In this document: positions 1-64,000 of the stretch, in pieces | Layout of the letters: each line of letters begins with the position of its first letter | Position numbering within the stretch: position 1 is the first letter of the stretch | Source: Brumimicrobium aurantiacum | Lineage (GTDB): Bacteria; Bacteroidota; Bacteroidia; Flavobacteriales_D; Crocinitomicaceae | Assembly (NCBI RefSeq): GCF_003402975.1 | Contig: NZ_QURB01000006.1 | Span: 124,001-188,000, forward strand | Reading direction: 5' to 3' | Length of the DNA: 64,000 bases | Made by a program: the position numbers and the translations under genes | Notes under the pieces: model-generated | What the model was told of the DNA's origin: nothing | Seen by the model: only the letters and a program-made list of their open reading frames with translations | The model's database searches: none

Positions 1-519
1 CATAACATAAACTATACATCATCTCAATCAAGTTCTAATCCAGAGCAATTGGAAGATGATTATGAGCAGAGCTTGAAAGATGAAATAAGACGCCGTAGAG
101 AAGAAAAAAATGGCAAAAAATCACCTACTACAGAACAAAGCTCAGAACAACAAAACAAACAAAATTCAAAATCCTCAGAGGATAAAAGTAATAAGCAAAC
201 CAGTGGTGAAGCGATTGCAGGAAAAACAATGGTTTCTTATTCTTTACACGATCGTCATCCATTGAATCATAATGATTGGTATGTAAGAAATCCTGGTTAT
301 ACATGTGGAAATGTTAATGGAGTTGTTCGAGTGAAGATCACTGTAGATGTAGGAGGAAATGTTACAGATGCTGAAGTCGATGAATCAAAAAGTCAGAATG
401 CAACAGCGTGTATGTTAGAAAAAGCCAAAGAATATGCAATGAAATCTAGGTTTAATTATGCTGGTGAAGCTCCTCGAAAACAAGAGGGAACTATAACCTA
501 TAGATTTGTATTTAGATAA
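1..519 (+). CDS. TonB C-terminal-like (energy transducer) protein, 5' end outside window
   Basis: The frame is open from base 1 to the TAA at 517-519, so the gene begins upstream of the window; a TTG at 49 is probably internal. The visible part starts with a charged, Gln/Ser/Lys-rich linker (typical of the periplasm-spanning segment of TonB-like proteins), then a compact C-terminal domain of about 95 residues. That domain carries RHPLNHNDWYVRNPGYTCG and GVVRVKITVDVGGNVTDAEV and ends EGTITYRFVF, the pattern of Bacteroidota TonB-C-domain 'energy transducer' proteins. Such proteins couple the inner-membrane proton motive force to outer-membrane transport, but the partner cannot be told from here. 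The next gene starts 9 nt downstream. Confidence 0.75.
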   Translation, partial: HNINYTSSQSSSNPEQLEDDYEQSLKDEIRRRREEKNGKKSPTTEQSSEQQNKQNSKSSEDKSNKQTSGEAIAGKTMVSYSLHDRHPLNHNDWYVRNPGYTCGNVNGVVRVKITVDVGGNVTDAEVDESKSQNATACMLEKAKEYAMKSRFNYAGEAPRKQEGTITYRFVFR

Positions 520-528
520 TTGTACCCA

Positions 529-1785
529 ATGAAAAATCAAATAATAACAGGATTCAATAATATCGTCAAATCGAGAAGTATAGGAATCTATTTAATGGCC
601 TTTGTTATTCCTTTTCTTTCAGATATGTTGGGGATTTGTATAGCTGTTATTATAGTAGAGCAATTGATTAGAAATCCGAAAATCGATAAAAACCATTTTC
701 TTGCTCAACTTAGTTTTAAGAATCCAGGAATATGGCTCTTACTCTTTTACTTAATGCATGTTGTTGGATTGTGGCAAACTGAAAATATGGGCTTTGCAAA
801 TCTTGATTTGGGGATGAAAGCAACATTAGGTATTTTACCTGTTTTCTATCTATTTTATAAAGCTAAAATTGATTGGAATTATTTTATACATTGCTTTATA
901 ATCGGGGCATTAATCTCTTTTTTCATCAACTTGATTCTTTCCTTATATTCATATATTTTAGGTGATCGATTCATTTATCTTTTTACAAATGAGAATCTTT
1001 CTCACTTTATGCATCGTGGATATTGGGCTGTTTACCTTTCGATAGCCTATTTTTTCTTATTGAAAATTCTTAAGTCTGGTGTTGAAGAAAAATATCTTAA
1101 AAAATATATCATCGCTTCTGTGTTGATTGCTCTGGCTATTGTTTTGTCAGGGTCAAAAGTTGGAATGATTTTCGTTTTTGTGTTGACCCTTTGGGGAAGC
1201 TCCATTTTGATGAAGACCTTTGATAGAAAGAAAACGATTAAAACTATTTCAATTTTAGTGCTTTCAGTATTTCTTGTACTCCAATTATTTGTTCCTCGTA
1301 TATTCGATAGGGTTTCTGATTCTTTTAAAACAGTATTGCAACCCATAGAAAATTATGATGTTAATAATCCAAGTAGTACTGCAGCTAGAATTATGGTTTG
1401 GGACTCATCTATTGACCTAATCAAAGAAAGGTTTTGGCTTGGGTTTGGTACAGGAGACGTTAAGGATCAATTGATTCAAAAGAATTACGATAATGGATAT
1501 ATTGCAGTTGCAGACAAAAAACTCAATAGCCATAATCAATTTTTTAATTCGCATATTGCTTTAGGGGTTTTGGGAAGTTTGTTCTTATTGTTGACCCTGC
1601 TCACTAGTTTTATCAAAAAAGCAGAAGATCCTTTTTGGAGTTGGAGATGTGGAATAATTTTGATGTTGTTTTTTGCTTTATTACCAGAATCAATGTTGGA
1701 AACACAAGCAGGAATAATACCTTATGCCTTTTTACTTAGTATCTTACCATCATTTAAAGCTGTAGATTATACCTCCAAATTATAA
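529..1785 (+). CDS. O-antigen ligase / Wzy-like polymerase membrane protein
   Basis: A 418-residue protein dominated by about ten hydrophobic segments, with one larger hydrophilic loop in the C-terminal half (about residues 270-335). That loop ends in NSHNQFFNSHIALGVLGSL, which resembles the His-Asn...Gly signature of the Wzy_C / O-antigen ligase family. Members act in the inner membrane, joining or polymerising undecaprenyl-linked glycans. An in-frame TTG lies at 520, directly after the upstream stop, but the ATG at 529 gives a cleaner N-terminus. Other glycan genes are scattered through the window (14109-15503, 50430-51578), but none is adjacent, so the substrate is unknown. Confidence 0.8.
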   Translation: MKNQIITGFNNIVKSRSIGIYLMAFVIPFLSDMLGICIAVIIVEQLIRNPKIDKNHFLAQLSFKNPGIWLLLFYLMHVVGLWQTENMGFANLDLGMKATLGILPVFYLFYKAKIDWNYFIHCFIIGALISFFINLILSLYSYILGDRFIYLFTNENLSHFMHRGYWAVYLSIAYFFLLKILKSGVEEKYLKKYIIASVLIALAIVLSGSKVGMIFVFVLTLWGSSILMKTFDRKKTIKTISILVLSVFLVLQLFVPRIFDRVSDSFKTVLQPIENYDVNNPSSTAARIMVWDSSIDLIKERFWLGFGTGDVKDQLIQKNYDNGYIAVADKKLNSHNQFFNSHIALGVLGSLFLLLTLLTSFIKKAEDPFWSWRCGIILMLFFALLPESMLETQAGIIPYAFLLSILPSFKAVDYTSKL

Positions 1786-1906
1786 TTACAACTCTTTAGT
1801 TTAGTCGATATTTTTCTTTTAATAGATTTAATAAATATGAGCTTTTAACACAAATATAGCTTGGGTTACATCATATTATTTTATCTTTAGTAATTCAAAT
1901 TAATTC

Positions 1907-3364
1907 ATGAAAGCACTCAAAGGAATACTCATTGGAATTGTGGTAATAGCTGTTTTGCTATTTGCAGGACTGTATGCGTTAGAGTCTTATATTGAAAAAC
2001 AAATTTCGAAAGAAGAGTCAGTTGAGTATGATGAATTTGAATTGAATTATAAAGGCGATATTCAATTCAAAGGTTTAAGATTCACAAATGATAGGCTAAG
2101 TGTAAAAGTTAAGGATATTCAACTTACTTTTGGCTTATCTAAAATTTTATTCTCAGACACGATTTTAATTACGAATGCAGATTTGAATGACGTTCATGTT
2201 GATTTGATTAAAGCTGATTCAACAAAATCAAAAAAGCACTACTCCAAGAAAAAGAAAGATAGAAAGCCATTCGCATTAGAAGATTTAAGTGTGAGTAATC
2301 TTGATTTTTATGCTTTGAAGGAAGATTCCCTTGGGAAAATAGATACAATGACGTATGTGAATGGAGTAACATTGAACGCGCATTTTGATGATTTAAAGGA
2401 TATTCAGTTGAGTAATCTTAAGGATTTGAAAGTTGATTACTTAAGACATAACGCAGGAGTATTACACGATATTGGATGTAGTGGATTAACGTATGGAGAT
2501 CAACAGTTAAAATTGAATACCTTTAAGGTGTTTACACGTTATTCTAAAGAAGATTACATCAATTATATTCCAGAACAAAAGGAACACGTTCAATTGGTTG
2601 CACATGCTTTGTCCTTGGATAGTTTAACCTTGGACATCAATCAAAATAAATTAAATCAAATAGCAGTAAATGAAATACAAATTGACTCTTTTGATTTGGA
2701 CGTTTATAGAGATAAAACCATTCCACAAACTACTCAAATTAAACCCACTTATGGTCAAATATTTCAAAATTTAGGATTTAAAATCGATGGAAATTTATTG
2801 AAGGTTGATCATTCAAGTATTTCCTATGCTATGAAAGGGGAAGATGGAAAAATTAGTCAAATAGAATTGAAAAATGTTCATGCTAACGTTAAACACATCA
2901 ATAATAAGCCTGAATTGGAACAAAATATTTTATTAATTGGTGGTTTTTCTCTTGGTGAAACATCTGATGTAAATGTGGATATTTCTTATAATCAATACGC
3001 CAAAGTTGAAACTTTTCAATTAAATGTTCATGCTCAAAATATTGAAACAAGTTCATTAAATAGTATGTTGAAACCTGCGGTAAACGTGGAATTAACAGGT
3101 TTTATCACTGAATTAAAGTCTCACATGGTTTCGAAAGGAGATGCGGATGGAAGCTTTATGCTTAAATCCCAAGATGTAGCTTTAGATGTATATAATAAAA
3201 AAGGAAAAGAAAGAAAGGTCGTTTCATTTCTTGCCAGTAAATTATTGAATCCACCAATAGAAAAACATAGTGAGGTTGTTGGTTTTGAAAGAGATCCAAC
3301 AAGATCAATGTGGAGGTATTCTTGGTATTTTATCCTTGAAGGCCTTAAAAACACAATTTTGTAA
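1907..3364 (+). CDS. AsmA-like membrane-anchored protein, function unknown
   Basis: A 485-residue protein with a single N-terminal membrane anchor (about residues 5-25), followed by a long, beta-rich extracytoplasmic region. This region shows the alternating 'LNDVHVDLIKADS...ALEDLSVSNLDFYAL' style of AsmA/DUF748-like proteins. A lysine-rich patch (about residues 105-120) interrupts it. AsmA-like proteins are linked to lipid transport or outer-membrane homeostasis, but no specific function can be assigned. The next gene (SanA-like) begins about 13 nt after its stop, suggesting co-transcription. Confidence 0.6.
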   Translation: MKALKGILIGIVVIAVLLFAGLYALESYIEKQISKEESVEYDEFELNYKGDIQFKGLRFTNDRLSVKVKDIQLTFGLSKILFSDTILITNADLNDVHVDLIKADSTKSKKHYSKKKKDRKPFALEDLSVSNLDFYALKEDSLGKIDTMTYVNGVTLNAHFDDLKDIQLSNLKDLKVDYLRHNAGVLHDIGCSGLTYGDQQLKLNTFKVFTRYSKEDYINYIPEQKEHVQLVAHALSLDSLTLDINQNKLNQIAVNEIQIDSFDLDVYRDKTIPQTTQIKPTYGQIFQNLGFKIDGNLLKVDHSSISYAMKGEDGKISQIELKNVHANVKHINNKPELEQNILLIGGFSLGETSDVNVDISYNQYAKVETFQLNVHAQNIETSSLNSMLKPAVNVELTGFITELKSHMVSKGDADGSFMLKSQDVALDVYNKKGKERKVVSFLASKLLNPPIEKHSEVVGFERDPTRSMWRYSWYFILEGLKNTIL

Positions 3365-3377
3365 TATTTTAAAAGAA

Positions 3378-4046
3378 TTGAGAACGAAGAATAGAAATAT
3401 ATTTAAAAGAAAAGGACGGTTAATTTTAATCGTCATTTTTGCTAGCTTACTTTTTGCTGGACTATTTGGTTATTTTTCGAATGTTATCGTTGAAAATTCA
3501 GCAGAAAACAAAACTTTCGATGATGTAAATAAAATAAGTCAAAATAGAGTAGGGGTAGTGTTGGGAACTGCAAAATATCGTGCTGCAGGTGGAATTAACT
3601 TATACTTTAAATTTAGGATTGATGCTGCTGTACAATTATATAAAAATGGGAAAATCGATTTTATATTAGTAAGTGGAGACAACAGCACAAAATATTATAA
3701 TGAACCTGCATCTTTTAAAGAAGAGCTGATTAAAAACGGAGTTCCTGCAGCTAAAATATTTCTTGATTATGCAGGGTTTCGCACTTTAGATTCTGTTGTT
3801 CGCGCATTAAAGGTATTTGGTCAAAATAAAATAACCATCATTTCTCAAAAATTTCATAATGAAAGAGCGATTTATTTGGCCAGTAAAAATGGAATTAACG
3901 CTATTGGATTCAATGCTAAAGATGTTGGTCATAATTATGGTTTAAAAACTAAGATTAGAGAATACTTCGCCCGAAGTAAAGCAATTTTAGATGTGGTTTT
4001 TGGTGTTGAACCAAAATTTTTAGGTGAACCTATCAGGATCCATTAA
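3378..4046 (+). CDS. sanA: SanA/YdcF-like DUF218 envelope protein
   Basis: Recognised from the SanA-type core: GVVLGTAKYRAAGGINLYF, then FILVSGDNS, EELIKNGVP and DYAGFRTLDSVVRA. One transmembrane segment lies near the N-terminus (LILIVIFASLLFAGLFGYF). SanA homologues affect envelope permeability (vancomycin exclusion in enterobacteria); the biochemical activity is uncertain. The start is a choice. A GTG at 3270 would overlap the upstream gene by 95 nt and add a non-hydrophobic leader. The TTG at 3378 places the membrane segment near the N-terminus and gives 222 residues, close to the family's usual size. Confidence 0.8.
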   Translation: MRTKNRNIFKRKGRLILIVIFASLLFAGLFGYFSNVIVENSAENKTFDDVNKISQNRVGVVLGTAKYRAAGGINLYFKFRIDAAVQLYKNGKIDFILVSGDNSTKYYNEPASFKEELIKNGVPAAKIFLDYAGFRTLDSVVRALKVFGQNKITIISQKFHNERAIYLASKNGINAIGFNAKDVGHNYGLKTKIREYFARSKAILDVVFGVEPKFLGEPIRIH

Positions 4047-4388
4047 TCAAAGTCATTTTCAGACAATTTTCTTTTTTACTTATTTCAATAATAGAGTTTG
4101 CAGCTGCATGTGGTGTTAATGTAAATGATTGGCTTTATTTCCAAGTCTATGGATAAAGGAATATTGAATGTAATTGCGGTGAAAAAAGTCTATAAAAACG
4201 TAAGAGGGAACTGGACGAGCGTCCTAATTCCCTCTTACTAATCAACCTAACCTAACCACCTAAATCGATGTAAAAGTAGTTCAAAGGTTCGTTATATCAA
4301 AATTATTTTGAGAAAAAGGTGTTAAAATTTCTAATAATTAGATTAAACCTTAATAATTTTAGATGAATATATTGTTAAGTAGTATAAA
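4047..4388. other. Convergent intergenic region, mostly empty
   Basis: 342 bases between the SanA-like gene (+) and wbqC (-). It holds one strong inverted repeat (4201-4237, listed separately) and otherwise AT-rich sequence. A short open stretch ending at 4156 has no start codon and is not called. Confidence 0.6.
4201..4237. terminator. Bidirectional hairpin between convergent genes
   Basis: TAAGAGGGAA (4201-4210) pairs perfectly with TTCCCTCTTA (4228-4237). Inside the loop a second short stem GGAC/GTCC can form. It sits between two convergent genes, so it could end transcripts from both sides. There is no long T run, so its termination strength is uncertain. Confidence 0.55.
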
Positions 4389-4985
4389 TTACCGTGGTAA
4401 AATATAGTTTCTTGCCAAAGGACCTTCATTCATGAGTAAATCTAAAATTGAAAGATTCGGAAAAAACGGGTATTTATCTGAAAATACTTGGATGTATTCT
4501 TTTTGTTCAATGGCAAACTTTTTATGGTCCAATGCAATTCTGTAATCTTCCTCATCTTTTGGAATGATATATTCTTCAGAGTAACTAACTTCAATATCTA
4601 AATCTAACCACGAAAAGAGTTGTTCCATGATGTACCGATTGAATTTATAAAGTAATTCTTCTTCGTGAAATATCAATGCTTTTATTTGTGGACCGTAGTA
4701 AAAGAAATAGGGGGCATGTTGGTAACTACTTTGAATTGCCTTCCAATGGTCTTTTCTCCAATTTGTTTCGTTGCTGATTTTTACATCTTTCACAGGAGTT
4801 TTACTTCCGTTAGGACGAATGACAGGCACGCTAAGATACATCGGACCATTACTTTCAAGTATTTGAGTACGATTTCTCCAAGTCTGTTTTTTGTAATGTT
4901 CGTGGAGATCAATTACAATTTTACTTCCTTTTACAATTGATTGAAAATATGGAATGCTCCCAAAGTAATTTGTCGAATAGATCAT
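4389..4985 (-). CDS. wbqC: WbqC-family protein
   Basis: 198 residues matching the WbqC-like family: N-terminal STNYFGSIPYFQSIV, central QTWRNRTQI and ISNETNWRKDHWKAIQSSY, and PYFFYYGPQI. The family occurs in glycan clusters and, in Bacteroidota, next to lepB; its activity is not established (sugar-modifying enzyme is the usual guess). The start ATG at 4985 overlaps the lepB stop by one base (TAATG), implying translational coupling at the end of the parA-to-wbqC operon. Confidence 0.85.
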   Translation of the reverse strand: MIYSTNYFGSIPYFQSIVKGSKIVIDLHEHYKKQTWRNRTQILESNGPMYLSVPVIRPNGSKTPVKDVKISNETNWRKDHWKAIQSSYQHAPYFFYYGPQIKALIFHEEELLYKFNRYIMEQLFSWLDLDIEVSYSEEYIIPKDEEDYRIALDHKKFAIEQKEYIQVFSDKYPFFPNLSILDLLMNEGPLARNYILPR

Positions 4986-6886
4986 TATTTAATTTTCGTA
5001 AATAATCTTTCAGTTCTTACACCACCATTAGGATCGCTAGAATACCAAACCATTGATGCTCTACCTACAATGTGATCTTCAGGCACGAATCCCCAAACCC
5101 TAGAGTCTGCAGAGTTGTATCGATTGTCTCCCATCATCCAATAGTAATCTAGCTCAAAAGTATAGTCTGTAGCTTCCTTTCCATCAATGAAGTATTCACC
5201 ATCTTTTTCTTCAAATGTGTGCAATTCGTAGGCCGTAATCACACGTTCATACCAAGCCACATTATGTGCATTCAATTCAATTGTTTCTCCTTTTTTTGGT
5301 ACCCAAAATGATTCAAAGTTTGAAACAGTATTACTATGTGCCAAAGATTTTGGATAATAATTTAAATTATTGATTTTCTGTGAAGCAGTTTGTTCTGCCA
5401 CGTTTTGACGCTTTGGGTTGATCAACTCAAACTGTGCATCTGGATAGTTTTCTTTCAATGCTTCCAATTCAGTCGCAGTCAAGTTCATAATTCTTCCGTT
5501 GTTGTAATAATCACGGTCAATTTCTAAACCATATTTAGATTTCATGACTCGCGGAGAAGGTATTGTTATGTTTGAAACTTGATACTGTAAGTTTTGATGT
5601 TCAAAAATTGGTGCTTTTTCACCGTTAACATATACTTGCGCATCTTCAATTCTCAGTGAATCTCCTGGAATACCAATACATCTTTTGATATAGTTTTCCC
5701 TTTTGTCAACAGGACGGTAAACAACACCATAATGATTAATCATTCTTCCTTCACTTCCGGAAAAAGTTCTTTTATTTACAGCAATTTCATGTCTGGCTTT
5801 ATCCTTCCATTCCTCAATGTTATCGATATAGTCTTGATAAATTCCATCAATGATTTTTGATAAGTTTTTATCTAGTTTCTGGGCCTCAATTTGCATTGCA
5901 CTATCTAAGGCTTCACCTTGATATATCTTTGATAAATCTTGTCTGCGTTTTTGTAATAATGCGTTACTGTTTGGAATTTTACTTTTGTCAATCGATTCCT
6001 CAAATAGTCTCTTAGCTTCGTTATTTACAATACCATGATAGTCATGTCCCATTAAACCGTTTGGCATTCTTGGGTCATAAACTGCAGTGTCACCTGAAGG
6101 GTAATTGAAAACCACAACGTCATAATTATTGATATTATCCCATCCAGGAAGTCTTGTGTATTCTAGTTTTTCAAGAGTTGTGTAAGACTTTACATTAATC
6201 CATGGAATTGTGTTGTGAACCAAAGGAAACGATAATGGAGTAACAGGAACTTTTGATCCATAGGCCATTTTATTTACAACTAAGAAATCACCAACCAATA
6301 ATGTTTTCTCCATCGAACCGGTCGGAATCTGAAATGGTTCGAAAACATAAGTTCTAATCGCGCTTGCAGCAACTAATGCAAATAAAATACTGTCTCCCCA
6401 TTCTTTAATAACTGTCTTTTTCCCTTTCTTCTTTTTTTGCATAAAACTTAAAGCATATGCAACAACATGTCCAATTATTGGAAGGGTTAAGAAGAGTACA
6501 AGATGATCTCCATTTTTACGTCGTTCAATATCTTTTTGGTTTTCCCAATCTGTAGTATAATTGGGTTGAACTGTTTCATCATTGGCGATTTTAGCCATGA
6601 TTAAAAATGGGAAGAATATTCCCTGTAGCGTGTCTGTTAATGAGAAAAATCCATGTTTTCTGATATAACTAACATTAAATACCATCCACATGATAATATG
6701 GATCCCAGGGATTACCATTAAAAAGGCCCACCATGCTGGTTGACCTGCAATTTTTGATGCAATTGCATAATTATATCCAGGAATAAATGCTTCCCAAGAT
6801 TTATGTCCTGATTTTTGGAAACTTTTTGGCCATAAAGCCAATATTGGATAGATGATAAAAAATAGATAAAAGTATAAAGCAGACAT
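4985..6886 (-). CDS. lepB: Signal peptidase I, long form with N-terminal membrane domain
   Basis: Cleaves signal peptides of exported proteins at the periplasmic face of the inner membrane. The S26 catalytic Ser is in PTGSMEKTL (about Ser191) and the general-base Lys in [11 protein letters not shown] (about Lys401). The closing box [11 protein letters not shown] is near residue 595. At 633 residues it is much longer than E. coli LepB (324). The first ~110 residues form an extra membrane domain (DUF5684-like, with [10 protein letters not shown]), and a ~190-residue insertion separates the Ser and Lys boxes. Long LepB is usual in Bacteroidota. It lies 13 nt after dapB. Confidence 0.95.
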
Positions 6887-6899
6887 GTGTTTTTATTTT

Positions 6900-7625
6900 T
6901 TAAGAAAGTGCTAAAACGTCTTTCATTGTAAATATTCCTTTTTTATTTTGAATCCATTCAGCGGAAATCACTGCTCCTAAGGCAAATCCTTCACGGTTGT
7001 GAGCTTCATGCGTAATGGAAATAGTGTCAATTTTTGATTGGTACGAAATTGTATGGGTTCCTTTAACATCATGCTCTCTAACGGCTTCAATCTTTAATTT
7101 ATTGCCACTTTTTGATTTTTTATCATTTTGTGGACAATACCAATCATTGAATTGAGTGTGGTTCTGAAGAAGATCAGTGGCCAATGAGATCGCCGTACCA
7201 CTTGGAGCATCTAATTTCTCTGTATGGTGAATTTCTGTCATTTCTGGAGTATATTCTTTGTATGGCTCCATTAATTTAGCGAGTTGTTCATTTAATTTGA
7301 AAAATAAATTAACACCTACACTAAAGTTTGATGCATGAACCATTGCTCCGTCTTCAGTATCAATTCGATGCTTAACTTCATCATATGATTCATTCCAACC
7401 TGTAGTTCCAATAATACTTGGAATCTTGTGAGTTATTAGAAAATTGATGTTATCTAAAACAGAATCAGGTGTTGAGAAATCAATTGCAGCATCTACATTT
7501 TTTACCATTTCTGAAGAAAGTGGATTGTCTTTTGTTGCCTTTCCAATTACTTCATGACCACGAGAAACTAAAATTTTTTCAATTTCTTTTCCCATCTTTC
7601 CGTAACCCACCAATACGATTTTCAT
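6900..7625 (-). CDS. dapB: 4-hydroxy-tetrahydrodipicolinate reductase
   Basis: Catalyses the NAD(P)H-dependent second step of the diaminopimelate/lysine pathway. The dinucleotide-binding loop is at the N-terminus (VGYGKMGKEI). The active-site motif EIHHTEKLDAPSGTA, with the catalytic His and Lys, lies near residue 130. Length 241 is typical of the Bacteroidota form. The dapB-lepB pairing is conserved in this phylum. The gene sits in the (-) operon, 55 nt after the DUF5683 gene. Confidence 0.96.
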   Translation of the reverse strand: MKIVLVGYGKMGKEIEKILVSRGHEVIGKATKDNPLSSEMVKNVDAAIDFSTPDSVLDNINFLITHKIPSIIGTTGWNESYDEVKHRIDTEDGAMVHASNFSVGVNLFFKLNEQLAKLMEPYKEYTPEMTEIHHTEKLDAPSGTAISLATDLLQNHTQFNDWYCPQNDKKSKSGNKLKIEAVREHDVKGTHTISYQSKIDTISITHEAHNREGFALGAVISAEWIQNKKGIFTMKDVLALS

Positions 7626-7680
7626 ATACTTGTTTTTAGAGTGCTACAAATTTAAAATAATCACTGATTCTTTCGTTTTT

Positions 7681-8262
7681 TTAGCGAAAATTAAGGTTAA
7701 AAGAGAGTCCTGGAGTACGAAAACCTTGCAACGAAGGTCTTATGTTTAAAGATAGGTCTTTTGATATATCAAAATTGACAAAATGTGCTTCAACATGGGC
7801 GTCTAAAATGTTTAGTCCATAGACAGCGATAAACGCAAAAATCATTAAATCTCTTGACCTTCTAGCATCTTCAAATAAAGTCAAGATTCCTTGATCATCA
7901 TACGAAGCGTATGCCTCAAGATTAGGTGATTCATTTTCAGATCTGTATAAATACTCTTCTTTTAAATCTTTTTGTAAAGCGTGATTTTGTAAAAATTTAT
8001 ATCCTGTATATCCAAGTCCAGCATAGATAATAGGAATTTTCCAAAAAGCCTTTTTCTTTCCTTTAGGCATGGCCAAATGATTGTAAATTTGACCTCCACC
8101 GGGTATTAAAGAATATAACGCCGCTTTTTTAGGAGAATGTAAGGTGTCCTTTTCTTCCTCAAAAACCTGAGTAGAATCAAGCGGATAGGAGTTTGTGTCA
8201 ATTTCCTCTTGTGCGGAAGAAACAAATGAAATACAAAGAAAAAGGACTATTGTGAAACGCAT
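7681..8262 (-). CDS. DUF5683 domain membrane protein
   Basis: 193 residues with an N-terminal signal peptide (FTIVLFLCISFVSSAQ). It carries the DUF5683 signature KAALYSLIPGGGQIYN, followed by a segment with membrane-like helices and a C-terminal beta-like stretch ending in Phe-Arg. Its function is unknown. The placement between parB and dapB is conserved in Flavobacteriales. It lies 5 nt downstream of parB and is probably co-translated with it. Confidence 0.8.
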   Translation of the reverse strand: MRFTIVLFLCISFVSSAQEEIDTNSYPLDSTQVFEEEKDTLHSPKKAALYSLIPGGGQIYNHLAMPKGKKKAFWKIPIIYAGLGYTGYKFLQNHALQKDLKEEYLYRSENESPNLEAYASYDDQGILTLFEDARRSRDLMIFAFIAVYGLNILDAHVEAHFVNFDISKDLSLNIRPSLQGFRTPGLSFNLNFR

Positions 8263-8267
8263 TTTTA

Positions 8268-9167
8268 TTATTCGTTCAAGATTTCAATAATACGATTCAA
8301 GTCTACCTCAGAGTTAAAGTTGATGATTAACTTACCATTTCCTGTAGGTTGCTTTTTTATTTGAACCTTTGCAGCTACTCTATCAGAAAACTCCTGAGTA
8401 AAGTCAACTTGACGGTTGGTTACAACTGGTTTTGCTTCTTTCTTTTTAGGCTCTTCAGTTTTGTTTTTATCCTCACGTAAAATGTTTTCTAAATCTCGAA
8501 CTGAAAGTTTCTCTTCAATTACCCTTTCAAAAAGGTTTAATTGTTTTGATTCATCTTCAATACCAACTAATGCCCTTGCGTGTCCCATCGAGATTTCATT
8601 TTCACGAACAGACAATTGAATTTTTGCAGGCAACTTCAATAAACGCAAATGATTGGTAATTGATGTTCTACTTTTTGAAATTTGCTGCGCTAGTTTTTCC
8701 TGTGTTAAATTACATTCTTCAATTAAACGGTGGTAAGACAAAGCAACTTCTATGGCGTTTAAGTCTTGACGTTGAATGTTTTCAACCAATGCCATTTCCA
8801 ACATTGTTTGGTCATTGGCCACACGAATATATGCTGGAATTTCTTTTAATCCTGCCAATTGAGAAGCTTTAAATCTACGCTCACCAGAAATTAATTGGTA
8901 ATTGCTTCTGCCTAATTTTCTAACCGTAATTGGCTGAATAATTCCATGAGTAGCAATAGATTCCTTCAATTCATTCAGTGCTGTTTCCTCAAAATGTGTT
9001 CTCGGATTGAATGGGTTCGCTTCTATTGAAGAAATAGGTAATAAGGCAACGGACCCCAATACTGAAGAATCTGATAAATCCTCAGAAGTGATGTCAGTTT
9101 TTGAACTTTCTAATAATGCACTTAATCCTTTTCCTAGTGCTGGTCTTTTCTTTGAATTAGAGCTCAT
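8268..9167 (-). CDS. parB: Chromosome partition protein ParB
   Basis: The ParB nuclease/CTPase domain begins at about residue 40 (LLPISSIEANPFNPRTHF). It includes GIIQPITVRK and the GERRFKAS box that binds CTP, followed by the helix-turn-helix region (LTQEKLAQQISKSRTSITNHLRLL) that contacts parS. The C-terminus is a short dimerisation domain after a Lys/Glu-rich linker. The start overlaps parA by 11 nt, as usual for the pair. No parS-like palindrome was found by eye within the window. Confidence 0.96.
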   Translation of the reverse strand: MSSNSKKRPALGKGLSALLESSKTDITSEDLSDSSVLGSVALLPISSIEANPFNPRTHFEETALNELKESIATHGIIQPITVRKLGRSNYQLISGERRFKASQLAGLKEIPAYIRVANDQTMLEMALVENIQRQDLNAIEVALSYHRLIEECNLTQEKLAQQISKSRTSITNHLRLLKLPAKIQLSVRENEISMGHARALVGIEDESKQLNLFERVIEEKLSVRDLENILREDKNKTEEPKKKEAKPVVTNRQVDFTQEFSDRVAAKVQIKKQPTGNGKLIINFNSEVDLNRIIEILNE

Positions 9168-9969
9168 CTTCTAATGAAATTTTATTGTTGTTGTCAGTTA
9201 ATTTAACGGCTTCTTCTTTTTGAATTATCTCTCTTGCAAGATTAAGGTAGTTTACGGCACCTTTACTTGTAGCATCATGCATAATGATCGTAGAACCATG
9301 AGATGGTGCTTCTGCCAAGTTGGTGTTTCGATGAATTACAGTGTCAAATACCAAATCCTGGAAATGTGTTTTTAATTCTTCCACGACATGATTGGCCAAT
9401 CTTAAACGTGTATCATAAAGCGTAATTAAGATTCCTTCAATATCCAATTCTGTGTTCAATCGACCTTGAATAATTTTAATAGTGTTCAATAGTTTTCCTA
9501 ATCCTTCCAAAGAATAGTATTCTGACTGAACAGGAACAATTACTGAATTAGCAGCTGTTAAAGCGTTTACGGTTATTAATCCCAATGATGGAGAACAGTC
9601 AATAAGGATGAAATCATAGCGATCTTTTACTTTGTCAAGCACCTTTTTCATTAGGTGTTCTCGATTGGGCATATTGATCATTTCTAACTCGGCACCTACC
9701 AAATCTATGTGAGATGGAAGAACATCCAAATTAGGGTTTTCAGTTGTTAAAATCACCTCTGAAGGATGCACATCATTAATCAAACAATCATAAATATTAC
9801 GTGTTTGTTTTGGATCAAATCCTACTCCGGATGTTGCGTTTGCTTGTGGATCAGCATCAACAATTAATGTCTTGTATTCTAAAACACCAAAACTACCGCC
9901 TAAATTGACTGCTGTGGTTGTTTTACCAACTCCTCCCTTCTGATTTGCAATGGCAATTATCTTACCCAT
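9157..9969 (-). CDS. parA: Chromosome partition ATPase ParA/Soj
   Basis: Walker-type cytoskeletal ATPase that moves ParB-parS complexes during chromosome segregation. The deviant Walker A is at residues 10-18 (KGGVGKTTT) and Walker A' is LIVDADPQANAT. Walker B is FILIDCSPSLG and the switch region is VPVQSEYYSLEGL. Length 270 is normal. It heads a (-) operon running parA-parB-DUF5683-dapB-lepB-wbqC. Confidence 0.97.
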   Translation of the reverse strand: MGKIIAIANQKGGVGKTTTAVNLGGSFGVLEYKTLIVDADPQANATSGVGFDPKQTRNIYDCLINDVHPSEVILTTENPNLDVLPSHIDLVGAELEMINMPNREHLMKKVLDKVKDRYDFILIDCSPSLGLITVNALTAANSVIVPVQSEYYSLEGLGKLLNTIKIIQGRLNTELDIEGILITLYDTRLRLANHVVEELKTHFQDLVFDTVIHRNTNLAEAPSHGSTIIMHDATSKGAVNYLNLAREIIQKEEAVKLTDNNNKISLEDEL

Positions 9970-10390
9970 GATTTATATAATTTTAAACAGTATAACTCTA
10001 TTGAAAAAACAAGATACGGAATAAATTTTAACCGAATAGCTTATTGTTTCATTTAAATAATAACAGAATAATGTTAGAAATATTTAATCAGTACTGAACT
10101 AATTTTTATCCTTTTGATCAATCGCTTAGTATCTCAATAGTTAGCTTATTTATCTGCCTATTTTAAACAGATTTTCTCAAAAAAACTATTCTGTTATGGT
10201 TTAAATATTCTACTTTAGAATGATAGACCAAGTGCAAATATTTCGCTTTTATTTCTATAATCCAACTTAATTTTGAAGTTGTTAATAACTTTAGTTTTGA
10301 CCTTTATCTAATGACCTATTTTTTGGATAGAATCTTTTAAAATCTTAGAATTATTATAACTTTATTGTTTGAATCTAATAATTGATTGAT
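9970..10390. other. Divergent AT-rich intergenic region
   Basis: 421 bases between parA (-) and the VanX-like gene (+). It must hold the promoters for both, but no full TTG...TAnnTTTG pair was found by eye. No RNA gene, strong hairpin or parS palindrome was seen. Confidence 0.5.
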
Positions 10391-11185
10391 ATGAAATTGA
10401 ATGCTTTTGGAATGTTGTTTTCTGTACTTTTGTTTGTTGGATGTTCAAATGATGAAAAGTCTAATAATAAGGTGAAATCCGATGTTTGGAGTGAAGATTC
10501 TGTTCAGGTTGATAACAGTGATAATTTAGAAAAAGATACAGTTGTAGTAGAAAAGGAGCCAGAGGTCGTGAGTGATTTACAATTGAAAATGGAGGCAGCA
10601 GGTTTAGTCGATATCCAAGCGGTAGATCCCACTATTCATGTAGATGTAAAGTATGCCACTGATGATAATTTTATGAATCGTGTTTTATATCCTGGCTATG
10701 ACAAAGTTTATCTTCAACCTGTTGTTGCGGAAAGATTATCCAAAGCTCAAAAAGCATTACAAGCTATAGATTCTACGCTTACTTTATTGGTTTTTGATGG
10801 AACACGTCCACGCTCTGTTCAACAAGAAATGTGGGATGCCTTAGATACCATTCCTTTTAAGGAAAGAGTGAAATTTGTGAGTAATCCAAAAAACGGTTCA
10901 ATTCATAACTATGGTTGTGCTGTAGATTTAACCATCATGAATAAATATTCTAAAGGAGTTTTGGATATGGGAGCAGGTTATGATGATTTAAGAAAAATTG
11001 CCTATCCGCGCCATGAAGAGAAGTTTCTGGCCTCTGGAGAATTGACAATTTTACAAGTTCAAAATAGAAAATTATTGAGGGATGTCATGCGTAAAGGAGG
11101 TTTTTGGGTCATCGAAACTGAATGGTGGCATTTTAATGCTTTTTCAAGAAAAAAAGCCGATGAAATGTTTGAAGCAATAGAGTAA
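10391..11185 (+). CDS. D-alanyl-D-alanine dipeptidase (VanX-like) lipoprotein
   Basis: Peptidase family M15D. The zinc ligands are in SIHNYGCAVDL and ETEWWHF, and the conserved active-site Arg in FDGTRPRSVQQ. An N-terminal lipobox (LLFVGCS) predicts lipidation and export to the periplasm, unlike cytoplasmic VanX. A ~60-residue acidic linker follows. It most likely cleaves D-Ala-D-Ala in peptidoglycan recycling rather than conferring resistance, since no vanA/vanH-like gene is near. The ATG at 10391 was chosen over a TTG at 10382 because it gives a normal lipoprotein signal. Confidence 0.88.
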   Translation: MKLNAFGMLFSVLLFVGCSNDEKSNNKVKSDVWSEDSVQVDNSDNLEKDTVVVEKEPEVVSDLQLKMEAAGLVDIQAVDPTIHVDVKYATDDNFMNRVLYPGYDKVYLQPVVAERLSKAQKALQAIDSTLTLLVFDGTRPRSVQQEMWDALDTIPFKERVKFVSNPKNGSIHNYGCAVDLTIMNKYSKGVLDMGAGYDDLRKIAYPRHEEKFLASGELTILQVQNRKLLRDVMRKGGFWVIETEWWHFNAFSRKKADEMFEAIE

Positions 11186-11227
11186 TTTATTTATTCAAGT
11201 TCTCACCCCGTTTTATTTCCAGAAAGA

Positions 11228-12139
11228 CTAAACATGGAAAATTTCCCCATCTGTAGGGATGTAAACTCTTTCAAAAATGCTTTCCGCTTCAAGCTGGTGA
11301 TTTTCCATTGATTTATATCTTGCTGAAAAATGACCGAGAATTAATCGTTTGGCATTTGATTTTAACGCAATTGTTGCCGCTTGTTTAGCTGTTGAATGAA
11401 ATGTTTCTACAGCGCGTTCACTTTCTTTGTCTAAAAATGTGGCTTCGTGATAAAGTAAGTCAACGTCTTTTAAGGAATCAATTAGTTCGGGTAAATAAGC
11501 AGTGTCCGAACAAAAAGCATATGATTTTATTGGTTTTGGTGGAAAGGTAACATCTTCAGATTTAACTATTCGTCCTTCGTTGTCCATGATGTCATCTCCT
11601 GCAATCAATTTTTGAATATAAGACCTACTTGCTCCAGAAGCTTCAAATGCTTCTACGTCTAATCTTCGTTTACCAGGTTTTTCATTGATGCGGTAGCCTT
11701 GCGTTTGAATACGATGTTTCAATGGGAAAGTGTGAATTTCGAGGCACTTGTCTTCAAAAACGATTTGCTTTGCGTTAGTTTCTAGTTCAGTAAATTCAAG
11801 CGGAAAACCATTGTATAGTCCAGACAATTTGAATTGATTCAATAAGAATTCCTTGATGCCTTTTGGACCAATAATTTTAAGTGGATCTTGACGACCTAAA
11901 AGTTGCATAGTACTGATGAGTCCTGGTAAACCAAAAACATGGTCTCCATGAAGATGTGAAATTAAAATAACCTGAATATTTTGAAACTTCACCTTGAATT
12001 TACGCATTTGGATTTGCGTTCCTTCTCCACAATCGATTAAAATTGTTCGCTGATTACATGTAACAAGTTGGGAAGTGGTACCTCTTTTTAACGTAGGAAC
12101 AGCAGCGCCAGAACCTAATATTGTAACATTAAAACTCAT
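11228..12139 (-). CDS. rnz: Ribonuclease Z (tRNA 3' processing endonuclease)
   Basis: Metallo-beta-lactamase fold. The main zinc motif is HLHGDHVFGLPG (about residues 62-73). Downstream metal ligands are in FCSDTAYLPEL and LLYHEATF, with the final His in ILGHFSARY. Length 303 is normal for the short form. It trims 3' trailers from tRNA precursors, which matters where the genomic tRNA lacks a full CCA, as both tRNA types here do. It lies 4 nt after the STAS gene in the pyrR-pyrB-STAS-rnz operon. Confidence 0.95.
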   Translation of the reverse strand: MSFNVTILGSGAAVPTLKRGTTSQLVTCNQRTILIDCGEGTQIQMRKFKVKFQNIQVILISHLHGDHVFGLPGLISTMQLLGRQDPLKIIGPKGIKEFLLNQFKLSGLYNGFPLEFTELETNAKQIVFEDKCLEIHTFPLKHRIQTQGYRINEKPGKRRLDVEAFEASGASRSYIQKLIAGDDIMDNEGRIVKSEDVTFPPKPIKSYAFCSDTAYLPELIDSLKDVDLLYHEATFLDKESERAVETFHSTAKQAATIALKSNAKRLILGHFSARYKSMENHQLEAESIFERVYIPTDGEIFHV

Positions 12140-12143
12140 TGAA

Positions 12144-12482
12144 TTAAACTATTGCTTGCTCCGCTTCTTCTAAATTTTCTGTGATGGTTAAAACACGGTG
12201 AAGTTGAGCAATTTCTATCATCTTTTTTACATTGGGTTGAAGTCCTGTAAGAATAAATTTACCATTTGAGTTTTTACAAAGACGATTGGCAGATAATAAT
12301 GCGCTTAAACCCGATGAGTCACAATAACTAGATTTAGTTAAATCAATGATGATGTTACTCACGTTGTTTTTATTGATGCCTGAAATAATAGATTTTAATT
12401 CAGAGGCATTCGACATGTTTATTTTATCAACTGTTGAAGAGATAATGCTATAGTTTTCTTTGTTTAATGTTTCGAAATTCAT
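12144..12482 (-). CDS. STAS domain protein (anti-sigma factor antagonist-like)
   Basis: A single 112-residue STAS domain. The phosphorylatable Ser region is NIIIDLTKSSYCDSSGLSALL, the standard position in SpoIIAA/RsbV-like proteins. No kinase (SpoIIAB/RsbW type) or sigma factor is adjacent, so any partner is elsewhere. It lies 4 nt upstream of rnz. Its role in this pyrimidine/RNase Z operon is unknown. Confidence 0.85.
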   Translation of the reverse strand: MNFETLNKENYSIISSTVDKINMSNASELKSIISGINKNNVSNIIIDLTKSSYCDSSGLSALLSANRLCKNSNGKFILTGLQPNVKKMIEIAQLHRVLTITENLEEAEQAIV

Positions 12483-12516
12483 TTCAGGTTCGTTTCTTCA
12501 AAAATAATAAAATATA

Positions 12517-13446
12517 TCAACGGTTAATCTTTGAGGCGAATAAGTAAATCACCGCCATACGGATTGCAACTCCATTTTCAACTTGATTTAAGATGATGGA
12601 TTGCTTACTGTCGGCCACATCGCTCGTAATTTCAACTCCTCGGTTAATTGGTCCAGGATGCATCACCACAATTTTTTTAGATAAGCTATCCAGTAGTTTT
12701 TTATCCAATCCATACAGCATTGTGTATTCTCTCAGAGAAGGAAAGTATTGAATGTCTTGTCTTTCCAATTGGATTCTTAACATATTGGCAACATCACACC
12801 ATTCAAGAGCTTTTCTTAGATTGTGTTCTACTTTTACACCTAATTCGTGAATGTATTTCGGGATTAGGGTTGTTGGTCCACAAACCATCACTTCAGCCCC
12901 TTGTTTCTGTAATGCGTAAATATTTGAAAGCGCAACACGTGAGTGTAAAATATCTCCTACAATAACGACTTTCTTTCCTTTTACTTCTCCCAATTTTTCT
13001 CGAATAGAGTAGGAGTCAAGTAAAGCTTGTGTTGGATGTTCGTGTGTTCCATCACCTGCATTGATGACTTTTGCATCCACTCTTTCAGAAAGGAATTTTG
13101 CTGCACCAGGATTGGGATGACGCATAACAACCATGTCTACTTTCATAGACAAAATATTATTTACAGTATCCACTAAAGTTTCTCCTTTCTTAACAGAACT
13201 ACCAGAGGCGCTAAAGTTAACAACATCAGCACTTAATCTTTTTTCGGCAAGTTCAAACGATAGTTTTGTTCTTGTAGAATTTTCGAAAAATACATTGGCA
13301 ATTGTTGTGTCACGTAAAGACGGAACTTTTTTAATGGGTCTGTTGATTACCTCTTTAAATCGGTCGGCAGTTTCAAATATTATTTCAATATCTCTTGGAG
13401 TGAGATGTTCAATTCCTATTAGATGATCAACACTTAAATTATCCAT
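12517..13446 (-). CDS. pyrB: Aspartate carbamoyltransferase catalytic subunit
   Basis: Makes N-carbamoyl-aspartate in pyrimidine synthesis. The carbamoyl-phosphate loop is FFENSTRTKLSFELAEKRL and the second signature is HPTQALLDSYSI. The C-terminal aspartate-binding segment is VVMHPGPINRGVEI. Length 309 is typical. No pyrI regulatory subunit is nearby. The start overlaps pyrR by 8 nt, implying coupled translation. Its substrate supplier carB lies elsewhere in this window (60256-63072). Confidence 0.97.
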   Translation of the reverse strand: MDNLSVDHLIGIEHLTPRDIEIIFETADRFKEVINRPIKKVPSLRDTTIANVFFENSTRTKLSFELAEKRLSADVVNFSASGSSVKKGETLVDTVNNILSMKVDMVVMRHPNPGAAKFLSERVDAKVINAGDGTHEHPTQALLDSYSIREKLGEVKGKKVVIVGDILHSRVALSNIYALQKQGAEVMVCGPTTLIPKYIHELGVKVEHNLRKALEWCDVANMLRIQLERQDIQYFPSLREYTMLYGLDKKLLDSLSKKIVVMHPGPINRGVEITSDVADSKQSIILNQVENGVAIRMAVIYLFASKINR

Positions 13447-13987
13447 TTTGCTCTGGGGTATATAATATCACTTTATCTTCTCCTTCAATTTCATTCCATT
13501 CAACAGAAACTCTCTCAGAAATTAGTGAGTCAACTGTTTTACCAATATAGTCTGCTTGAATAGGAAGGTGGCGTTTAAACCTTCGGTCAACAAAAGTTAG
13601 TAACTCAACGTTATTTGGTCGACCGTAAGCCAGCATAGCGTCGAGTCCTGCACGAATAGTACGTCCGGTGTAGAGAACGTCATCTACAAGTACTATTTTT
13701 CTGTTTTCTAGTGAAAAATCGATATTGGTTACACTTGGGATAAGAGGAGTTTCTCTACGTCTAAAATCGTCTCTGTGAAATGTAATGTCTAAACTTCCAC
13801 ATTGAATTTCCTTGTCTAAAATAGATTCAATTAAAGTTTTTAAACGGTTCAAGACACGGATTCCTCGGGGTTGTAGTCCAATTAATACTGTATCTGAAAA
13901 ATCATCATGATTTTCAATAAGTTGTCGACAGAGCCTTTGCAGAGTGAAATCAAACTGCTTGGCGTTGAGAATTACTTGGGTTTCCAT
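13439..13987 (-). CDS. pyrR: PyrR uracil phosphoribosyltransferase / pyr operon regulator
   Basis: The PRPP-binding motif VLVDDVLYTGRTIRAGLDA is diagnostic, together with IGLQPRGIRVLNRL and FVDRRFKRHLPI. PyrR attenuates pyr mRNA in Firmicutes and has UPRTase activity; regulation in Bacteroidota is not shown here. The ATG at 13987 is preferred over a TTG at 13996. A TATCTTTG -7 box lies on this strand at 14001-13994, directly before the ATG, so the transcript could be nearly leaderless. No -33 partner was seen. Confidence 0.94.
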   Translation of the reverse strand: METQVILNAKQFDFTLQRLCRQLIENHDDFSDTVLIGLQPRGIRVLNRLKTLIESILDKEIQCGSLDITFHRDDFRRRETPLIPSVTNIDFSLENRKIVLVDDVLYTGRTIRAGLDAMLAYGRPNNVELLTFVDRRFKRHLPIQADYIGKTVDSLISERVSVEWNEIEGEDKVILYTPEQNG

Positions 13988-14108
13988 CGTTGCCAAAGAT
14001 AAGATTAAACTATGAATTGAGTTAAGGATTATTCTAAATTTTTATCGGAAAAGAAGTGAAACGAATTCATGATGGATTTAGTTTAAATCCAAATTTGCAA
14101 TCGATAAA

Positions 14109-15503
14109 TTACTTTCCAGAACCTTTAAAAACAATGACAACAGTATAAAGTAAGATTTTTAAGTCCAGTGAAATGGACATGTTTTTGAGGTAAAGTAAGT
14201 CAAATTTCATGCGTTGTAACATTTCATCAACGTTTTCTGCATAACCGAATTTCACTTGTCCCCATGAGGTGATTCCTGGCTTAACTTTCGTTAATTGTAA
14301 AAATTGTGGTTCTCTTTCTGCTATTTTATCAATAAAAAATTGTCGTTCTGGACGAGGGCCAACCAAAGACATTTCACCTTTAATTACATTCCAAAATTGT
14401 GGAATTTCATCCAATCTCACTTTTCGCATAAACTTCCCTATTTTAGTTATACGACTATCATTGGTTGAGGAAAGTTGAGGCCCCGTTTTTTCTGCATCAA
14501 CAACCATTGTCCTAAACTTAATGATTTTAAAAGGTACTCCGTTTTTACCTATGCGCTCTTGTAAAAAGAAAACTGGACCTTTCGAAGAGCTTTTTACCAA
14601 GATGGAAAGTACTATATATACAGGTAGCAAAATAAGCATCGCAATTGTAGAGGCGATAATATCCATGAATCGCTTAACTACAAATTGCCAATACGGCATA
14701 ATTTCATCGTTTACTTCAATTAAAAGTGCTCCAAAAATGTTGGTCATCTTTACACTTCCACTCAGTAAATCAAACATGTTTGCGCTGATTTTGATTTTGA
14801 TATCTCTTCCTTGTATTCTAGCAATAATGTTTTTTAAACGCTCTTGTTCTGAAGAATCTAAAGCGATAATGACTTCTTCTATATTTTCATTGTCAATAAT
14901 ACTTTCTAAGTCATTGAGATGACCTAAGTGAGGTAATTGGTTTGCAATATCGTTATCAATGCCATTAAGATTAATAAATCCAATAAAGTTTGATCCTATT
15001 CCTTTAGGGAGCTCCTCAACTTCTTTGTAGATGTCAACAGCTTTTTTACTACCACCAATCAGTAGGGTTTTAAATCCATCTTGTTTTTTTCTGATGCGCC
15101 CAACGATGTAATTGGTTAGAATTAATCTTGGAATAATCGTTATTAAAGAATGAATAAGGAAGAGGGCAATTAGTAAATTATAGTAAAAACTCGGATTTGG
15201 GATTTTGTCATCTAAAATTAAAAAAAGGAAGATGATGATTGTTCCAAGCAGAAATGCACGCATTGAATACAGCAGTATTTTCATGAAATACATTCTTTTT
15301 AGATTGTTGTATGTTCCGAAAAAGAAGTAAAAACTTATCCAAAATAAGGGTACGAAAAGCATTCCTAGATAAAATCGTTCCGAAATTTCAAATGGAACAA
15401 CTTCGACATAAACCTTACGAAAATAGTAGAATGTAGCCCATGCAATTGCAGCTGTCAACAAGTCACTTAGGATGAAAGTGTATTTAAGTCGGTTTTGATT
15501 CAT
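14109..15503 (-). CDS. Undecaprenyl-phosphate sugar phosphotransferase (WbaP/WcaJ type)
   Basis: 464 residues with about four to five N-terminal membrane helices and a CoA-binding-like middle (TLLIGGSKKAVDIYKEV). The C-terminal catalytic bacterial sugar transferase domain begins VVKRFMDIIAS and contains GPVFFLQERIGKNG, IIKFRTMV, RKVRLDEIPQFWNV, SLVGPRPERQ and KPGITSWGQV. It loads the first sugar-1-phosphate onto undecaprenyl phosphate in glycan synthesis. It ends 11 nt before the next gene upstream in its operon. Confidence 0.93.
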   Translation of the reverse strand: MNQNRLKYTFILSDLLTAAIAWATFYYFRKVYVEVVPFEISERFYLGMLFVPLFWISFYFFFGTYNNLKRMYFMKILLYSMRAFLLGTIIIFLFLILDDKIPNPSFYYNLLIALFLIHSLITIIPRLILTNYIVGRIRKKQDGFKTLLIGGSKKAVDIYKEVEELPKGIGSNFIGFINLNGIDNDIANQLPHLGHLNDLESIIDNENIEEVIIALDSSEQERLKNIIARIQGRDIKIKISANMFDLLSGSVKMTNIFGALLIEVNDEIMPYWQFVVKRFMDIIASTIAMLILLPVYIVLSILVKSSSKGPVFFLQERIGKNGVPFKIIKFRTMVVDAEKTGPQLSSTNDSRITKIGKFMRKVRLDEIPQFWNVIKGEMSLVGPRPERQFFIDKIAEREPQFLQLTKVKPGITSWGQVKFGYAENVDEMLQRMKFDLLYLKNMSISLDLKILLYTVVIVFKGSGK

Positions 15504-15514
15504 CGTTAATTGCT

Positions 15515-16378
15515 CTATGGATAAACGAGTTTGATATTATCTATATAAAAGAAGCTTGAATTTAAATCTTCATCTAGAACAAATTGAAACGATGCCTCAT
15601 TTATAGGGGTTGTTTGTCTGTAAGAAACTATTTCTTTTAAGTCTAGATATACGTGTTTCCATACGGCTTCGTTTTCGTCTTGCGGATTAATTAGAATGTA
15701 AGGATCTTCATAATAATTTCCATTTCCAAAAGAAATAACGCTTGTGAGCATTGAATTGGTATTAAGGTAATCAAACTCTAAATAAACCTCAGAACCTAAT
15801 TTAGGAAGTACAGTGTTAAAAGTTGTAATCATTGAAAGTAGGTTGCTTGAATCCATTAAAATCACTTCACCATAGTTGTTACCCCACTTTAAGAATTCAG
15901 GATCGTTATTTCTTCCTAAAGTAGCGTTTGACTCTGTTGATACTTCAAGTTGCATACTTGGACTTTCAAAATCTTCAATTAAAAAATTTATTGACGAATA
16001 ATATTTTGTTGTTGGCGTAATTGAAACTGTGTCATTTTTAATGAGTTCAATATTACTTGTAAAGGTTTCTACGAAAGGATATCTTTTCTTCGTTGCACTA
16101 ATCCCATTGTTAATGATTCCAGGTAATAATACAAATTCATGAACTCCTTCTCCAATCACTGGGATTTTGGCAGGAAGTTCATACATCCCCAAGCTTTGTC
16201 CGTCCATGTTAACAAAGACCTGAGAAAAATCGTGTGACATTTCACCTTGTGGATTTTGAGCATCAAAGTTTGTATTTAAAATCCATTTGTCAATTTTTAA
16301 CCAGGCCACTTCTGGTTGGTCTTTCACACAAGATAATAGAATCAAAAGTGATGCTATAAATAGGGTTATGCGCTTCAT
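15515..16378 (-). CDS. Predicted lipoprotein, function unknown
   Basis: 287 residues starting MKRITLFIASLLILLSCVKD, a clean lipobox with Cys at about 17. The remainder is predicted beta-rich with no catalytic motif I recognise. The C-terminal half (SEVYLEFDYLNTNSMLTSVISF... SSFFYIDNIKLV) looks like a carbohydrate-binding or jelly-roll fold. It sits between an oxidoreductase and a sugar transferase on the same strand and is probably exported to the envelope. Confidence 0.6.
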   Translation of the reverse strand: MKRITLFIASLLILLSCVKDQPEVAWLKIDKWILNTNFDAQNPQGEMSHDFSQVFVNMDGQSLGMYELPAKIPVIGEGVHEFVLLPGIINNGISATKKRYPFVETFTSNIELIKNDTVSITPTTKYYSSINFLIEDFESPSMQLEVSTESNATLGRNNDPEFLKWGNNYGEVILMDSSNLLSMITTFNTVLPKLGSEVYLEFDYLNTNSMLTSVISFGNGNYYEDPYILINPQDENEAVWKHVYLDLKEIVSYRQTTPINEASFQFVLDEDLNSSFFYIDNIKLVYP

Positions 16379-16419
16379 AAATATTAATTTAATTTGAGAA
16401 CGAAGAATATCGGGGTTTA

Positions 16420-17412
16420 TTACTTTTCAAGTATTGAACCGTTCATTTTTAATTTGTCTAGAATTTGCTCAGCAACACTCAATGCCATCATTCCATCTTC
16501 CAAAGGAACGATCGGAGTTGTATCATTTTCAATTGATTCGGCAAATGTTCTTAACTCTTCTTTGATTGCATTTAATTCTGTAATTTCTGGTTTATCAAAG
16601 ATGATTTTTTTTGAAGGTTTTCCATTTCCCATTTCCATTACCATGTCGTAAGGCCCAGCTTCACCTTCTAAATCTTCCATTTGTACAACTTCCATTTCTT
16701 TTTCTAGGAAATCTACACTGATGTAAGCGTTTTTTTGAAAAAATCGAGATTTACGCATGTTTTTAAGTGATATTCTTGAAGAAGTAAGGTTGGCAACACA
16801 GCCATTGTCGAATTCTATTCTTGCATTAGCGATATCGGGAGTGTCAGAAACTACAGCAACTCCAGAAGCAGATATTTTTCTAACAGAAGAATTGACTACG
16901 CTTAAAATTGCATCAATATCGTGAATCATTAAGTCTAGAATCACCGGGACATCCGTACCTCGAGGGTTGAACTGTGCCAAACGGTGAGTTTCAATAAACA
17001 TTGGTTGATCAAAATAGGGTAGAGCTGCTCTAAATGCAGGATTGAACCTTTCTACGTGTCCTACTTGTACCTTAACATTTGCTTCTTCAGCTAAAGCTAA
17101 TAGCGCTCGAGCTTCATAAGTTGTTTGCGTTACAGGTTTCTCAATAAAAACATGTGTAGATCGTTTGATGGCCAAAGATGCTGTTTCGAAATGTGTTGTT
17201 GTTGGAGTTACAATGTCAACACAATCTACCTCGTCAATTAGGGATTCAGCACTATCGAAGGCTTTACAATCGTATTCTTTACTTACGCTTTGAGCTTGTT
17301 CAGGATTACTGTCATAAATTCCAATCAATTCAAAAGTATTTGATAATTCTTTAATTAAACGTAAATGAATTTTTCCTAAATGTCCAGTTCCAATTAATCC
17401 TATTTTTATCAT
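16420..17412 (-). CDS. Gfo/Idh/MocA-family NAD(P)-dependent oxidoreductase
   Basis: A Rossmann N-terminus (KIGLIGTGHLGKIHLRLI) is followed by the family motif VFIEKPVTQTTYEARALL, with the EKP catalytic Lys near residue 92. HDIDAILSVVNS lies in the substrate domain. Such enzymes reduce or oxidise sugars or sugar derivatives. The location beside a polyprenyl sugar transferase suggests nucleotide-sugar or glycan work, but the substrate is not inferable. A TATATTTG -7 box lies upstream on this strand (17435-17428). Confidence 0.87.
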   Translation of the reverse strand: MIKIGLIGTGHLGKIHLRLIKELSNTFELIGIYDSNPEQAQSVSKEYDCKAFDSAESLIDEVDCVDIVTPTTTHFETASLAIKRSTHVFIEKPVTQTTYEARALLALAEEANVKVQVGHVERFNPAFRAALPYFDQPMFIETHRLAQFNPRGTDVPVILDLMIHDIDAILSVVNSSVRKISASGVAVVSDTPDIANARIEFDNGCVANLTSSRISLKNMRKSRFFQKNAYISVDFLEKEMEVVQMEDLEGEAGPYDMVMEMGNGKPSKKIIFDKPEITELNAIKEELRTFAESIENDTTPIVPLEDGMMALSVAEQILDKLKMNGSILEK

Positions 17413-17595
17413 TCTTGCGATTTTTTACAAATATACTGCTTGAAAGCTTAATTTATTTACCATTCAAAGGATGTTATTAACACATTATACATAATAAGAT
17501 AATTTATTAGTAAAATGTTTTTTGTCAAGTAGGTGATTATTAAAGGGTTTGTTCGAAATCAGTAATTTTTTTGAAAAAAAAGCAATGTTAATAGT

Positions 17596-17624
17596 TTTGT
17601 GATGTTTTATTTTCATTATATTTG
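17596..17624 (+). promoter_or_regulatory. Bacteroidota-type promoter of tRNA-His
   Basis: TTTG at 17596-17599, a 17-nt spacer and TATATTTG at 17617-17624 fit the phylum's -33/-7 consensus. The tRNA begins about 50 nt downstream. Confidence 0.7.
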
Positions 17625-17673
17625 CAACCGCTTTGAGTAATTAAGTTGATACTTAAGCACTTTGAAAGTAGAT

Positions 17674-17748
17674 GGTGGTTGTAGCTCAGCTGGTTAGAGC
17701 GCCTGATTGTGGTTCAGGAGGTCGTCGGTTCGAAACCGATCTTCCACC
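17674..17748 (+). tRNA. tRNA-His (anticodon GTG)
   Basis: The anticodon arm is CCTGA-TTGTGGT-TCAGG with GTG in the loop. The T arm is GTCGG-TTCGAAA-CCGAT and the D arm starts GCTC. The extra G at -1 (17674) faces C73 (17748), the hallmark of tRNA-His. Read by eye, acceptor positions 5:68 and 6:67 are T-T mismatches. The sequence after C73 is 'CA', so a full CCA is not encoded. Confidence 0.93.
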
Positions 17749-17754
17749 CAGATG

Positions 17755-17786
17755 AAAAGGTCATACTTAGGTGTGACCTTTTTTTT
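17755..17786 (+). terminator. Rho-independent terminator after tRNA-His
   Basis: AAAAGGTCA (17755-17763) pairs with TGACCTTTT (17774-17782), followed by further T residues to 17786. It lies 7 nt after the tRNA. Confidence 0.85.
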
Positions 17787-18144
17787 GTGTCAAAAAAATA
17801 GCCAAAAACATACTCTTCTTAGGATTTTCGAATACAATCAATTGTACAGTGAAAATGCTTCGCTTTTGAGTTTTATTTAAAAGAGTTCTCTGTTAATTAA
17901 AAGAATCAAATTTTGCATTAAAATGTGTGTAATTCTATTGTTTTTTAACGTAAATAAGAATTAAATATCCAATTTCAGCCTTTTATTTGCGCTATATATC
18001 AGTATAAATACTTTTTTTATCAATTATTTGGCTTTTACTAAAGATAATTAGTATTATTGTACCGTCGCTTTTCTGCGGCATTCTCAATATAAAGAAAACA
18101 ACAACATAATAGTTATCTTTTACATTATTATTTCATACAATTAG
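17787..18144 (+). other. Long 5' region of rho
   Basis: About 360 AT-rich bases between the tRNA-His terminator and rho. A near-consensus -7 box (TATTATTG) occurs near 18050. Long leaders are usual for rho, which is often autoregulated. No conserved structure could be identified by eye. Confidence 0.45.
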
Positions 18145-19797
18145 ATGAAGAAAGACGAATTAGCTGGGAAGAAACTCCCTGAATTACGCGTAATTGCCAA
18201 AGCAATTGGTATTAAAAAGGTAGAATCATATCGAAAACAAGAATTAGTTGATTTAATCGCAGGTTCTGAAGAAACTACCCCAAAAACTGAATCCGCGCCT
18301 AAAGAAACTACCAATAGTGATGAGGAAGCGAAAAAACCAGTTAGAAAAAGGGTTGTCAAATCTAAAAATACAGAAGCTGTTGTTGATAACGAAAATTCTG
18401 ATGCCGCTAAGGGCAAAAGAAATGAACGCCAAGAACGCAATACGAATAATAAAACGACTGAATCGAATGGCGCCAAAGAAAAGCCATCTCAAAAGTCGCA
18501 AGAATCTAATCAGCAGAATAACAAAGGCTTTGTAAAGGCTAAGCCAAAAGAGAATAACAAAACGAATAACAATCACCGACCTGCCAAAAAGGACAATAAC
18601 CAGAAAGGAGGTCGCAACGATAATCAAAATCAGAACAGAAAAAACGATCAACAAAAACAGAGGGAAAAGAAATATGATCTTTCTGGAATTGTTGCAGCGG
18701 AAGGTGTATTAGAAGTAATGCAAGATGGATTTGGATTCTTACGCTCTTCAGATTATAATTACCTTTCTTCTCCTGATGATATTTATGTAAGTCATAGTCA
18801 AATTAAATTGTTCGGATTGAAAACTGGAGATACAGTTTATGGAACAATTCGACCACCAAAAGAAGGAGAGAAGTATTTCCCATTAGTACGTGTGGACTCA
18901 ATTAATGGACGTGACCCTGCATTTATTCGTGACCGAGTTCCTTTCCAATATTTGACCCCACTTTTTCCAGATGAGAAATTCAAAATTACTGGACATAGAA
19001 AAGAGTCAATGTCTACGCGAATTATGGATTTATTTGCTCCAATAGGAAAAGGACAACGTGGTATGATTGTCGCTCAACCAAAGACAGGTAAAACTGTTTT
19101 ATTGAAAGATGTTGCTAATGCAATTGCAGCCAATCATCCTGAGACATATTTAATTATATTATTGATTGACGAACGTCCTGAGGAGGTAACAGATATGGCA
19201 AGAAGTGTAAATGCGGAAGTTATTGCTTCTACATTTGATGAGCCAGCAGACCAGCATGTGAAAGTTGCTAATATGGTGCTTGAAAAAGCAAAGCGTATGG
19301 TAGAATGTGGACATGATGTTTGTATTTTATTGGATTCGATTACAAGATTGGCTAGAGCTTACAATACTGTTTCTCCTGCTTCAGGAAAAGTACTTTCAGG
19401 TGGTGTGGATGCAAATGCATTACAGAGACCAAAACGTTTCTTCGGGGCTGCACGTAAAATAGAAAACGGAGGTTCGCTTTCTATATTAGCAACAGCATTG
19501 ACTGATACTGGATCTAAAATGGATGAGGTAATTTTCGAAGAATTTAAAGGAACTGGAAATATGGAGCTTCAATTGGATAGAAAAATTGCCAATAGAAGAA
19601 TTTACCCAGCCATTGATATTTTAACTTCAGGAACAAGAAGAGAAGATCTATTGATGGATAAAGATTCACTTCAACGTGTATGGTTATTGCGTAAGCACAT
19701 TGCAGATATGAACCCAATTGAAGCTATGGAGTTTATGAAAAGCCATATGAAGGATACAAAAAATAACGAAGAGTTTTTATCTTCAATGAACGGATAG
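18145..19797 (+). CDS. rho: Transcription termination factor Rho with long disordered insert
   Basis: RNA-dependent hexameric helicase that ends transcription. Rho_N is residues 1-40 ([14 protein letters not shown]). A Lys/Asn/Gln/Glu-rich low-complexity insert spans about 45-170. The RNA-binding cold-shock-like domain ([15 protein letters not shown]) starts near 190, and the RecA-like motor carries Walker A ([11 protein letters not shown], about 312) and [13 protein letters not shown]. Length 550 compares with 419 in E. coli; the excess is the insert, common in Bacteroidota. Confidence 0.97.
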
Positions 19798-19803
19798 GTA
19801 GAT

Positions 19804-20376
19804 ATGCGACCAGCAATAAAATATGCACTTTTATTTTCAGGTGCTTGGATAGCGATTAAGCTTATTTTTCTAGGAATTGGTGTTTTTCAAGAAAACGTTG
19901 TTCAACCAGGATTAATCAATAACTTATTTCTTTTATTGGCCGTTAGCTTAGGTTTGTATTTTGAAAAAAAGAAGGAAGGTTATGGGGTTGGAACACCATT
20001 GTCTGATATTAAAAATGGACTAACAGCAGGAGCGCCTTATGTATTGATCGTATCTGCTTTCATGTTTCTGTACTATGACACGATTAATCCATCATTTGTA
20101 GAGAATAGAATCGCGGAAAGAATGGATGTGATTTATGAAGAAGCTCAAGATGAAGCTTATTTAGATACTTTAAAAGTACACAATCCTGAATTTCGTGTGA
20201 TGACTTCAGATGAAATTATGAGAGAAATTAAGACCGACACAGAAAGTGCTTTGTCTGCGAAAACATTGTTTATTTTTTCTTTGCTAGGACTGATGGTGAT
20301 GGCTTTAACCTATGCCATTTTTGTTACCGTGATCTATCGAAAAATACTTTTTAAAGATTATTATCCAAAGCAATAG
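19804..20376 (+). CDS. DUF4199 family membrane protein
   Basis: 190 residues with membrane segments near 5-25, 37-55, 75-95 and 155-178. A soluble stretch (ENRIAERMDVIYEEAQ...) lies between the third and fourth, as in DUF4199 proteins. Function unknown. It starts 6 nt after rho and is followed by a strong terminator, so it is probably co-transcribed with rho. Confidence 0.75.
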   Translation: MRPAIKYALLFSGAWIAIKLIFLGIGVFQENVVQPGLINNLFLLLAVSLGLYFEKKKEGYGVGTPLSDIKNGLTAGAPYVLIVSAFMFLYYDTINPSFVENRIAERMDVIYEEAQDEAYLDTLKVHNPEFRVMTSDEIMREIKTDTESALSAKTLFIFSLLGLMVMALTYAIFVTVIYRKILFKDYYPKQ

Positions 20377-20400
20377 GATAGAAGAAAGAATCATTTTAAT

Positions 20401-20434
20401 AGCGAACTTAGATTATTAAGTTCGCTTTTTTTTG
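20401..20434 (+). terminator. Rho-independent terminator after DUF4199 gene
   Basis: AGCGAACTTA (20401-20410) pairs perfectly with TAAGTTCGCT (20417-20426) across a 6-nt loop and is followed by a T run. Confidence 0.92.
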
Positions 20435-20600
20435 TTTTAAACTTATTGAAATAAAGCCAAATAGATTTCTCTGTAATCAAGTATTGTCTTGATGAAATGT
20501 GCTTTAAATAGTCTTTAATCAAGATTTATTTGTGCTTTAAAATAAACCAAGTATTAGATAGGAATGAGCTATTAGGAAGGAATGAGTTTGATTTAAGAAT

Positions 20601-20630
20601 AAAAAAAGCCCTAGCATTTGCTAGAGCTTT
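20601..20630 (-). terminator. Terminator of the zinc-ribbon/Nif3 operon
   Basis: AAAGCCCTAGC / GCTAGAGCTTT forms a stem with one mismatch and a TTT loop. The A run at 20601-20607 becomes the T run on the (-) strand. It lies 26 nt beyond the stop of the zinc-ribbon gene. Confidence 0.85.
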
Positions 20631-20655
20631 CAATATTAAAATCTAAGATTGATTA

Positions 20656-21411
20656 TTAATCTTCTGCTTCTTCAGATGGAATTAAAACTCTTCCACAGTG
20701 CTCACAGATGATAATTTTCTTCTTTTGGATAATGTCTAATTGACGTTGAGGTGGGATTCTGTTGAAACATCCTCCACATGAATCACGATCAACAGGTACA
20801 ACAGCTAAACCATTCTTTGCGCTTGAGCGTAGTCTATTGTATGCTGTTTGTAAATGATCGTCTAATTGTTTTTTCGCTTTTTCAGATTTCTTTCTAAGCT
20901 TTTCCTCGTCTTTTTCTGTTTCAGCAATGATGTTTTCAAGTTCCGCTTTCTTAGCCTTTAAGTCAGTCTTACGACCCGCTAGTTTTTCTTGAACTTCATC
21001 AATCACTTCTTTCTTGTGCGCAATTTGTGCTTTCGCTTCTTTCACTTTTTTCTCGTGTAATTGAATTTCCAATTCTTGGTATTCAATTTCTTTGCTTAAA
21101 GATTCGAACTCACGGTTATTACGTACGTTGTTTTGTTTTTCTTTATATTGTAGAATTGCCGCTTGAGCGTCTTTTTGCTCATTTTTACGGTCGGTAATCT
21201 CTACTTCTATATCTTTTAATTCGCCAGTTAACTTCTCAACTCTTTTTTCAAGACCTTCGATGTCAGCTTCAAGATCTTCAACCTCTAAAGGCAATTCTCC
21301 TCGAATCGTTAAAATGCGATCAATTTCTGAATCAATTTTCTGTAAATTCGCTAATGCGTCTAAGCGCTCAGCGACAGTTGTGCTTGACTTAGCTTTTGCT
21401 TTTGTTGCCAT
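20656..21411 (-). CDS. C4-type zinc-ribbon coiled-coil protein
   Basis: 251 residues. About residues 15-200 form a long Glu/Lys-rich coiled coil. The C-terminal zinc ribbon has two Cys-x2-Cys pairs (DSCGGCFNRIPPQRQ and IICEHCGRVL), matching the zf-RING_7/CT398-like family. The coiled coil probably mediates binding, but the partner is unknown; family members have been linked to RNA or flagellar/secretion functions elsewhere. It lies 5 nt downstream of the Nif3-like gene. Confidence 0.85.
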   Translation of the reverse strand: MATKAKAKSSTTVAERLDALANLQKIDSEIDRILTIRGELPLEVEDLEADIEGLEKRVEKLTGELKDIEVEITDRKNEQKDAQAAILQYKEKQNNVRNNREFESLSKEIEYQELEIQLHEKKVKEAKAQIAHKKEVIDEVQEKLAGRKTDLKAKKAELENIIAETEKDEEKLRKKSEKAKKQLDDHLQTAYNRLRSSAKNGLAVVPVDRDSCGGCFNRIPPQRQLDIIQKKKIIICEHCGRVLIPSEEAED

Positions 21412-21416
21412 ATATG

Positions 21417-22517
21417 CTAAAAATAATTAATAGGGTTTGTATTCACCTTACTTAAATGGAATGCAAAGTTAATAAAATTTTTCTTCAATAATGCAAGAAT
21501 TAAGTGTGGAGTGTATTGCTCGCTTTCAAAATGTCCAATATCTGCAATAATTATTGCCTTTTCAGCATCAAAAAATTCATGATATTTAAAATCTCCCGTG
21601 ATGTAAATGTCTGCTTGCTGACTTTTTGCATTGCCCAATAAAAAACTACCAGATCCTCCACAAAATGCAACGGTCTTAATTTTATCTTTAATTAGTGCTG
21701 TGTGTCTAATTGCGCCACAATTGAATTCTTTTTTAAGATGACTTAAAAACTGAGTTGTTTCCATTGCTGAAGACAATTCTCCAATCATCCCAGCCCCTTC
21801 GTCTTGATTGTAATTTGAAAGTGTATAAATATCATGTGCCACTTCTTCATAAGGATGTGCAGCCATCATTGCACGAACAATCTGACTTTCCTTATGTGAT
21901 GAAATCAAAACTTCAATACGTTTTTCTTTCGCAGTTTCACGATTACCTTTTGTTCCAACTGTTGGGTTTGCATTTTCGCTCGGTAAAAACGTTCCTTCTC
22001 CCGAACTTGTAAAACTACATTCTGAATATTCTCCAATATTTCCTCCTCCAGCATTAAAAACTGCATCGGTTACAGCATCGACATGATCTTCAGGGCAAAA
22101 GAAAACCAATTTCTTAAGCACATTCTTCTTAGGAGCAAGAACTTTTGGATTTTCTATCCCAATTCTTTTGGCAATTTCATAATTAACTCCCAGTTTGTAA
22201 TTGTCCAAATTGGTGTGAATTGAATAAATCGCAATATCATTTTTAATGGCTTTAATTACAGTTCTTTCGACATAGTTTTTTCCATTCAATTGTTTTAATC
22301 CTCCGAAAACAATAGGATGATGTGCAATAATTAAGTTCGCACCGATTGAAATGGCTTCTTCAACAGTCTCTTCAATACAGTCCAATGAAAGTAGCACTTG
22401 AGTGACTTCCATGTCATGATTTCCTACAATCAGTCCCGAATTATCATAACTTTCCTGACTGCTCAGTGGAGCCATTCCTTCAAGAAATGATGTAATGTCT
22501 TTTATTTTTAATTTCAT
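21417..22517 (-). CDS. Nif3-like dinuclear metal centre protein (DUF34)
   Basis: The metal-binding motif HHPIVFGGLKQLNG lies near residue 67 and the C-terminal ligand region is IADIGHFESEQYT. At 366 residues it is the long form, with a central inserted PII-like domain (about 130-240) found in Bacteroidota and Firmicutes. Proposed roles include GTP cyclohydrolase I-like chemistry, but the function is unsettled. It is paired with the zinc-ribbon gene, an association conserved in this phylum. Confidence 0.9.
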   Translation of the reverse strand: MKLKIKDITSFLEGMAPLSSQESYDNSGLIVGNHDMEVTQVLLSLDCIEETVEEAISIGANLIIAHHPIVFGGLKQLNGKNYVERTVIKAIKNDIAIYSIHTNLDNYKLGVNYEIAKRIGIENPKVLAPKKNVLKKLVFFCPEDHVDAVTDAVFNAGGGNIGEYSECSFTSSGEGTFLPSENANPTVGTKGNRETAKEKRIEVLISSHKESQIVRAMMAAHPYEEVAHDIYTLSNYNQDEGAGMIGELSSAMETTQFLSHLKKEFNCGAIRHTALIKDKIKTVAFCGGSGSFLLGNAKSQQADIYITGDFKYHEFFDAEKAIIIADIGHFESEQYTPHLILALLKKNFINFAFHLSKVNTNPINYF

Positions 22518-22948
22518 AGTTGGACAAATTTAATTAAATGAAAAGTGAATAATGGTATATAAAGAATGAAAATCCGTCAATATTAAGTGATTTGATGAAA
22601 TTCGGTCGTTTCAGAATGCTCAATCACCGAAGATCAAACCTTTGACTGAGCCGGACGAAGGCAACATCTAATAACCTGTCGAAGGAAATAATGGAAGGGA
22701 ATTACGAATTTCCAGAGTTTAATAAATATTCGTAATTGAACAATTCGTAATTCATAATTATTTTAAATCTGCCATTCTGACGTTGATTCGCTACATTTTT
22801 CAGCTAAATCTCTATTTTTGGCGTGATTCATTCCATTTTTGACCGACTGACGAATCAAGCATGATATTTGATAAATCAAATTCCAAAATCAGGAACAATT
22901 TTAATAGGGAATTGTATATTTAACCAGAATTTAGAAAATAAAACAACT
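22518..22948. other. Divergent intergenic region with degenerate dispersed repeats
   Basis: 431 bases between the Nif3-like gene (-) and clpP (+). At about 22620-22700, on the (-) strand, it resembles the CCTTCGAC...GGCTCAGTCAAAGG type of dispersed element common in Bacteroidota. At 22700-22760 it carries several copies of ATTCGTAATT in both orientations. A -7-like TATTTTTG lies at 22813-22820, with no well-spaced -33 box. Confidence 0.45.
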
Positions 22949-23614
22949 ATGTATAATAAAGAAGAGTTTAAAAAATACGCAACCAAACATTTAGGAATTA
23001 ACAGTATGCATGTTGGACAATATATTGAATCTTCAATGACGCCTTACATTATTGAAGAACGTCAATTGAATATGTCTCAAATGGATGTGTTTTCTCGATT
23101 GATGATGGATCGAATTATATTTTTAGGAACTGGAATCGATGACCAAGTTGCTAATATCATAAACGCACAATTGTTGTTCTTAGAGTCTGTTGATCCTAAG
23201 AAAGACATTCAGATTTACTTAAACTCTCCAGGTGGAAGTGTTTATGCCGGATTGGGTATTTATGATACAATGCAATACATCAGTCCTGATGTTGCGACAA
23301 TCTGTACAGGTTTAGCTGCTTCAATGGGTGCTGTTTTATTGTGTGCCGGAGCGGAAGGAAAAAGAACTGCCTTAAAGCACTCACGTGTGATGATTCACCA
23401 GCCATTAGGTGGAGCACAAGGTCAAGCTTCTGACATTGAGATTACTGCAAGAGAAATCATTAAGTTGAAGAAAGAATTGTATGACATTATTTCTACACAC
23501 ACTGGAAAACCTTTCGAAAAAGTAGAAGAAGATTCAGACCGTGATTACTGGATGACTTCAGAAGAAGCGAAAGCTTACGGAATGGTGGACGAAGTGTTGT
23601 TGCGCAAGAAATAA
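22949..23614 (+). CDS. clpP: ATP-dependent Clp protease proteolytic subunit
   Basis: Serine protease that degrades proteins fed by ClpX. The nucleophile is in [10 protein letters not shown] (Ser125), the His in VMIHQPLGG (His150) and the Asp in DSDRDYW (near 199). The ATG at 22949 gives 221 residues; an in-frame TTG at 22868 would add a 27-residue leader absent from the family. No trigger factor gene precedes it, unlike the common tig-clpP-clpX order. A weak hairpin (CGACAAA/TTTGTCG, 23632-23662) follows. Confidence 0.96.
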
Positions 23615-23722
23615 TAAGTTTTACAAGAAAGCGACAAATAATGTGATATGCTTTTTTTGTCGAATTATTCTCAAAAGCTTTAAATCTGTAAAATTAAATG
23701 TAAGTAGTTCTTGCCGCTGCTT

Positions 23723-23754
23723 TTTGTGTAGCCAAATGGAATTGCTTACTTTTG
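23723..23754 (+). promoter_or_regulatory. Promoter of clpX
   Basis: TTTG at 23723-23726, a 20-nt spacer and TACTTTTG at 23747-23754 match the Bacteroidota consensus. A start site near 23760 would place the 23767-23794 hairpin within the first few bases of the transcript. Confidence 0.65.
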
Positions 23755-23766
23755 TAAAATTAATTT

Positions 23767-23794
23767 AAAGGTCGATAGTGATATTGACCTTTTT
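23767..23794 (+). terminator. Terminator-like hairpin directly before clpX start
   Basis: AAAGGTCGATA (23767-23777) pairs with TATTGACCTTT (23782-23792), with one G-T wobble and a GTGA tetraloop. A T run abuts the first ATG at 23795. It may end clpP read-through or act as a 5' leader structure of clpX. Confidence 0.75.
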
Positions 23795-25051
23795 ATGTCA
23801 TTATTTATGAGTAAAAAAGAAACAACTTGTTCATTTTGTGGTCGACCAAAGAGTCAAGTGAGATTGCTTATTGCAGGAATCTCGGGACATATTTGTGACC
23901 ATTGTATTGTTCAGGCACAATCAATAGTAAAGGAGGAAATTCCAAATGGTGATTTAGGTATTGAAGGTCACGATGAGAATGCTCCGATGAGTTTATATAA
24001 ACCAACTGAAATCAAAGCCAAGCTCGATGAATATGTCATCGGACAATTGTCAGCGAAAAAAACTCTTTCTGTTGCGGTTTATAATCACTATAAACGTTTA
24101 AACCAAACTGTAGGAGAAGACGATGTCGAAATTGACAAGTCTAATGTTGTAATGGTTGGTAGAACAGGAACTGGAAAAACGCTTTTGGCAAAAACAATTG
24201 CTAAAATGTTGAATGTTCCATTTTGTATTGCTGATGCCACAGTACTTACGGAAGCAGGTTATGTTGGTGAGGATGTAGAGAGTATTCTGTCTCGCTTATT
24301 GCAAGCAGCAGATTACAATGTTCAAGCAGCAGAAAGAGGAATTATTTTTATTGATGAAATCGATAAGATTGCACGTAAAAGTGATAATCCATCCATTACG
24401 AGAGATGTTTCTGGTGAAGGAGTTCAGCAAGCACTTTTGAAATTATTGGAAGGAGCAGAGGTGAGTGTGCCGCCACAAGGAGGTAGAAAACACCCAGAGC
24501 AAAAAATGGTTAAAGTAAACACGAAGAATATCTTGTTTATTTGTGGTGGAGCTTTCGACGGAATCGAAAAATTAATTGCGCGTCGTGTAAATCGTCAAAC
24601 TATTGGTTTTGCGAACGAGGAAGAAGAGCGTATTGACAAAGATAATTTACTTGAATTTGTAAATCCAACCGATTTGAAGTCTTTTGGTTTAATTCCTGAA
24701 TTAATTGGTCGTTTCCCAGTGTTGACTTACCTTGAACCATTGGAAAAAACAGCTTTAAGAAGAATCCTTACAGAGCCTAAAAACTCTTTATTTAAACAAT
24801 ATGTAAAGTTGTTTGAAATGGATGATATCGAATTAAAGTTTGACAGTGAAGTCTTGGATTACATTGTGGACAAAGCGGTTGAATTCCAATTGGGAGCACG
24901 TGGATTACGTTCAATTTGTGAGGCAATTCTTACAGAAGCAATGTACGAAATTCCAGCAAGTAAAGAGCACGCAAAAGAATACCGTGTTACTTTAGAATAT
25001 GCGAAAAAACAATTTTCAAATTCAAAAATGGCGAAGATGAAGGCGGCTTAA
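23795..25051 (+). CDS. clpX: Clp protease ATP-binding subunit ClpX
   Basis: AAA+ unfoldase that delivers substrates to ClpP. The N-terminal zinc-binding domain has CSFCGRP and HICDHC. Walker A is [16 protein letters not shown], Walker B is [11 protein letters not shown], and the pore/sensor regions follow in [17 protein letters not shown] second ATG at 23807 gives the usual MSKKE start and sits further from the hairpin; either could be used. Length 418 (or 414) is normal. Confidence 0.96.
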
Positions 25052-25078
25052 GCCAATATATCGTCAAAAAACTTATTG

Positions 25079-25111
25079 AAAAGCGGTTTCATTTGGAAGC
25101 CGCTTTTTTTT
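25079..25111 (+). terminator. Rho-independent terminator after clpX
   Basis: AAAAGCGG (25079-25086) pairs with CCGCTTTT, with partial pairing continuing inward, and is followed by an eight-T run. Confidence 0.9.
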
Positions 25112-25360
25112 GTGGGGATTTTTTGATTATGGCTGGAGAGAGGAATTATGTCTTTATCACTATTAATGGCTATTTAAAAGTAAAGCAATTGGCTAAAGAG
25201 TGATGTTTTTTGGCTATAGTGTCTCTTACTTTATAGACCATCAACCTACAAACAGCCAAACTATGGAACTTAAGGGTAAGCATACAGCCTAAAGCGAACT
25301 GCCCACCGCTTAAAGCTTACCGCCTAAAGAACAACTAAAACCAATAATATAAAATTCAAA

Positions 25361-25392
25361 TTGGTAATAATCGAAAGCAAGCATTATCTTTG
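25361..25392 (+). promoter_or_regulatory. Promoter of ychF
   Basis: TTG at 25361, a 21-nt spacer and TATCTTTG at 25385-25392. The start codon follows 17 nt later, leaving a very short leader. Confidence 0.65.
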
Positions 25393-25409
25393 CATCAAAA
25401 TATTTTCAA

Positions 25410-26507
25410 ATGGCATTAAAATGTGGAATTGTTGGATTACCGAATGTAGGTAAATCTACTTTATTTAACTGTTTATCAAATGCGAAAGCACAATCAGCAA
25501 ACTATCCATTCTGTACAATAGAACCTAATGTTGGAACGATTTCAGTTCCAGATCCTCGATTAGAGAAATTAGAGTCACTTGTAAATCCGGAGCGCGTTGT
25601 TCCTACAACAATGGAAATCGTTGATATCGCTGGTTTGGTAAAAGGAGCCTCAAAAGGGGAAGGTTTAGGAAATCAGTTTTTGGCTAACATTAGAGAAACA
25701 GATGCAATTATTCACGTATTGCGTTGTTTTGAAGACGATAATATTGTTCACGTTGATGGTTCTGTAGATCCAATTCGAGATAAAGAAGTTATTGACTTTG
25801 AATTGCAATTGAAAGATCTTGAAACAATCGAGAAAAAATTGAACAGTTTAGCAAGAACCGCAAAGTCAGGAGATAAAGAAGCGAAAAGAATTTATGCACT
25901 AGCAGAAAGAATCAAAGAACATTTAGAGTCTGGACAATCTGCTCGATCTTTAGAACTTGATGAATCAGAATTACCACACGTACAGGAGTTACAACTGATT
26001 ACAATTAAACCTGTAATGTACTTGTGTAACGTAGATGAAAGTTCTGTAAAAGACGGTAACAAGCATGTTGAAGCTGTAAAAGAAGCTGTGAAAGATGAAG
26101 ATGCGCAAGTGTTGATCATTGGAGCGCAAATTGAAGCAGATATCGCCGAATTGGAAACATACGAAGAACGTGAAATGTTTATGGATGAATTAGGTTTAAC
26201 AGAACCTGGTGTAAATCGTTTGATTCGTTCAGCATATAAATTATTGAATTTAGATACATACTTTACGGCTGGTGAAAAAGAAGTGCGTGCTTGGACGGTT
26301 TTAAACGGTTCAACTGCTCCTCAGGCTGCTGGAGTTATTCATACAGACTTCGAAAAAGGCTTTATCCGTGCTGAAGTAATGAAATACGAAGACTTTGTAA
26401 AATACGGTTCTGAAGCTGCTTGTAAAGAAGCGGGTAAATTTGGTGTTGAAGGAAAAGAATACATCGTTCAAGATGGAGACATCATGCACTTTAGATTTAA
26501 CGTTTAA
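25410..26507 (+). CDS. ychF: YchF/OLA1-type translation-associated ATPase
   Basis: Obg-related P-loop protein that prefers ATP. G1 is GLPNVGKSTLFN (residues 8-19), the G3 region is DIAGLVKGASKGEGLGNQF, and the altered G4-like motif is YLCNVDES. A coiled-coil region (about 125-195) and a C-terminal TGS domain (about 280-365, AWTVLNGSTAPQAAG) complete it. It associates with ribosomes and oxidative-stress responses in other bacteria. Length 365 is typical. It is monocistronic with its own promoter and terminator. Confidence 0.97.
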   Translation: MALKCGIVGLPNVGKSTLFNCLSNAKAQSANYPFCTIEPNVGTISVPDPRLEKLESLVNPERVVPTTMEIVDIAGLVKGASKGEGLGNQFLANIRETDAIIHVLRCFEDDNIVHVDGSVDPIRDKEVIDFELQLKDLETIEKKLNSLARTAKSGDKEAKRIYALAERIKEHLESGQSARSLELDESELPHVQELQLITIKPVMYLCNVDESSVKDGNKHVEAVKEAVKDEDAQVLIIGAQIEADIAELETYEEREMFMDELGLTEPGVNRLIRSAYKLLNLDTYFTAGEKEVRAWTVLNGSTAPQAAGVIHTDFEKGFIRAEVMKYEDFVKYGSEAACKEAGKFGVEGKEYIVQDGDIMHFRFNV

Positions 26508-26603
26508 TAAATCTGAGATTTATTAAAAAGAGACTGTTTTGGGATAGAAAGATATTTTCAAACTTAAAATGTCCTTGAATCAAATATAGATTTTTATATA
26601 AAT

Positions 26604-26639
26604 AGGTGATGAGAAACGTGGTTTTTTATCACCTTTTTT
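26604..26639 (+). terminator. Rho-independent terminator after ychF
   Basis: AGGTGATGAGAAAC (26604-26617) pairs with GTTTTTTATCACCT (26621-26634), with two G-T wobbles and a GTG loop, then TTTTT. Confidence 0.85.
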
Positions 26640-27113
26640 GATTCCTCATCCGAACACTTTCGGATTTCGTACTGTTTCTCATCACCGCAAAGGTAAAATT
26701 CCGCATCCTTTTTAACGTTTCACCAATTACAATCTAGCTGTTTTCTCAGATTTCTCCAGCATTTTATGCTGTCGAAATGACTTAGATTTTGGGGTGGAGA
26801 GTCGTCGCGCGAAGCGCGACGATATAAACCTAATAACGCTGTCATTTCGATGGAATGTAGTGACTGAGAAATCTTTTATTTACTTTTTCCTACTGTTTGT
26901 CCCTCAGACATAACAAATACCAATAAAATCCGCTTTTATCCGCGTTCGGAGATCCGCGTTACCGAAAGTTTTCGGAACCGCGTTCCATTACAGCGCAAAC
27001 CAAGCTACACAAAAAATTAAATCCTTCTAAGGAAAACTACTTTTTCCTAATACTTCTCCTTTTGAGACTTAAAAAGAATGAGTTGGAGAATGAGAACGAT
27101 ATAGATAGAAACC
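26640..27113. other. Gene-free region with nested palindromes
   Basis: About 470 bases between the ychF terminator and the oxygenase gene. It holds a composite inverted-repeat element (26745-26874), a CCGAAAGTTTTCGG palindrome (about 26962-26975), and a 17-bp word at 26982-26998 that recurs inverted at 31537-31553. No protein-coding segment is convincing. Confidence 0.55.
26745..26874. repeat. Composite palindromic intergenic element
   Basis: The outer arms AGATTTCTC (26748-26756) and GAGAAATCT (26866-26874), and the inner arms TCGAAATGAC (26772-26781) and GTCATTTCGA (26841-26850), are inverted relative to each other. At the centre is a perfect 8-bp stem CGTCGCGC-GAA-GCGCGACG (26803-26821). 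Bacteroidota genomes commonly carry 'GTCATTTCGA...GAGAAATC' intergenic repeats; I infer this is one. Confidence 0.65.
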
Positions 27114-27743
27114 CTACAAAGCAAGATAAGGCAAAACAGCAGGTTGATACAACATCCAGCCTGTTATGCTTTTTCGAGAGGTGTTTGATTTTAACACTTC
27201 ATGATGTAAAACATCACTTCTAAACATCACCATTCGGTTTTCTAATGGTGGAATGTCAAAAGTGTTCTGTCCTTCAGGATAAACCCTCAGTTCACCACCA
27301 TCACCAGTTTTCCAATCTTGATTAAGGTAAATTATTACAGAAATCATACGGTTTCTTCGTCCATCAAATTGATCTAGGTGTTTTTTATAAAACGAATCTG
27401 AAGGGTAGTGCGCCAAATGAAACTCATAATCTGATAAACTCAAATACATCAATTGGTTCAATTTCTCCTTTACTTCATCCATTTCCTCGAAAAATGGTCG
27501 TATTTCTTGGTCTCTTTGCTTGTCCAACCAAAAAGTATAATCTCCTCGAATTTCACGAATAATTTTTTCTGAACCAGAAGCACCAATTGCGGCTTTTTTG
27601 AATACGTCTTCTGCTTGTTTCTGATTAAAAAAATCATGTGTCGTTTTTAGATGCTCAGTATTTAAAAACTGATCGATCACAACATAATCCTGCTGGGCCA
27701 ACAAATCCATTTGTTCCTCCCAAAATTTAAGACTTCTTTGCAT
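27114..27743 (-). CDS. 2-oxoglutarate/Fe(II)-dependent oxygenase (prolyl hydroxylase-like)
   Basis: 209 residues. The double-stranded beta-helix metal motif is HLDQFDGRRNRMISVIIYLN (His-x-Asp), with the distal His in DVLHHEVL and the 2OG-binding Arg in SRKSITGWM. GDGGELRVYP is typical of P4H-type 2OG-FeII_Oxy_3 proteins. The substrate (protein prolyl residue or small molecule) cannot be told. It is transcribed alone; no neighbour suggests a pathway. Confidence 0.88.
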   Translation of the reverse strand: MQRSLKFWEEQMDLLAQQDYVVIDQFLNTEHLKTTHDFFNQKQAEDVFKKAAIGASGSEKIIREIRGDYTFWLDKQRDQEIRPFFEEMDEVKEKLNQLMYLSLSDYEFHLAHYPSDSFYKKHLDQFDGRRNRMISVIIYLNQDWKTGDGGELRVYPEGQNTFDIPPLENRMVMFRSDVLHHEVLKSNTSRKSITGWMLYQPAVLPYLAL

Positions 27744-27957
27744 TAATAATTATTGCAACGAAAATACTGTTTATTTTCACCAGAAATCACCTCTAAAAAA
27801 ATTCTTTTCTTTTTTTTATACTTAAACACTCTTATTTACGTTGGATTTAATAATTTGGCGCACCAATAATATAATGGGATTCTATAATTGATTATTTGAC
27901 AGAAAGTGCGCAATTGAGGAATTGAATAATGAAGTCATTAAAGTAAAAGGTACAAGG

Positions 27958-28374
27958 ATGAATAAATTAAAAACATGGTTATTTTCAGGAAGTATTTTAT
28001 TGTTTGCTTCATGTGATTTTGAAGCTGGAGGATCCAATGAAATTGAAACAGAAGAAATCCTGGAAACAGGAAGATGGAAATTGATTGAATCTGATAAGGT
28101 ATTCAAAAACTTTCAAAGTGGATTGAAATTTTCTAAAGACAACCAAGTTTTTAGTATCGACTCTCAAGGAGGTTATGTTGCTTCACCTCATGAACGTATT
28201 TATACCCTTAGCGCTGATACATTGAGAATTATCGATTATAGATATGAACCGAACTTCCTTTATGAGAAAGGAACGAACATTCTTTTAATTAAGGAATTGA
28301 CTGAAGATAAGCTAATTCTTGAGTCTATACATCCTGAACCAAATGCGAAATTATCATTCGAGAAAATAGACTAA
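27958..28374 (+). CDS. Small predicted lipoprotein, lipocalin-like
   Basis: 138 residues from the ATG at 27958. The lipobox is in GSILLFASCDF (Cys near 18). After an acidic spacer, GRWKLIESDKVFKNFQSGLKFSKDN and the repeating beta strands to ILESIHPEPNAKLSF resemble 'lipocalin-like' DUF proteins of Bacteroidota. An upstream TTG at 27922 would bury the signal peptide and is rejected. Function unknown. Confidence 0.65.
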   Translation: MNKLKTWLFSGSILLFASCDFEAGGSNEIETEEILETGRWKLIESDKVFKNFQSGLKFSKDNQVFSIDSQGGYVASPHERIYTLSADTLRIIDYRYEPNFLYEKGTNILLIKELTEDKLILESIHPEPNAKLSFEKID

Positions 28375-28409
28375 ACCATTAAGGAATTAGTTTTTGAAAA
28401 GAGGAGATA

Positions 28410-29693
28410 CTAATATTTCCCTTGCCATTTTTGCTTGATTTCAGCTTCAATGTCCTGTTCTCGTTTGGAACTTCCAGCACGATAAAAATTCGCTCCTTTT
28501 ACATCATCTGGCATAAACTCTTGTCTCACAAAATTTCCAGGGTGGTCATGAGAATATTTATAACCTTTTCCATAATCTAGTTCCTTCATTAATCGTGTTG
28601 GAGCATTTCTTAAAGACAAAGGAACAGGAAGATTACCCGTCTTTTTCACCAATTCTTGTGCTTGATTGATCGCCATATAAGCTGCATTTCCTTTTGGAGA
28701 AGTCGCCAAGTAAATCGTACATTGAGAAAGTATAATTCTAGCCTCTGGAAATCCAATGGTGTTGATCGCCTGAAAACAATTGTTGGCCATAATTAAGGCT
28801 GTAGGATTGGCCAAACCAATGTCCTCGCTCGCTGAAATAATTAATCTTCTGGCTATGAATTTTGCATCTTCACCACCTTCAATCATTCGTGCTAACCAAT
28901 AAACTGCGGCATTTGGGTCACTTCCTCGAATCGATTTAATGAAGGCCGAAATAATATCGTAATGCTGTTCTCCATCTTTATCATAACGCGCAATATTCTG
29001 TTGAGCAATAGAAAAGACGATATCATCTGTAATTTCAATTTCCTCAGTTTGAGCAAATGTACTGATTACAATTTCCAATAAAGTCAGTAATTTTCGAGCA
29101 TCACCACCCGAAATACGAATTAAGGCATTCGTTTCTATTAAATTGATTTTGAGTTGAGACAAATGTTCATCACGTTCCAGTGCGTTATGCAATAAATCCT
29201 CTAATTTATCTTTAGGTAATGATTCCAGCGTATAAACTTGACATCTAGATAGTAAGGCCGAAATCACCTCGAAAGATGGATTTTCAGTGGTTGCGCCAAT
29301 CAAAGTGACAATACCTTTTTCCACAGCACCCAATAGAGAATCCTGTTGTGCTTTTGAGAATCGGTGAATCTCATCAATAAACAAAATCGCTCCAGCACGG
29401 TCAAACATCCCTTGATTTTCTGCTTTTTTGATGACCTCACGCACCTCTTTCACACCAGATGAAATCGCAGATAAGGTATAAAAAGGTCGATTCAATTGAT
29501 TGGCCAATAGCGTAGCCAAAGTTGTTTTTCCAACACCAGGAGGTCCCCACAAAATTAAAGATGGCAAAACTCCAGCGTCTAAGGATTTTCTTAGACTAGC
29601 ACCTTTTTTTAATAAATGTTCCTGACCAACATATTCATCCAAATTTTTTGGTCGCATTCTTTCTGCTAATGGTGTTGAAGGAGTTTGTGACAT
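28410..29693 (-). CDS. rarA: Replication-associated recombination protein A (AAA+ ATPase)
   Basis: RarA/MgsA acts at stalled replication forks with SSB. Motifs: N-terminal PLAERMRPKNLDEYVGQEHLL, Walker A LWGPPGVGKTTLA (about 50), Walker B ILFIDEIHRF, sensor LIGATTENPSFEV and the C-terminal oligomerisation region NAAYMAINQAQE...VPLSLRNAPT. Length 427 is normal. A -7-like TATTTTTG lies upstream on this strand (29718-29711), without a good -33 box. Confidence 0.97.
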   Translation of the reverse strand: MSQTPSTPLAERMRPKNLDEYVGQEHLLKKGASLRKSLDAGVLPSLILWGPPGVGKTTLATLLANQLNRPFYTLSAISSGVKEVREVIKKAENQGMFDRAGAILFIDEIHRFSKAQQDSLLGAVEKGIVTLIGATTENPSFEVISALLSRCQVYTLESLPKDKLEDLLHNALERDEHLSQLKINLIETNALIRISGGDARKLLTLLEIVISTFAQTEEIEITDDIVFSIAQQNIARYDKDGEQHYDIISAFIKSIRGSDPNAAVYWLARMIEGGEDAKFIARRLIISASEDIGLANPTALIMANNCFQAINTIGFPEARIILSQCTIYLATSPKGNAAYMAINQAQELVKKTGNLPVPLSLRNAPTRLMKELDYGKGYKYSHDHPGNFVRQEFMPDDVKGANFYRAGSSKREQDIEAEIKQKWQGKY

Positions 29694-29900
29694 GAACTAT
29701 TGTTTTTTTACAAAAATAGGGATTACGGTGCATTAACCATGAATTTTATATTTGAATCTATGCTCTACATTATGCCGATTTAGGAAAGAGCGTATTTAAT
29801 AGGATCTGCCAAAAAAAGCCAGTCATTTATTTTATATAATTTTAAATATGATTTTCTCCATTTGAATGAGTATATCGTTAGTTTTGTGAAAAAAGAAATT

Positions 29901-30323
29901 ATGAAACTCGTCTTATTACTCGGACTAATCACAATCAGTACATTCGGATATTCTCAAAGCGTGGAAGGTATTTGGCAAACATTTGATGACGAAACCAATA
30001 AAGTTGAATCAGATGTTCAAATTTATATCAAGAATGGGAAGTTATACGGCAAAATTGTCAAAATTTACGGAAATACAGAGGCTGAAAGGAATGTAAAATG
30101 TACCGAATGTAAAGGAGATAAGAAAAATCAACCAATAAAAGGAATGGTGTTCATAATGGGATTAACGGAATCTGATGGAGAGTGGGAAGGTGATAATGCA
30201 ATTCTTCACCCGGAAACAGGAAAAGTTTACGATGGTTTGATATGGTTGGTCGATGATAATAAACTTGCCGTTAGAGGTTATTTAGGATGGCTGTATGAGA
30301 CAAATTATTGGAAGAGAAAGTAG
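29901..30323 (+). CDS. DUF2147 family exported protein, copy 1
   Basis: 140 residues from the ATG at 29901, with a signal peptide (LVLLLGLITISTFGYSQS). The DUF2147 domain shows SVEGIWQTFDDET at the start, KNGKLYGKIVKIYG, KCTECKGDKKNQPIKGM with a Cys-x2-Cys pair, and a C-terminal GKVYDGLIWLVDDNKLAVRGYLGWLYETNYWKR-type ending. The fold is a small periplasmic beta barrel of unknown role. A paralogue lies at 31068, on the far side of a repeat array. Confidence 0.85.
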   Translation: MKLVLLLGLITISTFGYSQSVEGIWQTFDDETNKVESDVQIYIKNGKLYGKIVKIYGNTEAERNVKCTECKGDKKNQPIKGMVFIMGLTESDGEWEGDNAILHPETGKVYDGLIWLVDDNKLAVRGYLGWLYETNYWKRK

Positions 30324-30350
30324 TTTAAATCAATGTGTTAATTACGAATA

Positions 30351-30374
30351 TTCAATTACGAATTCGTAATTGAA
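30351..30374. repeat. 24-bp perfect palindrome
   Basis: TTCAATTACGAA (30351-30362) is followed immediately by its exact reverse complement (30363-30374). Related ATTCGTAATT words occur at 22700-22760 and 34808-34845, so this is a dispersed element. Confidence 0.8.
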
Positions 30375-30430
30375 ATCACGTTTTTTTCACAAAACTTTAC
30401 GAAACCCTGTGTAATCTATTTGTCAAAACC

Positions 30431-30885
30431 TATTAAATCCCGAAGGGATGATACTATTATCAACTAAACTTCAAGTGAACCAATCAAATCCTAAAGAATG
30501 ATCTAATTTAACCTCTGTGTAAACTCTATGAATCTCTGTGTTAGAACCCATTAAATCCCGAAGGGATGATACTATTATCAACTAAACTTCAAGAGAATCA
30601 ATCGAATCCTAAAGAATGGTCTAAATTAACCTCCGTGTTCCTCTGTGTAAACTCTATGAATCACTGTGTCAAAACCCATTAAATCCCGAAGGGATGATAC
30701 TATTATCAACTAAACCTCAAGAGAACCAACCAAATCCTAAAGAATGATCTAATTTAACCTCCGTGTTCCTCTGTGTTCCTCTGTGTAAACTCTATGAATC
30801 ACTGTGTCAAAACCCATTAAATCCCGAAGGGATGATACTATTATCAACTAAACCTCAAGAGAACCAACCAAATCCCAAAGGGATG
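30431..30885. repeat. Palindromic repeat array 1 (ATCCC-GAA-GGGAT type)
   Basis: Four perfect AATCCCGAAGGGATG units start at 30436, 30554, 30682 and 30820. Each is followed exactly 51 nt later by a decayed partner (30487, 30605, 30733, 30871). The spacing between perfect units grows 118, 128, 138 bp because a 10-nt 'tgttcctctg' word is present 0, 1 and 2 times. The hairpin and the 49-51-nt phasing match array 2, so both belong to one family. No coding capacity. Confidence 0.9.
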
Positions 30886-31067
30886 ATATAATTAAACCTC
30901 TGTATAACTTTACGAATCTCCACGTTAAAACCACCCCAAGAACACCCCCGTGGAAATTCACCACTCTACAAATTATCTATTGATAATTATCAATTTTTAA
31001 TTATTTCCCCTCCTTATACCAAGGAAAAAACCTACAAAAAGCTTAAATTACCGACAAAATTCACATA

Positions 31068-31490
31068 ATGAAAAATCTTCTTATCATACTCACAATTCTA
31101 CTCACATTGACTTCATATTCTCAATCCTTAGAAGGAGTCTGGGAAACCTATAATGATGAAAGTGGAGAGTTAAAATCCGAAGTTAAAATCTACCTCAAAA
31201 ATGGAAAACTCTACGGTAAAATCATCAAACTACACAATCTTAAAATCGATTTAAAAGACGCCAAATGCTACGATTGTAAAGACTACCGCAAAAATCAACC
31301 AGTTCTGGGAATGGAAATCATTTCTGGACTCACCAAAGACGGTAAATACTGGGAAGGCGATGAAGTACTGCTCGATCCAAATAACGGAAAGGTTTACGAT
31401 GCTAAATTATGGATCACTAAAAACAACGAACTCGCAGTCCGTGGATATATTGGATTGATTTATCGTACACAGTATTGGAAAAAGAAGTAG
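31068..31490 (+). CDS. DUF2147 family exported protein, copy 2
   Basis: 140 residues, a close paralogue of the protein at 29901. It has a signal peptide (LLIILTILLTLTSYSQS), then SLEGVWETYNDES, LKNGKLYGKIIKLH, KCYDCKDYRKNQPVLGM and the Trp/Tyr-rich end. The codon choice looks richer in C at third positions than in copy 1 (ctc, tac, aaatc), suggesting a different history despite the shared fold. The pair flanks repeat array 1. Function unknown. Confidence 0.85.
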   Translation: MKNLLIILTILLTLTSYSQSLEGVWETYNDESGELKSEVKIYLKNGKLYGKIIKLHNLKIDLKDAKCYDCKDYRKNQPVLGMEIISGLTKDGKYWEGDEVLLDPNNGKVYDAKLWITKNNELAVRGYIGLIYRTQYWKKK

Positions 31491-31805
31491 AGCGATTTTT
31501 AATTACCAATGGATAATGAACAATGGACAGTTGAGCTTGCGCTGTAATGGAACACATATTTTCATATTATAAAATTAATTTTCTGGGCCTTTTTCCGCCT
31601 ACACCTCCAAGTGATCTCCACAAATTATTTTGAAACAACCCAAACAAAGGAGCTTCTAAAGTCGATCTTTATTTGCGTGTTCAAATTATATTTTGTGTTC
31701 GCTAAGCTTTTTGGTTTCGTCGGGGCAGATAGAGAAGTGGAGACTAAAGAACAAATTGAAATTGTTATCTTGTGAATAATTATTTATTTAAATACTCTTT
31801 CATCA
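31491..31805. other. Gene-free stretch with dispersed-repeat fragment
   Basis: Contains TTGCGCTGTAATGGAAC at 31537-31553, the reverse complement of 26982-26998. The remainder shows no recognisable gene and looks like decayed sequence. Confidence 0.45.
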
Positions 31806-31913
31806 TTGGAAAACGAAAATCTTATAGCAGAATACTTGTCTCAACTTAAAAAAATGAGAAGAGATAAGAATAAGAAAAGAGGGGCGCTCCACATAATTAA
31901 TATAAGGAATTAG
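31806..31913 (+). pseudogene. N-terminal fragment resembling an HNH restriction endonuclease
   Basis: A 35-codon stretch from a TTG (31806) to a TAG (31911-31913). It reads ENLIAEYLSQLKKMRRDKN and then KKRGALH. This recalls the N-terminus of a widespread HNH endonuclease family in which 'LRRDK...APHKPILLL' follows; here the match stops at ALH and is replaced by unrelated codons. No HNH catalytic part is present. If the identification is right, it is a truncated remnant. It overlaps the methyltransferase stop on the other strand by 4 nt. Recognised from memory only. Confidence 0.4.
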
Positions 31914-32611
31914 CCTAAGAGTTGAAGATGCCACTGATTATTTTTTATTAAACGATTGTTTACAGTAGATTCTTTCACTTCAATTGCATCTAATTTAAAT
32001 CTCGTTTTCATCAAATCGATACAAAATGAATTGAAAAATTCTAATTCAATATTTTCGTCTATAGAAAAACCTGAAGTGTCTTTTACAATGTTTTTATGAG
32101 ATAAAATGATATGATATTCTGCTTGTGGATATTTAGAGTGAAAGGCAAAAAAATGTTTACTTTCTGTGAATGGGATACGATAATCATTTCCAGATAAAAA
32201 TGGATTTAAGTCATAATTGGATTTGTTTTTAATGGTGAAATGTTCCATTTCATAAATCTCACAATTCTTATTTCTAAAAATAGATTTTGAGTTGAGAACA
32301 ACATTACATTGATAAGTCTCCTTTTTGTGGATTCTATGCATACGGTAGCCTTCATTTCTTAAATCTCTTCTAACAGCAATATAAACTTTACCAATAGGCT
32401 TGACTAATTGTGAGAGTTTCATTAAAACAGTAGCTTGATCTAGAGGAAGCAATACATTGAGTACATAGAAACAAATGATAGTATCGAATTTTTCGGTTGG
32501 ATAGTCTGGGAAATAGTGCTTGTCATAACCTTCTATAATGACACCTTTTTCTTTCAGCAATTTGACATCACTTCCAAATCCACAACCAAAATCGAGTACT
32601 TTTCTAACCAA
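31910..32611 (-). pseudogene. SAM-dependent methyltransferase with decayed HIT-like tail, probably 5'-truncated
   Basis: Residues 1-110 are a class I methyltransferase (KVLDFGCGFGSDVKLL, FDTIICFYVLNVLLP, KVYIAVRRDLRNEG). Residues ~140-233 align in my memory with a C-terminal HIT domain found fused to this methyltransferase type (TESKHFFAFHSKYPQAEYHI). However, the expected His-x-His-x-His reads NQWHLQ, leaving one His. The only start is TTG at 32611. In-frame coding-like sequence (CFQNHSLVKIILNEDLL) continues upstream to a TAA at 32675-32677 without an ATG, so the true N-terminus seems lost. It could still be expressed as a short form. Confidence 0.6.
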
Positions 32612-32631
32612 TAAATCCTCGTTAAGTATAA

Positions 32632-32745
32632 TTTTTACTAGAGAATGATTTTGAAAACAATCCTTTTGTAGTAATTACAGAAGAACTAAAAGAGTTATTG
32701 GGAAACAAATCAAGTCAATATCTCAAGAGTTTGATAATCAGGTGA
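32632..32745 (+). pseudogene. Short coding-like remnant
   Basis: A 37-codon start-less open stretch that ends at TGA 32743-32745 and reads like protein (ENDFENNPFVVITEELKELL, then GNKSSQYLKSLI). The family is not recognised. The first third overlaps the methyltransferase reading frame on the other strand, so part of the signal may be coincidental. Confidence 0.2.
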
Positions 32746-32859
32746 TAAGTTTTTTTTAGATTAATAATTATTTTTTTTAAATTGCTATATCACTATTAAC
32801 CAATGGGTCTTAAAAGGGGGGAATCATCTTGAAAGAACTTTATTAAAACATTAAACGAT

Positions 32860-33321
32860 ATGGCAGGAACGTATTCACAAATCTATATTCAATTCGTTAT
32901 TGTGGTAAAAGGTCGAGAACACCTATTAAAAAAAGAGTGGCGAGCAGAAGTTTTTAAATATATTTCAGGAGTAATTAAAGTAAAAAATCAAAAACCCATC
33001 ATTGTAAATGGAGTGGTTAATCACGTTCATATTTTTGTAGGGTTAAAACCATCAATGAGAATTTCAGATTTAGCCAGAGATATAAAAAACAATACCTCAA
33101 AATTCATCAATGAGCAAAATTGGCTCAAAAGTAAATTTTCTTGGCAAGTAGGATATGGCGCTTTCTCTTATGCTCAATCTCAAATAGATAATGTTTATAA
33201 TTACATTTTAAACCAAGAAGAGCATCATCGTAAGAAAACTTTTAAAGAAGAGTATTTAGAATTTCTAGATAAATTTGAAGTAGAATATGATGAACGATAT
33301 CTTTTCGACTGGCTGGAGTAA
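32860..33321 (+). mobile_element. tnpA: Y1 (HUH) transposase, IS200/REP-associated type
   Basis: A 153-residue single-domain Y1_Tnp protein that cuts single-stranded hairpin DNA. The HUH motif is NHVHIFVG (His55, His57). The nucleophile Tyr lies in VYNYILNQEEHH (Tyr113 or Tyr115). GTYSQIYIQFVIVVKGRE and KFSWQVGYGAFSYAQSQ are family hallmarks. No TnpB is present. The stop codon lies inside the first super-repeat of the array that follows, and a related array lies 2 kb upstream. This organisation suggests a domesticated RAYT/REPtron enzyme rather than an ordinary IS. The gene appears intact. Confidence 0.9.
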
Positions 33322-33467
33322 TATCACCTCTTCGAGGTTTTGTCTTGTGCTCATGTACTATTTTAGAATTATACCAGCCTTTCAGGCTTAATATTCTAAA
33401 AATATATGTTCTAGCTTTAATATCTAAGTAATAAAGTTAAACTTGGCTATAAATCACTTGAACCACA
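33307..33467 (+). repeat. Super-repeat A1, overlapping the transposase 3' end
   Basis: Starts GACTGGCTGGAGTAATATC, containing the last four transposase codons and the stop. Copies A2 and A3 begin GACTGGAATAATATC, i.e. the same end with a small deletion. Hairpins at 33326-33338 and 33376-33388. Confidence 0.85.
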
Positions 33468-33593
33468 AATCCCGAAGGAATGAAATAATTTTGAGTGTCA
33501 AACCACACGGCACACGAATCCCGAAGGAATGATAGAGTTCTAGCTAGCAAACCAAAAGACCTACAAATCCCGAAGGGATGGCATTAAAAAAAC

Positions 33594-33750
33594 GACTGGA
33601 ATAATATCACCTCTTCGAGATTTTGTCTTGTGCTCATGTACTATTTTAGAATTATACCAGCCTTTCAGGCTTAATATTCTAAAAATATGTGTTCTAGCTT
33701 TAATATCTAAGTAATAAAGTTAAACTTGGCTCCAAATCACTTGAACCACA
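33594..33750 (+). repeat. Super-repeat A2
   Basis: Nearly identical to A1 apart from the deletion at its left end. The first hairpin has a weakened right arm (GAGAT). Confidence 0.85.
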
Positions 33751-33878
33751 AATCCCGAAGGGATGACAGAATTCTAAGCGTCAAACCAAATGACCTATAA
33801 ATCCCAAAGGGATCAAATTATTATAACTCCAGAGAAACAAGGTTTCAATAAATCCCGAAGGGATGGCATTAAAAAAAC

Positions 33879-34035
33879 GACTGGAATAATATCACCTCTT
33901 CGAGATTTTGTCTTGTGCTCATGTACTATTTTAGAATTATACCAGCCTTTCAGGCTTAATATTCTAAAAATATGTGTTCTAGCTTTAATATCTAAGTAAT
34001 AAAGTTAAACTTGGCTCCAAATCACTTGAACCACA
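33879..34035 (+). repeat. Super-repeat A3
   Basis: Essentially the same as A2, including GAGAT. It is followed by the largest block of five 15-nt palindromes. Confidence 0.85.
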
Positions 34036-34261
34036 AATCCCGAAGGGATGAAATTAGTCTAACCCCAAATCGCACGACACACGAATCCCGAAGGGATGAT
34101 AGAGTTTTAACTAGCAAACCATATGAGTTACAAATCCCGAAGGGATGACAGAATTCTAAGCGTCAAACCAAAAGACCTACAAATCCCGAAGGGATGTTAT
34201 TATTATCACCTCAAACAAAGATGGATTCAACAAATCCCGAAGGGATGGCATTAAAAAAAAC

Positions 34262-34406
34262 GACTTGAATAATATCACCTCTCCGAGGTTTTTGTTCTTA
34301 ACTCATGTATTTTTATATTCATTTCAGCCTTTCAGGTTTCGTACTCTTAAAATATAAGTTCTAGTCTTTATCCTGAATTGTGACTAAAAAAAACAAAGCC
34401 ACTTCA
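34262..34406 (+). repeat. Super-repeat A4, diverged subtype
   Basis: Shares the left end (GACTTGAATAATATCACC). The first hairpin loop is TCC but its ACCTC/GAGGT stem is intact. The right half differs from A1-A3. Confidence 0.8.
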
Positions 34407-34536
34407 AATCCCGAAGGGATGACAGAATTCTAGCTAGCAAACCAAATGACCTATAAATCCCGAAGGGATGAAATTATTATAACTCCAGAGAAACAAGGTT
34501 TCAATAAATCCCGAAGGGATGACATAATAAAATATG

Positions 34537-34680
34537 GACTTGAATAATATCACCTCTTCGAGGTTTTTGTTCTTAACTCATGTATTTTTATATTCATTTC
34601 AGCCTTTCAGGCTTCGTAATCTTAAAATATAAGTTCTGGTCTTTATCCCGAATGGTGACTGAGAAAACAAAGCCACTTCA
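34537..34680 (+). repeat. Super-repeat A5, diverged subtype
   Basis: Same subtype as A4, with a perfect ACCTC-TTC-GAGGT hairpin and AGCCT-TTC-AGGCT hairpin. One palindrome (34681) closes the array. Confidence 0.8.
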
Positions 34681-34861
34681 AATCCCGAAGGGATGACATT
34701 TAGCCTACTCATGAAACTTAAAAATAACCAAACACCAATCTTTTTCACCTATCCATTCCTGCCAATATCCTAACCATCCCAACGCCAAATTTTTCATCTT
34801 TTTTAAAAATTCGTAAATGATAATTGATTATTCGTAATTATTTTACACTACCTTTATTCTA

Positions 34862-36322
34862 ATGTCCGAAGAGAGAAAAATATATTCCTTAACGCAGCTC
34901 AATCAGTCCTTCGAAAAACACATTTGGGAACAGTTTTCTAAACGTGATTTTTGGATTACGGCTGAATTGATTAAAATCAATGTAAAAAGTGGTCACCACT
35001 ATATTGAATTGGCGGATAGCGTGAATAACAATACCACCGCACGAAGTTTTGCCACGATTTGGGCATCGACCTATCGTACAATTGTGGACGAAATCGGATT
35101 GAAGGAAGCACAAGGAATTTTGCAAGCGGGAAATAAGGTTTTGATTAATGTGAAAATTGAATTTCATACGATTTACGGTTTGAAATTGAAAATCCGTGCC
35201 ATTGATCCTGCCTATTCTTATGGTGAAATTGAACGCAAGCGACAAGAGGTGATTAAAAGATTGAAGAAGGAAGAATTGTTTGATTTGCAAAAACAACTCC
35301 GATTGCCAACGATTATTAAACGCATCGCTTTGATCGGTTCGCCAAATACTTCGGGATATCGTGATTTTCAAAATGAACTATTGGTCAATCATGATTTCAA
35401 TAAATTTGTAATCAAGGAATTTCCTGTGCGAGTACAAGGAGATATGGCGGTAAATGAAATTGTTGCTGCACTTCAAGAAGCCAATCTTTATGATGTGGAT
35501 GTGATTGTCATTTTGCGTGGTGGAGGAAGTAAAATGGACTTGGCTTTGTTTGATGATTATGAAATTTCTAAAGCGATTTGTTTATCGAAAATTCCCGTGA
35601 TGACAGGAATTGGACACGAAAGCGATGAGGTTGTTTCAGATTTGGTGGCCCGTGTAACCTTTATAACGCCAACCGCTGTGGCTAGACACATTCATTATGC
35701 GATCAGTTCCTTTAAAGAAATCATGAGAGAATTACATGATAAAACCATTCAAATTTCTCAACAATTGTTGGCTGAACACCGTGAAGAATTTTTGCATTAC
35801 AACAATTATTTATCTCATTATAGCCGCGAATTGATTCATTATTGGCGCAGTTCTTTTCAAGAAAACGAATATGAAATTCTACAAAAAAGTAGAACCCTTT
35901 TGTATAAAGCCAAAGATGATATGGCCAGTTTAAGTCACCGAACATCTTCTCAATTACAACGTATGGTGCAACAGGAGGGAAGTCAGCTGGATAGAACATT
36001 TGAGCGCATAGTCGACCTAACACAACAAAAGCTAGAAAGAGAAAGCGCTGTGAATTTGAATCAAGTTTTAAATTCAGTGGAACTGTTTAGTCAACAAATC
36101 ATTGAAAGAGAAAGATTAATTTTTAGAAATCAAGAAGAGTTATTGGGATTATTAAATCCATTGAAAATTTTGTCATCTGGATATACTATTTCAACCATCG
36201 ATAATGAGGATGTGAAAGATAGAGATATAGAAGTGGGAGATGAAATGAGTACTTTAGCGTCCAATTATTTAATTAAAAGTAAAGTGATTTCGAAGAAAGA
36301 AATTCAAGAACACAAAGAATAA
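34862..36322 (+). CDS. xseA: Exodeoxyribonuclease VII large subunit
   Basis: Degrades single-stranded DNA with XseB. The N-terminal OB-fold runs from SLTQLNQSFEKHIWEQF through FWITAELIKINVKSGHHYIEL. The catalytic core contains IALIGSPNTSGYRDF, VIVILRGGGSKMDLALFDDYE and TGIGHESDEVVSDLVA. A coiled coil follows (about 290-410). Length 486 is somewhat longer than E. coli's 456. The xseB start lies 16 nt downstream. The start codon follows array 2 by 160 nt. Confidence 0.96.
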   Translation: MSEERKIYSLTQLNQSFEKHIWEQFSKRDFWITAELIKINVKSGHHYIELADSVNNNTTARSFATIWASTYRTIVDEIGLKEAQGILQAGNKVLINVKIEFHTIYGLKLKIRAIDPAYSYGEIERKRQEVIKRLKKEELFDLQKQLRLPTIIKRIALIGSPNTSGYRDFQNELLVNHDFNKFVIKEFPVRVQGDMAVNEIVAALQEANLYDVDVIVILRGGGSKMDLALFDDYEISKAICLSKIPVMTGIGHESDEVVSDLVARVTFITPTAVARHIHYAISSFKEIMRELHDKTIQISQQLLAEHREEFLHYNNYLSHYSRELIHYWRSSFQENEYEILQKSRTLLYKAKDDMASLSHRTSSQLQRMVQQEGSQLDRTFERIVDLTQQKLERESAVNLNQVLNSVELFSQQIIERERLIFRNQEELLGLLNPLKILSSGYTISTIDNEDVKDRDIEVGDEMSTLASNYLIKSKVISKKEIQEHKE

Positions 36323-36338
36323 ATCAGCATTAAGAGCA

Positions 36339-36548
36339 ATGAAAGTAACAGAAAAAACAACTTATGAAGAAGCACTTCAACGATTGAAGGAAATTGTTGG
36401 TGCCTTGGAAGCGAAAGAAGTAAAAATTGATGATTTATCAGGAACAGTAATCGAAGCAAAGGAATTGGTTGACTTTTGTCGTACAAAATTAGACAAAACA
36501 GAAGAAGACATTAAACGTATCATTGCTCCAGACGACGAAGTTGAATAA
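36339..36548 (+). CDS. xseB: Exodeoxyribonuclease VII small subunit
   Basis: 69 residues with the XseB helical hairpin: TYEEALQRLKEIVGALE, then KIDDLSGTVIEAKELVDFCR and a KLDKTEEDIKRI tail. The normal family length is 60-80. Placed directly after xseA, it forms the holoenzyme with it. Its 3' end overlaps the dinB start by 8 nt if dinB begins at 36541. Confidence 0.93.
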   Translation: MKVTEKTTYEEALQRLKEIVGALEAKEVKIDDLSGTVIEAKELVDFCRTKLDKTEEDIKRIIAPDDEVE

Positions 36549-37623
36549 GGAAGAAGTTATACAAAAAATTATCCATGTGGATATGGATGCATTTTACGCT
36601 TCTGTTGAACAGCGTGATAATCCTGATTTACGAGGAAAACCAATTGCTGTTGGTGGACTGGGAGGAAGAGGAGTGATTGCTGCTGCAAGTTACGAAGCAC
36701 GAAAATTTGGTGTGCGTTCTGCAATGCCTTCCCGAGTTGCTTTGCGCAAATGTCCAACCTTGTTATTTGTCAAACCGACATTTGAGAAATACAAAGCCGT
36801 TTCTAACGAAATTAATGCCATATTTCACCGTTATACTTCAATTGTAGAACCTTTGTCTCTAGATGAAGCCTTTTTAGACGTTACCTATTCGAAATATGAA
36901 ATGCAATCAGCTACTTTAATTGCGCAAGAGATTAAGAATGATATTCGCAATGAATTGAGTTTAATTGCTTCAGCGGGTGTTTCATACAACAAGTTCTTGG
37001 CGAAAATTGCTTCTGATCAGGACAAGCCGGATGGTTTGTTTGTTATTCCTCCTGAAGAAGGTCCAACATTCATCAAACAACTTCCAATTGAAGACTTTTT
37101 TGGTGTGGGAAAAGTCACCGCTGAAAAAATGAAAGCCAATAATATTTTCGTAGGTGAGGATTTATTAGCTTATTCAAAAATTGAATTACAGCAAATGTTT
37201 GGTAAAACAGGGAGTTTCCTTTACGGAATTGCCAGAGGAATTGACCATAGAAAAGTAAAAGCTACCCGCATTAGAAAAAGCGTTGGTGCGGAACAAACTT
37301 TCTCTGAAAACATAAATGACGAAATCAGTATCAATGAAAAGTTCACCCAAGTATTTGAAAAGTGGTGGGAAAGATACGAGAATCACAAATTAAAAGGACG
37401 AACTGTTACCTTAAAGATTCGCAATTTTGAATTTGAAACCATCACCAGATCCATCACAGAAACAGAGTACATTACCAATAAATCAGATGTTCGCCAAAAG
37501 TTAACTGACCTTATGAGAGAATCTATAGTTGCGGGTGTTCCTATTCGATTAATTGGTGTTTCAATTAGTGGATTTGAAATAGAAGAAACAGATACAGAAG
37601 TTCAACAACTTACTTTTTGGTAG
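36541..37623 (+). CDS. dinB: DNA polymerase IV (Y-family translesion polymerase)
   Basis: Catalytic carboxylates are in IIHVDMDAFYASVEQRD and PLSLDEAFLDVT. IASAGVSYNKFLAKIASDQDKPDGLFVI-type text and the HhH region (PIEDFFGVGKVTAEKM) are typical. The C-terminal little-finger domain ends in QQLTFW, which may serve as a clamp-binding motif. The TTG at 36541 gives 360 residues; another TTG at 36523 would extend it by six. It is transcribed with xseA-xseB, a repair operon, and converges on murF with 11 nt between stops. Confidence 0.95.
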   Translation: MNKEEVIQKIIHVDMDAFYASVEQRDNPDLRGKPIAVGGLGGRGVIAAASYEARKFGVRSAMPSRVALRKCPTLLFVKPTFEKYKAVSNEINAIFHRYTSIVEPLSLDEAFLDVTYSKYEMQSATLIAQEIKNDIRNELSLIASAGVSYNKFLAKIASDQDKPDGLFVIPPEEGPTFIKQLPIEDFFGVGKVTAEKMKANNIFVGEDLLAYSKIELQQMFGKTGSFLYGIARGIDHRKVKATRIRKSVGAEQTFSENINDEISINEKFTQVFEKWWERYENHKLKGRTVTLKIRNFEFETITRSITETEYITNKSDVRQKLTDLMRESIVAGVPIRLIGVSISGFEIEETDTEVQQLTFW

Positions 37624-37634
37624 AATAACTTTGG

Positions 37635-38921
37635 CTAAATAACCTCCATTAACTTTTCTAATCCAATTCCACGCGATCCTTTCAACAAAATAAGATTGTC
37701 TTCTGGAGTAGCGATTGAAATGAAATCTTTTGCAGCTTGTGTATCTTCAAATGCGAGAATATCATGTTTTTCTTTCAAGCTTGAGAATATTTTACCGACA
37801 AACATTCCTTGTAAATTTAATGCTTTACTCAATTCGATGATTTCAGTATGAAAATGTAATGTGTTTTCTCCTAATTCGAGCATGTCACCAAGAACAAACA
37901 TTTTATTTTCTTTAGTAATTTCAGAGAAGTTTTCTAAAGCCGATTTCACACTCGTAGGATTTGCATTGTAGGCATCCAAAATCACAGTATTGTAATCTGT
38001 GGTTTCAAGTTGAGAACGATTATTATTAGGTTTGTATGCTTCTAAAGCATTATTGATATCTTCTTGATTCACTTCAAAATATTGTCCGATACAAATTGCA
38101 GCGAGCATATTGTAGAAATTATACTTTCCAATTATTTGTGTTGATACGGTAGGAGAGGAGTACTCCTTATTTGACCATTTAAAGCTTAATAAAGGAGTAA
38201 GTTCAACTTGACTTCCTTGTACATTATAATCACCATTGACTCCATAAGTTGATGTAGAACAAGCTTGAGGCAATTGTTTTTCTAGGACTTCATCATTTCC
38301 ATTATAAAAAAGATGCCCTTCAACTTCTTCAATAGCTCTGTATAATTCTGTTTTAGTTATAAGTATATTTTCAGGACTACCAAATCCTTCGATATGGGCA
38401 TATCCAATATTGGTAATGATTCCATGTGTTGGTGCTGCGATATCCGTTAGTTCTTTTATATCTCCAATTTTACTAGCCCCCATTTCAATGATTGCAATAT
38501 CATGTTCTTTGTTCAGTTGGAGTAGGGTAAGGGGAACTCCAATATGATTGTTCAAGTTTCCTTGTGTAAAATGAATATTATATTTCTGTTGTAGAACGGC
38601 AGCGGTTAATTCTTTCGTTGTTGTTTTTCCATTTGTTCCTGTGATTCCTATAACAGGGATATCAAACTTTTTTCTATGGTAATTGGCTAATTGTTGAAGA
38701 AAAACTAAAGCGTCTTCGACGTAAACAAGATTTTGGTGATCTTTTAAATTTACATCGTCAACAACAGCATATTTAGCACCTTGTTCAATCGCTTTTAGGG
38801 CATATTTGTTTCCATCAAAATTATCACCTTTTAAAGCAATGAATAAGTTATCTTTTTCAATTTTTCTGGTATCAGTAGAAACACCAGTACATTCTTCTAA
38901 AAGTTTGAATTTATCTTCCAT
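37635..38921 (-). CDS. murF: UDP-MurNAc-tripeptide:D-Ala-D-Ala ligase
   Basis: Last cytoplasmic peptide-adding step of peptidoglycan precursor synthesis. The N-terminal substrate domain has GVSTDTRKIEKDNLFIALKG, the ATP loop is GITGTNGKTTTKE (about 92), and later motifs are HGIITNIGYAHIEGFG and ILDAYNANPTSV. The ATG at 38921 (428 residues) is chosen over an in-frame start at 38963, which lies upstream of the hairpin and would add a leader with no family match. The gldJ terminator ends about 10 nt before this ATG. Confidence 0.95.
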   Translation of the reverse strand: MEDKFKLLEECTGVSTDTRKIEKDNLFIALKGDNFDGNKYALKAIEQGAKYAVVDDVNLKDHQNLVYVEDALVFLQQLANYHRKKFDIPVIGITGTNGKTTTKELTAAVLQQKYNIHFTQGNLNNHIGVPLTLLQLNKEHDIAIIEMGASKIGDIKELTDIAAPTHGIITNIGYAHIEGFGSPENILITKTELYRAIEEVEGHLFYNGNDEVLEKQLPQACSTSTYGVNGDYNVQGSQVELTPLLSFKWSNKEYSSPTVSTQIIGKYNFYNMLAAICIGQYFEVNQEDINNALEAYKPNNNRSQLETTDYNTVILDAYNANPTSVKSALENFSEITKENKMFVLGDMLELGENTLHFHTEIIELSKALNLQGMFVGKIFSSLKEKHDILAFEDTQAAKDFISIATPEDNLILLKGSRGIGLEKLMEVI

Positions 38922-38931
38922 AGTATAAAAT

Positions 38932-38960
38932 AAAAAAGTCCCGACATAACTGTCGGGACT
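38932..38960 (-). terminator. Terminator of gldJ, just before the murF start
   Basis: AGTCCCGACA (38960-38951 on this strand) pairs perfectly with TGTCGGGACT (38946-38937) across a GTTA loop, then a T run (38936-38932). A TATATTTG -7 box (38968-38961, this strand) abuts its upstream side. Confidence 0.88.
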
Positions 38961-38982
38961 CAAATATAGTGAAAACTTCTTT

Positions 38983-41028
38983 TTATTTTCTTTTTGTTTT
39001 CTGATTCATTCCACCTGGACTACCAATTCTGTCCATAGCACATCTGAATCCAATATAATCAGTGGCTTGATCTTCATCAAGGAATCTTCTGTTTCCACCT
39101 ACCATCCAGTAAGCTCTGTCTTTCCAAGATCCACCTTTATAAACTCTAGATTTGTTTGATACCAAAGTCGTTGGCCAAGCTGTACGATCATCAGGACCTC
39201 CTGGTTTAATTCCAGAACCTTTTAGGTCATACTCTTCATGTTCACTTTGATACATTACTAATTCTGGATCACGTCTTGCTTGGTTAATGTCATTCATACG
39301 TTCAGTATTGTCGTAGTGAATTGAAGACTCAATATCACCATCTAAATAATCGATATAATCTGCTCTTCTGTAGTTAAGACGTCCAATATTTTCTTCTTCA
39401 GTAACATCTCTATATTTTAATTTACCTGGTGTTTCAACCATGTAATCAGCAAAACCATCTCTTAAAATTGAGATAATTTCATAAGCATACTCACCTCCTA
39501 AATCACCTTCTCTAAATTCATCGATAAAGATTCCTTCAAATAGATTTTCTTGAACATACATAGAAGCCTCTGCGTCTAATTTATCATTTTTATATTCAAC
39601 GGCTTTGTCAAGAATAGCATTGATCTCTTTAAGGATTCTCAATTCCTCTTTATCTTTTTCACTATTATGAGAAACATAGTATGGGTCTGGAGCATATCCT
39701 CTAGCAACAGGGTTTTTAGATTCATTTGTTTTCATGATTCCATCAGTAATAACATCGTCATCTGGATCATGTTTTGCAGCAGAAACTCTTTGGAAACGGA
39801 TTCTTTCAAATTCGTTTAAGTATTCTTTCATTCCATGAACATCATATTCTGTTTGGAAGTTCTTTTCATCAATGGCTCCCTCATAGTTCAATACTTTAGT
39901 TTGGAAAACATTTCCTCTAAATGGTCTAAAGTCATCAACATCTTCTGAAGATAGAGGTCTGTAAACATCAAGTACCCATTCAGCAACATTACCTGCCATA
40001 TTATACAATCCATTGTCATTTGGCCAATAGTGATCAACTGGAGCAGTTACATCAGCACCGTCATTTAAGTTTCCAGCAACTCCCATATAATCACCTCGAC
40101 TTCTTCTAAAGTTAGCGCGAATCTCACCTTGGAATTCTTCGTTGTCTTGACGAACATAGTGTCCATCCCATGGATAAATTCTACGACTTGAAATTACTTC
40201 AGTGTCTTCACCTTTTAAGTTTCCAATTAATCCGTAGTATGCAAACTCCCACTCAGCTTCTGTTGGCAGTCTGTAACGTGGTAGTAGAATACCGTCAGAC
40301 ATTCTTACACGTCTTTCTCCTAATTCGTTACCTCTCTTACCTGTCAATTTAGAAGGATTTAAATCTGTAAGGTTTTGACGAATACTCTCGTCACCTTTTC
40401 CATTTAAGTAAGCTTCAGTATTAAATGTCGTTTCATCTGTTTGATTAATGTTGAAATCTAAAATTCCCTCACGAATCAACAAATATTCATTTACTCGGTC
40501 GGTTCTCCACTTACAGTAATCATTAGCTTGTAACCAAGAAACACCAACAACAGGATAGTCTCTGTATGCTGGATGACGAAGGTAGTAATCTACATATTTC
40601 TCATTAAATCCAAGCTTTGAACGCCATACCAATGTATCAGGTAATGCATTTTTATAAACCATTGGATAAGTTCCATTATAGGCTCTATGCAACCAGTATA
40701 AATATTCATTCCAATGAAAATTAGTAACCTCCGTTTGATCCATGTAGAAGCTAGAAACTGTTACACGTCTTGGTCTATTGTTCCAATCGTACATAACATC
40801 GTCCTCAACACGACCCATCGTAAAAGTACCCCCTTGAACGAGTATTAATCCAGGTCCAGTTTCTTGATCAACAAAAGGAACTTTTTGAAAACCACCCATT
40901 CCTGGATTGTTATAGTCCCAACCTGTGGTGTTAGATGTCTCCCTTGAACAAGAAGAAACGATTGCTATGGCTCCAATTGCCATAACCCACTGCGTTAGTC
41001 TTTTCATATTATTGGTATTTATTTTCAT
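38983..41028 (-). CDS. gldJ: Gliding motility / T9SS lipoprotein GldJ
   Basis: Outer-membrane-associated lipoprotein required for gliding and for stability of the T9SS in Flavobacterium. The lipobox is in IAIVSSCSRE. An FGE-sulfatase-like (SUMF1) domain begins GLILVQGGTFTMGR and includes QTEVTNFHWNEYL, YRLPTEAEWEFAYYG, NMAGNVAEWVLDVYRP and KGGSWKDRAYW. At 681 residues it is longer than F. johnsoniae GldJ (about 560), with an acidic insert between residues ~400 and 590. An ATG at 41007 gives a shorter, more usual lipoprotein signal. The neighbourhood (porU, porV, PorP/SprF-like) supports the name. Confidence 0.93.
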   Translation of the reverse strand: MKINTNNMKRLTQWVMAIGAIAIVSSCSRETSNTTGWDYNNPGMGGFQKVPFVDQETGPGLILVQGGTFTMGRVEDDVMYDWNNRPRRVTVSSFYMDQTEVTNFHWNEYLYWLHRAYNGTYPMVYKNALPDTLVWRSKLGFNEKYVDYYLRHPAYRDYPVVGVSWLQANDYCKWRTDRVNEYLLIREGILDFNINQTDETTFNTEAYLNGKGDESIRQNLTDLNPSKLTGKRGNELGERRVRMSDGILLPRYRLPTEAEWEFAYYGLIGNLKGEDTEVISSRRIYPWDGHYVRQDNEEFQGEIRANFRRSRGDYMGVAGNLNDGADVTAPVDHYWPNDNGLYNMAGNVAEWVLDVYRPLSSEDVDDFRPFRGNVFQTKVLNYEGAIDEKNFQTEYDVHGMKEYLNEFERIRFQRVSAAKHDPDDDVITDGIMKTNESKNPVARGYAPDPYYVSHNSEKDKEELRILKEINAILDKAVEYKNDKLDAEASMYVQENLFEGIFIDEFREGDLGGEYAYEIISILRDGFADYMVETPGKLKYRDVTEEENIGRLNYRRADYIDYLDGDIESSIHYDNTERMNDINQARRDPELVMYQSEHEEYDLKGSGIKPGGPDDRTAWPTTLVSNKSRVYKGGSWKDRAYWMVGGNRRFLDEDQATDYIGFRCAMDRIGSPGGMNQKTKRK

Positions 41029-41088
41029 AATTCAATTCTTCGTCTAATATACAAATAACGTGTTTTTTATCTTTAGTTACAAAATTTC

Positions 41089-42072
41089 TTAAAAAGAAGG
41101 ACAAGAAATTGTTCTAAAGCTTGGTTTTTTAACCTTACAAGATAAGTCTAATCCTAATGATATTTCATGTGAACCTCCAGATACACCGTTGTTCAATGCA
41201 GATACTGTAACATCATAACTGTATCCTACCTTAAATTTCCCTGTATTTACTCCAGCTGATAAAATGAATGCATCTCTAGAACGGAACCATGCACCAGCTG
41301 TTAATGCGCCATATTGTACATAAGTACCCAATAATGTTTCCATAAATCCTTGTTGATATTGGAAAATCATATTTGGCATAATAGATACATTGTTGTTGTA
41401 TTTTGAACTTGAACCTAGAGGGATTTTAGCTCCTGCATGTCCAGTAAAACGGATAGGCATTCTACTTTGACCAATTATCATTGATTCATCAGGCATGTTT
41501 AAGTGATGTGCAGATACTCCAAAGAAAAACTGCTCAGTAAATCCAACCATTCCTGCTGACACATCAAAAAATCCTCTCGAACCACCTCTTGGCACATCTC
41601 CAGTAGCATATATAAAACCTCTACGTGGGTCAATCATATCTCCAAAAGTTAAACGATCCCAATCCAATGATTTTTGATTCCAAGTTGCTTTCCCGGCAAA
41701 CATCATAGTGAATTTACGGTTTACCTTTAAGTGATAGTTGTAAATCAAACTTAAAGTGGTGTGGTTAATTGTTCCTTTTCCTTGCTGGTCATGCGTCATT
41801 ATAACACCAATTCCGCCATTCATTCCTTTGATGTATTGATCATAGGAAGCTGAATATGTAACATAAGATCCCGAAAGTGCTGGCCATTGATTTCTGTAGT
41901 TTACAGCAAATCGTGGACAACCATGACTACCCGCAAATGCAGGGTTTAAATAGATTGGATTCGCATAAAATTGCGAAAATTGTGGGTCTTGTGCGTATGT
42001 TTTGTTGTTAAATGCATTGATAACCAGTATTGTTAATAATGCAAGTAACGGAGATATAGTTTTTCTTAGCAT
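41089..42072 (-). CDS. PorP/SprF-family type IX secretion membrane protein
   Basis: 327 residues from the ATG at 42072, with a signal peptide ending NKTYAQ. The family start DPQFSQFYANPIYLNPAFAGS is followed by a predicted outer-membrane beta barrel, containing NYRNQWPALSGSYVTYSASYD-type strands, NGGIGVIMTHDQQG and the ending LGLDLSCKVKKP. Such proteins hold or display T9SS products or interact with GldJ/GldK rings. Paralogues are numerous in Bacteroidota, so PorP versus SprF cannot be decided. It starts the operon PorP/SprF-gldJ. Confidence 0.92.
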   Translation of the reverse strand: MLRKTISPLLALLTILVINAFNNKTYAQDPQFSQFYANPIYLNPAFAGSHGCPRFAVNYRNQWPALSGSYVTYSASYDQYIKGMNGGIGVIMTHDQQGKGTINHTTLSLIYNYHLKVNRKFTMMFAGKATWNQKSLDWDRLTFGDMIDPRRGFIYATGDVPRGGSRGFFDVSAGMVGFTEQFFFGVSAHHLNMPDESMIIGQSRMPIRFTGHAGAKIPLGSSSKYNNNVSIMPNMIFQYQQGFMETLLGTYVQYGALTAGAWFRSRDAFILSAGVNTGKFKVGYSYDVTVSALNNGVSGGSHEISLGLDLSCKVKKPSFRTISCPSF

Positions 42073-42191
42073 AGTTAATCTTTTCAGATTTGATAAACAT
42101 CCGTCAATTTTACGAAAAAAAAAGCGCATAGTTACAAATAAAATAAAGTTCTTTTAAAATATGTTTAAAATGTTGTCGTTTATTATGCAAC

Positions 42192-42203
42192 AATAGCGCT
42201 ATT
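42192..42203. promoter_or_regulatory. 12-bp palindrome between divergent T9SS operons
   Basis: AATAGCGCTATT is a perfect palindrome in the 175-nt divergent region between the PorP/SprF-like gene and porU. It could be an operator. There is no further support. Confidence 0.25.
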
Positions 42204-42247
42204 ATTAAATCTTTTTTAGAACTTGGCGACTTTCAAAATTATTTAAA

Positions 42248-45200
42248 ATGAATAAAGTATTTTCTCTGTTAATTTTATTTTTTCTTGTTGTTTTTTTAGG
42301 TCAATACAGCTACGCTCAGAATGAAGTAACTGTTGATTTGAAATGGGAGGAAGAATCTGATTATATAGTTGTGCCATCAGGAAAAATTGAGATACCTAAT
42401 TTAGAAGGTGCTGTATTTGATGGTGAAGACTTTATATATATAGCACAATATAAAAGACTTTCTTCTTCATTAGATTGGAGTTTTGACCTTTTATCTTACC
42501 AATCCTCTCCTGTGGATAAAGTGATGAGTTCATTTATTGAAGATAACGGAATTGAAGTTGGTACTGCTCCAAAATTTCAGATTAAAAATATAAAGGATAG
42601 AGGTAGACCAATCGCCGTTTTAGAGCTAAATCCTTTTGTGAAAGTCAATGGTCAGGTTCGAAAAGTAGAAACTATTGTATTTAAACAAACTTCTCAAAAT
42701 AATTTTTCAAATAAAGACCCAGAATTTGCTCTAGAGTCTGTATTAAAAAGTGGAAGTGGAGAATGGTATAAGATCTCAGTAGATAAAGATGGTATTTATA
42801 AAATAGATTATAATTTTTTAAACAGTATTGGAGTTAATGTTAGTAGCCTAGATCCTGCCGATATAAATATTTATGGTAACGCTTTTGGAATTTTACCAGA
42901 ATTAAATAGTGAATACCGTCCTGATGATTTGTTGAAAAATGACATCCAAATTGTTGGGGAAGGAGATGGTTCTTTTGATGAAGGTGATTACATTCTTTTT
43001 TATGGAAGAGGTCCTCATAAATGGGAAGAAAGTACAGGCAGATTTAGATTTATCAGAAATATTTATTCTAGTCTAAGTACCTATTACATAAATATTGATT
43101 CTGGAAATAGTCCAGCTCGAATCCAAAATGCCGATATTTCGCAAAAGCCTGCAACACACGTTGTAACTAATTATAGTTCTTATGCTGTTCATGAAAAAGA
43201 ACTCAGAAGTCTTATGTTTGGAGGTCAGCGTTGGTATGGAGAGGAGTTTGATGCTGAATTGAATCAAAGTATTTCAATGAACATAGCGGATTTAAACAGT
43301 TCTGAAGATGTAGAACTAAGAGCCTTTATGGCAGGAAATGTCGGAGGTTCAGTATTTAATTTTCGATACAATGGTAATTTAATAGGAACAGATACAGTAG
43401 GAAGTCCAGCTGAAGCAAGTTATAATCGAACTGGATTTAATTTGGCTCCTGGTATTTTCACACCAACATCTAGTAATTTTACAATTAACATAGAGTTTGA
43501 TCGTAACACTCCAGATGCAAAAGGTTATTTGGATTTTATAGAGGTGAATGCACGTAGCTTTCTACGATTTAGTAATGGTCGTGAATTTAGAGATTTAGAA
43601 TCTGTTGGTGCAGGTAATGTTGCTGAAATGCGAATGACCAATACTCCATCAAATGCTAAGGTTTGGGAGATTACTGAACGTACCCAACCTAAAATAGTTC
43701 AAGGTTCTAATTCGAATGGTACTTTTAGCTTTAACGTAGCTACCGATAGTTTGAGACAATTTATCACTTTTGATGGTTCACAATATAATACTCCAAGTTT
43801 TGTTGAAAGAGTTCAGTCTCAAAATCTACATGCCTTAGGTTATGCAGATTATTTAATCGTTACCCATCCACTTTTTGTCTCTCAGGCAAATAGATTAGCT
43901 TCATTACATGAAAATAATGGTTTATCAGTGCATGTTGTATCAACTGAACAGGTTTACAATGAGTTTTCAGGAGGAACGCAGGATCCAACTGCAATAAAGT
44001 ATTTTGCAAAAATGTTTTATGACCGTGCGGAAGGAGATGTTTCTAAACAACCAAAATATATGTTGTTGTTTGGTGATGGAACTTATGATCCATTAGATAG
44101 GGTAGAGAATAATAATTATATGGTTCCTGTCTATGAAACAGAGAACTCAGAAAACTATGTTTCTTCTTTGGTTTCTGATGATTATTTTGGATTGTTAGAC
44201 GACAACGAATCTTTTAATATTTCAGATAAAATGGATATTGCCGTCGGTAGATTTACCGCAACTACAACAATTCATGCCCAGATTCTAGTCGATAAAGTAG
44301 AACACTATATGAAAAATGGTTCTGATTTGTTTTCTTCAGGTGATATGTCTTGTGGTGAGTGTGATGAAGGTGACAAAAATTCAACTCATGGAAATTGGAG
44401 ACAAAGGTATACTTTGATTGCAGATGATGAAAATCAATCTCAATTCATAGATGATTTAGAGTTCGGTTATAATTATTTTGAAAACAACCATCAGGAAATG
44501 AATGCGATTAAAATTTATTCCGATGCTTTTGAGCAAACTACAACTGCTGGAGGAGAAAGATTCCCTGATGTCAACGATGCAATCCAGAGAAGTATTGATG
44601 CAGGATCTTTGGTTACGTGTTATGTTGGACATGGCGGTTCTGCAGGAGCGGCTCAGGAACGTATTATTACAGTAGGCGAGGTGTTAGACCAAACAAATAT
44701 TGATGAGTTAACATTATTTGTTTCTGCAACTTGTGAATTTTCAAGAATTGATGACAACCGTCAAGTTTCAATAGGGGAATATATGGCTTTGAATGATGAA
44801 GGAGGAGCAATTGCTTTGATGACTACTTCGAGAGCCGTATATATTTATACAAATACTGCAGTGACGGAAGAGTTTTTCCAAAATGTTTTTGAAAGAAATG
44901 CCGATAATGAGCCATTAACTTTTGGAGACATTATAATAAACACCAAAAATCAATCTTCGGGTGGATCTGATAAGAGAAGTTTTATGTTGATTGGAGATCC
45001 TGCTTTAACAATTGCATTGCCTTATGAGAAAGTTGTGGTTGATAGTGTTAATTCAATTTCTGTACTTTCTGCAGCTGATACTTTAAAAGCGCTTTCTAAG
45101 TCAAGTATGTCAGGTCATATCGAAGATCAATTTGGGAATCTTTTAAGTAGTTATAATGGAATCGTTCAGCCAACAATTTACGATAAAGCTTCAGAACGTA

Positions 45201-46114
45201 CTACATTAGGACAAGATGCTGATTCCCCTGTTAGAACCTTCGATCAACAAGAAAATATTCTTTTTAAAGGTAAGGCTACAGTCTCGAACGGTTATTTTGA
45301 CTTTGATTTTATTGTTCCAAAAGACATTAATTATGCATATGGAAATGGAAAGGCAACATTTTACTCCTGGAATACAAGTAACACAGAGATTAACGCTGGA
45401 GGTTATTCCAAAAACTTTTTGATTGGTGGGATTGATACGTCGGGATTAAATGATCAATTGGGGCCTGAAATAGAGTTGTATTTGAATGATGAAAGCTTCG
45501 TAAATGGAGGGATTTCAAATGATTTCCCTATTTTAATTGCCCATTTATACGATGAAAGTGGAATTAATACTGTAGGAAATGGAATAGGTCACGATATTAC
45601 AATGATTTTGGATGACAATACGAGTGATGCCACCGTGTTGAATTCTTACTATGAATCAGATTTAGATACCTACCAAAGTGGGAGTTTAACTTATCAAATG
45701 GATAAGCTTACTCCAGGTTTACACACTTTAACTTTTAAAGCTTGGGATGTCAACAATAATTCTAGTGAAAAGGTAATTGAATTTACAGTTCATGAAGAAG
45801 AGGATATTGCTCTTGAACATGTTTTAAATTATCCAAATCCATTTACTACGCATACGGAGTTTTTCTTTGAGCATAATCAAGTTTGTTCTGCCTTAGAAAC
45901 GCAAATTGAAATATTTACTGTAACGGGAAGATTGGTGAGAACAATTAATAAGTTGGTGGAAACAAGAGGGTTTAGAACTGAAGGTGTTGCATGGGATGGT
46001 CGAGATGATTTTGGAGATCAATTGGCAAAAGGAGTGTATGTTTACCGTGTTACAATTGAAAATCCTGACGGAGAGAAAACTCAAGAAATGCAAAAACTTT
46101 ATCTTTTAAAGTAA
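42248..46114 (+). CDS. porU: T9SS C-terminal signal peptidase PorU (gingipain-like C25)
   Basis: Cleaves the C-terminal sorting domain of T9SS cargo at the cell surface and transfers the cargo to an anchor. 1288 residues: signal peptide ending QYSYAQ, a beta-rich prodomain, and a C25 peptidase domain from about 540 (ADYLIVTHPLFVSQANRLA). The catalytic His is in CYVGHGGSAGA (His795) and the Cys in FVSATCEFSRID (Cys829). The C-terminus has FlgD-like beta-sandwich and sorting-like text (NYPNPFTTHTEF...KGVYVYRV). It is followed by porV. Confidence 0.95.
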   Translation: MNKVFSLLILFFLVVFLGQYSYAQNEVTVDLKWEEESDYIVVPSGKIEIPNLEGAVFDGEDFIYIAQYKRLSSSLDWSFDLLSYQSSPVDKVMSSFIEDNGIEVGTAPKFQIKNIKDRGRPIAVLELNPFVKVNGQVRKVETIVFKQTSQNNFSNKDPEFALESVLKSGSGEWYKISVDKDGIYKIDYNFLNSIGVNVSSLDPADINIYGNAFGILPELNSEYRPDDLLKNDIQIVGEGDGSFDEGDYILFYGRGPHKWEESTGRFRFIRNIYSSLSTYYINIDSGNSPARIQNADISQKPATHVVTNYSSYAVHEKELRSLMFGGQRWYGEEFDAELNQSISMNIADLNSSEDVELRAFMAGNVGGSVFNFRYNGNLIGTDTVGSPAEASYNRTGFNLAPGIFTPTSSNFTINIEFDRNTPDAKGYLDFIEVNARSFLRFSNGREFRDLESVGAGNVAEMRMTNTPSNAKVWEITERTQPKIVQGSNSNGTFSFNVATDSLRQFITFDGSQYNTPSFVERVQSQNLHALGYADYLIVTHPLFVSQANRLASLHENNGLSVHVVSTEQVYNEFSGGTQDPTAIKYFAKMFYDRAEGDVSKQPKYMLLFGDGTYDPLDRVENNNYMVPVYETENSENYVSSLVSDDYFGLLDDNESFNISDKMDIAVGRFTATTTIHAQILVDKVEHYMKNGSDLFSSGDMSCGECDEGDKNSTHGNWRQRYTLIADDENQSQFIDDLEFGYNYFENNHQEMNAIKIYSDAFEQTTTAGGERFPDVNDAIQRSIDAGSLVTCYVGHGGSAGAAQERIITVGEVLDQTNIDELTLFVSATCEFSRIDDNRQVSIGEYMALNDEGGAIALMTTSRAVYIYTNTAVTEEFFQNVFERNADNEPLTFGDIIINTKNQSSGGSDKRSFMLIGDPALTIALPYEKVVVDSVNSISVLSAADTLKALSKSSMSGHIEDQFGNLLSSYNGIVQPTIYDKASERTTLGQDADSPVRTFDQQENILFKGKATVSNGYFDFDFIVPKDINYAYGNGKATFYSWNTSNTEINAGGYSKNFLIGGIDTSGLNDQLGPEIELYLNDESFVNGGISNDFPILIAHLYDESGINTVGNGIGHDITMILDDNTSDATVLNSYYESDLDTYQSGSLTYQMDKLTPGLHTLTFKAWDVNNNSSEKVIEFTVHEEEDIALEHVLNYPNPFTTHTEFFFEHNQVCSALETQIEIFTVTGRLVRTINKLVETRGFRTEGVAWDGRDDFGDQLAKGVYVYRVTIENPDGEKTQEMQKLYLLK

Positions 46115-46237
46115 CTTTAGTGTTTTAACACAATAAATTTTGTTAGAATACGTATATTTGTTGATTCGAAAATGTTTGAATCCATTTGGGGGCATTTTTA
46201 AGCACCTGAATTTTTAAAGTCGATTAATAACACATAG

Positions 46238-47509
46238 ATGATTAAAAAATATTTTTTAGCCGGTTTAACTACTTTATTGACAACTGCTGCGATAGGGCAG
46301 TCCTCAGATGCAAAGGATGCCTCAGAATTGCAATTGAACGCAATTACCACTGCGGTTCCTTTCTTACAAATTACCCCAGATTCTAGATCAGGTGCGTTAG
46401 GAGATATTGGAACGGCCTTGAGTCCATCTTCAAATTCTTTCTTTTGGAACACATCTATGTTGGCGTTCTCAGAAGAAGATTCTGAAATTTCATTGTCTTA
46501 CTCTCCATGGTTACAGAATATTGCAAGTGATATTAATTTATCTCACCTTGCAGGATTTGTACGTTTGAACGAAAGAAATGTAATCGGTGGTTCATTACGT
46601 TATTTTACATTGGGTGAAATCGTTTTTACGGACAATAATGGTGTTAAAACCCTTCAGCATAATCCTTCTGAATTAGAGTTGTTGGGAGGTTATTCATTTC
46701 AATTGAATGAAAAATTCTCACTTGGATTAAATGGTAAATTTATTTACTCTGATTTAACGGCTGGTGTAAATACAGAAGGTGGTACAAGTAAACCTGGTAT
46801 TGCTGGTGCGGCTGATGTTTCGTTTTCTTACTTTAGTGATGATGTTCGTTATGGAAGTACTCCAGGTTCTTTGGCTTTTGGTATTACTTTGAATAATGTA
46901 GGTAACAAAATGACATATTCAGCAGATGATACGGATCGTGACTTCTTACCAACAAATTTAAAGTTAGGAACAGCTTTAACTTTCGAATTAGATAGTTATA
47001 ATAGTTTGACGTGGGCTGCAGATGTTTCAAAGTTATTGGTTCCAACTCAACCTTTAAGAAGTTCAAGTTCGGGAGATATTATTTCTGGTTACGATCCAAA
47101 TGTTGGTGTAGTAGCAGGGATGTTGCAATCATTTTATGACGCACCAGGAATTTATGTTGAAGACGAAAATGGTGAACCGATTCAAAATGCAGATGGAACT
47201 TACCAAGTTGAGAAAGGATCGCGCCTAAAAGAAGAACTTAATGAAATAATGATTGGTACAGGTTTAGAATACTGGTACAATGATTTATTTGCTGCGAGAG
47301 CAGGTTACTTTTATGAGCATATGACTAAAGGAAATCGTCAACACCTAACGTTTGGAGTTGGATTGAAGTATAATGTGTTTGGAATTGACTTTTCTTACTT
47401 AACTTCTTTGAAGACGAATAACCCACTTCAAAATACAATCCGTTTTACTTTAAGATTAAATCTAGAAAGTAACAAAGGTGGGAGTAATGGTGATATAAAG
47501 CCAGAGTAA
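46238..47509 (+). CDS. porV: T9SS outer-membrane shuttle protein PorV (LptO)
   Basis: 423 residues; signal peptide with a GQSSDA cleavage region. The family signature follows: AVPFLQITPDSRSGALGDIG, then NSFFWNTSMLAF and YSPWLQNIASDINLSHLAG. The rest is a FadL-like 14-strand barrel ending in SYLTSLKTNNPLQNTIRFT-type strands. PorV carries cargo from the translocon to PorU. A TATATTTG -7 box at 46153-46160 suggests its own promoter besides read-through from porU. The stop overlaps the ispF start (TAATG). Confidence 0.95.
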   Translation: MIKKYFLAGLTTLLTTAAIGQSSDAKDASELQLNAITTAVPFLQITPDSRSGALGDIGTALSPSSNSFFWNTSMLAFSEEDSEISLSYSPWLQNIASDINLSHLAGFVRLNERNVIGGSLRYFTLGEIVFTDNNGVKTLQHNPSELELLGGYSFQLNEKFSLGLNGKFIYSDLTAGVNTEGGTSKPGIAGAADVSFSYFSDDVRYGSTPGSLAFGITLNNVGNKMTYSADDTDRDFLPTNLKLGTALTFELDSYNSLTWAADVSKLLVPTQPLRSSSSGDIISGYDPNVGVVAGMLQSFYDAPGIYVEDENGEPIQNADGTYQVEKGSRLKEELNEIMIGTGLEYWYNDLFAARAGYFYEHMTKGNRQHLTFGVGLKYNVFGIDFSYLTSLKTNNPLQNTIRFTLRLNLESNKGGSNGDIKPE

Positions 47510-47985
47510 TGAATATCAAAATTGGTTTTGGAGTAGATGTCCATCAATTGGTTGAAGGACGTGATTTGGTGGTTGGAGGAGTGAATGTTCCTTCTGAAAT
47601 TGGAGCGCTAGGACATTCTGATGCAGATGTGCTTTTACACGCTATTTGTGATGCTATGTTGGGTGCTTTAAATCTAAGAGATATAGGTTTTCATTTTTCT
47701 GATCAAGATCCAAAATATAAGAATATCGATTCTCAAATCCTGTTACGCGATACTTTTAAATTGATAAAAGAAAAAGGTTTTCATTTAGGAAATTTAGATG
47801 CGACAGTAATTCTTGAAAAACCAAAATTGAATCCACATATTCCTCAAATGCAGGAAACGATTGCTAGAATTTTGGAAACAGAAATTGATAATGTTTCAAT
47901 TAAAGCTACAACTCACGAAAAAGTTGATTCTTTTGGTACACAGAAAGCTTTGAAGGCTTATGTCGTTTGTCTACTAACGAGGTAG
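47509..47985 (+). CDS. ispF: 2-C-methyl-D-erythritol 2,4-cyclodiphosphate synthase
   Basis: MEP-pathway isoprenoid enzyme. Zinc ligands are in GFGVDVHQL (Asp and His) and LGHSDADVLLHAICDAMLGAL. The substrate loop is IGFHFSDQDPKYKNID and the C-terminal motif is SIKATTHEKVDSFG. Length 158 is standard. Its ATG overlaps the porV stop by one base, so an isoprenoid gene is translationally coupled to a T9SS gene; this linkage probably reflects operon packing. Confidence 0.96.
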   Translation: MNIKIGFGVDVHQLVEGRDLVVGGVNVPSEIGALGHSDADVLLHAICDAMLGALNLRDIGFHFSDQDPKYKNIDSQILLRDTFKLIKEKGFHLGNLDATVILEKPKLNPHIPQMQETIARILETEIDNVSIKATTHEKVDSFGTQKALKAYVVCLLTR

Positions 47986-48011
47986 GTTTTAAGACTTCAT
48001 TCTCACTCTGT

Positions 48012-48165
48012 TTCTCACTCTAAAACATTGTTTACTCTTTCTATAAACTCTATACTGATTAAACTAGTCTTGAGCTTTAAAACTTAATTTTCACTCTGAA
48101 ACATTGTTTTCCCTTTCTTTAAACTCTATACTGATTAAACTTGTCCTGAACTTTAAGATTTCATG
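48012..48165. repeat. Tandem duplication of 76 bp
   Basis: A ~75-nt segment containing AAACATTG, CTCTATACTGATTAAACT and CTTTAA is present twice, 76 bp apart (AAACATTG at 48023 and 48099). The copies differ by a few substitutions. It lies between the convergent genes ispF and feoB, is rich in 'CACTCTG' words and is noncoding. Confidence 0.8.
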
Positions 48166-48194
48166 CTCACTCTGTCTCTCACTCTGTCTTTGAG

Positions 48195-50261
48195 TTATCC
48201 TAAAACGTTAAAGGTTAGCCATGAAGCCACATATGCAATTGCTGTAAAGCTAATAAACTGAACAATTGTCACTATCCAGCTACCAGTTTCTTGACGAACA
48301 ACCGCAATAGTACTCATACATTGAAGTGCAAAAACGTAGAAGATTAAAAGTGAGAATGCAGTTGCATAAGAGAATTTAATAGCTTTTAAACCTTTTTCGT
48401 TTTCCTCACCGCCTTCTACACTGTAAATGGTAGACATCGTACCAACAAAGACTTCTCTAGCGGCAAATGAAGCAACAAGGGCAATTCCAATTTTCCAGTC
48501 AAATCCTAATGGTTGAATGGCTGGTTCGATGGTTTTTCCCATAATTCCAAGGTAAGAGTTTTCAATTTTTTCGCTGTTCATCTTAGCGTAAAGTGAATCT
48601 ACTTTGGTTTCATTTTCTGTAATTAATGTTTCGTATTTCGTTTCAATTTTTTCAAATCGATCGCCAGGACCAAAGTAGGAAAGTACCCAAAGAATAATTG
48701 AGGCAACAAGGATAACTTTACCGGCTTGAACTACGAATATTTTACCTTTGTTGATCATAGTGTTCAACGCATTTCTGAAGCTTGGAACTTTGTAGTTAGG
48801 TAATTCAAGTATAAAACTATTGTCGCTATTTTTAGAGGAAAAAATATTGATTACAATAGCCACTAATAGTCCAACAACAAATCCAAGTAGATAAAGTCCC
48901 ATCATGTATAAACCTTGAACACTTACAAATCCCCATATATATTCGTCTGGAGCGATAAATGAAACCAGGAAAACATAAACTGGTAGTCGGGCAGAACAAG
49001 CCATTAACGGAGTGATGAAGATAGTTATGAACCTTTCTTTTCTGTTTTCAATGGCACGCGCAGCCATAATTGCAGGGATCGCACAAGCGAAACCACCTAC
49101 TAATGGTACGACAGATTTTCCATTCATCCCAAATCTTTTGAGTAATCCATCAGCCATAAAGCTTACCCGTGATAAATAGCCAGTATCTTCAAGAATGGCA
49201 ATTAACGCAAAGAGGATCATTATCTGTGGTACGAAAACAAATACGCCGGCTAATCCAGCGAAAATTCCATCTACAATGAAATCTGTAAACCAAGAATCAG
49301 GAAGGAAATTTCCAACCCAAATCCCTAAATCGACAATTCCATCATTGATTAAGTCCATTGGATAGGATGCAAAAGTGAATATGGCTTGAAAAATCACAAA
49401 GAAAACCGCCAAAAAGATAAAGAGTCCCCAAACTGGATGTGTAACATATTGATCAATTTTATCAGTGATGTTTTTTTGCTTATCTTTTGATTTTTTAATG
49501 TAAAACTTTTCTGTCGCTTTGTTTACCGTCGATACACGATCACTGATTTCTAATATTTCTTCTTTTAAAGATTCATAATTATTCTTCTTCGTAATCGCAT
49601 TTAATTCTTGCAGTTCCTTTTCCTCAAGTAGTGTTTTCGCATTGTTAATTTGCTTGAACAACATATAAGGCGTCCTCGAATTGAATAAATGTTTCGAATC
49701 TTCAAGTAATGAAGTATATTGACCAGCCTTGAAAAGTGACTGTTCTGTTGGTTTTAGTTGTTGAGTGGCAATTTCTAATAACTCATGAATACCTTTCTTT
49801 TTACGCGCTGAAATGGCGGTTACAGGTATGTCAAAATAGCGAGAAACTTCATCGATTTTTAATTGGTCACCACTTTTTTCAATGATGTCAACCATGTTAA
49901 TGGCTAAAATAGAAGGGATCCCCATTTCAATAACCTGAGAAGCCAAGAATAAGTTCCTTGCCAAATTTGTTCCATCAGCAACAATAATGAGCAAGTCAGG
50001 AAGATCTTTAGAATCAGGATTCAATAAAATATCTTGAACTACTTTTTCGTCATCATTTTTTGAAGATAAACTATAAGTACCAGGAAGGTCTATCAATTCG
50101 CAAACTTGTTCATTTGGAAGTTTAATCGTTCCTGAACGTTTGTCAACAGTGACTCCTGGATAATTTCCAACTTTTTGATTTAAGCCAGTTAATTGGTTAA
50201 ACAATGATGTTTTTCCAGAATTTGGATTTCCAACTAACGCGATTTTTTTATTCTTTCCCAT
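48195..50261 (-). CDS. feoB: Ferrous iron transporter FeoB
   Basis: 688 residues. The N-terminal G domain has G1 GNPNSGKTSLFN (about 11), G3 DLPGTYSL and G4 AINMVDI. Membrane gates include VPLVGGFACAIPAIMAAR and the second half GKVILVASIILWVLSYFGPG. It imports Fe(II) across the inner membrane. No feoA is adjacent and no FeoA-like domain was seen. It has its own promoter. Confidence 0.96.
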   Translation of the reverse strand: MGKNKKIALVGNPNSGKTSLFNQLTGLNQKVGNYPGVTVDKRSGTIKLPNEQVCELIDLPGTYSLSSKNDDEKVVQDILLNPDSKDLPDLLIIVADGTNLARNLFLASQVIEMGIPSILAINMVDIIEKSGDQLKIDEVSRYFDIPVTAISARKKKGIHELLEIATQQLKPTEQSLFKAGQYTSLLEDSKHLFNSRTPYMLFKQINNAKTLLEEKELQELNAITKKNNYESLKEEILEISDRVSTVNKATEKFYIKKSKDKQKNITDKIDQYVTHPVWGLFIFLAVFFVIFQAIFTFASYPMDLINDGIVDLGIWVGNFLPDSWFTDFIVDGIFAGLAGVFVFVPQIMILFALIAILEDTGYLSRVSFMADGLLKRFGMNGKSVVPLVGGFACAIPAIMAARAIENRKERFITIFITPLMACSARLPVYVFLVSFIAPDEYIWGFVSVQGLYMMGLYLLGFVVGLLVAIVINIFSSKNSDNSFILELPNYKVPSFRNALNTMINKGKIFVVQAGKVILVASIILWVLSYFGPGDRFEKIETKYETLITENETKVDSLYAKMNSEKIENSYLGIMGKTIEPAIQPLGFDWKIGIALVASFAAREVFVGTMSTIYSVEGGEENEKGLKAIKFSYATAFSLLIFYVFALQCMSTIAVVRQETGSWIVTIVQFISFTAIAYVASWLTFNVLG

Positions 50262-50277
50262 TTCACTGCAAAAGTGC

Positions 50278-50305
50278 CAAAAATAAATTGGATATTTAAT
50301 ACCAA
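50278..50305 (-). promoter_or_regulatory. Promoter of feoB
   Basis: On the (-) strand, TTG at 50305-50303, a 17-nt spacer and TATTTTTG at 50285-50278, 16 nt before the ATG. The predicted transcript start is within about 10 nt of the start codon. Confidence 0.6.
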
Positions 50306-50429
50306 TTTAATGGTATTTATAATTGTTTTAAATAAGCTTTTGAGTTGAAATAATGATATTCTCATTATTTGTGATGTATTCCGTTGAACTTCCTTATTTT
50401 AATTATTTTTGAATTCTAAATTGAACTCC

Positions 50430-51578
50430 ATGAAAAAGATCATCACCATCATTGGTGCAAGACCTCAAATTATCAAATCCGCAGCTTTATCGCGTGCGAT
50501 ACAAACTAAGTTTAAAGATGAATTATCGGAAGTATTGGTGCATACAGGGCAGCATTACGATGAGAAAATGTCTGAAGTTTTTTTTACAGAACTAGGCTTG
50601 TCAAAGCCAGATTACAATTTAAATATCGGCTCGGGTTCACATGGTGTTCAAACTGCTGAAATGATTTCAGGACTAGAACAGTTGTTTATAGATGAAAAGC
50701 CTGATGCAATTGTTGTTTATGGAGATACAAATTCGACATTGGCAGGAGCAATAGCGGGTTCAAAAATGGGAATTCCGATTGTTCATATTGAAGCAGGTTT
50801 AAGAAGTTTTAATAAATCTATGCCCGAAGAAATTAATCGTATTATGTGCGACCATGTTTCAACTTTGCTTTTCTCACCAACCAAAACTGGAGTTGAGCAT
50901 TTGAAAAATGAAGGATTTAAGTTGGATAATGAAGCACCTTTTAACGCAGATAATCCTAAAGTTTACCATAGTGGAGATATTATGTATGACAATAGCCTTT
51001 ACTTTTCAGAAAAATCAGAGGAGAATAGGGAAATACTTAAGGAATTCAATTTAGACCAAAGTCCTTACTTTTTAGCGACTGTTCATCGAGGGGCGAATAC
51101 AGACCATCCAAAGAAATTGAAAGCAATTTTTGATGCCTTTTTTGAAGTGATGGAGCAACATCCTGAACATTCAATAGTATTGCCACTTCACCCGCGAACA
51201 CAGAAATGTATGGAGCAACATTTTGAGGAAGGTTATTTGAAATCTATTCAATCATCACCTCAACTTAAAATTATTCCACCGGTTTCTTTTTTAACGATTA
51301 TCACTTTAGAAAAACACTGTGAATTGGTGATTACGGATAGCGGAGGTCTACAAAAAGAGGCTTACTTTTTTAAAAAACCATGTGTTATTTTACGTCCAGA
51401 AACAGAATGGGTAGAAATCGTTGAACAAGGAGTGGCTAAAATTGTAGATGCTGATAAAGATCGAATTGTTGAAGGGGTGAAAGAAATGATGTCCAAAAGA
51501 GACGTTGAATTTCCACTTTTGTATGGAGATGGAAAAGCCGCTGAGTTTATTGCTGAAGAAATTTTAAAACATTGTTAA
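50430..51578 (+). CDS. wecB: UDP-N-acetylglucosamine 2-epimerase (non-hydrolysing)
   Basis: Interconverts UDP-GlcNAc and UDP-ManNAc for surface glycans. The N-terminus is IITIIGARPQIIKSAALSRA, with VHTGQHYDEKMSEVFF, VYGDTNSTLAGAIAG, HIEAGLRSFNKSMPEEINR and the C-terminal ITDSGGLQKEAYFFKKPC. The ATG at 50430 gives 382 residues; a TTG at 50409 is less likely. It stands alone between feoB and an esterase. The product may feed the sugar transferase pathway at 14109-17412, but that is inference. Confidence 0.95.
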   Translation: MKKIITIIGARPQIIKSAALSRAIQTKFKDELSEVLVHTGQHYDEKMSEVFFTELGLSKPDYNLNIGSGSHGVQTAEMISGLEQLFIDEKPDAIVVYGDTNSTLAGAIAGSKMGIPIVHIEAGLRSFNKSMPEEINRIMCDHVSTLLFSPTKTGVEHLKNEGFKLDNEAPFNADNPKVYHSGDIMYDNSLYFSEKSEENREILKEFNLDQSPYFLATVHRGANTDHPKKLKAIFDAFFEVMEQHPEHSIVLPLHPRTQKCMEQHFEEGYLKSIQSSPQLKIIPPVSFLTIITLEKHCELVITDSGGLQKEAYFFKKPCVILRPETEWVEIVEQGVAKIVDADKDRIVEGVKEMMSKRDVEFPLLYGDGKAAEFIAEEILKHC

Positions 51579-51591
51579 AACCATAAAATAA

Positions 51592-51627
51592 ACACAAGAC
51601 TTAAAGTGCTTTAATTAAGTCTTGTGT
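51592..51627. terminator. Convergent hairpin between wecB and the esterase
   Basis: ACACAAGACTTAA (51592-51604) pairs perfectly with TTAAGTCTTGTGT (51615-51627), a 13-bp stem with a 10-nt loop. It lies between converging genes and probably serves both. The T tracts are poor. Confidence 0.75.
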
Positions 51628-51640
51628 CATATTGTGTATT

Positions 51641-52933
51641 TTATTCTATTATTAGTTTCTTGGTTATGCTATTTCCTTCTGATTCTATGTAAAGAAAGTA
51701 AATACCTTTTTGAAAGCTACTCACATCTATAACTACATTTGATTGAAGAAACTCTTTCTTGTATATCATTTGACCATTTACATTCAATAGAGTGATTTTA
51801 TCTATAGCATAATCTTCTAATATAAGATGAACTTCATTGTTGGCTGGGTTTGGATACATCAATAATTTATCGCTTAAGCCCTCAAAGCTTAAACTATTTG
51901 TACCATTTCCATTATGACATGGTGTTGGATCTAGTGGTGTATTACAAATACAAAACTCTGTTTCTCCACAGACTTCGCTCAATAAAAATTGAGTGATATA
52001 TTGTTCTGTAGTGTCAAGATATGCAGCACTGGATTGGTGTGGAACATGGTCAGCGCCGTAATGAGCTTTAAAACAGTTTTTAATCCCAAGATTATCTGCT
52101 TTCAGGTGTACACTTTCACTGCCATCTACTTCCATGATGTCAAAAATTGCAATTGAAATTTGTCCTGTTCCAAATGGTACTGTTCCATCTTGGTCACCAT
52201 GTAAACTTAGGATAGGAGTAGAGTTATTGTCCATCCAAGTGGTGTCTCCAATTGCACCTGCGAGACTCACAATTGCTTTTACATTAGAAGTATGGCCAGG
52301 ATTTCCTGAATTACCTTCTAATCCACCGAGTAAGGAAGGATCGGTCATGTCTATATAAGACGGGATTTCAGAAGTTTGGTCAAGAAAACTAAGATTTATT
52401 GCAGTGAATCCTCCGGCAGAACTTCCGACCAAGTATATATTTGTTGTATCAATACCATATGGATTGTTATCATCTGCTACTGATTTCTTGAAAAACCTCA
52501 CTGCAGCTCTGGCGTCTTGTGTTGCGCGCATCACAGCTTCTGAAGCATCAGCTTCACTTGGTCCTGTAACCGTAACCAAATTGTTCATACCTAATCTGTA
52601 ATTGATTGAGGAGGTTACATATCCTTTTTTTGCGAATGATTCTGCAAGTGGTACAACTCCAGTTCCTTCTTTCGAACCAAAAACAAAAGAACCACCGTGT
52701 ATAAAAATGATTAAAGGTCGCTCGGTTTCTGTATCTCCAGATGGACTATAAATATCGAGGAGTAAATTCTGGTTACTTCCATCAAAGTTTACATTTGAAC
52801 CATACTGTATATCTTGGGTGATGCTGAAGTTTGAAAATATTTCAGTATCATATCTTCCATTGGTACAATTTTGAGCCTTAGAATTTGAAAAAGAAATCAA
52901 AATAGAAGCAAAAAGCATTAAAATTTTATTCAT
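51641..52933 (-). CDS. Secreted carboxylesterase-like alpha/beta hydrolase with T9SS sorting domain
   Basis: 430 residues. The signal peptide ends NSKAQ. The hydrolase domain has the oxyanion motif FIHGGSFVFGSKEG, the nucleophile in LVGSSAGGFTA, a likely acid in GDQDGTVPFG and a His in GADHVPHQ. After an Asn/Gly/Ser linker, a type A T9SS C-terminal domain (LLMYPNPANNEVHLIL ... FQKGIYFLYIESEGN) targets it for PorU processing. The substrate is unknown. It is a plausible client of the T9SS genes encoded nearby. Confidence 0.9.
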   Translation of the reverse strand: MNKILMLFASILISFSNSKAQNCTNGRYDTEIFSNFSITQDIQYGSNVNFDGSNQNLLLDIYSPSGDTETERPLIIFIHGGSFVFGSKEGTGVVPLAESFAKKGYVTSSINYRLGMNNLVTVTGPSEADASEAVMRATQDARAAVRFFKKSVADDNNPYGIDTTNIYLVGSSAGGFTAINLSFLDQTSEIPSYIDMTDPSLLGGLEGNSGNPGHTSNVKAIVSLAGAIGDTTWMDNNSTPILSLHGDQDGTVPFGTGQISIAIFDIMEVDGSESVHLKADNLGIKNCFKAHYGADHVPHQSSAAYLDTTEQYITQFLLSEVCGETEFCICNTPLDPTPCHNGNGTNSLSFEGLSDKLLMYPNPANNEVHLILEDYAIDKITLLNVNGQMIYKKEFLQSNVVIDVSSFQKGIYFLYIESEGNSITKKLIIE

Positions 52934-53097
52934 AATTGTAGTATTACATTAAAGTATAGTGATCTAATAATCACCTAAAAATACAATAATATCTGGAATT
53001 TTAATTTTAAATGGAGAGTAGCAAAGGATTCATTACTGCTATAGTGTGAAATATTGAAATTAATTGCTTAATAAATAGTATTACAAAATAAAAAGTC

Positions 53098-53105
53098 TAT
53101 CTTTG
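53098..53105 (+). promoter_or_regulatory. -7 box upstream of rpsO
   Basis: TATCTTTG fits the phylum's TAnnTTTG -7 element, about 53 nt before the rpsO start. No well-spaced TTG is visible at -33. Confidence 0.4.
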
Positions 53106-53157
53106 CGGCTGTGTTTGAAAAAGCACGTACATAAAAATCATTAAAAATAATATTGGA

Positions 53158-53427
53158 ATGTATTTATCACAAGAGAAAAAAGAAGAGATTTTCAAAAAGC
53201 ACGGAAAATCAGAAAAAGACACTGGTTCTGCAGAGGGACAAATTGCTTTATTCACTTACAGAATTAGTCACTTGACTGGTCACTTGAAAAATAATCGTAA
53301 AGATTACAATACACAACGTGCACTTCAGTTATTAGTTGGTAAGAGAAGAAGTTTACTTGACTATTTGAAGAATAAAGACATCGTTCGTTACCGTGCGATT
53401 GTTAAAGAATTAGGATTGAGAAGATAA
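53158..53427 (+). CDS. rpsO: 30S ribosomal protein S15
   Basis: 89 residues, the standard length. It contains GSAEGQIALFTYRISHLTGHL, DYNTQRALQLLVGKRRSLLDY and RYRAIVKELGLR. It binds 16S rRNA early in 30S assembly. The rpsO-pnp order is widely conserved, but here a terminator separates the two genes. Confidence 0.98.
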   Translation: MYLSQEKKEEIFKKHGKSEKDTGSAEGQIALFTYRISHLTGHLKNNRKDYNTQRALQLLVGKRRSLLDYLKNKDIVRYRAIVKELGLRR

Positions 53428-53450
53428 TCTATCAATCAAAATTATGTAAG

Positions 53451-53492
53451 AAAAAGGGGGGCGATCGATATTATTCGAAGTTCCCCTTTTTT
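53451..53492 (+). terminator. Terminator after rpsO
   Basis: AAAAAGGGG (53451-53459) pairs with CCCCTTTTT (53483-53491), with a small inner CGA/TCG stem, then T residues. Confidence 0.85.
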
Positions 53493-53554
53493 GTTAAAAT
53501 GAAATTAAAGAATCTAATTTCTTTAATTTTTTGATAAAAAGTAAATAAATAAAT

Positions 53555-55693
53555 ATGAATATAGGAATAAAAAAGTCCATCACTATCGGAGGTAAAGATA
53601 TCTCTGTAGAGACTGGAAAGCTTGCTAAGCAGGCAGACGGTTCAGTAGTGTTACAAATGGGCAACACAGTTTTATTAGCTACTGCTGTGTCATCAAAAGA
53701 AGCTAAAGAAGGAATTGATTTTCTACCTTTAACAGTAGATTATCGTGAAAAATTTGCTGGTGCCGGTCGTATTCCAGGTGGATTTTTACGTCGAGAAGGT
53801 CGTCCATCAGATTTGGAGATCTTAATCATGCGTTTAGTCGACAGAGCATTACGTCCGTTATTTCCAGATGATTACCATGCAGATACGCAGGTAATGATTC
53901 AAATGATGTCGTATGACGGTGAACACATGCCTGATACTTTGGCTGGATTTGCTGCGTCAGCGGCAATTGCAGTTTCTGATATTCCATTTAATGGACCAAT
54001 GTCAGAAGTACGTGTTGCACGTATTGATGGTGAATTTGTTGTTAATCCATTGCGTTCAGAATTGGACAAAGCAGATATGGAATTAATGATTGCAGGAACC
54101 ATGAAAGATGTGGTAATGATTGAGGGAGAAATGCACGAAGTGCAAGAATCTGATTTAATCGAAGCAATTAAAGTAGCGCATGATGCTATTAAAGAACAAT
54201 GTCAGTTCCAATTAGATTTGGCTGCAGAAGTTCCTGGTTCTTCACCAAAACGTGAGTACTGTCACGAAAATAATAATGAAGAAATTAAGCAAAAAATAAA
54301 TGACTTTGCTTACGCAAAATGTCAAGAAGTTGCACGTCAAGGTTCTGCTGATAAAAACAAGCGTTCTGAAGGATTCAAAGCAATCAAGGAGGAAGTAAAA
54401 GCATTGTTTACTGAAGAGGAATTGGCTGAAAACGAAAAGTTGATTGGAGGATATTTCTCTAAAACAATGAAAGAAGCTGTTCGTGACGTTATTTTGAACG
54501 AACGTGTTCGTTTAGATGGAAGAAAATTCGATGAAATTCGTCCAATTTGGAGTGAAGTAGATTATTTACCAATGGTTCACGGTTCTGCTGTGTTTACAAG
54601 AGGTGAAACTCAATCATTGACTACTTTAACTTTAGGTGGTAAAATGCAAGAGCAAATGATTGATGCGGCAACGTATCAAGGAACTGAGAAGTTCATGCTT
54701 CACTATAACTTCCCGCCATTTAGTACGGGTGAAGCTTACCCAATTAGAGGGGTTTCTCGTCGTGAAGTAGGACACGGTAACTTGGCATTGCGTGCATTAA
54801 AATATGTATTGCCAGAGGATAATCCTTACACAATTCGTTTGGTTTCTGAGATTTTAGAATCAAACGGTTCTTCTTCTATGGCTACTGTTTGTGCAGGTAC
54901 TCTTGCATTAATGGATGGTGGGATTCCAATTAAAGCACCAGTTTCTGGTATCGCAATGGGATTAATCATGAATAAAGAAGGAAAATACGCAGTATTGTCT
55001 GATATCTTAGGAGATGAAGATCACTTAGGAGACATGGACTTTAAAATTACGGGTACAGCTGAGGGAATTACAGCATGTCAGATGGATATTAAAGTTGATG
55101 GATTACCATACGAAGTATTGACGGAAGCTTTAGAACAAGCAAAAGCAGGGCGTATCCATATTTTAGGTGAATTGAACAAAACGATTTCTGAGCCAAGAAC
55201 AGAATTAAAACCATCTGCTCCAAGAGTAGAAACAATTCGCGTTCCTAATGAAGCAATCGGTGCAATTATCGGGCCTGGTGGAAAAATCATTCAACAAATT
55301 CAAAAAGATACAGGAGCAACTGTAATGATTGAAGAGGATGAAAACACAGGAGAAGGAATTGTTCAAATCTTAGCTGAAGGTGCAGAGCCAATGGATGCTG
55401 CAACTAAATCTATTCGTTCAATAGCATTCCCTCCAACTGTAGAGGAAGGTGCAACATACGAAGGAAAAGTAAAATCAGTTCAAGCCTATGGAGTATTTGT
55501 TGAAATATTACCAGGTGTTGATGGGTTGATTCACGTTTCAGAATTTGCTAACGAGCGTATCGCTAAAATGGAAGATGTTGCCAAAGAAGGTGATTTATTG
55601 AAATTTAAAGTGGTTGGTCGTGATCCAAAATCTAAGAAATGGAAACTTTCTCGTAAAGTTTTACTTCCAAAAGAAGAGAAAAAAGAAAGTTAA
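53555..55693 (+). CDS. pnp: Polynucleotide phosphorylase
   Basis: Phosphorolytic 3'-5' RNase of mRNA decay. It has two RNase PH domains (first: [20 protein letters not shown]; second: [16 protein letters not shown] and [14 protein letters not shown]), a helical linker, a KH domain ([20 protein letters not shown], about 570) and a C-terminal S1 domain ([27 protein letters not shown]-type, about 635-705). 712 residues is normal. A strong terminator follows. Confidence 0.98.
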
Positions 55694-55714
55694 TTTAAAC
55701 GATTTTCAAAATAT

Positions 55715-55747
55715 AAAACCGTCCCGAGCAATTGGGACGGTTTTTTT
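55715..55747 (+). terminator. Rho-independent terminator after pnp
   Basis: AAAACCGTCCC (55715-55725) pairs with GGGACGGTTTT (55734-55744), an 11-bp stem with an 8-nt loop and a T run. Confidence 0.93.
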
Positions 55748-55849
55748 GTGTCTTGTTTTAACTTGTATGAACTACTAGAAGTAGAGAAGGAATGAGAAAC
55801 TTATTATTCCTTGAATAAATGTATTGTGGTTAAAATGAAGAATAAATTT

Positions 55850-56803
55850 TTAATCCTTAGATGCTTCACTTTTTTTAATGAATGTTACAAGTGTTGGAAG
55901 TAGCTCAGGATGCAAAGGTAATCCTGGTTTGTAATATGTTTCTGTGTTTTTCTCCTTGTTCATAGGTGCTTCTTTAAATATATGATTCATTCCATCAATG
56001 ATTACAAGTTCAGCAGACTTACTACCTCCATATTGTAGGTGAGCGTCTTCTTCTGTTACTTGGATATCTGTTGAACCATGTACGATTAAAGTCGGGATTC
56101 TAACTTTTCCAATTTCTTCCTTTGGATCGAATTTTAACCAAGAAATTAAATAGGGTTGAACGCTTGGACGAAATAAGCCTGCTAATTCAGGAGAAACATT
56201 CGTTGCCTTTTTTCCTTTTTTTAATTTTTTGAAAATTTCCCTCACCTCCGAAATGATAGAAGGCGTTTGATCGTTTAATTGCTCAATTAATACTTTGTCA
56301 ATTGTTCTTCCTGTTCCAGCAATAGATATGTATTTGTTTACTTTACCTGTTTGGGCAGCCAACATTCCTATTAATGAACCTTCAGAATGACCAATTAAAA
56401 TTATGTTTTCGAATTTTTTAGCATTAAGGTAATCAATCCAAGCATTTACAATGGTTACATTGTCTTCAAATTTTAAATCTTTTTCTTCAATAGTGGCTTC
56501 ACTTTTACCGACCATTAACTTGTCATATCTCAAACTTGAAATTCCTTCTTTTAAAAGTCCCTCAGCGAGGAGTTTGTAGTTATTTGTTTGAACCAAAACA
56601 CTGTTCCCATCACGATCTGTAGGACCAGAACCTGGTATAATAATTACAATTGGAGATTCTTTCTTCTTTTCAGTGGTTAATAAGCTTCCATAGATTTTGC
56701 CCAAATCTGTTTTTACCTTCACTTTTTTTGCTTCTTGAGCCCATGAAAAAGTATGAAATGATAAAAACAGCACGACAAGTGCAGACCAAGTTAAGCGCTT
56801 CAT
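55850..56803 (-). CDS. Exported alpha/beta hydrolase
   Basis: 317 residues with a signal peptide (ALVVLFLSFHTFSWAQE). IIPGSGPTDRDGNS lies near the oxyanion loop and the nucleophile elbow is LIGHSEGSLIG (Ser near 141). A likely acid is in LIVHGSTDIQVTEED and the His in DGMNHIFKEA. This is the same architecture as Bacteroidota 'alpha/beta hydrolase family' esterases. Substrate unknown. No sorting domain, so it is probably periplasmic. It is divergent from pabB with 53 nt between start codons. Confidence 0.85.
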   Translation of the reverse strand: MKRLTWSALVVLFLSFHTFSWAQEAKKVKVKTDLGKIYGSLLTTEKKKESPIVIIIPGSGPTDRDGNSVLVQTNNYKLLAEGLLKEGISSLRYDKLMVGKSEATIEEKDLKFEDNVTIVNAWIDYLNAKKFENIILIGHSEGSLIGMLAAQTGKVNKYISIAGTGRTIDKVLIEQLNDQTPSIISEVREIFKKLKKGKKATNVSPELAGLFRPSVQPYLISWLKFDPKEEIGKVRIPTLIVHGSTDIQVTEEDAHLQYGGSKSAELVIIDGMNHIFKEAPMNKEKNTETYYKPGLPLHPELLPTLVTFIKKSEASKD

Positions 56804-56856
56804 AGTATATTTAATTAAATTAGCAGTTACTTTGTAATATTAAGAATAAAATTCAA

Positions 56857-58059
56857 ATGAAAAGTGTTTATTCGTACATAAATGATAACAAGAATCGGTC
56901 TGTATTGGCCTTTGAACCTACTTATTTGTTTGAGTGTCAGGAGAATTTTACTTGTTTAGAAAAAATTGTTTCTTTTTTAGAAAATCATAAAGGTGATTAT
57001 TGTTTTGGTTATTTTACTTATGATTTAAAAAATGAAATTGAAGATTTATCTTCTCATAATCCTGACCGAATAGCTTTTCCAAAAGTTGGTTTTTTTGTTC
57101 CTAAATATGTCGTAGAATTTGATGCTAATGGAAATCAACATTTTTTGAAAGGAGAAGCCAATGAAGATACTGAATCTTTCATTACTGAATTTTTTACCAA
57201 AGAGAATAAAACACCTGTAAACAATGTTAAACTCACAGCGGGCTTAAGTCAGCGTGATTACATTTCAACAATTGCAGCTTTACAAGATGAAATTCAGTTT
57301 GGAAATATTTATGAGGTTACTTTTTGTCAAGAATTTTATGCCGAAAACAGCCATATTGATCCAATTGCAACTTATTTTGCTTTAAATAAAAAAACGAAAG
57401 CTTCATTTTCTTGTTTCTTGGCATGGAAAGATAAATATCTATTGTCTGCAAGTCCTGAGCGATTCCTAAAACGCGAAGGGAATAAACTCATTTCTCAGCC
57501 CATCAAAGGAACAGCTAAAAGAGGAATGAATGCAGTAGAAGATGAACAGTTGAAAAAAGATTTATTGGCAAGCGAAAAAGAACGTGCCGAAAATGTAATG
57601 ATTGTTGATTTAGTGCGAAATGATTTGTCAAGAATTGCAAAACGTAATTCTGTAAATGTAGATGAGCTATTTGGTGTTTACACTTTTGAAACGGTTCATC
57701 AATTAATTTCTACAGTTTCCGCTGAAATTGATAAAGAAACTTCACTTTTAGAGATCCTGAAAGCACTTTTCCCTATGGGAAGTATGACAGGTGCACCAAA
57801 AATTAGCGCTATGCAGTTAATTGAAAAACATGAGACCTTCAAAAGAGGTTTATATTCTGGGAGTGTAGGCTATTTTAAACCAAATGGCGATTTTGATTTT
57901 AATGTGATAATCAGAAGTATATTGTACAATGAAAGTGAAGGTAGTATTAGTTGTCCTGTTGGAGGAGCGATAACGCTAAAATCTACTCCAGAAGCAGAGT
58001 ATGAAGAATGCATGATCAAAGTAAAAGCCCTAAAAGAAGTATTGAATACAAATGACTAA
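56857..58059 (+). CDS. pabB: Aminodeoxychorismate synthase component I
   Basis: Chorismate-binding enzyme of folate (p-aminobenzoate) synthesis. The core includes LTAGLSQRDYISTIAALQ, IYEVTFCQEFYAEN, SASPERFLKREGN, QPIKGTAKRG, VMIVDLVRNDLSRIAK and GSMTGAPKISAMQLIE. At 400 residues it is shorter than E. coli PabB (453), with a compact N-terminal half. The absence of trpG/trpD neighbours and the pairing with tilS favour PabB over TrpE. It overlaps tilS by 8 nt. Confidence 0.88.
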   Translation: MKSVYSYINDNKNRSVLAFEPTYLFECQENFTCLEKIVSFLENHKGDYCFGYFTYDLKNEIEDLSSHNPDRIAFPKVGFFVPKYVVEFDANGNQHFLKGEANEDTESFITEFFTKENKTPVNNVKLTAGLSQRDYISTIAALQDEIQFGNIYEVTFCQEFYAENSHIDPIATYFALNKKTKASFSCFLAWKDKYLLSASPERFLKREGNKLISQPIKGTAKRGMNAVEDEQLKKDLLASEKERAENVMIVDLVRNDLSRIAKRNSVNVDELFGVYTFETVHQLISTVSAEIDKETSLLEILKALFPMGSMTGAPKISAMQLIEKHETFKRGLYSGSVGYFKPNGDFDFNVIIRSILYNESEGSISCPVGGAITLKSTPEAEYEECMIKVKALKEVLNTND

Positions 58060-59239
58060 TGCTATTAAATATTGGGTGGCGTGTAGTGGTGGAGTAGATT
58101 CGGTTGTGCTTCTACATTTAATGCATAAACTATATCCTCAAGAATTAGGAATTTTGCATTGTAATTTCGGATTGAGAAGTAATGATTCGGATGGAGATGA
58201 AGCATTTGTTCGGAATTTAGCTCAGCAATTGAATGTTCCAATTAGGGTGAAGTTGTTTGATACACTTCAATATGGTCAAGACAAGAGAATGAATACTCAA
58301 TTGGCCGCTAGAGAATTGCGTTATACTTGGTTTGAGCAAGTCATTCAAAAAGAAAATGGAACTGTGCTTTTAGCACACCATTATGATGATCAGCTAGAGA
58401 CTTTCTTTTTGCAATTGCGTCGAGGAGGAAAAGTGAAAGGTTTATCGGGAATGCCGAGATTTAGAAATGGCTACTTAAGACCATTATTGAATCACCGAAA
58501 ATCTGATTTAATTGAATTGGCGCAAAAAAATCAATGGAAATGGCGAGAAGATGTTTCTAATACAAAGAATGATTATACTAGAAACTGGTACCGTAACCAA
58601 GTATTATTTCAGCTGAAAAACAATGATTTTCCACTGCATGAAGTTGTTCCTTTAATGCATCTATTTCAGAAAGTGATGACATTTATTGATGGGGTTAAAG
58701 TTGAACGAGAAATTCAAATTTCTGAGTGGTTAAAATTACCCATTTGGGTTAAAGACCATTTATTGTTTATCCATGAGATAGGGGAGTATAGTGCTGTAGA
58801 AATTGATCGATTGGCCAAATCTTCAAAAGGAAAGTATATCGGTAACGACAAAGTCAAAGTTTGGAATGAAGGTCAATCTTTAGTTTTTAATCATAAAGAG
58901 CATAAAGAAAAGTTTGACACTATTAAAATTACAAGGTCAGCAAAAGATGAAATTGTATTGAATGATCGAGATTTATTTCTAGATGTCAAAAAAGTAGAGG
59001 GGAATCTTTCTGTACGTAAGTGGAAAAAAGGAGATCGTTTTCGTCCTTTAGGTATGAAAGGGGAGAAATCTTTAGGTAAATTTTTACGAGATAGAAAAGT
59101 AGCTGCGCATTTGAAAGAGGATATCCTTGTATTAGTAAATGAGAAGAACATAATTTTAGGTGTTTTTGGATTTGGAGTAGGGGAAAACTTCAAAATTGAG
59201 GAAAGCACAAGAACGGTTCTTCGAGTTGAATGTATTTAG
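58052..59239 (+). CDS. tilS: tRNA(Ile)-lysidine synthase
   Basis: Modifies C34 of the CAU-anticodon tRNA-Ile to lysidine using ATP. The P-loop SGGVDSVVLLH lies at residues 12-22. LGILHCNFGLR, LAHHYDDQLETFFLQL and WREDVSNTKNDYTRNWYRN follow. The C-terminal tRNA-binding domain carries RKWKKGDRFRPLGMKG and KSLGKFLRDRKV. Length 395 is normal. It is translationally coupled to pabB. Its stop codon directly abuts the stop of the opposing hydrolase gene. Confidence 0.96.
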   Translation: MTNAIKYWVACSGGVDSVVLLHLMHKLYPQELGILHCNFGLRSNDSDGDEAFVRNLAQQLNVPIRVKLFDTLQYGQDKRMNTQLAARELRYTWFEQVIQKENGTVLLAHHYDDQLETFFLQLRRGGKVKGLSGMPRFRNGYLRPLLNHRKSDLIELAQKNQWKWREDVSNTKNDYTRNWYRNQVLFQLKNNDFPLHEVVPLMHLFQKVMTFIDGVKVEREIQISEWLKLPIWVKDHLLFIHEIGEYSAVEIDRLAKSSKGKYIGNDKVKVWNEGQSLVFNHKEHKEKFDTIKITRSAKDEIVLNDRDLFLDVKKVEGNLSVRKWKKGDRFRPLGMKGEKSLGKFLRDRKVAAHLKEDILVLVNEKNIILGVFGFGVGENFKIEESTRTVLRVECI

Positions 59240-60073
59240 TTATTTCTCATAATCTTCAAAAGTCATTATTGTAAATAGTTTCTCTAAAATATGTGGTTTG
59301 AAAATATCATGTCCATAGGGTATTTTATGCAATGCTTTTGGTTGTTCAACCTTCTTTAAAAACTGAATAGCACTTTTAGCTGTGATGATTTTGTCATATT
59401 CTCCAATGATAATTTTAAATGGGATTTTATTGTTGTTTAAACTTTGTTTAATCAATGTTGAATTTGGTCGAAGTTGACGAAATGCGCTCCATGTTTTATA
59501 GGACATTTTAAACTTTTCAGGATCACTAGTGTAGAATTCCAAGAAACTCACGATTTTGGGATGAATGATTTTTACTTTAGCCAAAGCCTTGGCAATTAAC
59601 ATTAGTTCTTTAGGCTTTTTTATCCATCTTCTAAATAACATTCTAGCCCACCATCTGTGTTGCGACCAGCTATAGAAGTTTGAATTGTTGAGTCCGTCAG
59701 GTGCTATTAAATTTAAACTTTGAACCCGATCAGCAAAATGATGGAAAGTACTTAGCGTAAATCTTCCACCTTGCGAATAGGCTACCCAATGAAAAGTTTC
59801 TACTTTTTCTTTTTTTAATAATTTTTCTAACAATTTTTTAACATCTTTATCTGTGATCAAATTTTTGTGAATTCTTTCCGAATCAAATGTGGAGAAACCA
59901 TGCAGAAAAAGATGAACTGAAATTACTTTTCTGCCTTTTGTAGCAAGAAACTCAAAATCGCTAGCCGTCCTGCCATTGCCATGAAAACAGAGGATTATAT
60001 GTTCACCTTCTCCATAAACTTCGTAGGCAAGTTTCATGTCTTGGTGGGTAACATTTTTGATCTTTTGATTCAT
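59240..60073 (-). CDS. Cytoplasmic alpha/beta hydrolase
   Basis: 277 residues without a signal peptide. It has IILCFHGNGRTASDFEFLA, the nucleophile region WVAYSQGGRFTLS (Ser near 100), an acid in IIIGEYDKIIT and a His in IPYGHDIFKP. It belongs to the general alpha/beta hydrolase_1 family; substrate unknown. It converges on tilS with zero bases between the stop codons and starts divergently from carB, 182 nt away. Confidence 0.82.
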   Translation of the reverse strand: MNQKIKNVTHQDMKLAYEVYGEGEHIILCFHGNGRTASDFEFLATKGRKVISVHLFLHGFSTFDSERIHKNLITDKDVKKLLEKLLKKEKVETFHWVAYSQGGRFTLSTFHHFADRVQSLNLIAPDGLNNSNFYSWSQHRWWARMLFRRWIKKPKELMLIAKALAKVKIIHPKIVSFLEFYTSDPEKFKMSYKTWSAFRQLRPNSTLIKQSLNNNKIPFKIIIGEYDKIITAKSAIQFLKKVEQPKALHKIPYGHDIFKPHILEKLFTIMTFEDYEK

Positions 60074-60255
60074 ATTGAGTCAAGAATAAACAGTTAAATT
60101 TTTATATTCTGAGGTGTATAATTTTTGCATTCCTATAATTCAGTAAAAAATATCAAGATTAAACCTATGCATGCTTATAAAAGTAGTAAAAATGAATTAA
60201 ATTTGTGTCCGATTTGTATAACGCTTTTACATCATAAGCATAAAGAAAAATTGGA

Positions 60256-63072
60256 ATGCCTAAGAACGAGAAAATTAAGTCAGTTTTAATTATTGGTAGT
60301 GGACCTATCGTAATTGGTCAAGCATGTGAATTTGACTATTCAGGGTCACAAGCTTCAAGATCATTGAGAGAGGAAGGGATTGAAGTAACGTTAATCAATT
60401 CGAATCCAGCGACCATAATGACAGATGAAGTAGTCGCAGACAACATTTATTTGAAGTCACTAGAACCGGATAGCATTCGTGAGATTATTGCTAAGCATGA
60501 TATTGATGCAGTTTTACCTACAATGGGTGGTCAAACAGCTTTAAATCTAGCGATTAAATGTGATGAGTTAGGAATTTGGGAAGACAACAATATTGATATT
60601 ATTGGAGTTGACATCGACGCAATTGAAATTACAGAGAACCGTGAGGCATTTCGTAATTTGATGGAGGAAATCGATGTGCCTATGGCGCCTCAAAAAACAG
60701 CAAAGTCATTTTTAGAAGGTAAAAGTGTAGCTCAAGAGTTTGGTTTACCGTTATGTATTCGTTCTTCATACACTTTAGGTGGTGCAGGAGCAGGTGTAGT
60801 ATATGACGAAAAAGAGTTTGACAATCTATTAGATGCAGGATTACACGCTTCACCAATTCACGAGGTGATGATTGACAAAGCATTATTGGGTTGGAAAGAG
60901 TATGAGTTGGAATTGTTGAGAGACAAAAATGACAACGTTGTGATTATTTGTTCTATTGAGAACTTTGATCCAATGGGAGTACATACAGGAGACTCAATAA
61001 CTGTTGCACCTGCAATGACTTTAGCAGATACAACTTTCCAGGAAATGCGTAATATGGCCATCAAAATGATGCGTTCAGTTGGTAATTTCTCAGGAGGTTG
61101 TAATGTTCAATTTGCAGTTTCTCCAGACGATGAAGAGAAAATCATTGCAATTGAGATTAATCCACGTGTATCTCGTTCATCAGCTTTGGCTTCTAAAGCA
61201 ACTGGATATCCTATTGCAAAGATCGCTGCAAAATTAGCGATTGGCTATACTTTGGATGAATTAGACAACCAAATTACAAAAACAACTTCGGCGTTATTTG
61301 AGCCAACATTGGATTATGTAATTGTAAAGATACCACGTTGGAACTTTAACAAATTCCCAGGAGCAGATCGTAAATTAGGTCTTCAAATGAAATCGGTTGG
61401 GGAAGTTATGGGAATTGGACGTTCATTCCAAGAAGCATTACAAAAAGCTTGTCAGTCACTTGAAATTGGCCGTAATGGTTTAGGAGCTGATGGGAAAGAA
61501 ATTACAGATCAAAACCAGATTTTAGAAAGTTTAGAATTCCCTAGTTGGGATAGACTATTCCATATATACGATGCGATTAAATTGGGAATTCCGTTTAACC
61601 GTATTCAAGAGAAAACAAAAATTGATATTTGGTTCTTACGTCAAATTGAAGAGCTAATTAAATTAGAGCGTAAAATCGAGAAATTATCTTTAGACACAAT
61701 TCCAAAAGAAGTGTTGTTTGAAGCGAAGCAAAAAGGATATGCCGATCGACAAATTGCTCATTTATTGAAATGTTTAGAGTCAGAAGTCTACTCAAAACGT
61801 GACGAATTAGGAATTCAACGTGTTTATAAATTAGTTGATACTTGTGCAGGAGAATTCCCAGCGCAAACACCATATTATTACTCTTCTTTTGAATTAGAAA
61901 ACGAAAGTGAAGTTTCTGATAAGAAGAAAATTGTTGTTTTAGGTTCTGGACCAAACAGAATTGGTCAAGGAATTGAATTCGATTACTCTTGTGTTCATGG
62001 AGTTTTAGCTGCAAAAGAAGCAGGATATGAAACTATCATGATCAACTGTAATCCTGAAACAGTTTCGACAGATTTTGATACCGCTGATAAATTATACTTC
62101 GAACCAGTTTTCTGGGAACACATTTATGACATTATTCGTCATGAAAAACCAGAAGGTGTAATTGTTCAGTTAGGAGGACAAACAGCATTGAAATTGGCTG
62201 AAAAATTAGAGCGTTACGGTATCAAAATTATGGGAACGAGCTACGATGCTTTAGATTTAGCTGAAGATAGAGGTCGTTTCTCAAAATTATTGAAAGACAA
62301 CAATGTGCCTTATCCAGAATTTGGTGTGGTTGAAAGTGCAGAGCAAGCTTTAGAATTATCTGATGATTTAGGTTTCCCATTACTTGTTCGTCCTTCTTAT
62401 GTATTGGGTGGACAAAAAATGAAAATTGTCATCAATAAGGAAGAACTTGAGCACCATGTTGTAGATATTTTACGTGACATGCCAGACAATCAAATTTTGT
62501 TGGATCACTTCTTAGGTGGAGCAATCGAGGCAGAGGCTGATGCAATTTGTGACGGAGAGAATGTATACATTATTGGTGTAATGCAGCACATTGAGCCTGC
62601 TGGAATTCACTCAGGAGATTCTTACGGAGTATTACCACCATATAATTTGGGAGACTTGGTAATGCAACAAATTGAGGATATCACGAAAAAAGTTGCTGTA
62701 GCATTAGACACTGTTGGATTGATTAATATTCAATTTGCAATTAAAGATGACAAGGTTTATGTTATTGAAGCAAATCCAAGAGCATCTCGTACGGTTCCAT
62801 TTATCGCAAAAGCGTATGACGAACCATATGTAAACTATGCAACAAAAGTAATGTTAGGGGATAAAAAAGTAACAGACTTTAATTTCCAGCCTAAGAAAGA
62901 AGGATATGCAATTAAGATTCCTGTATTCTCATTTAACAAGTTCCCTAATGTAAATAAGGAACTAGGACCTGAGATGAAATCTACAGGTGAAGCAATACAA
63001 TTCATCAAAGATTTAAAGGATCCTTTCTTTAGAAAGATATTTGCTGAACGAAATTTATATTTATCGAAATAG
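60256..63072 (+). CDS. carB: Carbamoyl-phosphate synthase large subunit, lacking the MGS domain
   Basis: Makes carbamoyl phosphate for pyrimidines and arginine. It has two homologous ATP-grasp halves: the first starts VLIIGSGPIVIGQACEFDYSG with EINPRVSRSSALASKATGYP, the second VVLGSGPNRIGQGIEFDYSC with VIEANPRASRTVPFIAKAY. The oligomerisation region is between. The protein ends near LKDPFFRKIFAERNLYL at residue 938, without the ~130-residue C-terminal regulatory domain of E. coli CarB (1073). A clean stop and terminator follow, so this is the native end. carA is not in the window. Confidence 0.96.
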   Translation: MPKNEKIKSVLIIGSGPIVIGQACEFDYSGSQASRSLREEGIEVTLINSNPATIMTDEVVADNIYLKSLEPDSIREIIAKHDIDAVLPTMGGQTALNLAIKCDELGIWEDNNIDIIGVDIDAIEITENREAFRNLMEEIDVPMAPQKTAKSFLEGKSVAQEFGLPLCIRSSYTLGGAGAGVVYDEKEFDNLLDAGLHASPIHEVMIDKALLGWKEYELELLRDKNDNVVIICSIENFDPMGVHTGDSITVAPAMTLADTTFQEMRNMAIKMMRSVGNFSGGCNVQFAVSPDDEEKIIAIEINPRVSRSSALASKATGYPIAKIAAKLAIGYTLDELDNQITKTTSALFEPTLDYVIVKIPRWNFNKFPGADRKLGLQMKSVGEVMGIGRSFQEALQKACQSLEIGRNGLGADGKEITDQNQILESLEFPSWDRLFHIYDAIKLGIPFNRIQEKTKIDIWFLRQIEELIKLERKIEKLSLDTIPKEVLFEAKQKGYADRQIAHLLKCLESEVYSKRDELGIQRVYKLVDTCAGEFPAQTPYYYSSFELENESEVSDKKKIVVLGSGPNRIGQGIEFDYSCVHGVLAAKEAGYETIMINCNPETVSTDFDTADKLYFEPVFWEHIYDIIRHEKPEGVIVQLGGQTALKLAEKLERYGIKIMGTSYDALDLAEDRGRFSKLLKDNNVPYPEFGVVESAEQALELSDDLGFPLLVRPSYVLGGQKMKIVINKEELEHHVVDILRDMPDNQILLDHFLGGAIEAEADAICDGENVYIIGVMQHIEPAGIHSGDSYGVLPPYNLGDLVMQQIEDITKKVAVALDTVGLINIQFAIKDDKVYVIEANPRASRTVPFIAKAYDEPYVNYATKVMLGDKKVTDFNFQPKKEGYAIKIPVFSFNKFPNVNKELGPEMKSTGEAIQFIKDLKDPFFRKIFAERNLYLSK

Positions 63073-63099
63073 AATTTTCGAGGCAATTTTAAAGTATAG

Positions 63100-63130
63100 A
63101 AAAGTCCAGGTTGAAAAATCTGGACTTTTT
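63100..63130 (+). terminator. Terminator after carB
   Basis: AAAAGTCCAG (63100-63109) pairs perfectly with CTGGACTTTT (63120-63129) across a 10-nt loop, then T residues. Confidence 0.88.
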
Positions 63131-63189
63131 AGTTTAAATTCGTTTATTTTAGAGACCGGAAAGAAAAACAATTATTTAAAAAAGATACA

Positions 63190-63450
63190 ATGATTTTATT
63201 AAGCATTCCAGGAACATTTAGGATGATATTAATCATCATTGCTGTAATTGTAATCATTCGCTTTATTAGTCGCGTGATGAATGCAAAGAGTAGTGCTGAA
63301 AATACTAAACGTTACAATCAAAACAATGAGGAGTACCGTCGTGCAAAAGAGAAAAGTGAGAGGGAACGTGGAAAAGTTCATATTGTTGAAGGCGGATACC
63401 GTGAAGCCGAGGATGTGGATTTTGAAGAAGTGAAGGAAGATCAAAAATAA
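63190..63450 (+). CDS. DUF4834-like small membrane protein
   Basis: 86 residues. One N-terminal membrane segment (about 10-28, rich in Ile/Val) is followed by a charged cytoplasmic or periplasmic tail with ENTKRYNQNNEEYRRAKEK and ending in acidic repeats (DVDFEEVKED). This matches the small DUF4834 family of Flavobacteriia. Function unknown. Confidence 0.65.
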   Translation: MILLSIPGTFRMILIIIAVIVIIRFISRVMNAKSSAENTKRYNQNNEEYRRAKEKSERERGKVHIVEGGYREAEDVDFEEVKEDQK

Positions 63451-63539
63451 AACATTAAAAAAGTAAAATCTTAAAGTGTTGGTGTTCAATGGACTTTAAA
63501 CAAAGATTAAAAAAAGTTTATTTTTTTTTCTAAAAAGCA

Positions 63540-63569
63540 TTGTAGAAGGAAAAAAGTTACTTATATTTG
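63540..63569 (+). promoter_or_regulatory. Promoter of the tRNA-Asp cluster
   Basis: TTG at 63540-63542, a 19-nt spacer and TATATTTG at 63562-63569. The first tRNA starts about 160 nt downstream, leaving a long leader. Confidence 0.7.
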
Positions 63570-63694
63570 CACACGCCTAACGCAATAAGTTACGGTGATC
63601 ACAACGGTGAGAGAAAAGGTTGAAAATTTGAATATTTTAATTGCGAAAGCAAAGAACAATACAAAATTTAATAGCTAAGTAAAATTGGTTATAG

Positions 63695-63708
63695 CTGACT
63701 GTAGTCAG
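63695..63708 (+). other. Leader hairpin before tRNA-Asp 1
   Basis: CTGAC-TGTA-GTCAG, 28 nt before the tRNA. A near-identical hairpin precedes the second copy (63931-63944). Confidence 0.5.
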
Positions 63709-63736
63709 TGTCTTTTAAGAAAGATTTTAAGTTTTG

Positions 63737-63810
63737 GTCTGGTAGTTCAGTTGGTTAGAATACCTGCCTGTCACGCAGGGGGTCGCGAGTTCGAGTCTCG
63801 TCCAGACCGC
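63737..63810 (+). tRNA. tRNA-Asp (anticodon GTC), copy 1
   Basis: The acceptor GGTCTGG pairs fully with CCAGACC, with discriminator G at 63810. The anticodon arm is CCTGC-CTGTCAC-GCAGG, giving GTC. The T arm is GCGAG-TTCGAGT-CTCGT. CCA is not encoded. Confidence 0.97.
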
Positions 63811-63846
63811 AATTAAAAGACGTCTATATGGCTGTAGACTTAGAGG

Positions 63847-63878
63847 CCCCTAGAGAGTATCATTTCTCTAGGGGTTTT
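63847..63878 (+). terminator. Terminator-like hairpin between the tRNA-Asp copies
   Basis: CCCCTAGAGA (63847-63856) pairs perfectly with TCTCTAGGGG (63865-63874), followed by TTTTG. Confidence 0.8.
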
Positions 63879-63930
63879 GATTTTCTCATTTTAGTTTGAA
63901 CAATACAAAATAAAGCAACTTCGGTTGTCT

Positions 63931-63944
63931 CTGACTGTTGTCAG
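63931..63944 (+). other. Leader hairpin before tRNA-Asp 2
   Basis: CTGAC-TGTT-GTCAG, 17 nt before the second tRNA; it matches the hairpin at 63695-63708. Confidence 0.5.
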
Positions 63945-63961
63945 GATATAGAATTTATTTT

Positions 63962-64000
63962 GGTCTGGTAGTTCAGTTGGTTAGAATACCTGCCTGTCAC
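63962..64000 (+). tRNA. tRNA-Asp (anticodon GTC), copy 2, cut by window end
   Basis: Identical to the first 39 bases of copy 1, through the anticodon loop. The remainder is outside the window. Confidence 0.93.

Follow-up and report, generated by a model that had tools for sequence, protein, structure and literature searches.

The locus at 32860-34710 of the window, by which the whole 64-kb stretch of DNA analysed here is meant, places a small Y1 transposase gene, tnpA, directly before a dense array of short hairpins, and raises the question of whether enzyme and hairpins form one system and of what kind. The earlier note had proposed a REPtron, in which a domesticated transposase maintains or spreads a repeat family. 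The reading favoured here, with a probability of about 0.68, is a REPtron-like single-stranded DNA system built on a Y1 transposase of class 1, subclass 1.2. The features of the locus are collected in Table 1.

Table 1. Features of the tnpA locus, in positions of the window.
Feature	Position	Strand	Source
tnpA, Y1/HUH single-strand DNA transposase, 153 aa	32860..33321	+	Pfam, NCBIfam, alignment, PDB profile and fold match
Main array, 25 hairpins in five super-repeats (10 '+', 15 '-')	33310..34710	.	covariance model, repeat finder
First direct pair of '+' hairpins, 50 nt apart, from the tnpA stop codon	33310..33394	+	covariance model
First trio of '-' hairpins, AATCCCGAAGG[G/A]ATG type, spacing ~49 nt	33463..33595	-	covariance model, repeat finder
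Second array, five '-' hairpins without transposase, between two DUF2147-like ORFs	30431..30900	-	covariance model
Approximate left edge of the block common to three other species	32823..32859	+	BLAST limits 32823, 32834, 32844

The tnpA ORF matches the Pfam Y1_Tnp family (E 2.6e-21), and its product scores above the cut-off of the NCBIfam IS200/IS605 model. Within an alignment of 19 homologues, H55 and H57 of the HUH motif, Y115 and Q119 are invariant, and no TnpB-like ORF is present beside tnpA in the ORF list of the window; the earlier description of an intact 153-residue Y1 transposase without TnpB is therefore borne out. The protein contains the motifs NHVH, WQ and YILNQEEHH and, judged by sequence, carries the signature of TnpAY1 subclass 1.2 (IS200-like class 1), with the Y motif Y---Q--HH formed by Y115, Q119, H122 and H123 and the W motif by W95-Q96. 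Its HUH motif, NHVH, is DH[IVL]H in most homologues and DH[IV]H in the subclass signature. A length of 153 aa and a single copy in the genome also fit the subclass, with its short core protein (median 148 aa) and low copy number.

A profile search of the PDB with TnpA returned solely IS200-type TnpA structures (ISDra2, IS608 and others). When an AlphaFold model of the protein (mean pLDDT 90) was matched to known structures, TnpA of the ISDra2/IS608 type ranked first and the TnpAREP structure 4ER8 thirtieth. Class 2 identity (TnpAREP/RAYT) was rejected, as the Y motif would be Y---NP where the window protein has YILNQ, and the flanking REPs would be tagged GTAG or GTGG where the foot is TnTC. 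The motif signature, profile search and fold ranking together indicate that TnpA is not a RAYT. The dN/dS of tnpA, 0.05-0.16, indicates that the protein is kept by purifying selection. Given the HUH/Y1 residues and fold, TnpA is a predicted single-stranded DNA nuclease whose cleavage chemistry would be that of the HUH/Y1 family.

The hairpins beside the gene share the frame 5'-TAtAATnATnTC-[A N4]-TTC-[N4' T]-T, with a 5-bp stem, an A-T closing pair and a 3-nt loop. Three palindromes had been distinguished earlier; once sorted by strand, ATCCC/GGGAT, ACCTC/GAGGT and AGCCT/AGGCT take the same frame, and three independent palindromes were rejected in favour of a single family in two orientations because foot, stem length and loop are common to all. 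The earlier count of at least 25 hairpins in five super-repeats agrees with the 25 found by the covariance model. Each super-repeat is of the type ++---, 283-285 nt long, with identities of up to 98% by the repeat finder. The sequence ATCCCGAAGGGAT occurs 20 times in the window with at most one mismatch against 0.04 expected from shuffles, an excess of about 500-fold. The stems vary with compensation: among 61 matches picked by their flanks only and not by pairing, 37 pair fully, compared with 7.4 when the arms are shuffled. As single-stranded DNA, each hairpin has a folding energy of about -3 kcal/mol.

The second array lies about 2 kb upstream of tnpA and is missing at the orthologous locus of another genome of the genus, G009. 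Elsewhere in the 64-kb window the covariance model found no further significant hairpins, and a genome-wide search for the palindrome, of the kind the earlier note had suggested, found copies concentrated in the two arrays, with only a few degenerate ones outside them (C18:74857-75034 and C2:28188-28294). The paralogous small ORFs on either side of the second array (29862-30323 and 31068-31490) are DUF2147-like by eye, and G009 has a similar pair in tandem with no array between. A methyltransferase-like ORF with a TTG start (31910-32611, minus strand) lies between a DUF2147-like ORF and tnpA and is missing from the orthologous locus of G009, which is compact.

The arrangement recurs around homologous genes. 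In the surroundings of 59 homologues, the density of the motif TC-[R N4]nnn[N4' Y]-T is 2.56/kb up to 500 nt from the gene and falls to 0.09/kb more than 1.5 kb away (~27x); a control foot gives 0.05/kb. At least one motif within 500 nt is found at 43 of the 59 homologues and none at 16, and the spacing between neighbouring hairpins peaks at 49-52 nt. Upstream hairpins near the gene are in '-' orientation in 34 of 36 cases and downstream hairpins in '+' orientation in 49 of 53; the typical subclass 1.2 unit in Bacteroidota tends to read '- - tnpA + +', with inverted hairpin pairs. The first '+' pair of the window is the conserved downstream end of this unit, and the upstream pair is missing from the window's copy of the block.

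Closing pair and loop differ between clades, with the types A:TTC, G:TAC, G:TCT and G:GCT. Mapping hairpin type onto the protein tree, a quick tree in which many branches are weakly supported, required 9 changes, compared with 14-18 for shuffled labels. At the level of sequence comparison, closing pair and loop follow the protein tree, that is, they co-vary with the enzyme clade. A second system of the same design is present within the genus, in G001 (L063, L058), where divergent tnpA genes (48-49% identical) are accompanied by large hairpin arrays of their own, with a G-C closing pair and a TCT loop.

A role of the hairpins as RNA, either as transcription terminators or as mRNA stabilisers after the gene, is the least credible of the explanations weighed. 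The region does hold eight terminator-like matches against 1.1 expected, and a hairpin directly follows the stop codon in many homologues. However, just two T are fixed 3' of the stem, neither the conserved, AT-rich foot on the 5' side nor the clade-specific loop is a feature of terminators, and arrays are present away from the gene too. Membership of a known RNA family was likewise rejected, as a search of Rfam gave no match.

Gene and hairpins also co-occur across genomes. The four genomes of the genus that have a close tnpA contain 35, 20, 23 and 6 hairpins, against 0, 0, 0, 0, 3 and 3 in the six that lack one (Fisher 0.005). Among 297 genomes of the phylum the tnpA gene family is present in 117, and a covariance model built from gene-adjacent copies in several of the surveyed genomes found any match in 35, of which 28 have the gene family (Fisher 4e-7). 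All 15 genomes with at least four matches have it (Fisher 5e-7), five of them (G025, G083, G169, G197 and G273) having given no copies to the model; in all of these comparisons the genomes are not phylogenetically independent. Equal abundance in relatives that lack the transposase, which the earlier note had named as evidence against its idea, was found neither in the genus nor in the 297 genomes. G197 and G273 (L128-L130) contain many TTC hairpins, and their nearest-matching transposases are flanked by TAC-type hairpins, which tells against the favoured reading, as do the 16 homologues with no motif nearby; the TTC copies may be orphan hairpins or a case of cross-recognition.

Hairpins away from the gene are found as discrete modules. 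In G121, a single-contig genome, gene-less modules of four hairpins ('- - + +', ~180 bp, 87-91% identical) lie at unlinked loci, arranged like the two flanks of the genome's own tnpA with the gene taken out; no genome of its genus gave both flanks of a module joined as a precise empty site. Next to one module (L123, G121:C1:2489500-2495500) lie further repeat families, ~100-240 bp long, that occur dozens of times in G121. Many pairs or single hairpins distant from the gene are present in G020, G245, G133 and G032. In G245 (L126, G245:C1:1616001-1635500), 22 hairpins over ~15 kb are all in one orientation, which could reflect the replication strand. The spreading of a repeat family proposed earlier thus fits the dispersed gene-less modules of other genomes and fits poorly here, where hairpins extend barely beyond the two arrays.

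This limited dispersal in the window's genome means that amplification there may be plain tandem duplication, and recombination may account for the growth of the tandem array itself. Growth purely by replication slippage or unequal recombination, with the neighbouring transposase uninvolved, would suit both the low dispersal and the near-identity of the super-repeats, which look as if derived from tandem duplication. As a complete account it is nevertheless very unlikely, since it does not account for an association that spans genera, for the constant orientation, for the match between hairpin type and protein tree or for the unlinked modules.

The tnpA gene and array occupy three different loci in four genomes of the genus. 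At the window site, upstream of xseA, none of the nine other genomes of the genus has such hairpins. G004 and G009 share a site downstream of aspartokinase, at which G000 and the other genomes read have no hairpins, and in G002 the block lies inside an apparent type I restriction-modification operon, where it is found (L110, G002:C34:97000-112000, 2597-10899) between hsdM/hsdS/KAP-NTPase-like genes and an hsdR-like gene. Between G000 and G002, dS is 0.19 for tnpA against 1.42 for xseA and 2.03 for aspartokinase, which points to horizontal transfer after the two species had separated. A phage origin was rejected, with no match in 50,697 phage records, as was plasmid carriage, for which just two Bacteroidota replicons were found, with proteins 36-52% identical. 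The term 'domesticated' used in the earlier note suits the single copy and the purifying selection, but not the varying loci or the recent transfer.

Relocation and transfer favour the main rival, in which the block would be an autonomous IS200/IS605-type insertion sequence whose ends are unusual inverted double hairpins (- - tnpA + +), and the arrays and modules would be its deletion derivatives (MITE/PATE-like), with no domestication. A block that occupies three loci in four species while the orthologous sites lack hairpins, the recent transfer seen in dS, and the symmetrical unit with its gene-less modules would all be expected of such an element. It is nonetheless judged rather unlikely. 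Multiple near-identical copies per genome, typical of an insertion sequence, are not seen: the window's genome has one tnpA copy, and other genomes hold few, divergent ones. G004 and G009 keep the same position at high divergence, the window copy is without the upstream pair, and no exact insertion junction was recovered. Furthermore, the ends of known IS200/IS605 elements are not inverted repeats.

Among known systems, the closest solved structures are those of IS200/IS605 elements (IS608, ISDra2), which, with their non-autonomous derivatives, share class 1 catalytic motifs and hairpin ends with the window system; the latter differs in being neither multicopy nor near-identical, in its inverted double hairpins and in having no TnpB. 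TnpAY1 subclass 1.2 (Y---Q--HH), a class 1 group of Bacteroidetes and Cyanobacteria, resembles the window protein in length, in the Y---Q--HH and WQ motifs, in low copy number and in its occurrence in Bacteroidetes. According to Quentin et al. (2018, PMC6006769) the group has no REPs and in general no IS200-type ends, whereas hairpins lie beside most of the homologues surveyed here. In the published search a REP had to carry GTAG or GTGG as its tag and a stem no shorter than 7 bp (PMC6006769), so that hairpins with a TnTC foot and a 5-bp stem could not be seen.

Class 2 REPtrons (TnpAREP/RAYT with GTAG REPs, as in E. coli, Stenotrophomonas and Marinomonas) are similar in having a single-copy Y1 gene among inverted, short, 5'-tagged hairpins, with gene-less copies elsewhere. 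The likeness extends to REPMb of Marinomonas, which has a 5-bp stem and hairpins concentrated near the gene (PMC8266576), as here. For hairpins that lie near the gene and are also dispersed through the genome, a RAYT feature, the picture is mixed: dispersal is seen in G121, G020, G245, G032 and others, while the window's genome has only a few degenerate copies outside the arrays. In contrast to class 2, the enzyme here is of class 1 (Y---Q, not Y---NP), the foot is TnTC and not GTAG, direct pairs ~50 nt apart stand on each side, and the triloop is class-specific. The REPtron idea of the earlier note thus holds in the sense of 'works like', with hairpins that track the gene in genus and phylum, co-vary with its clade and form gene-less modules elsewhere, and fails as a statement of RAYT identity.

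CGTC-tagged REPs, reported in Bacteroidetes among other phyla and often tagged TGTC, have stems of 8-9 bp, loops of 4-5 nt and a CCA tail, and no associated transposase was found for them (PMC3733652). The tag, the A-T pairs at the stem base and the occurrence in Bacteroidetes recall the TnTC hairpins, although the longer stems and loops, the CCA tail and the lack of a transposase partner set them apart; the likeness is a lead only.

In the favoured REPtron-like reading, co-evolution and co-occurrence suggest that TnpA recognises the hairpin of its own clade. Its substrate would be a hairpin in single-stranded DNA, in which a TnTC foot on the 5' side precedes a stem of 5 bp and a loop of 3 nt, the closing pair and loop being clade-specific (A-T and TTC in the window's clade). 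A TnpA dimer would bind two hairpins on single-stranded DNA, for example the lagging-strand template, and cut next to them, using Y115 and the HUH metal site; the freed strand would then be joined to a different single-stranded target. In this way pairs, or modules of four hairpins, could be copied or moved without the gene, with the whole block moving occasionally, and the local super-repeat array would come from successive insertions at the locus, with recombination or slippage enlarging it further. A wider proposal is offered tentatively: subclass 1.2 might be a separate enzyme-REP lineage with an origin in IS200 transposases that is independent of the RAYTs, with a triloop and closing-pair code that coevolves with the enzyme, mobilising TnTC-tagged palindromes and possibly the CGTC/TGTC REPs.

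Y1-REP partnerships are already known in other subclasses, and nothing relevant to the palindrome itself was found in the open-licence papers searched. None of these papers describes a hairpin partner for subclass 1.2, its TnTC foot, the 5+3 geometry, the double pairs in inverted orientation or a link of loop and closing pair to enzyme clade, though a gap in open-licence papers does not prove that these features are undescribed. The reading places an enzyme-plus-hairpin system in a branch of the family reported without such hairpins. Described without IS ends or REPs, subclass 1.2 had been left without a known substrate, and the hairpins are a candidate for it, in an enzyme family that occurs in ~40% of the sampled Bacteroidota genomes. 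Since the type of hairpin changes with the enzyme clade, swaps of loop and closing pair offer a test of how a compact single-stranded DNA-cutting enzyme recognises its target. The Bacteroidota would gain REP-type repeats of their own, useful for studying a transposase in a state between mobile element and host-maintained gene.
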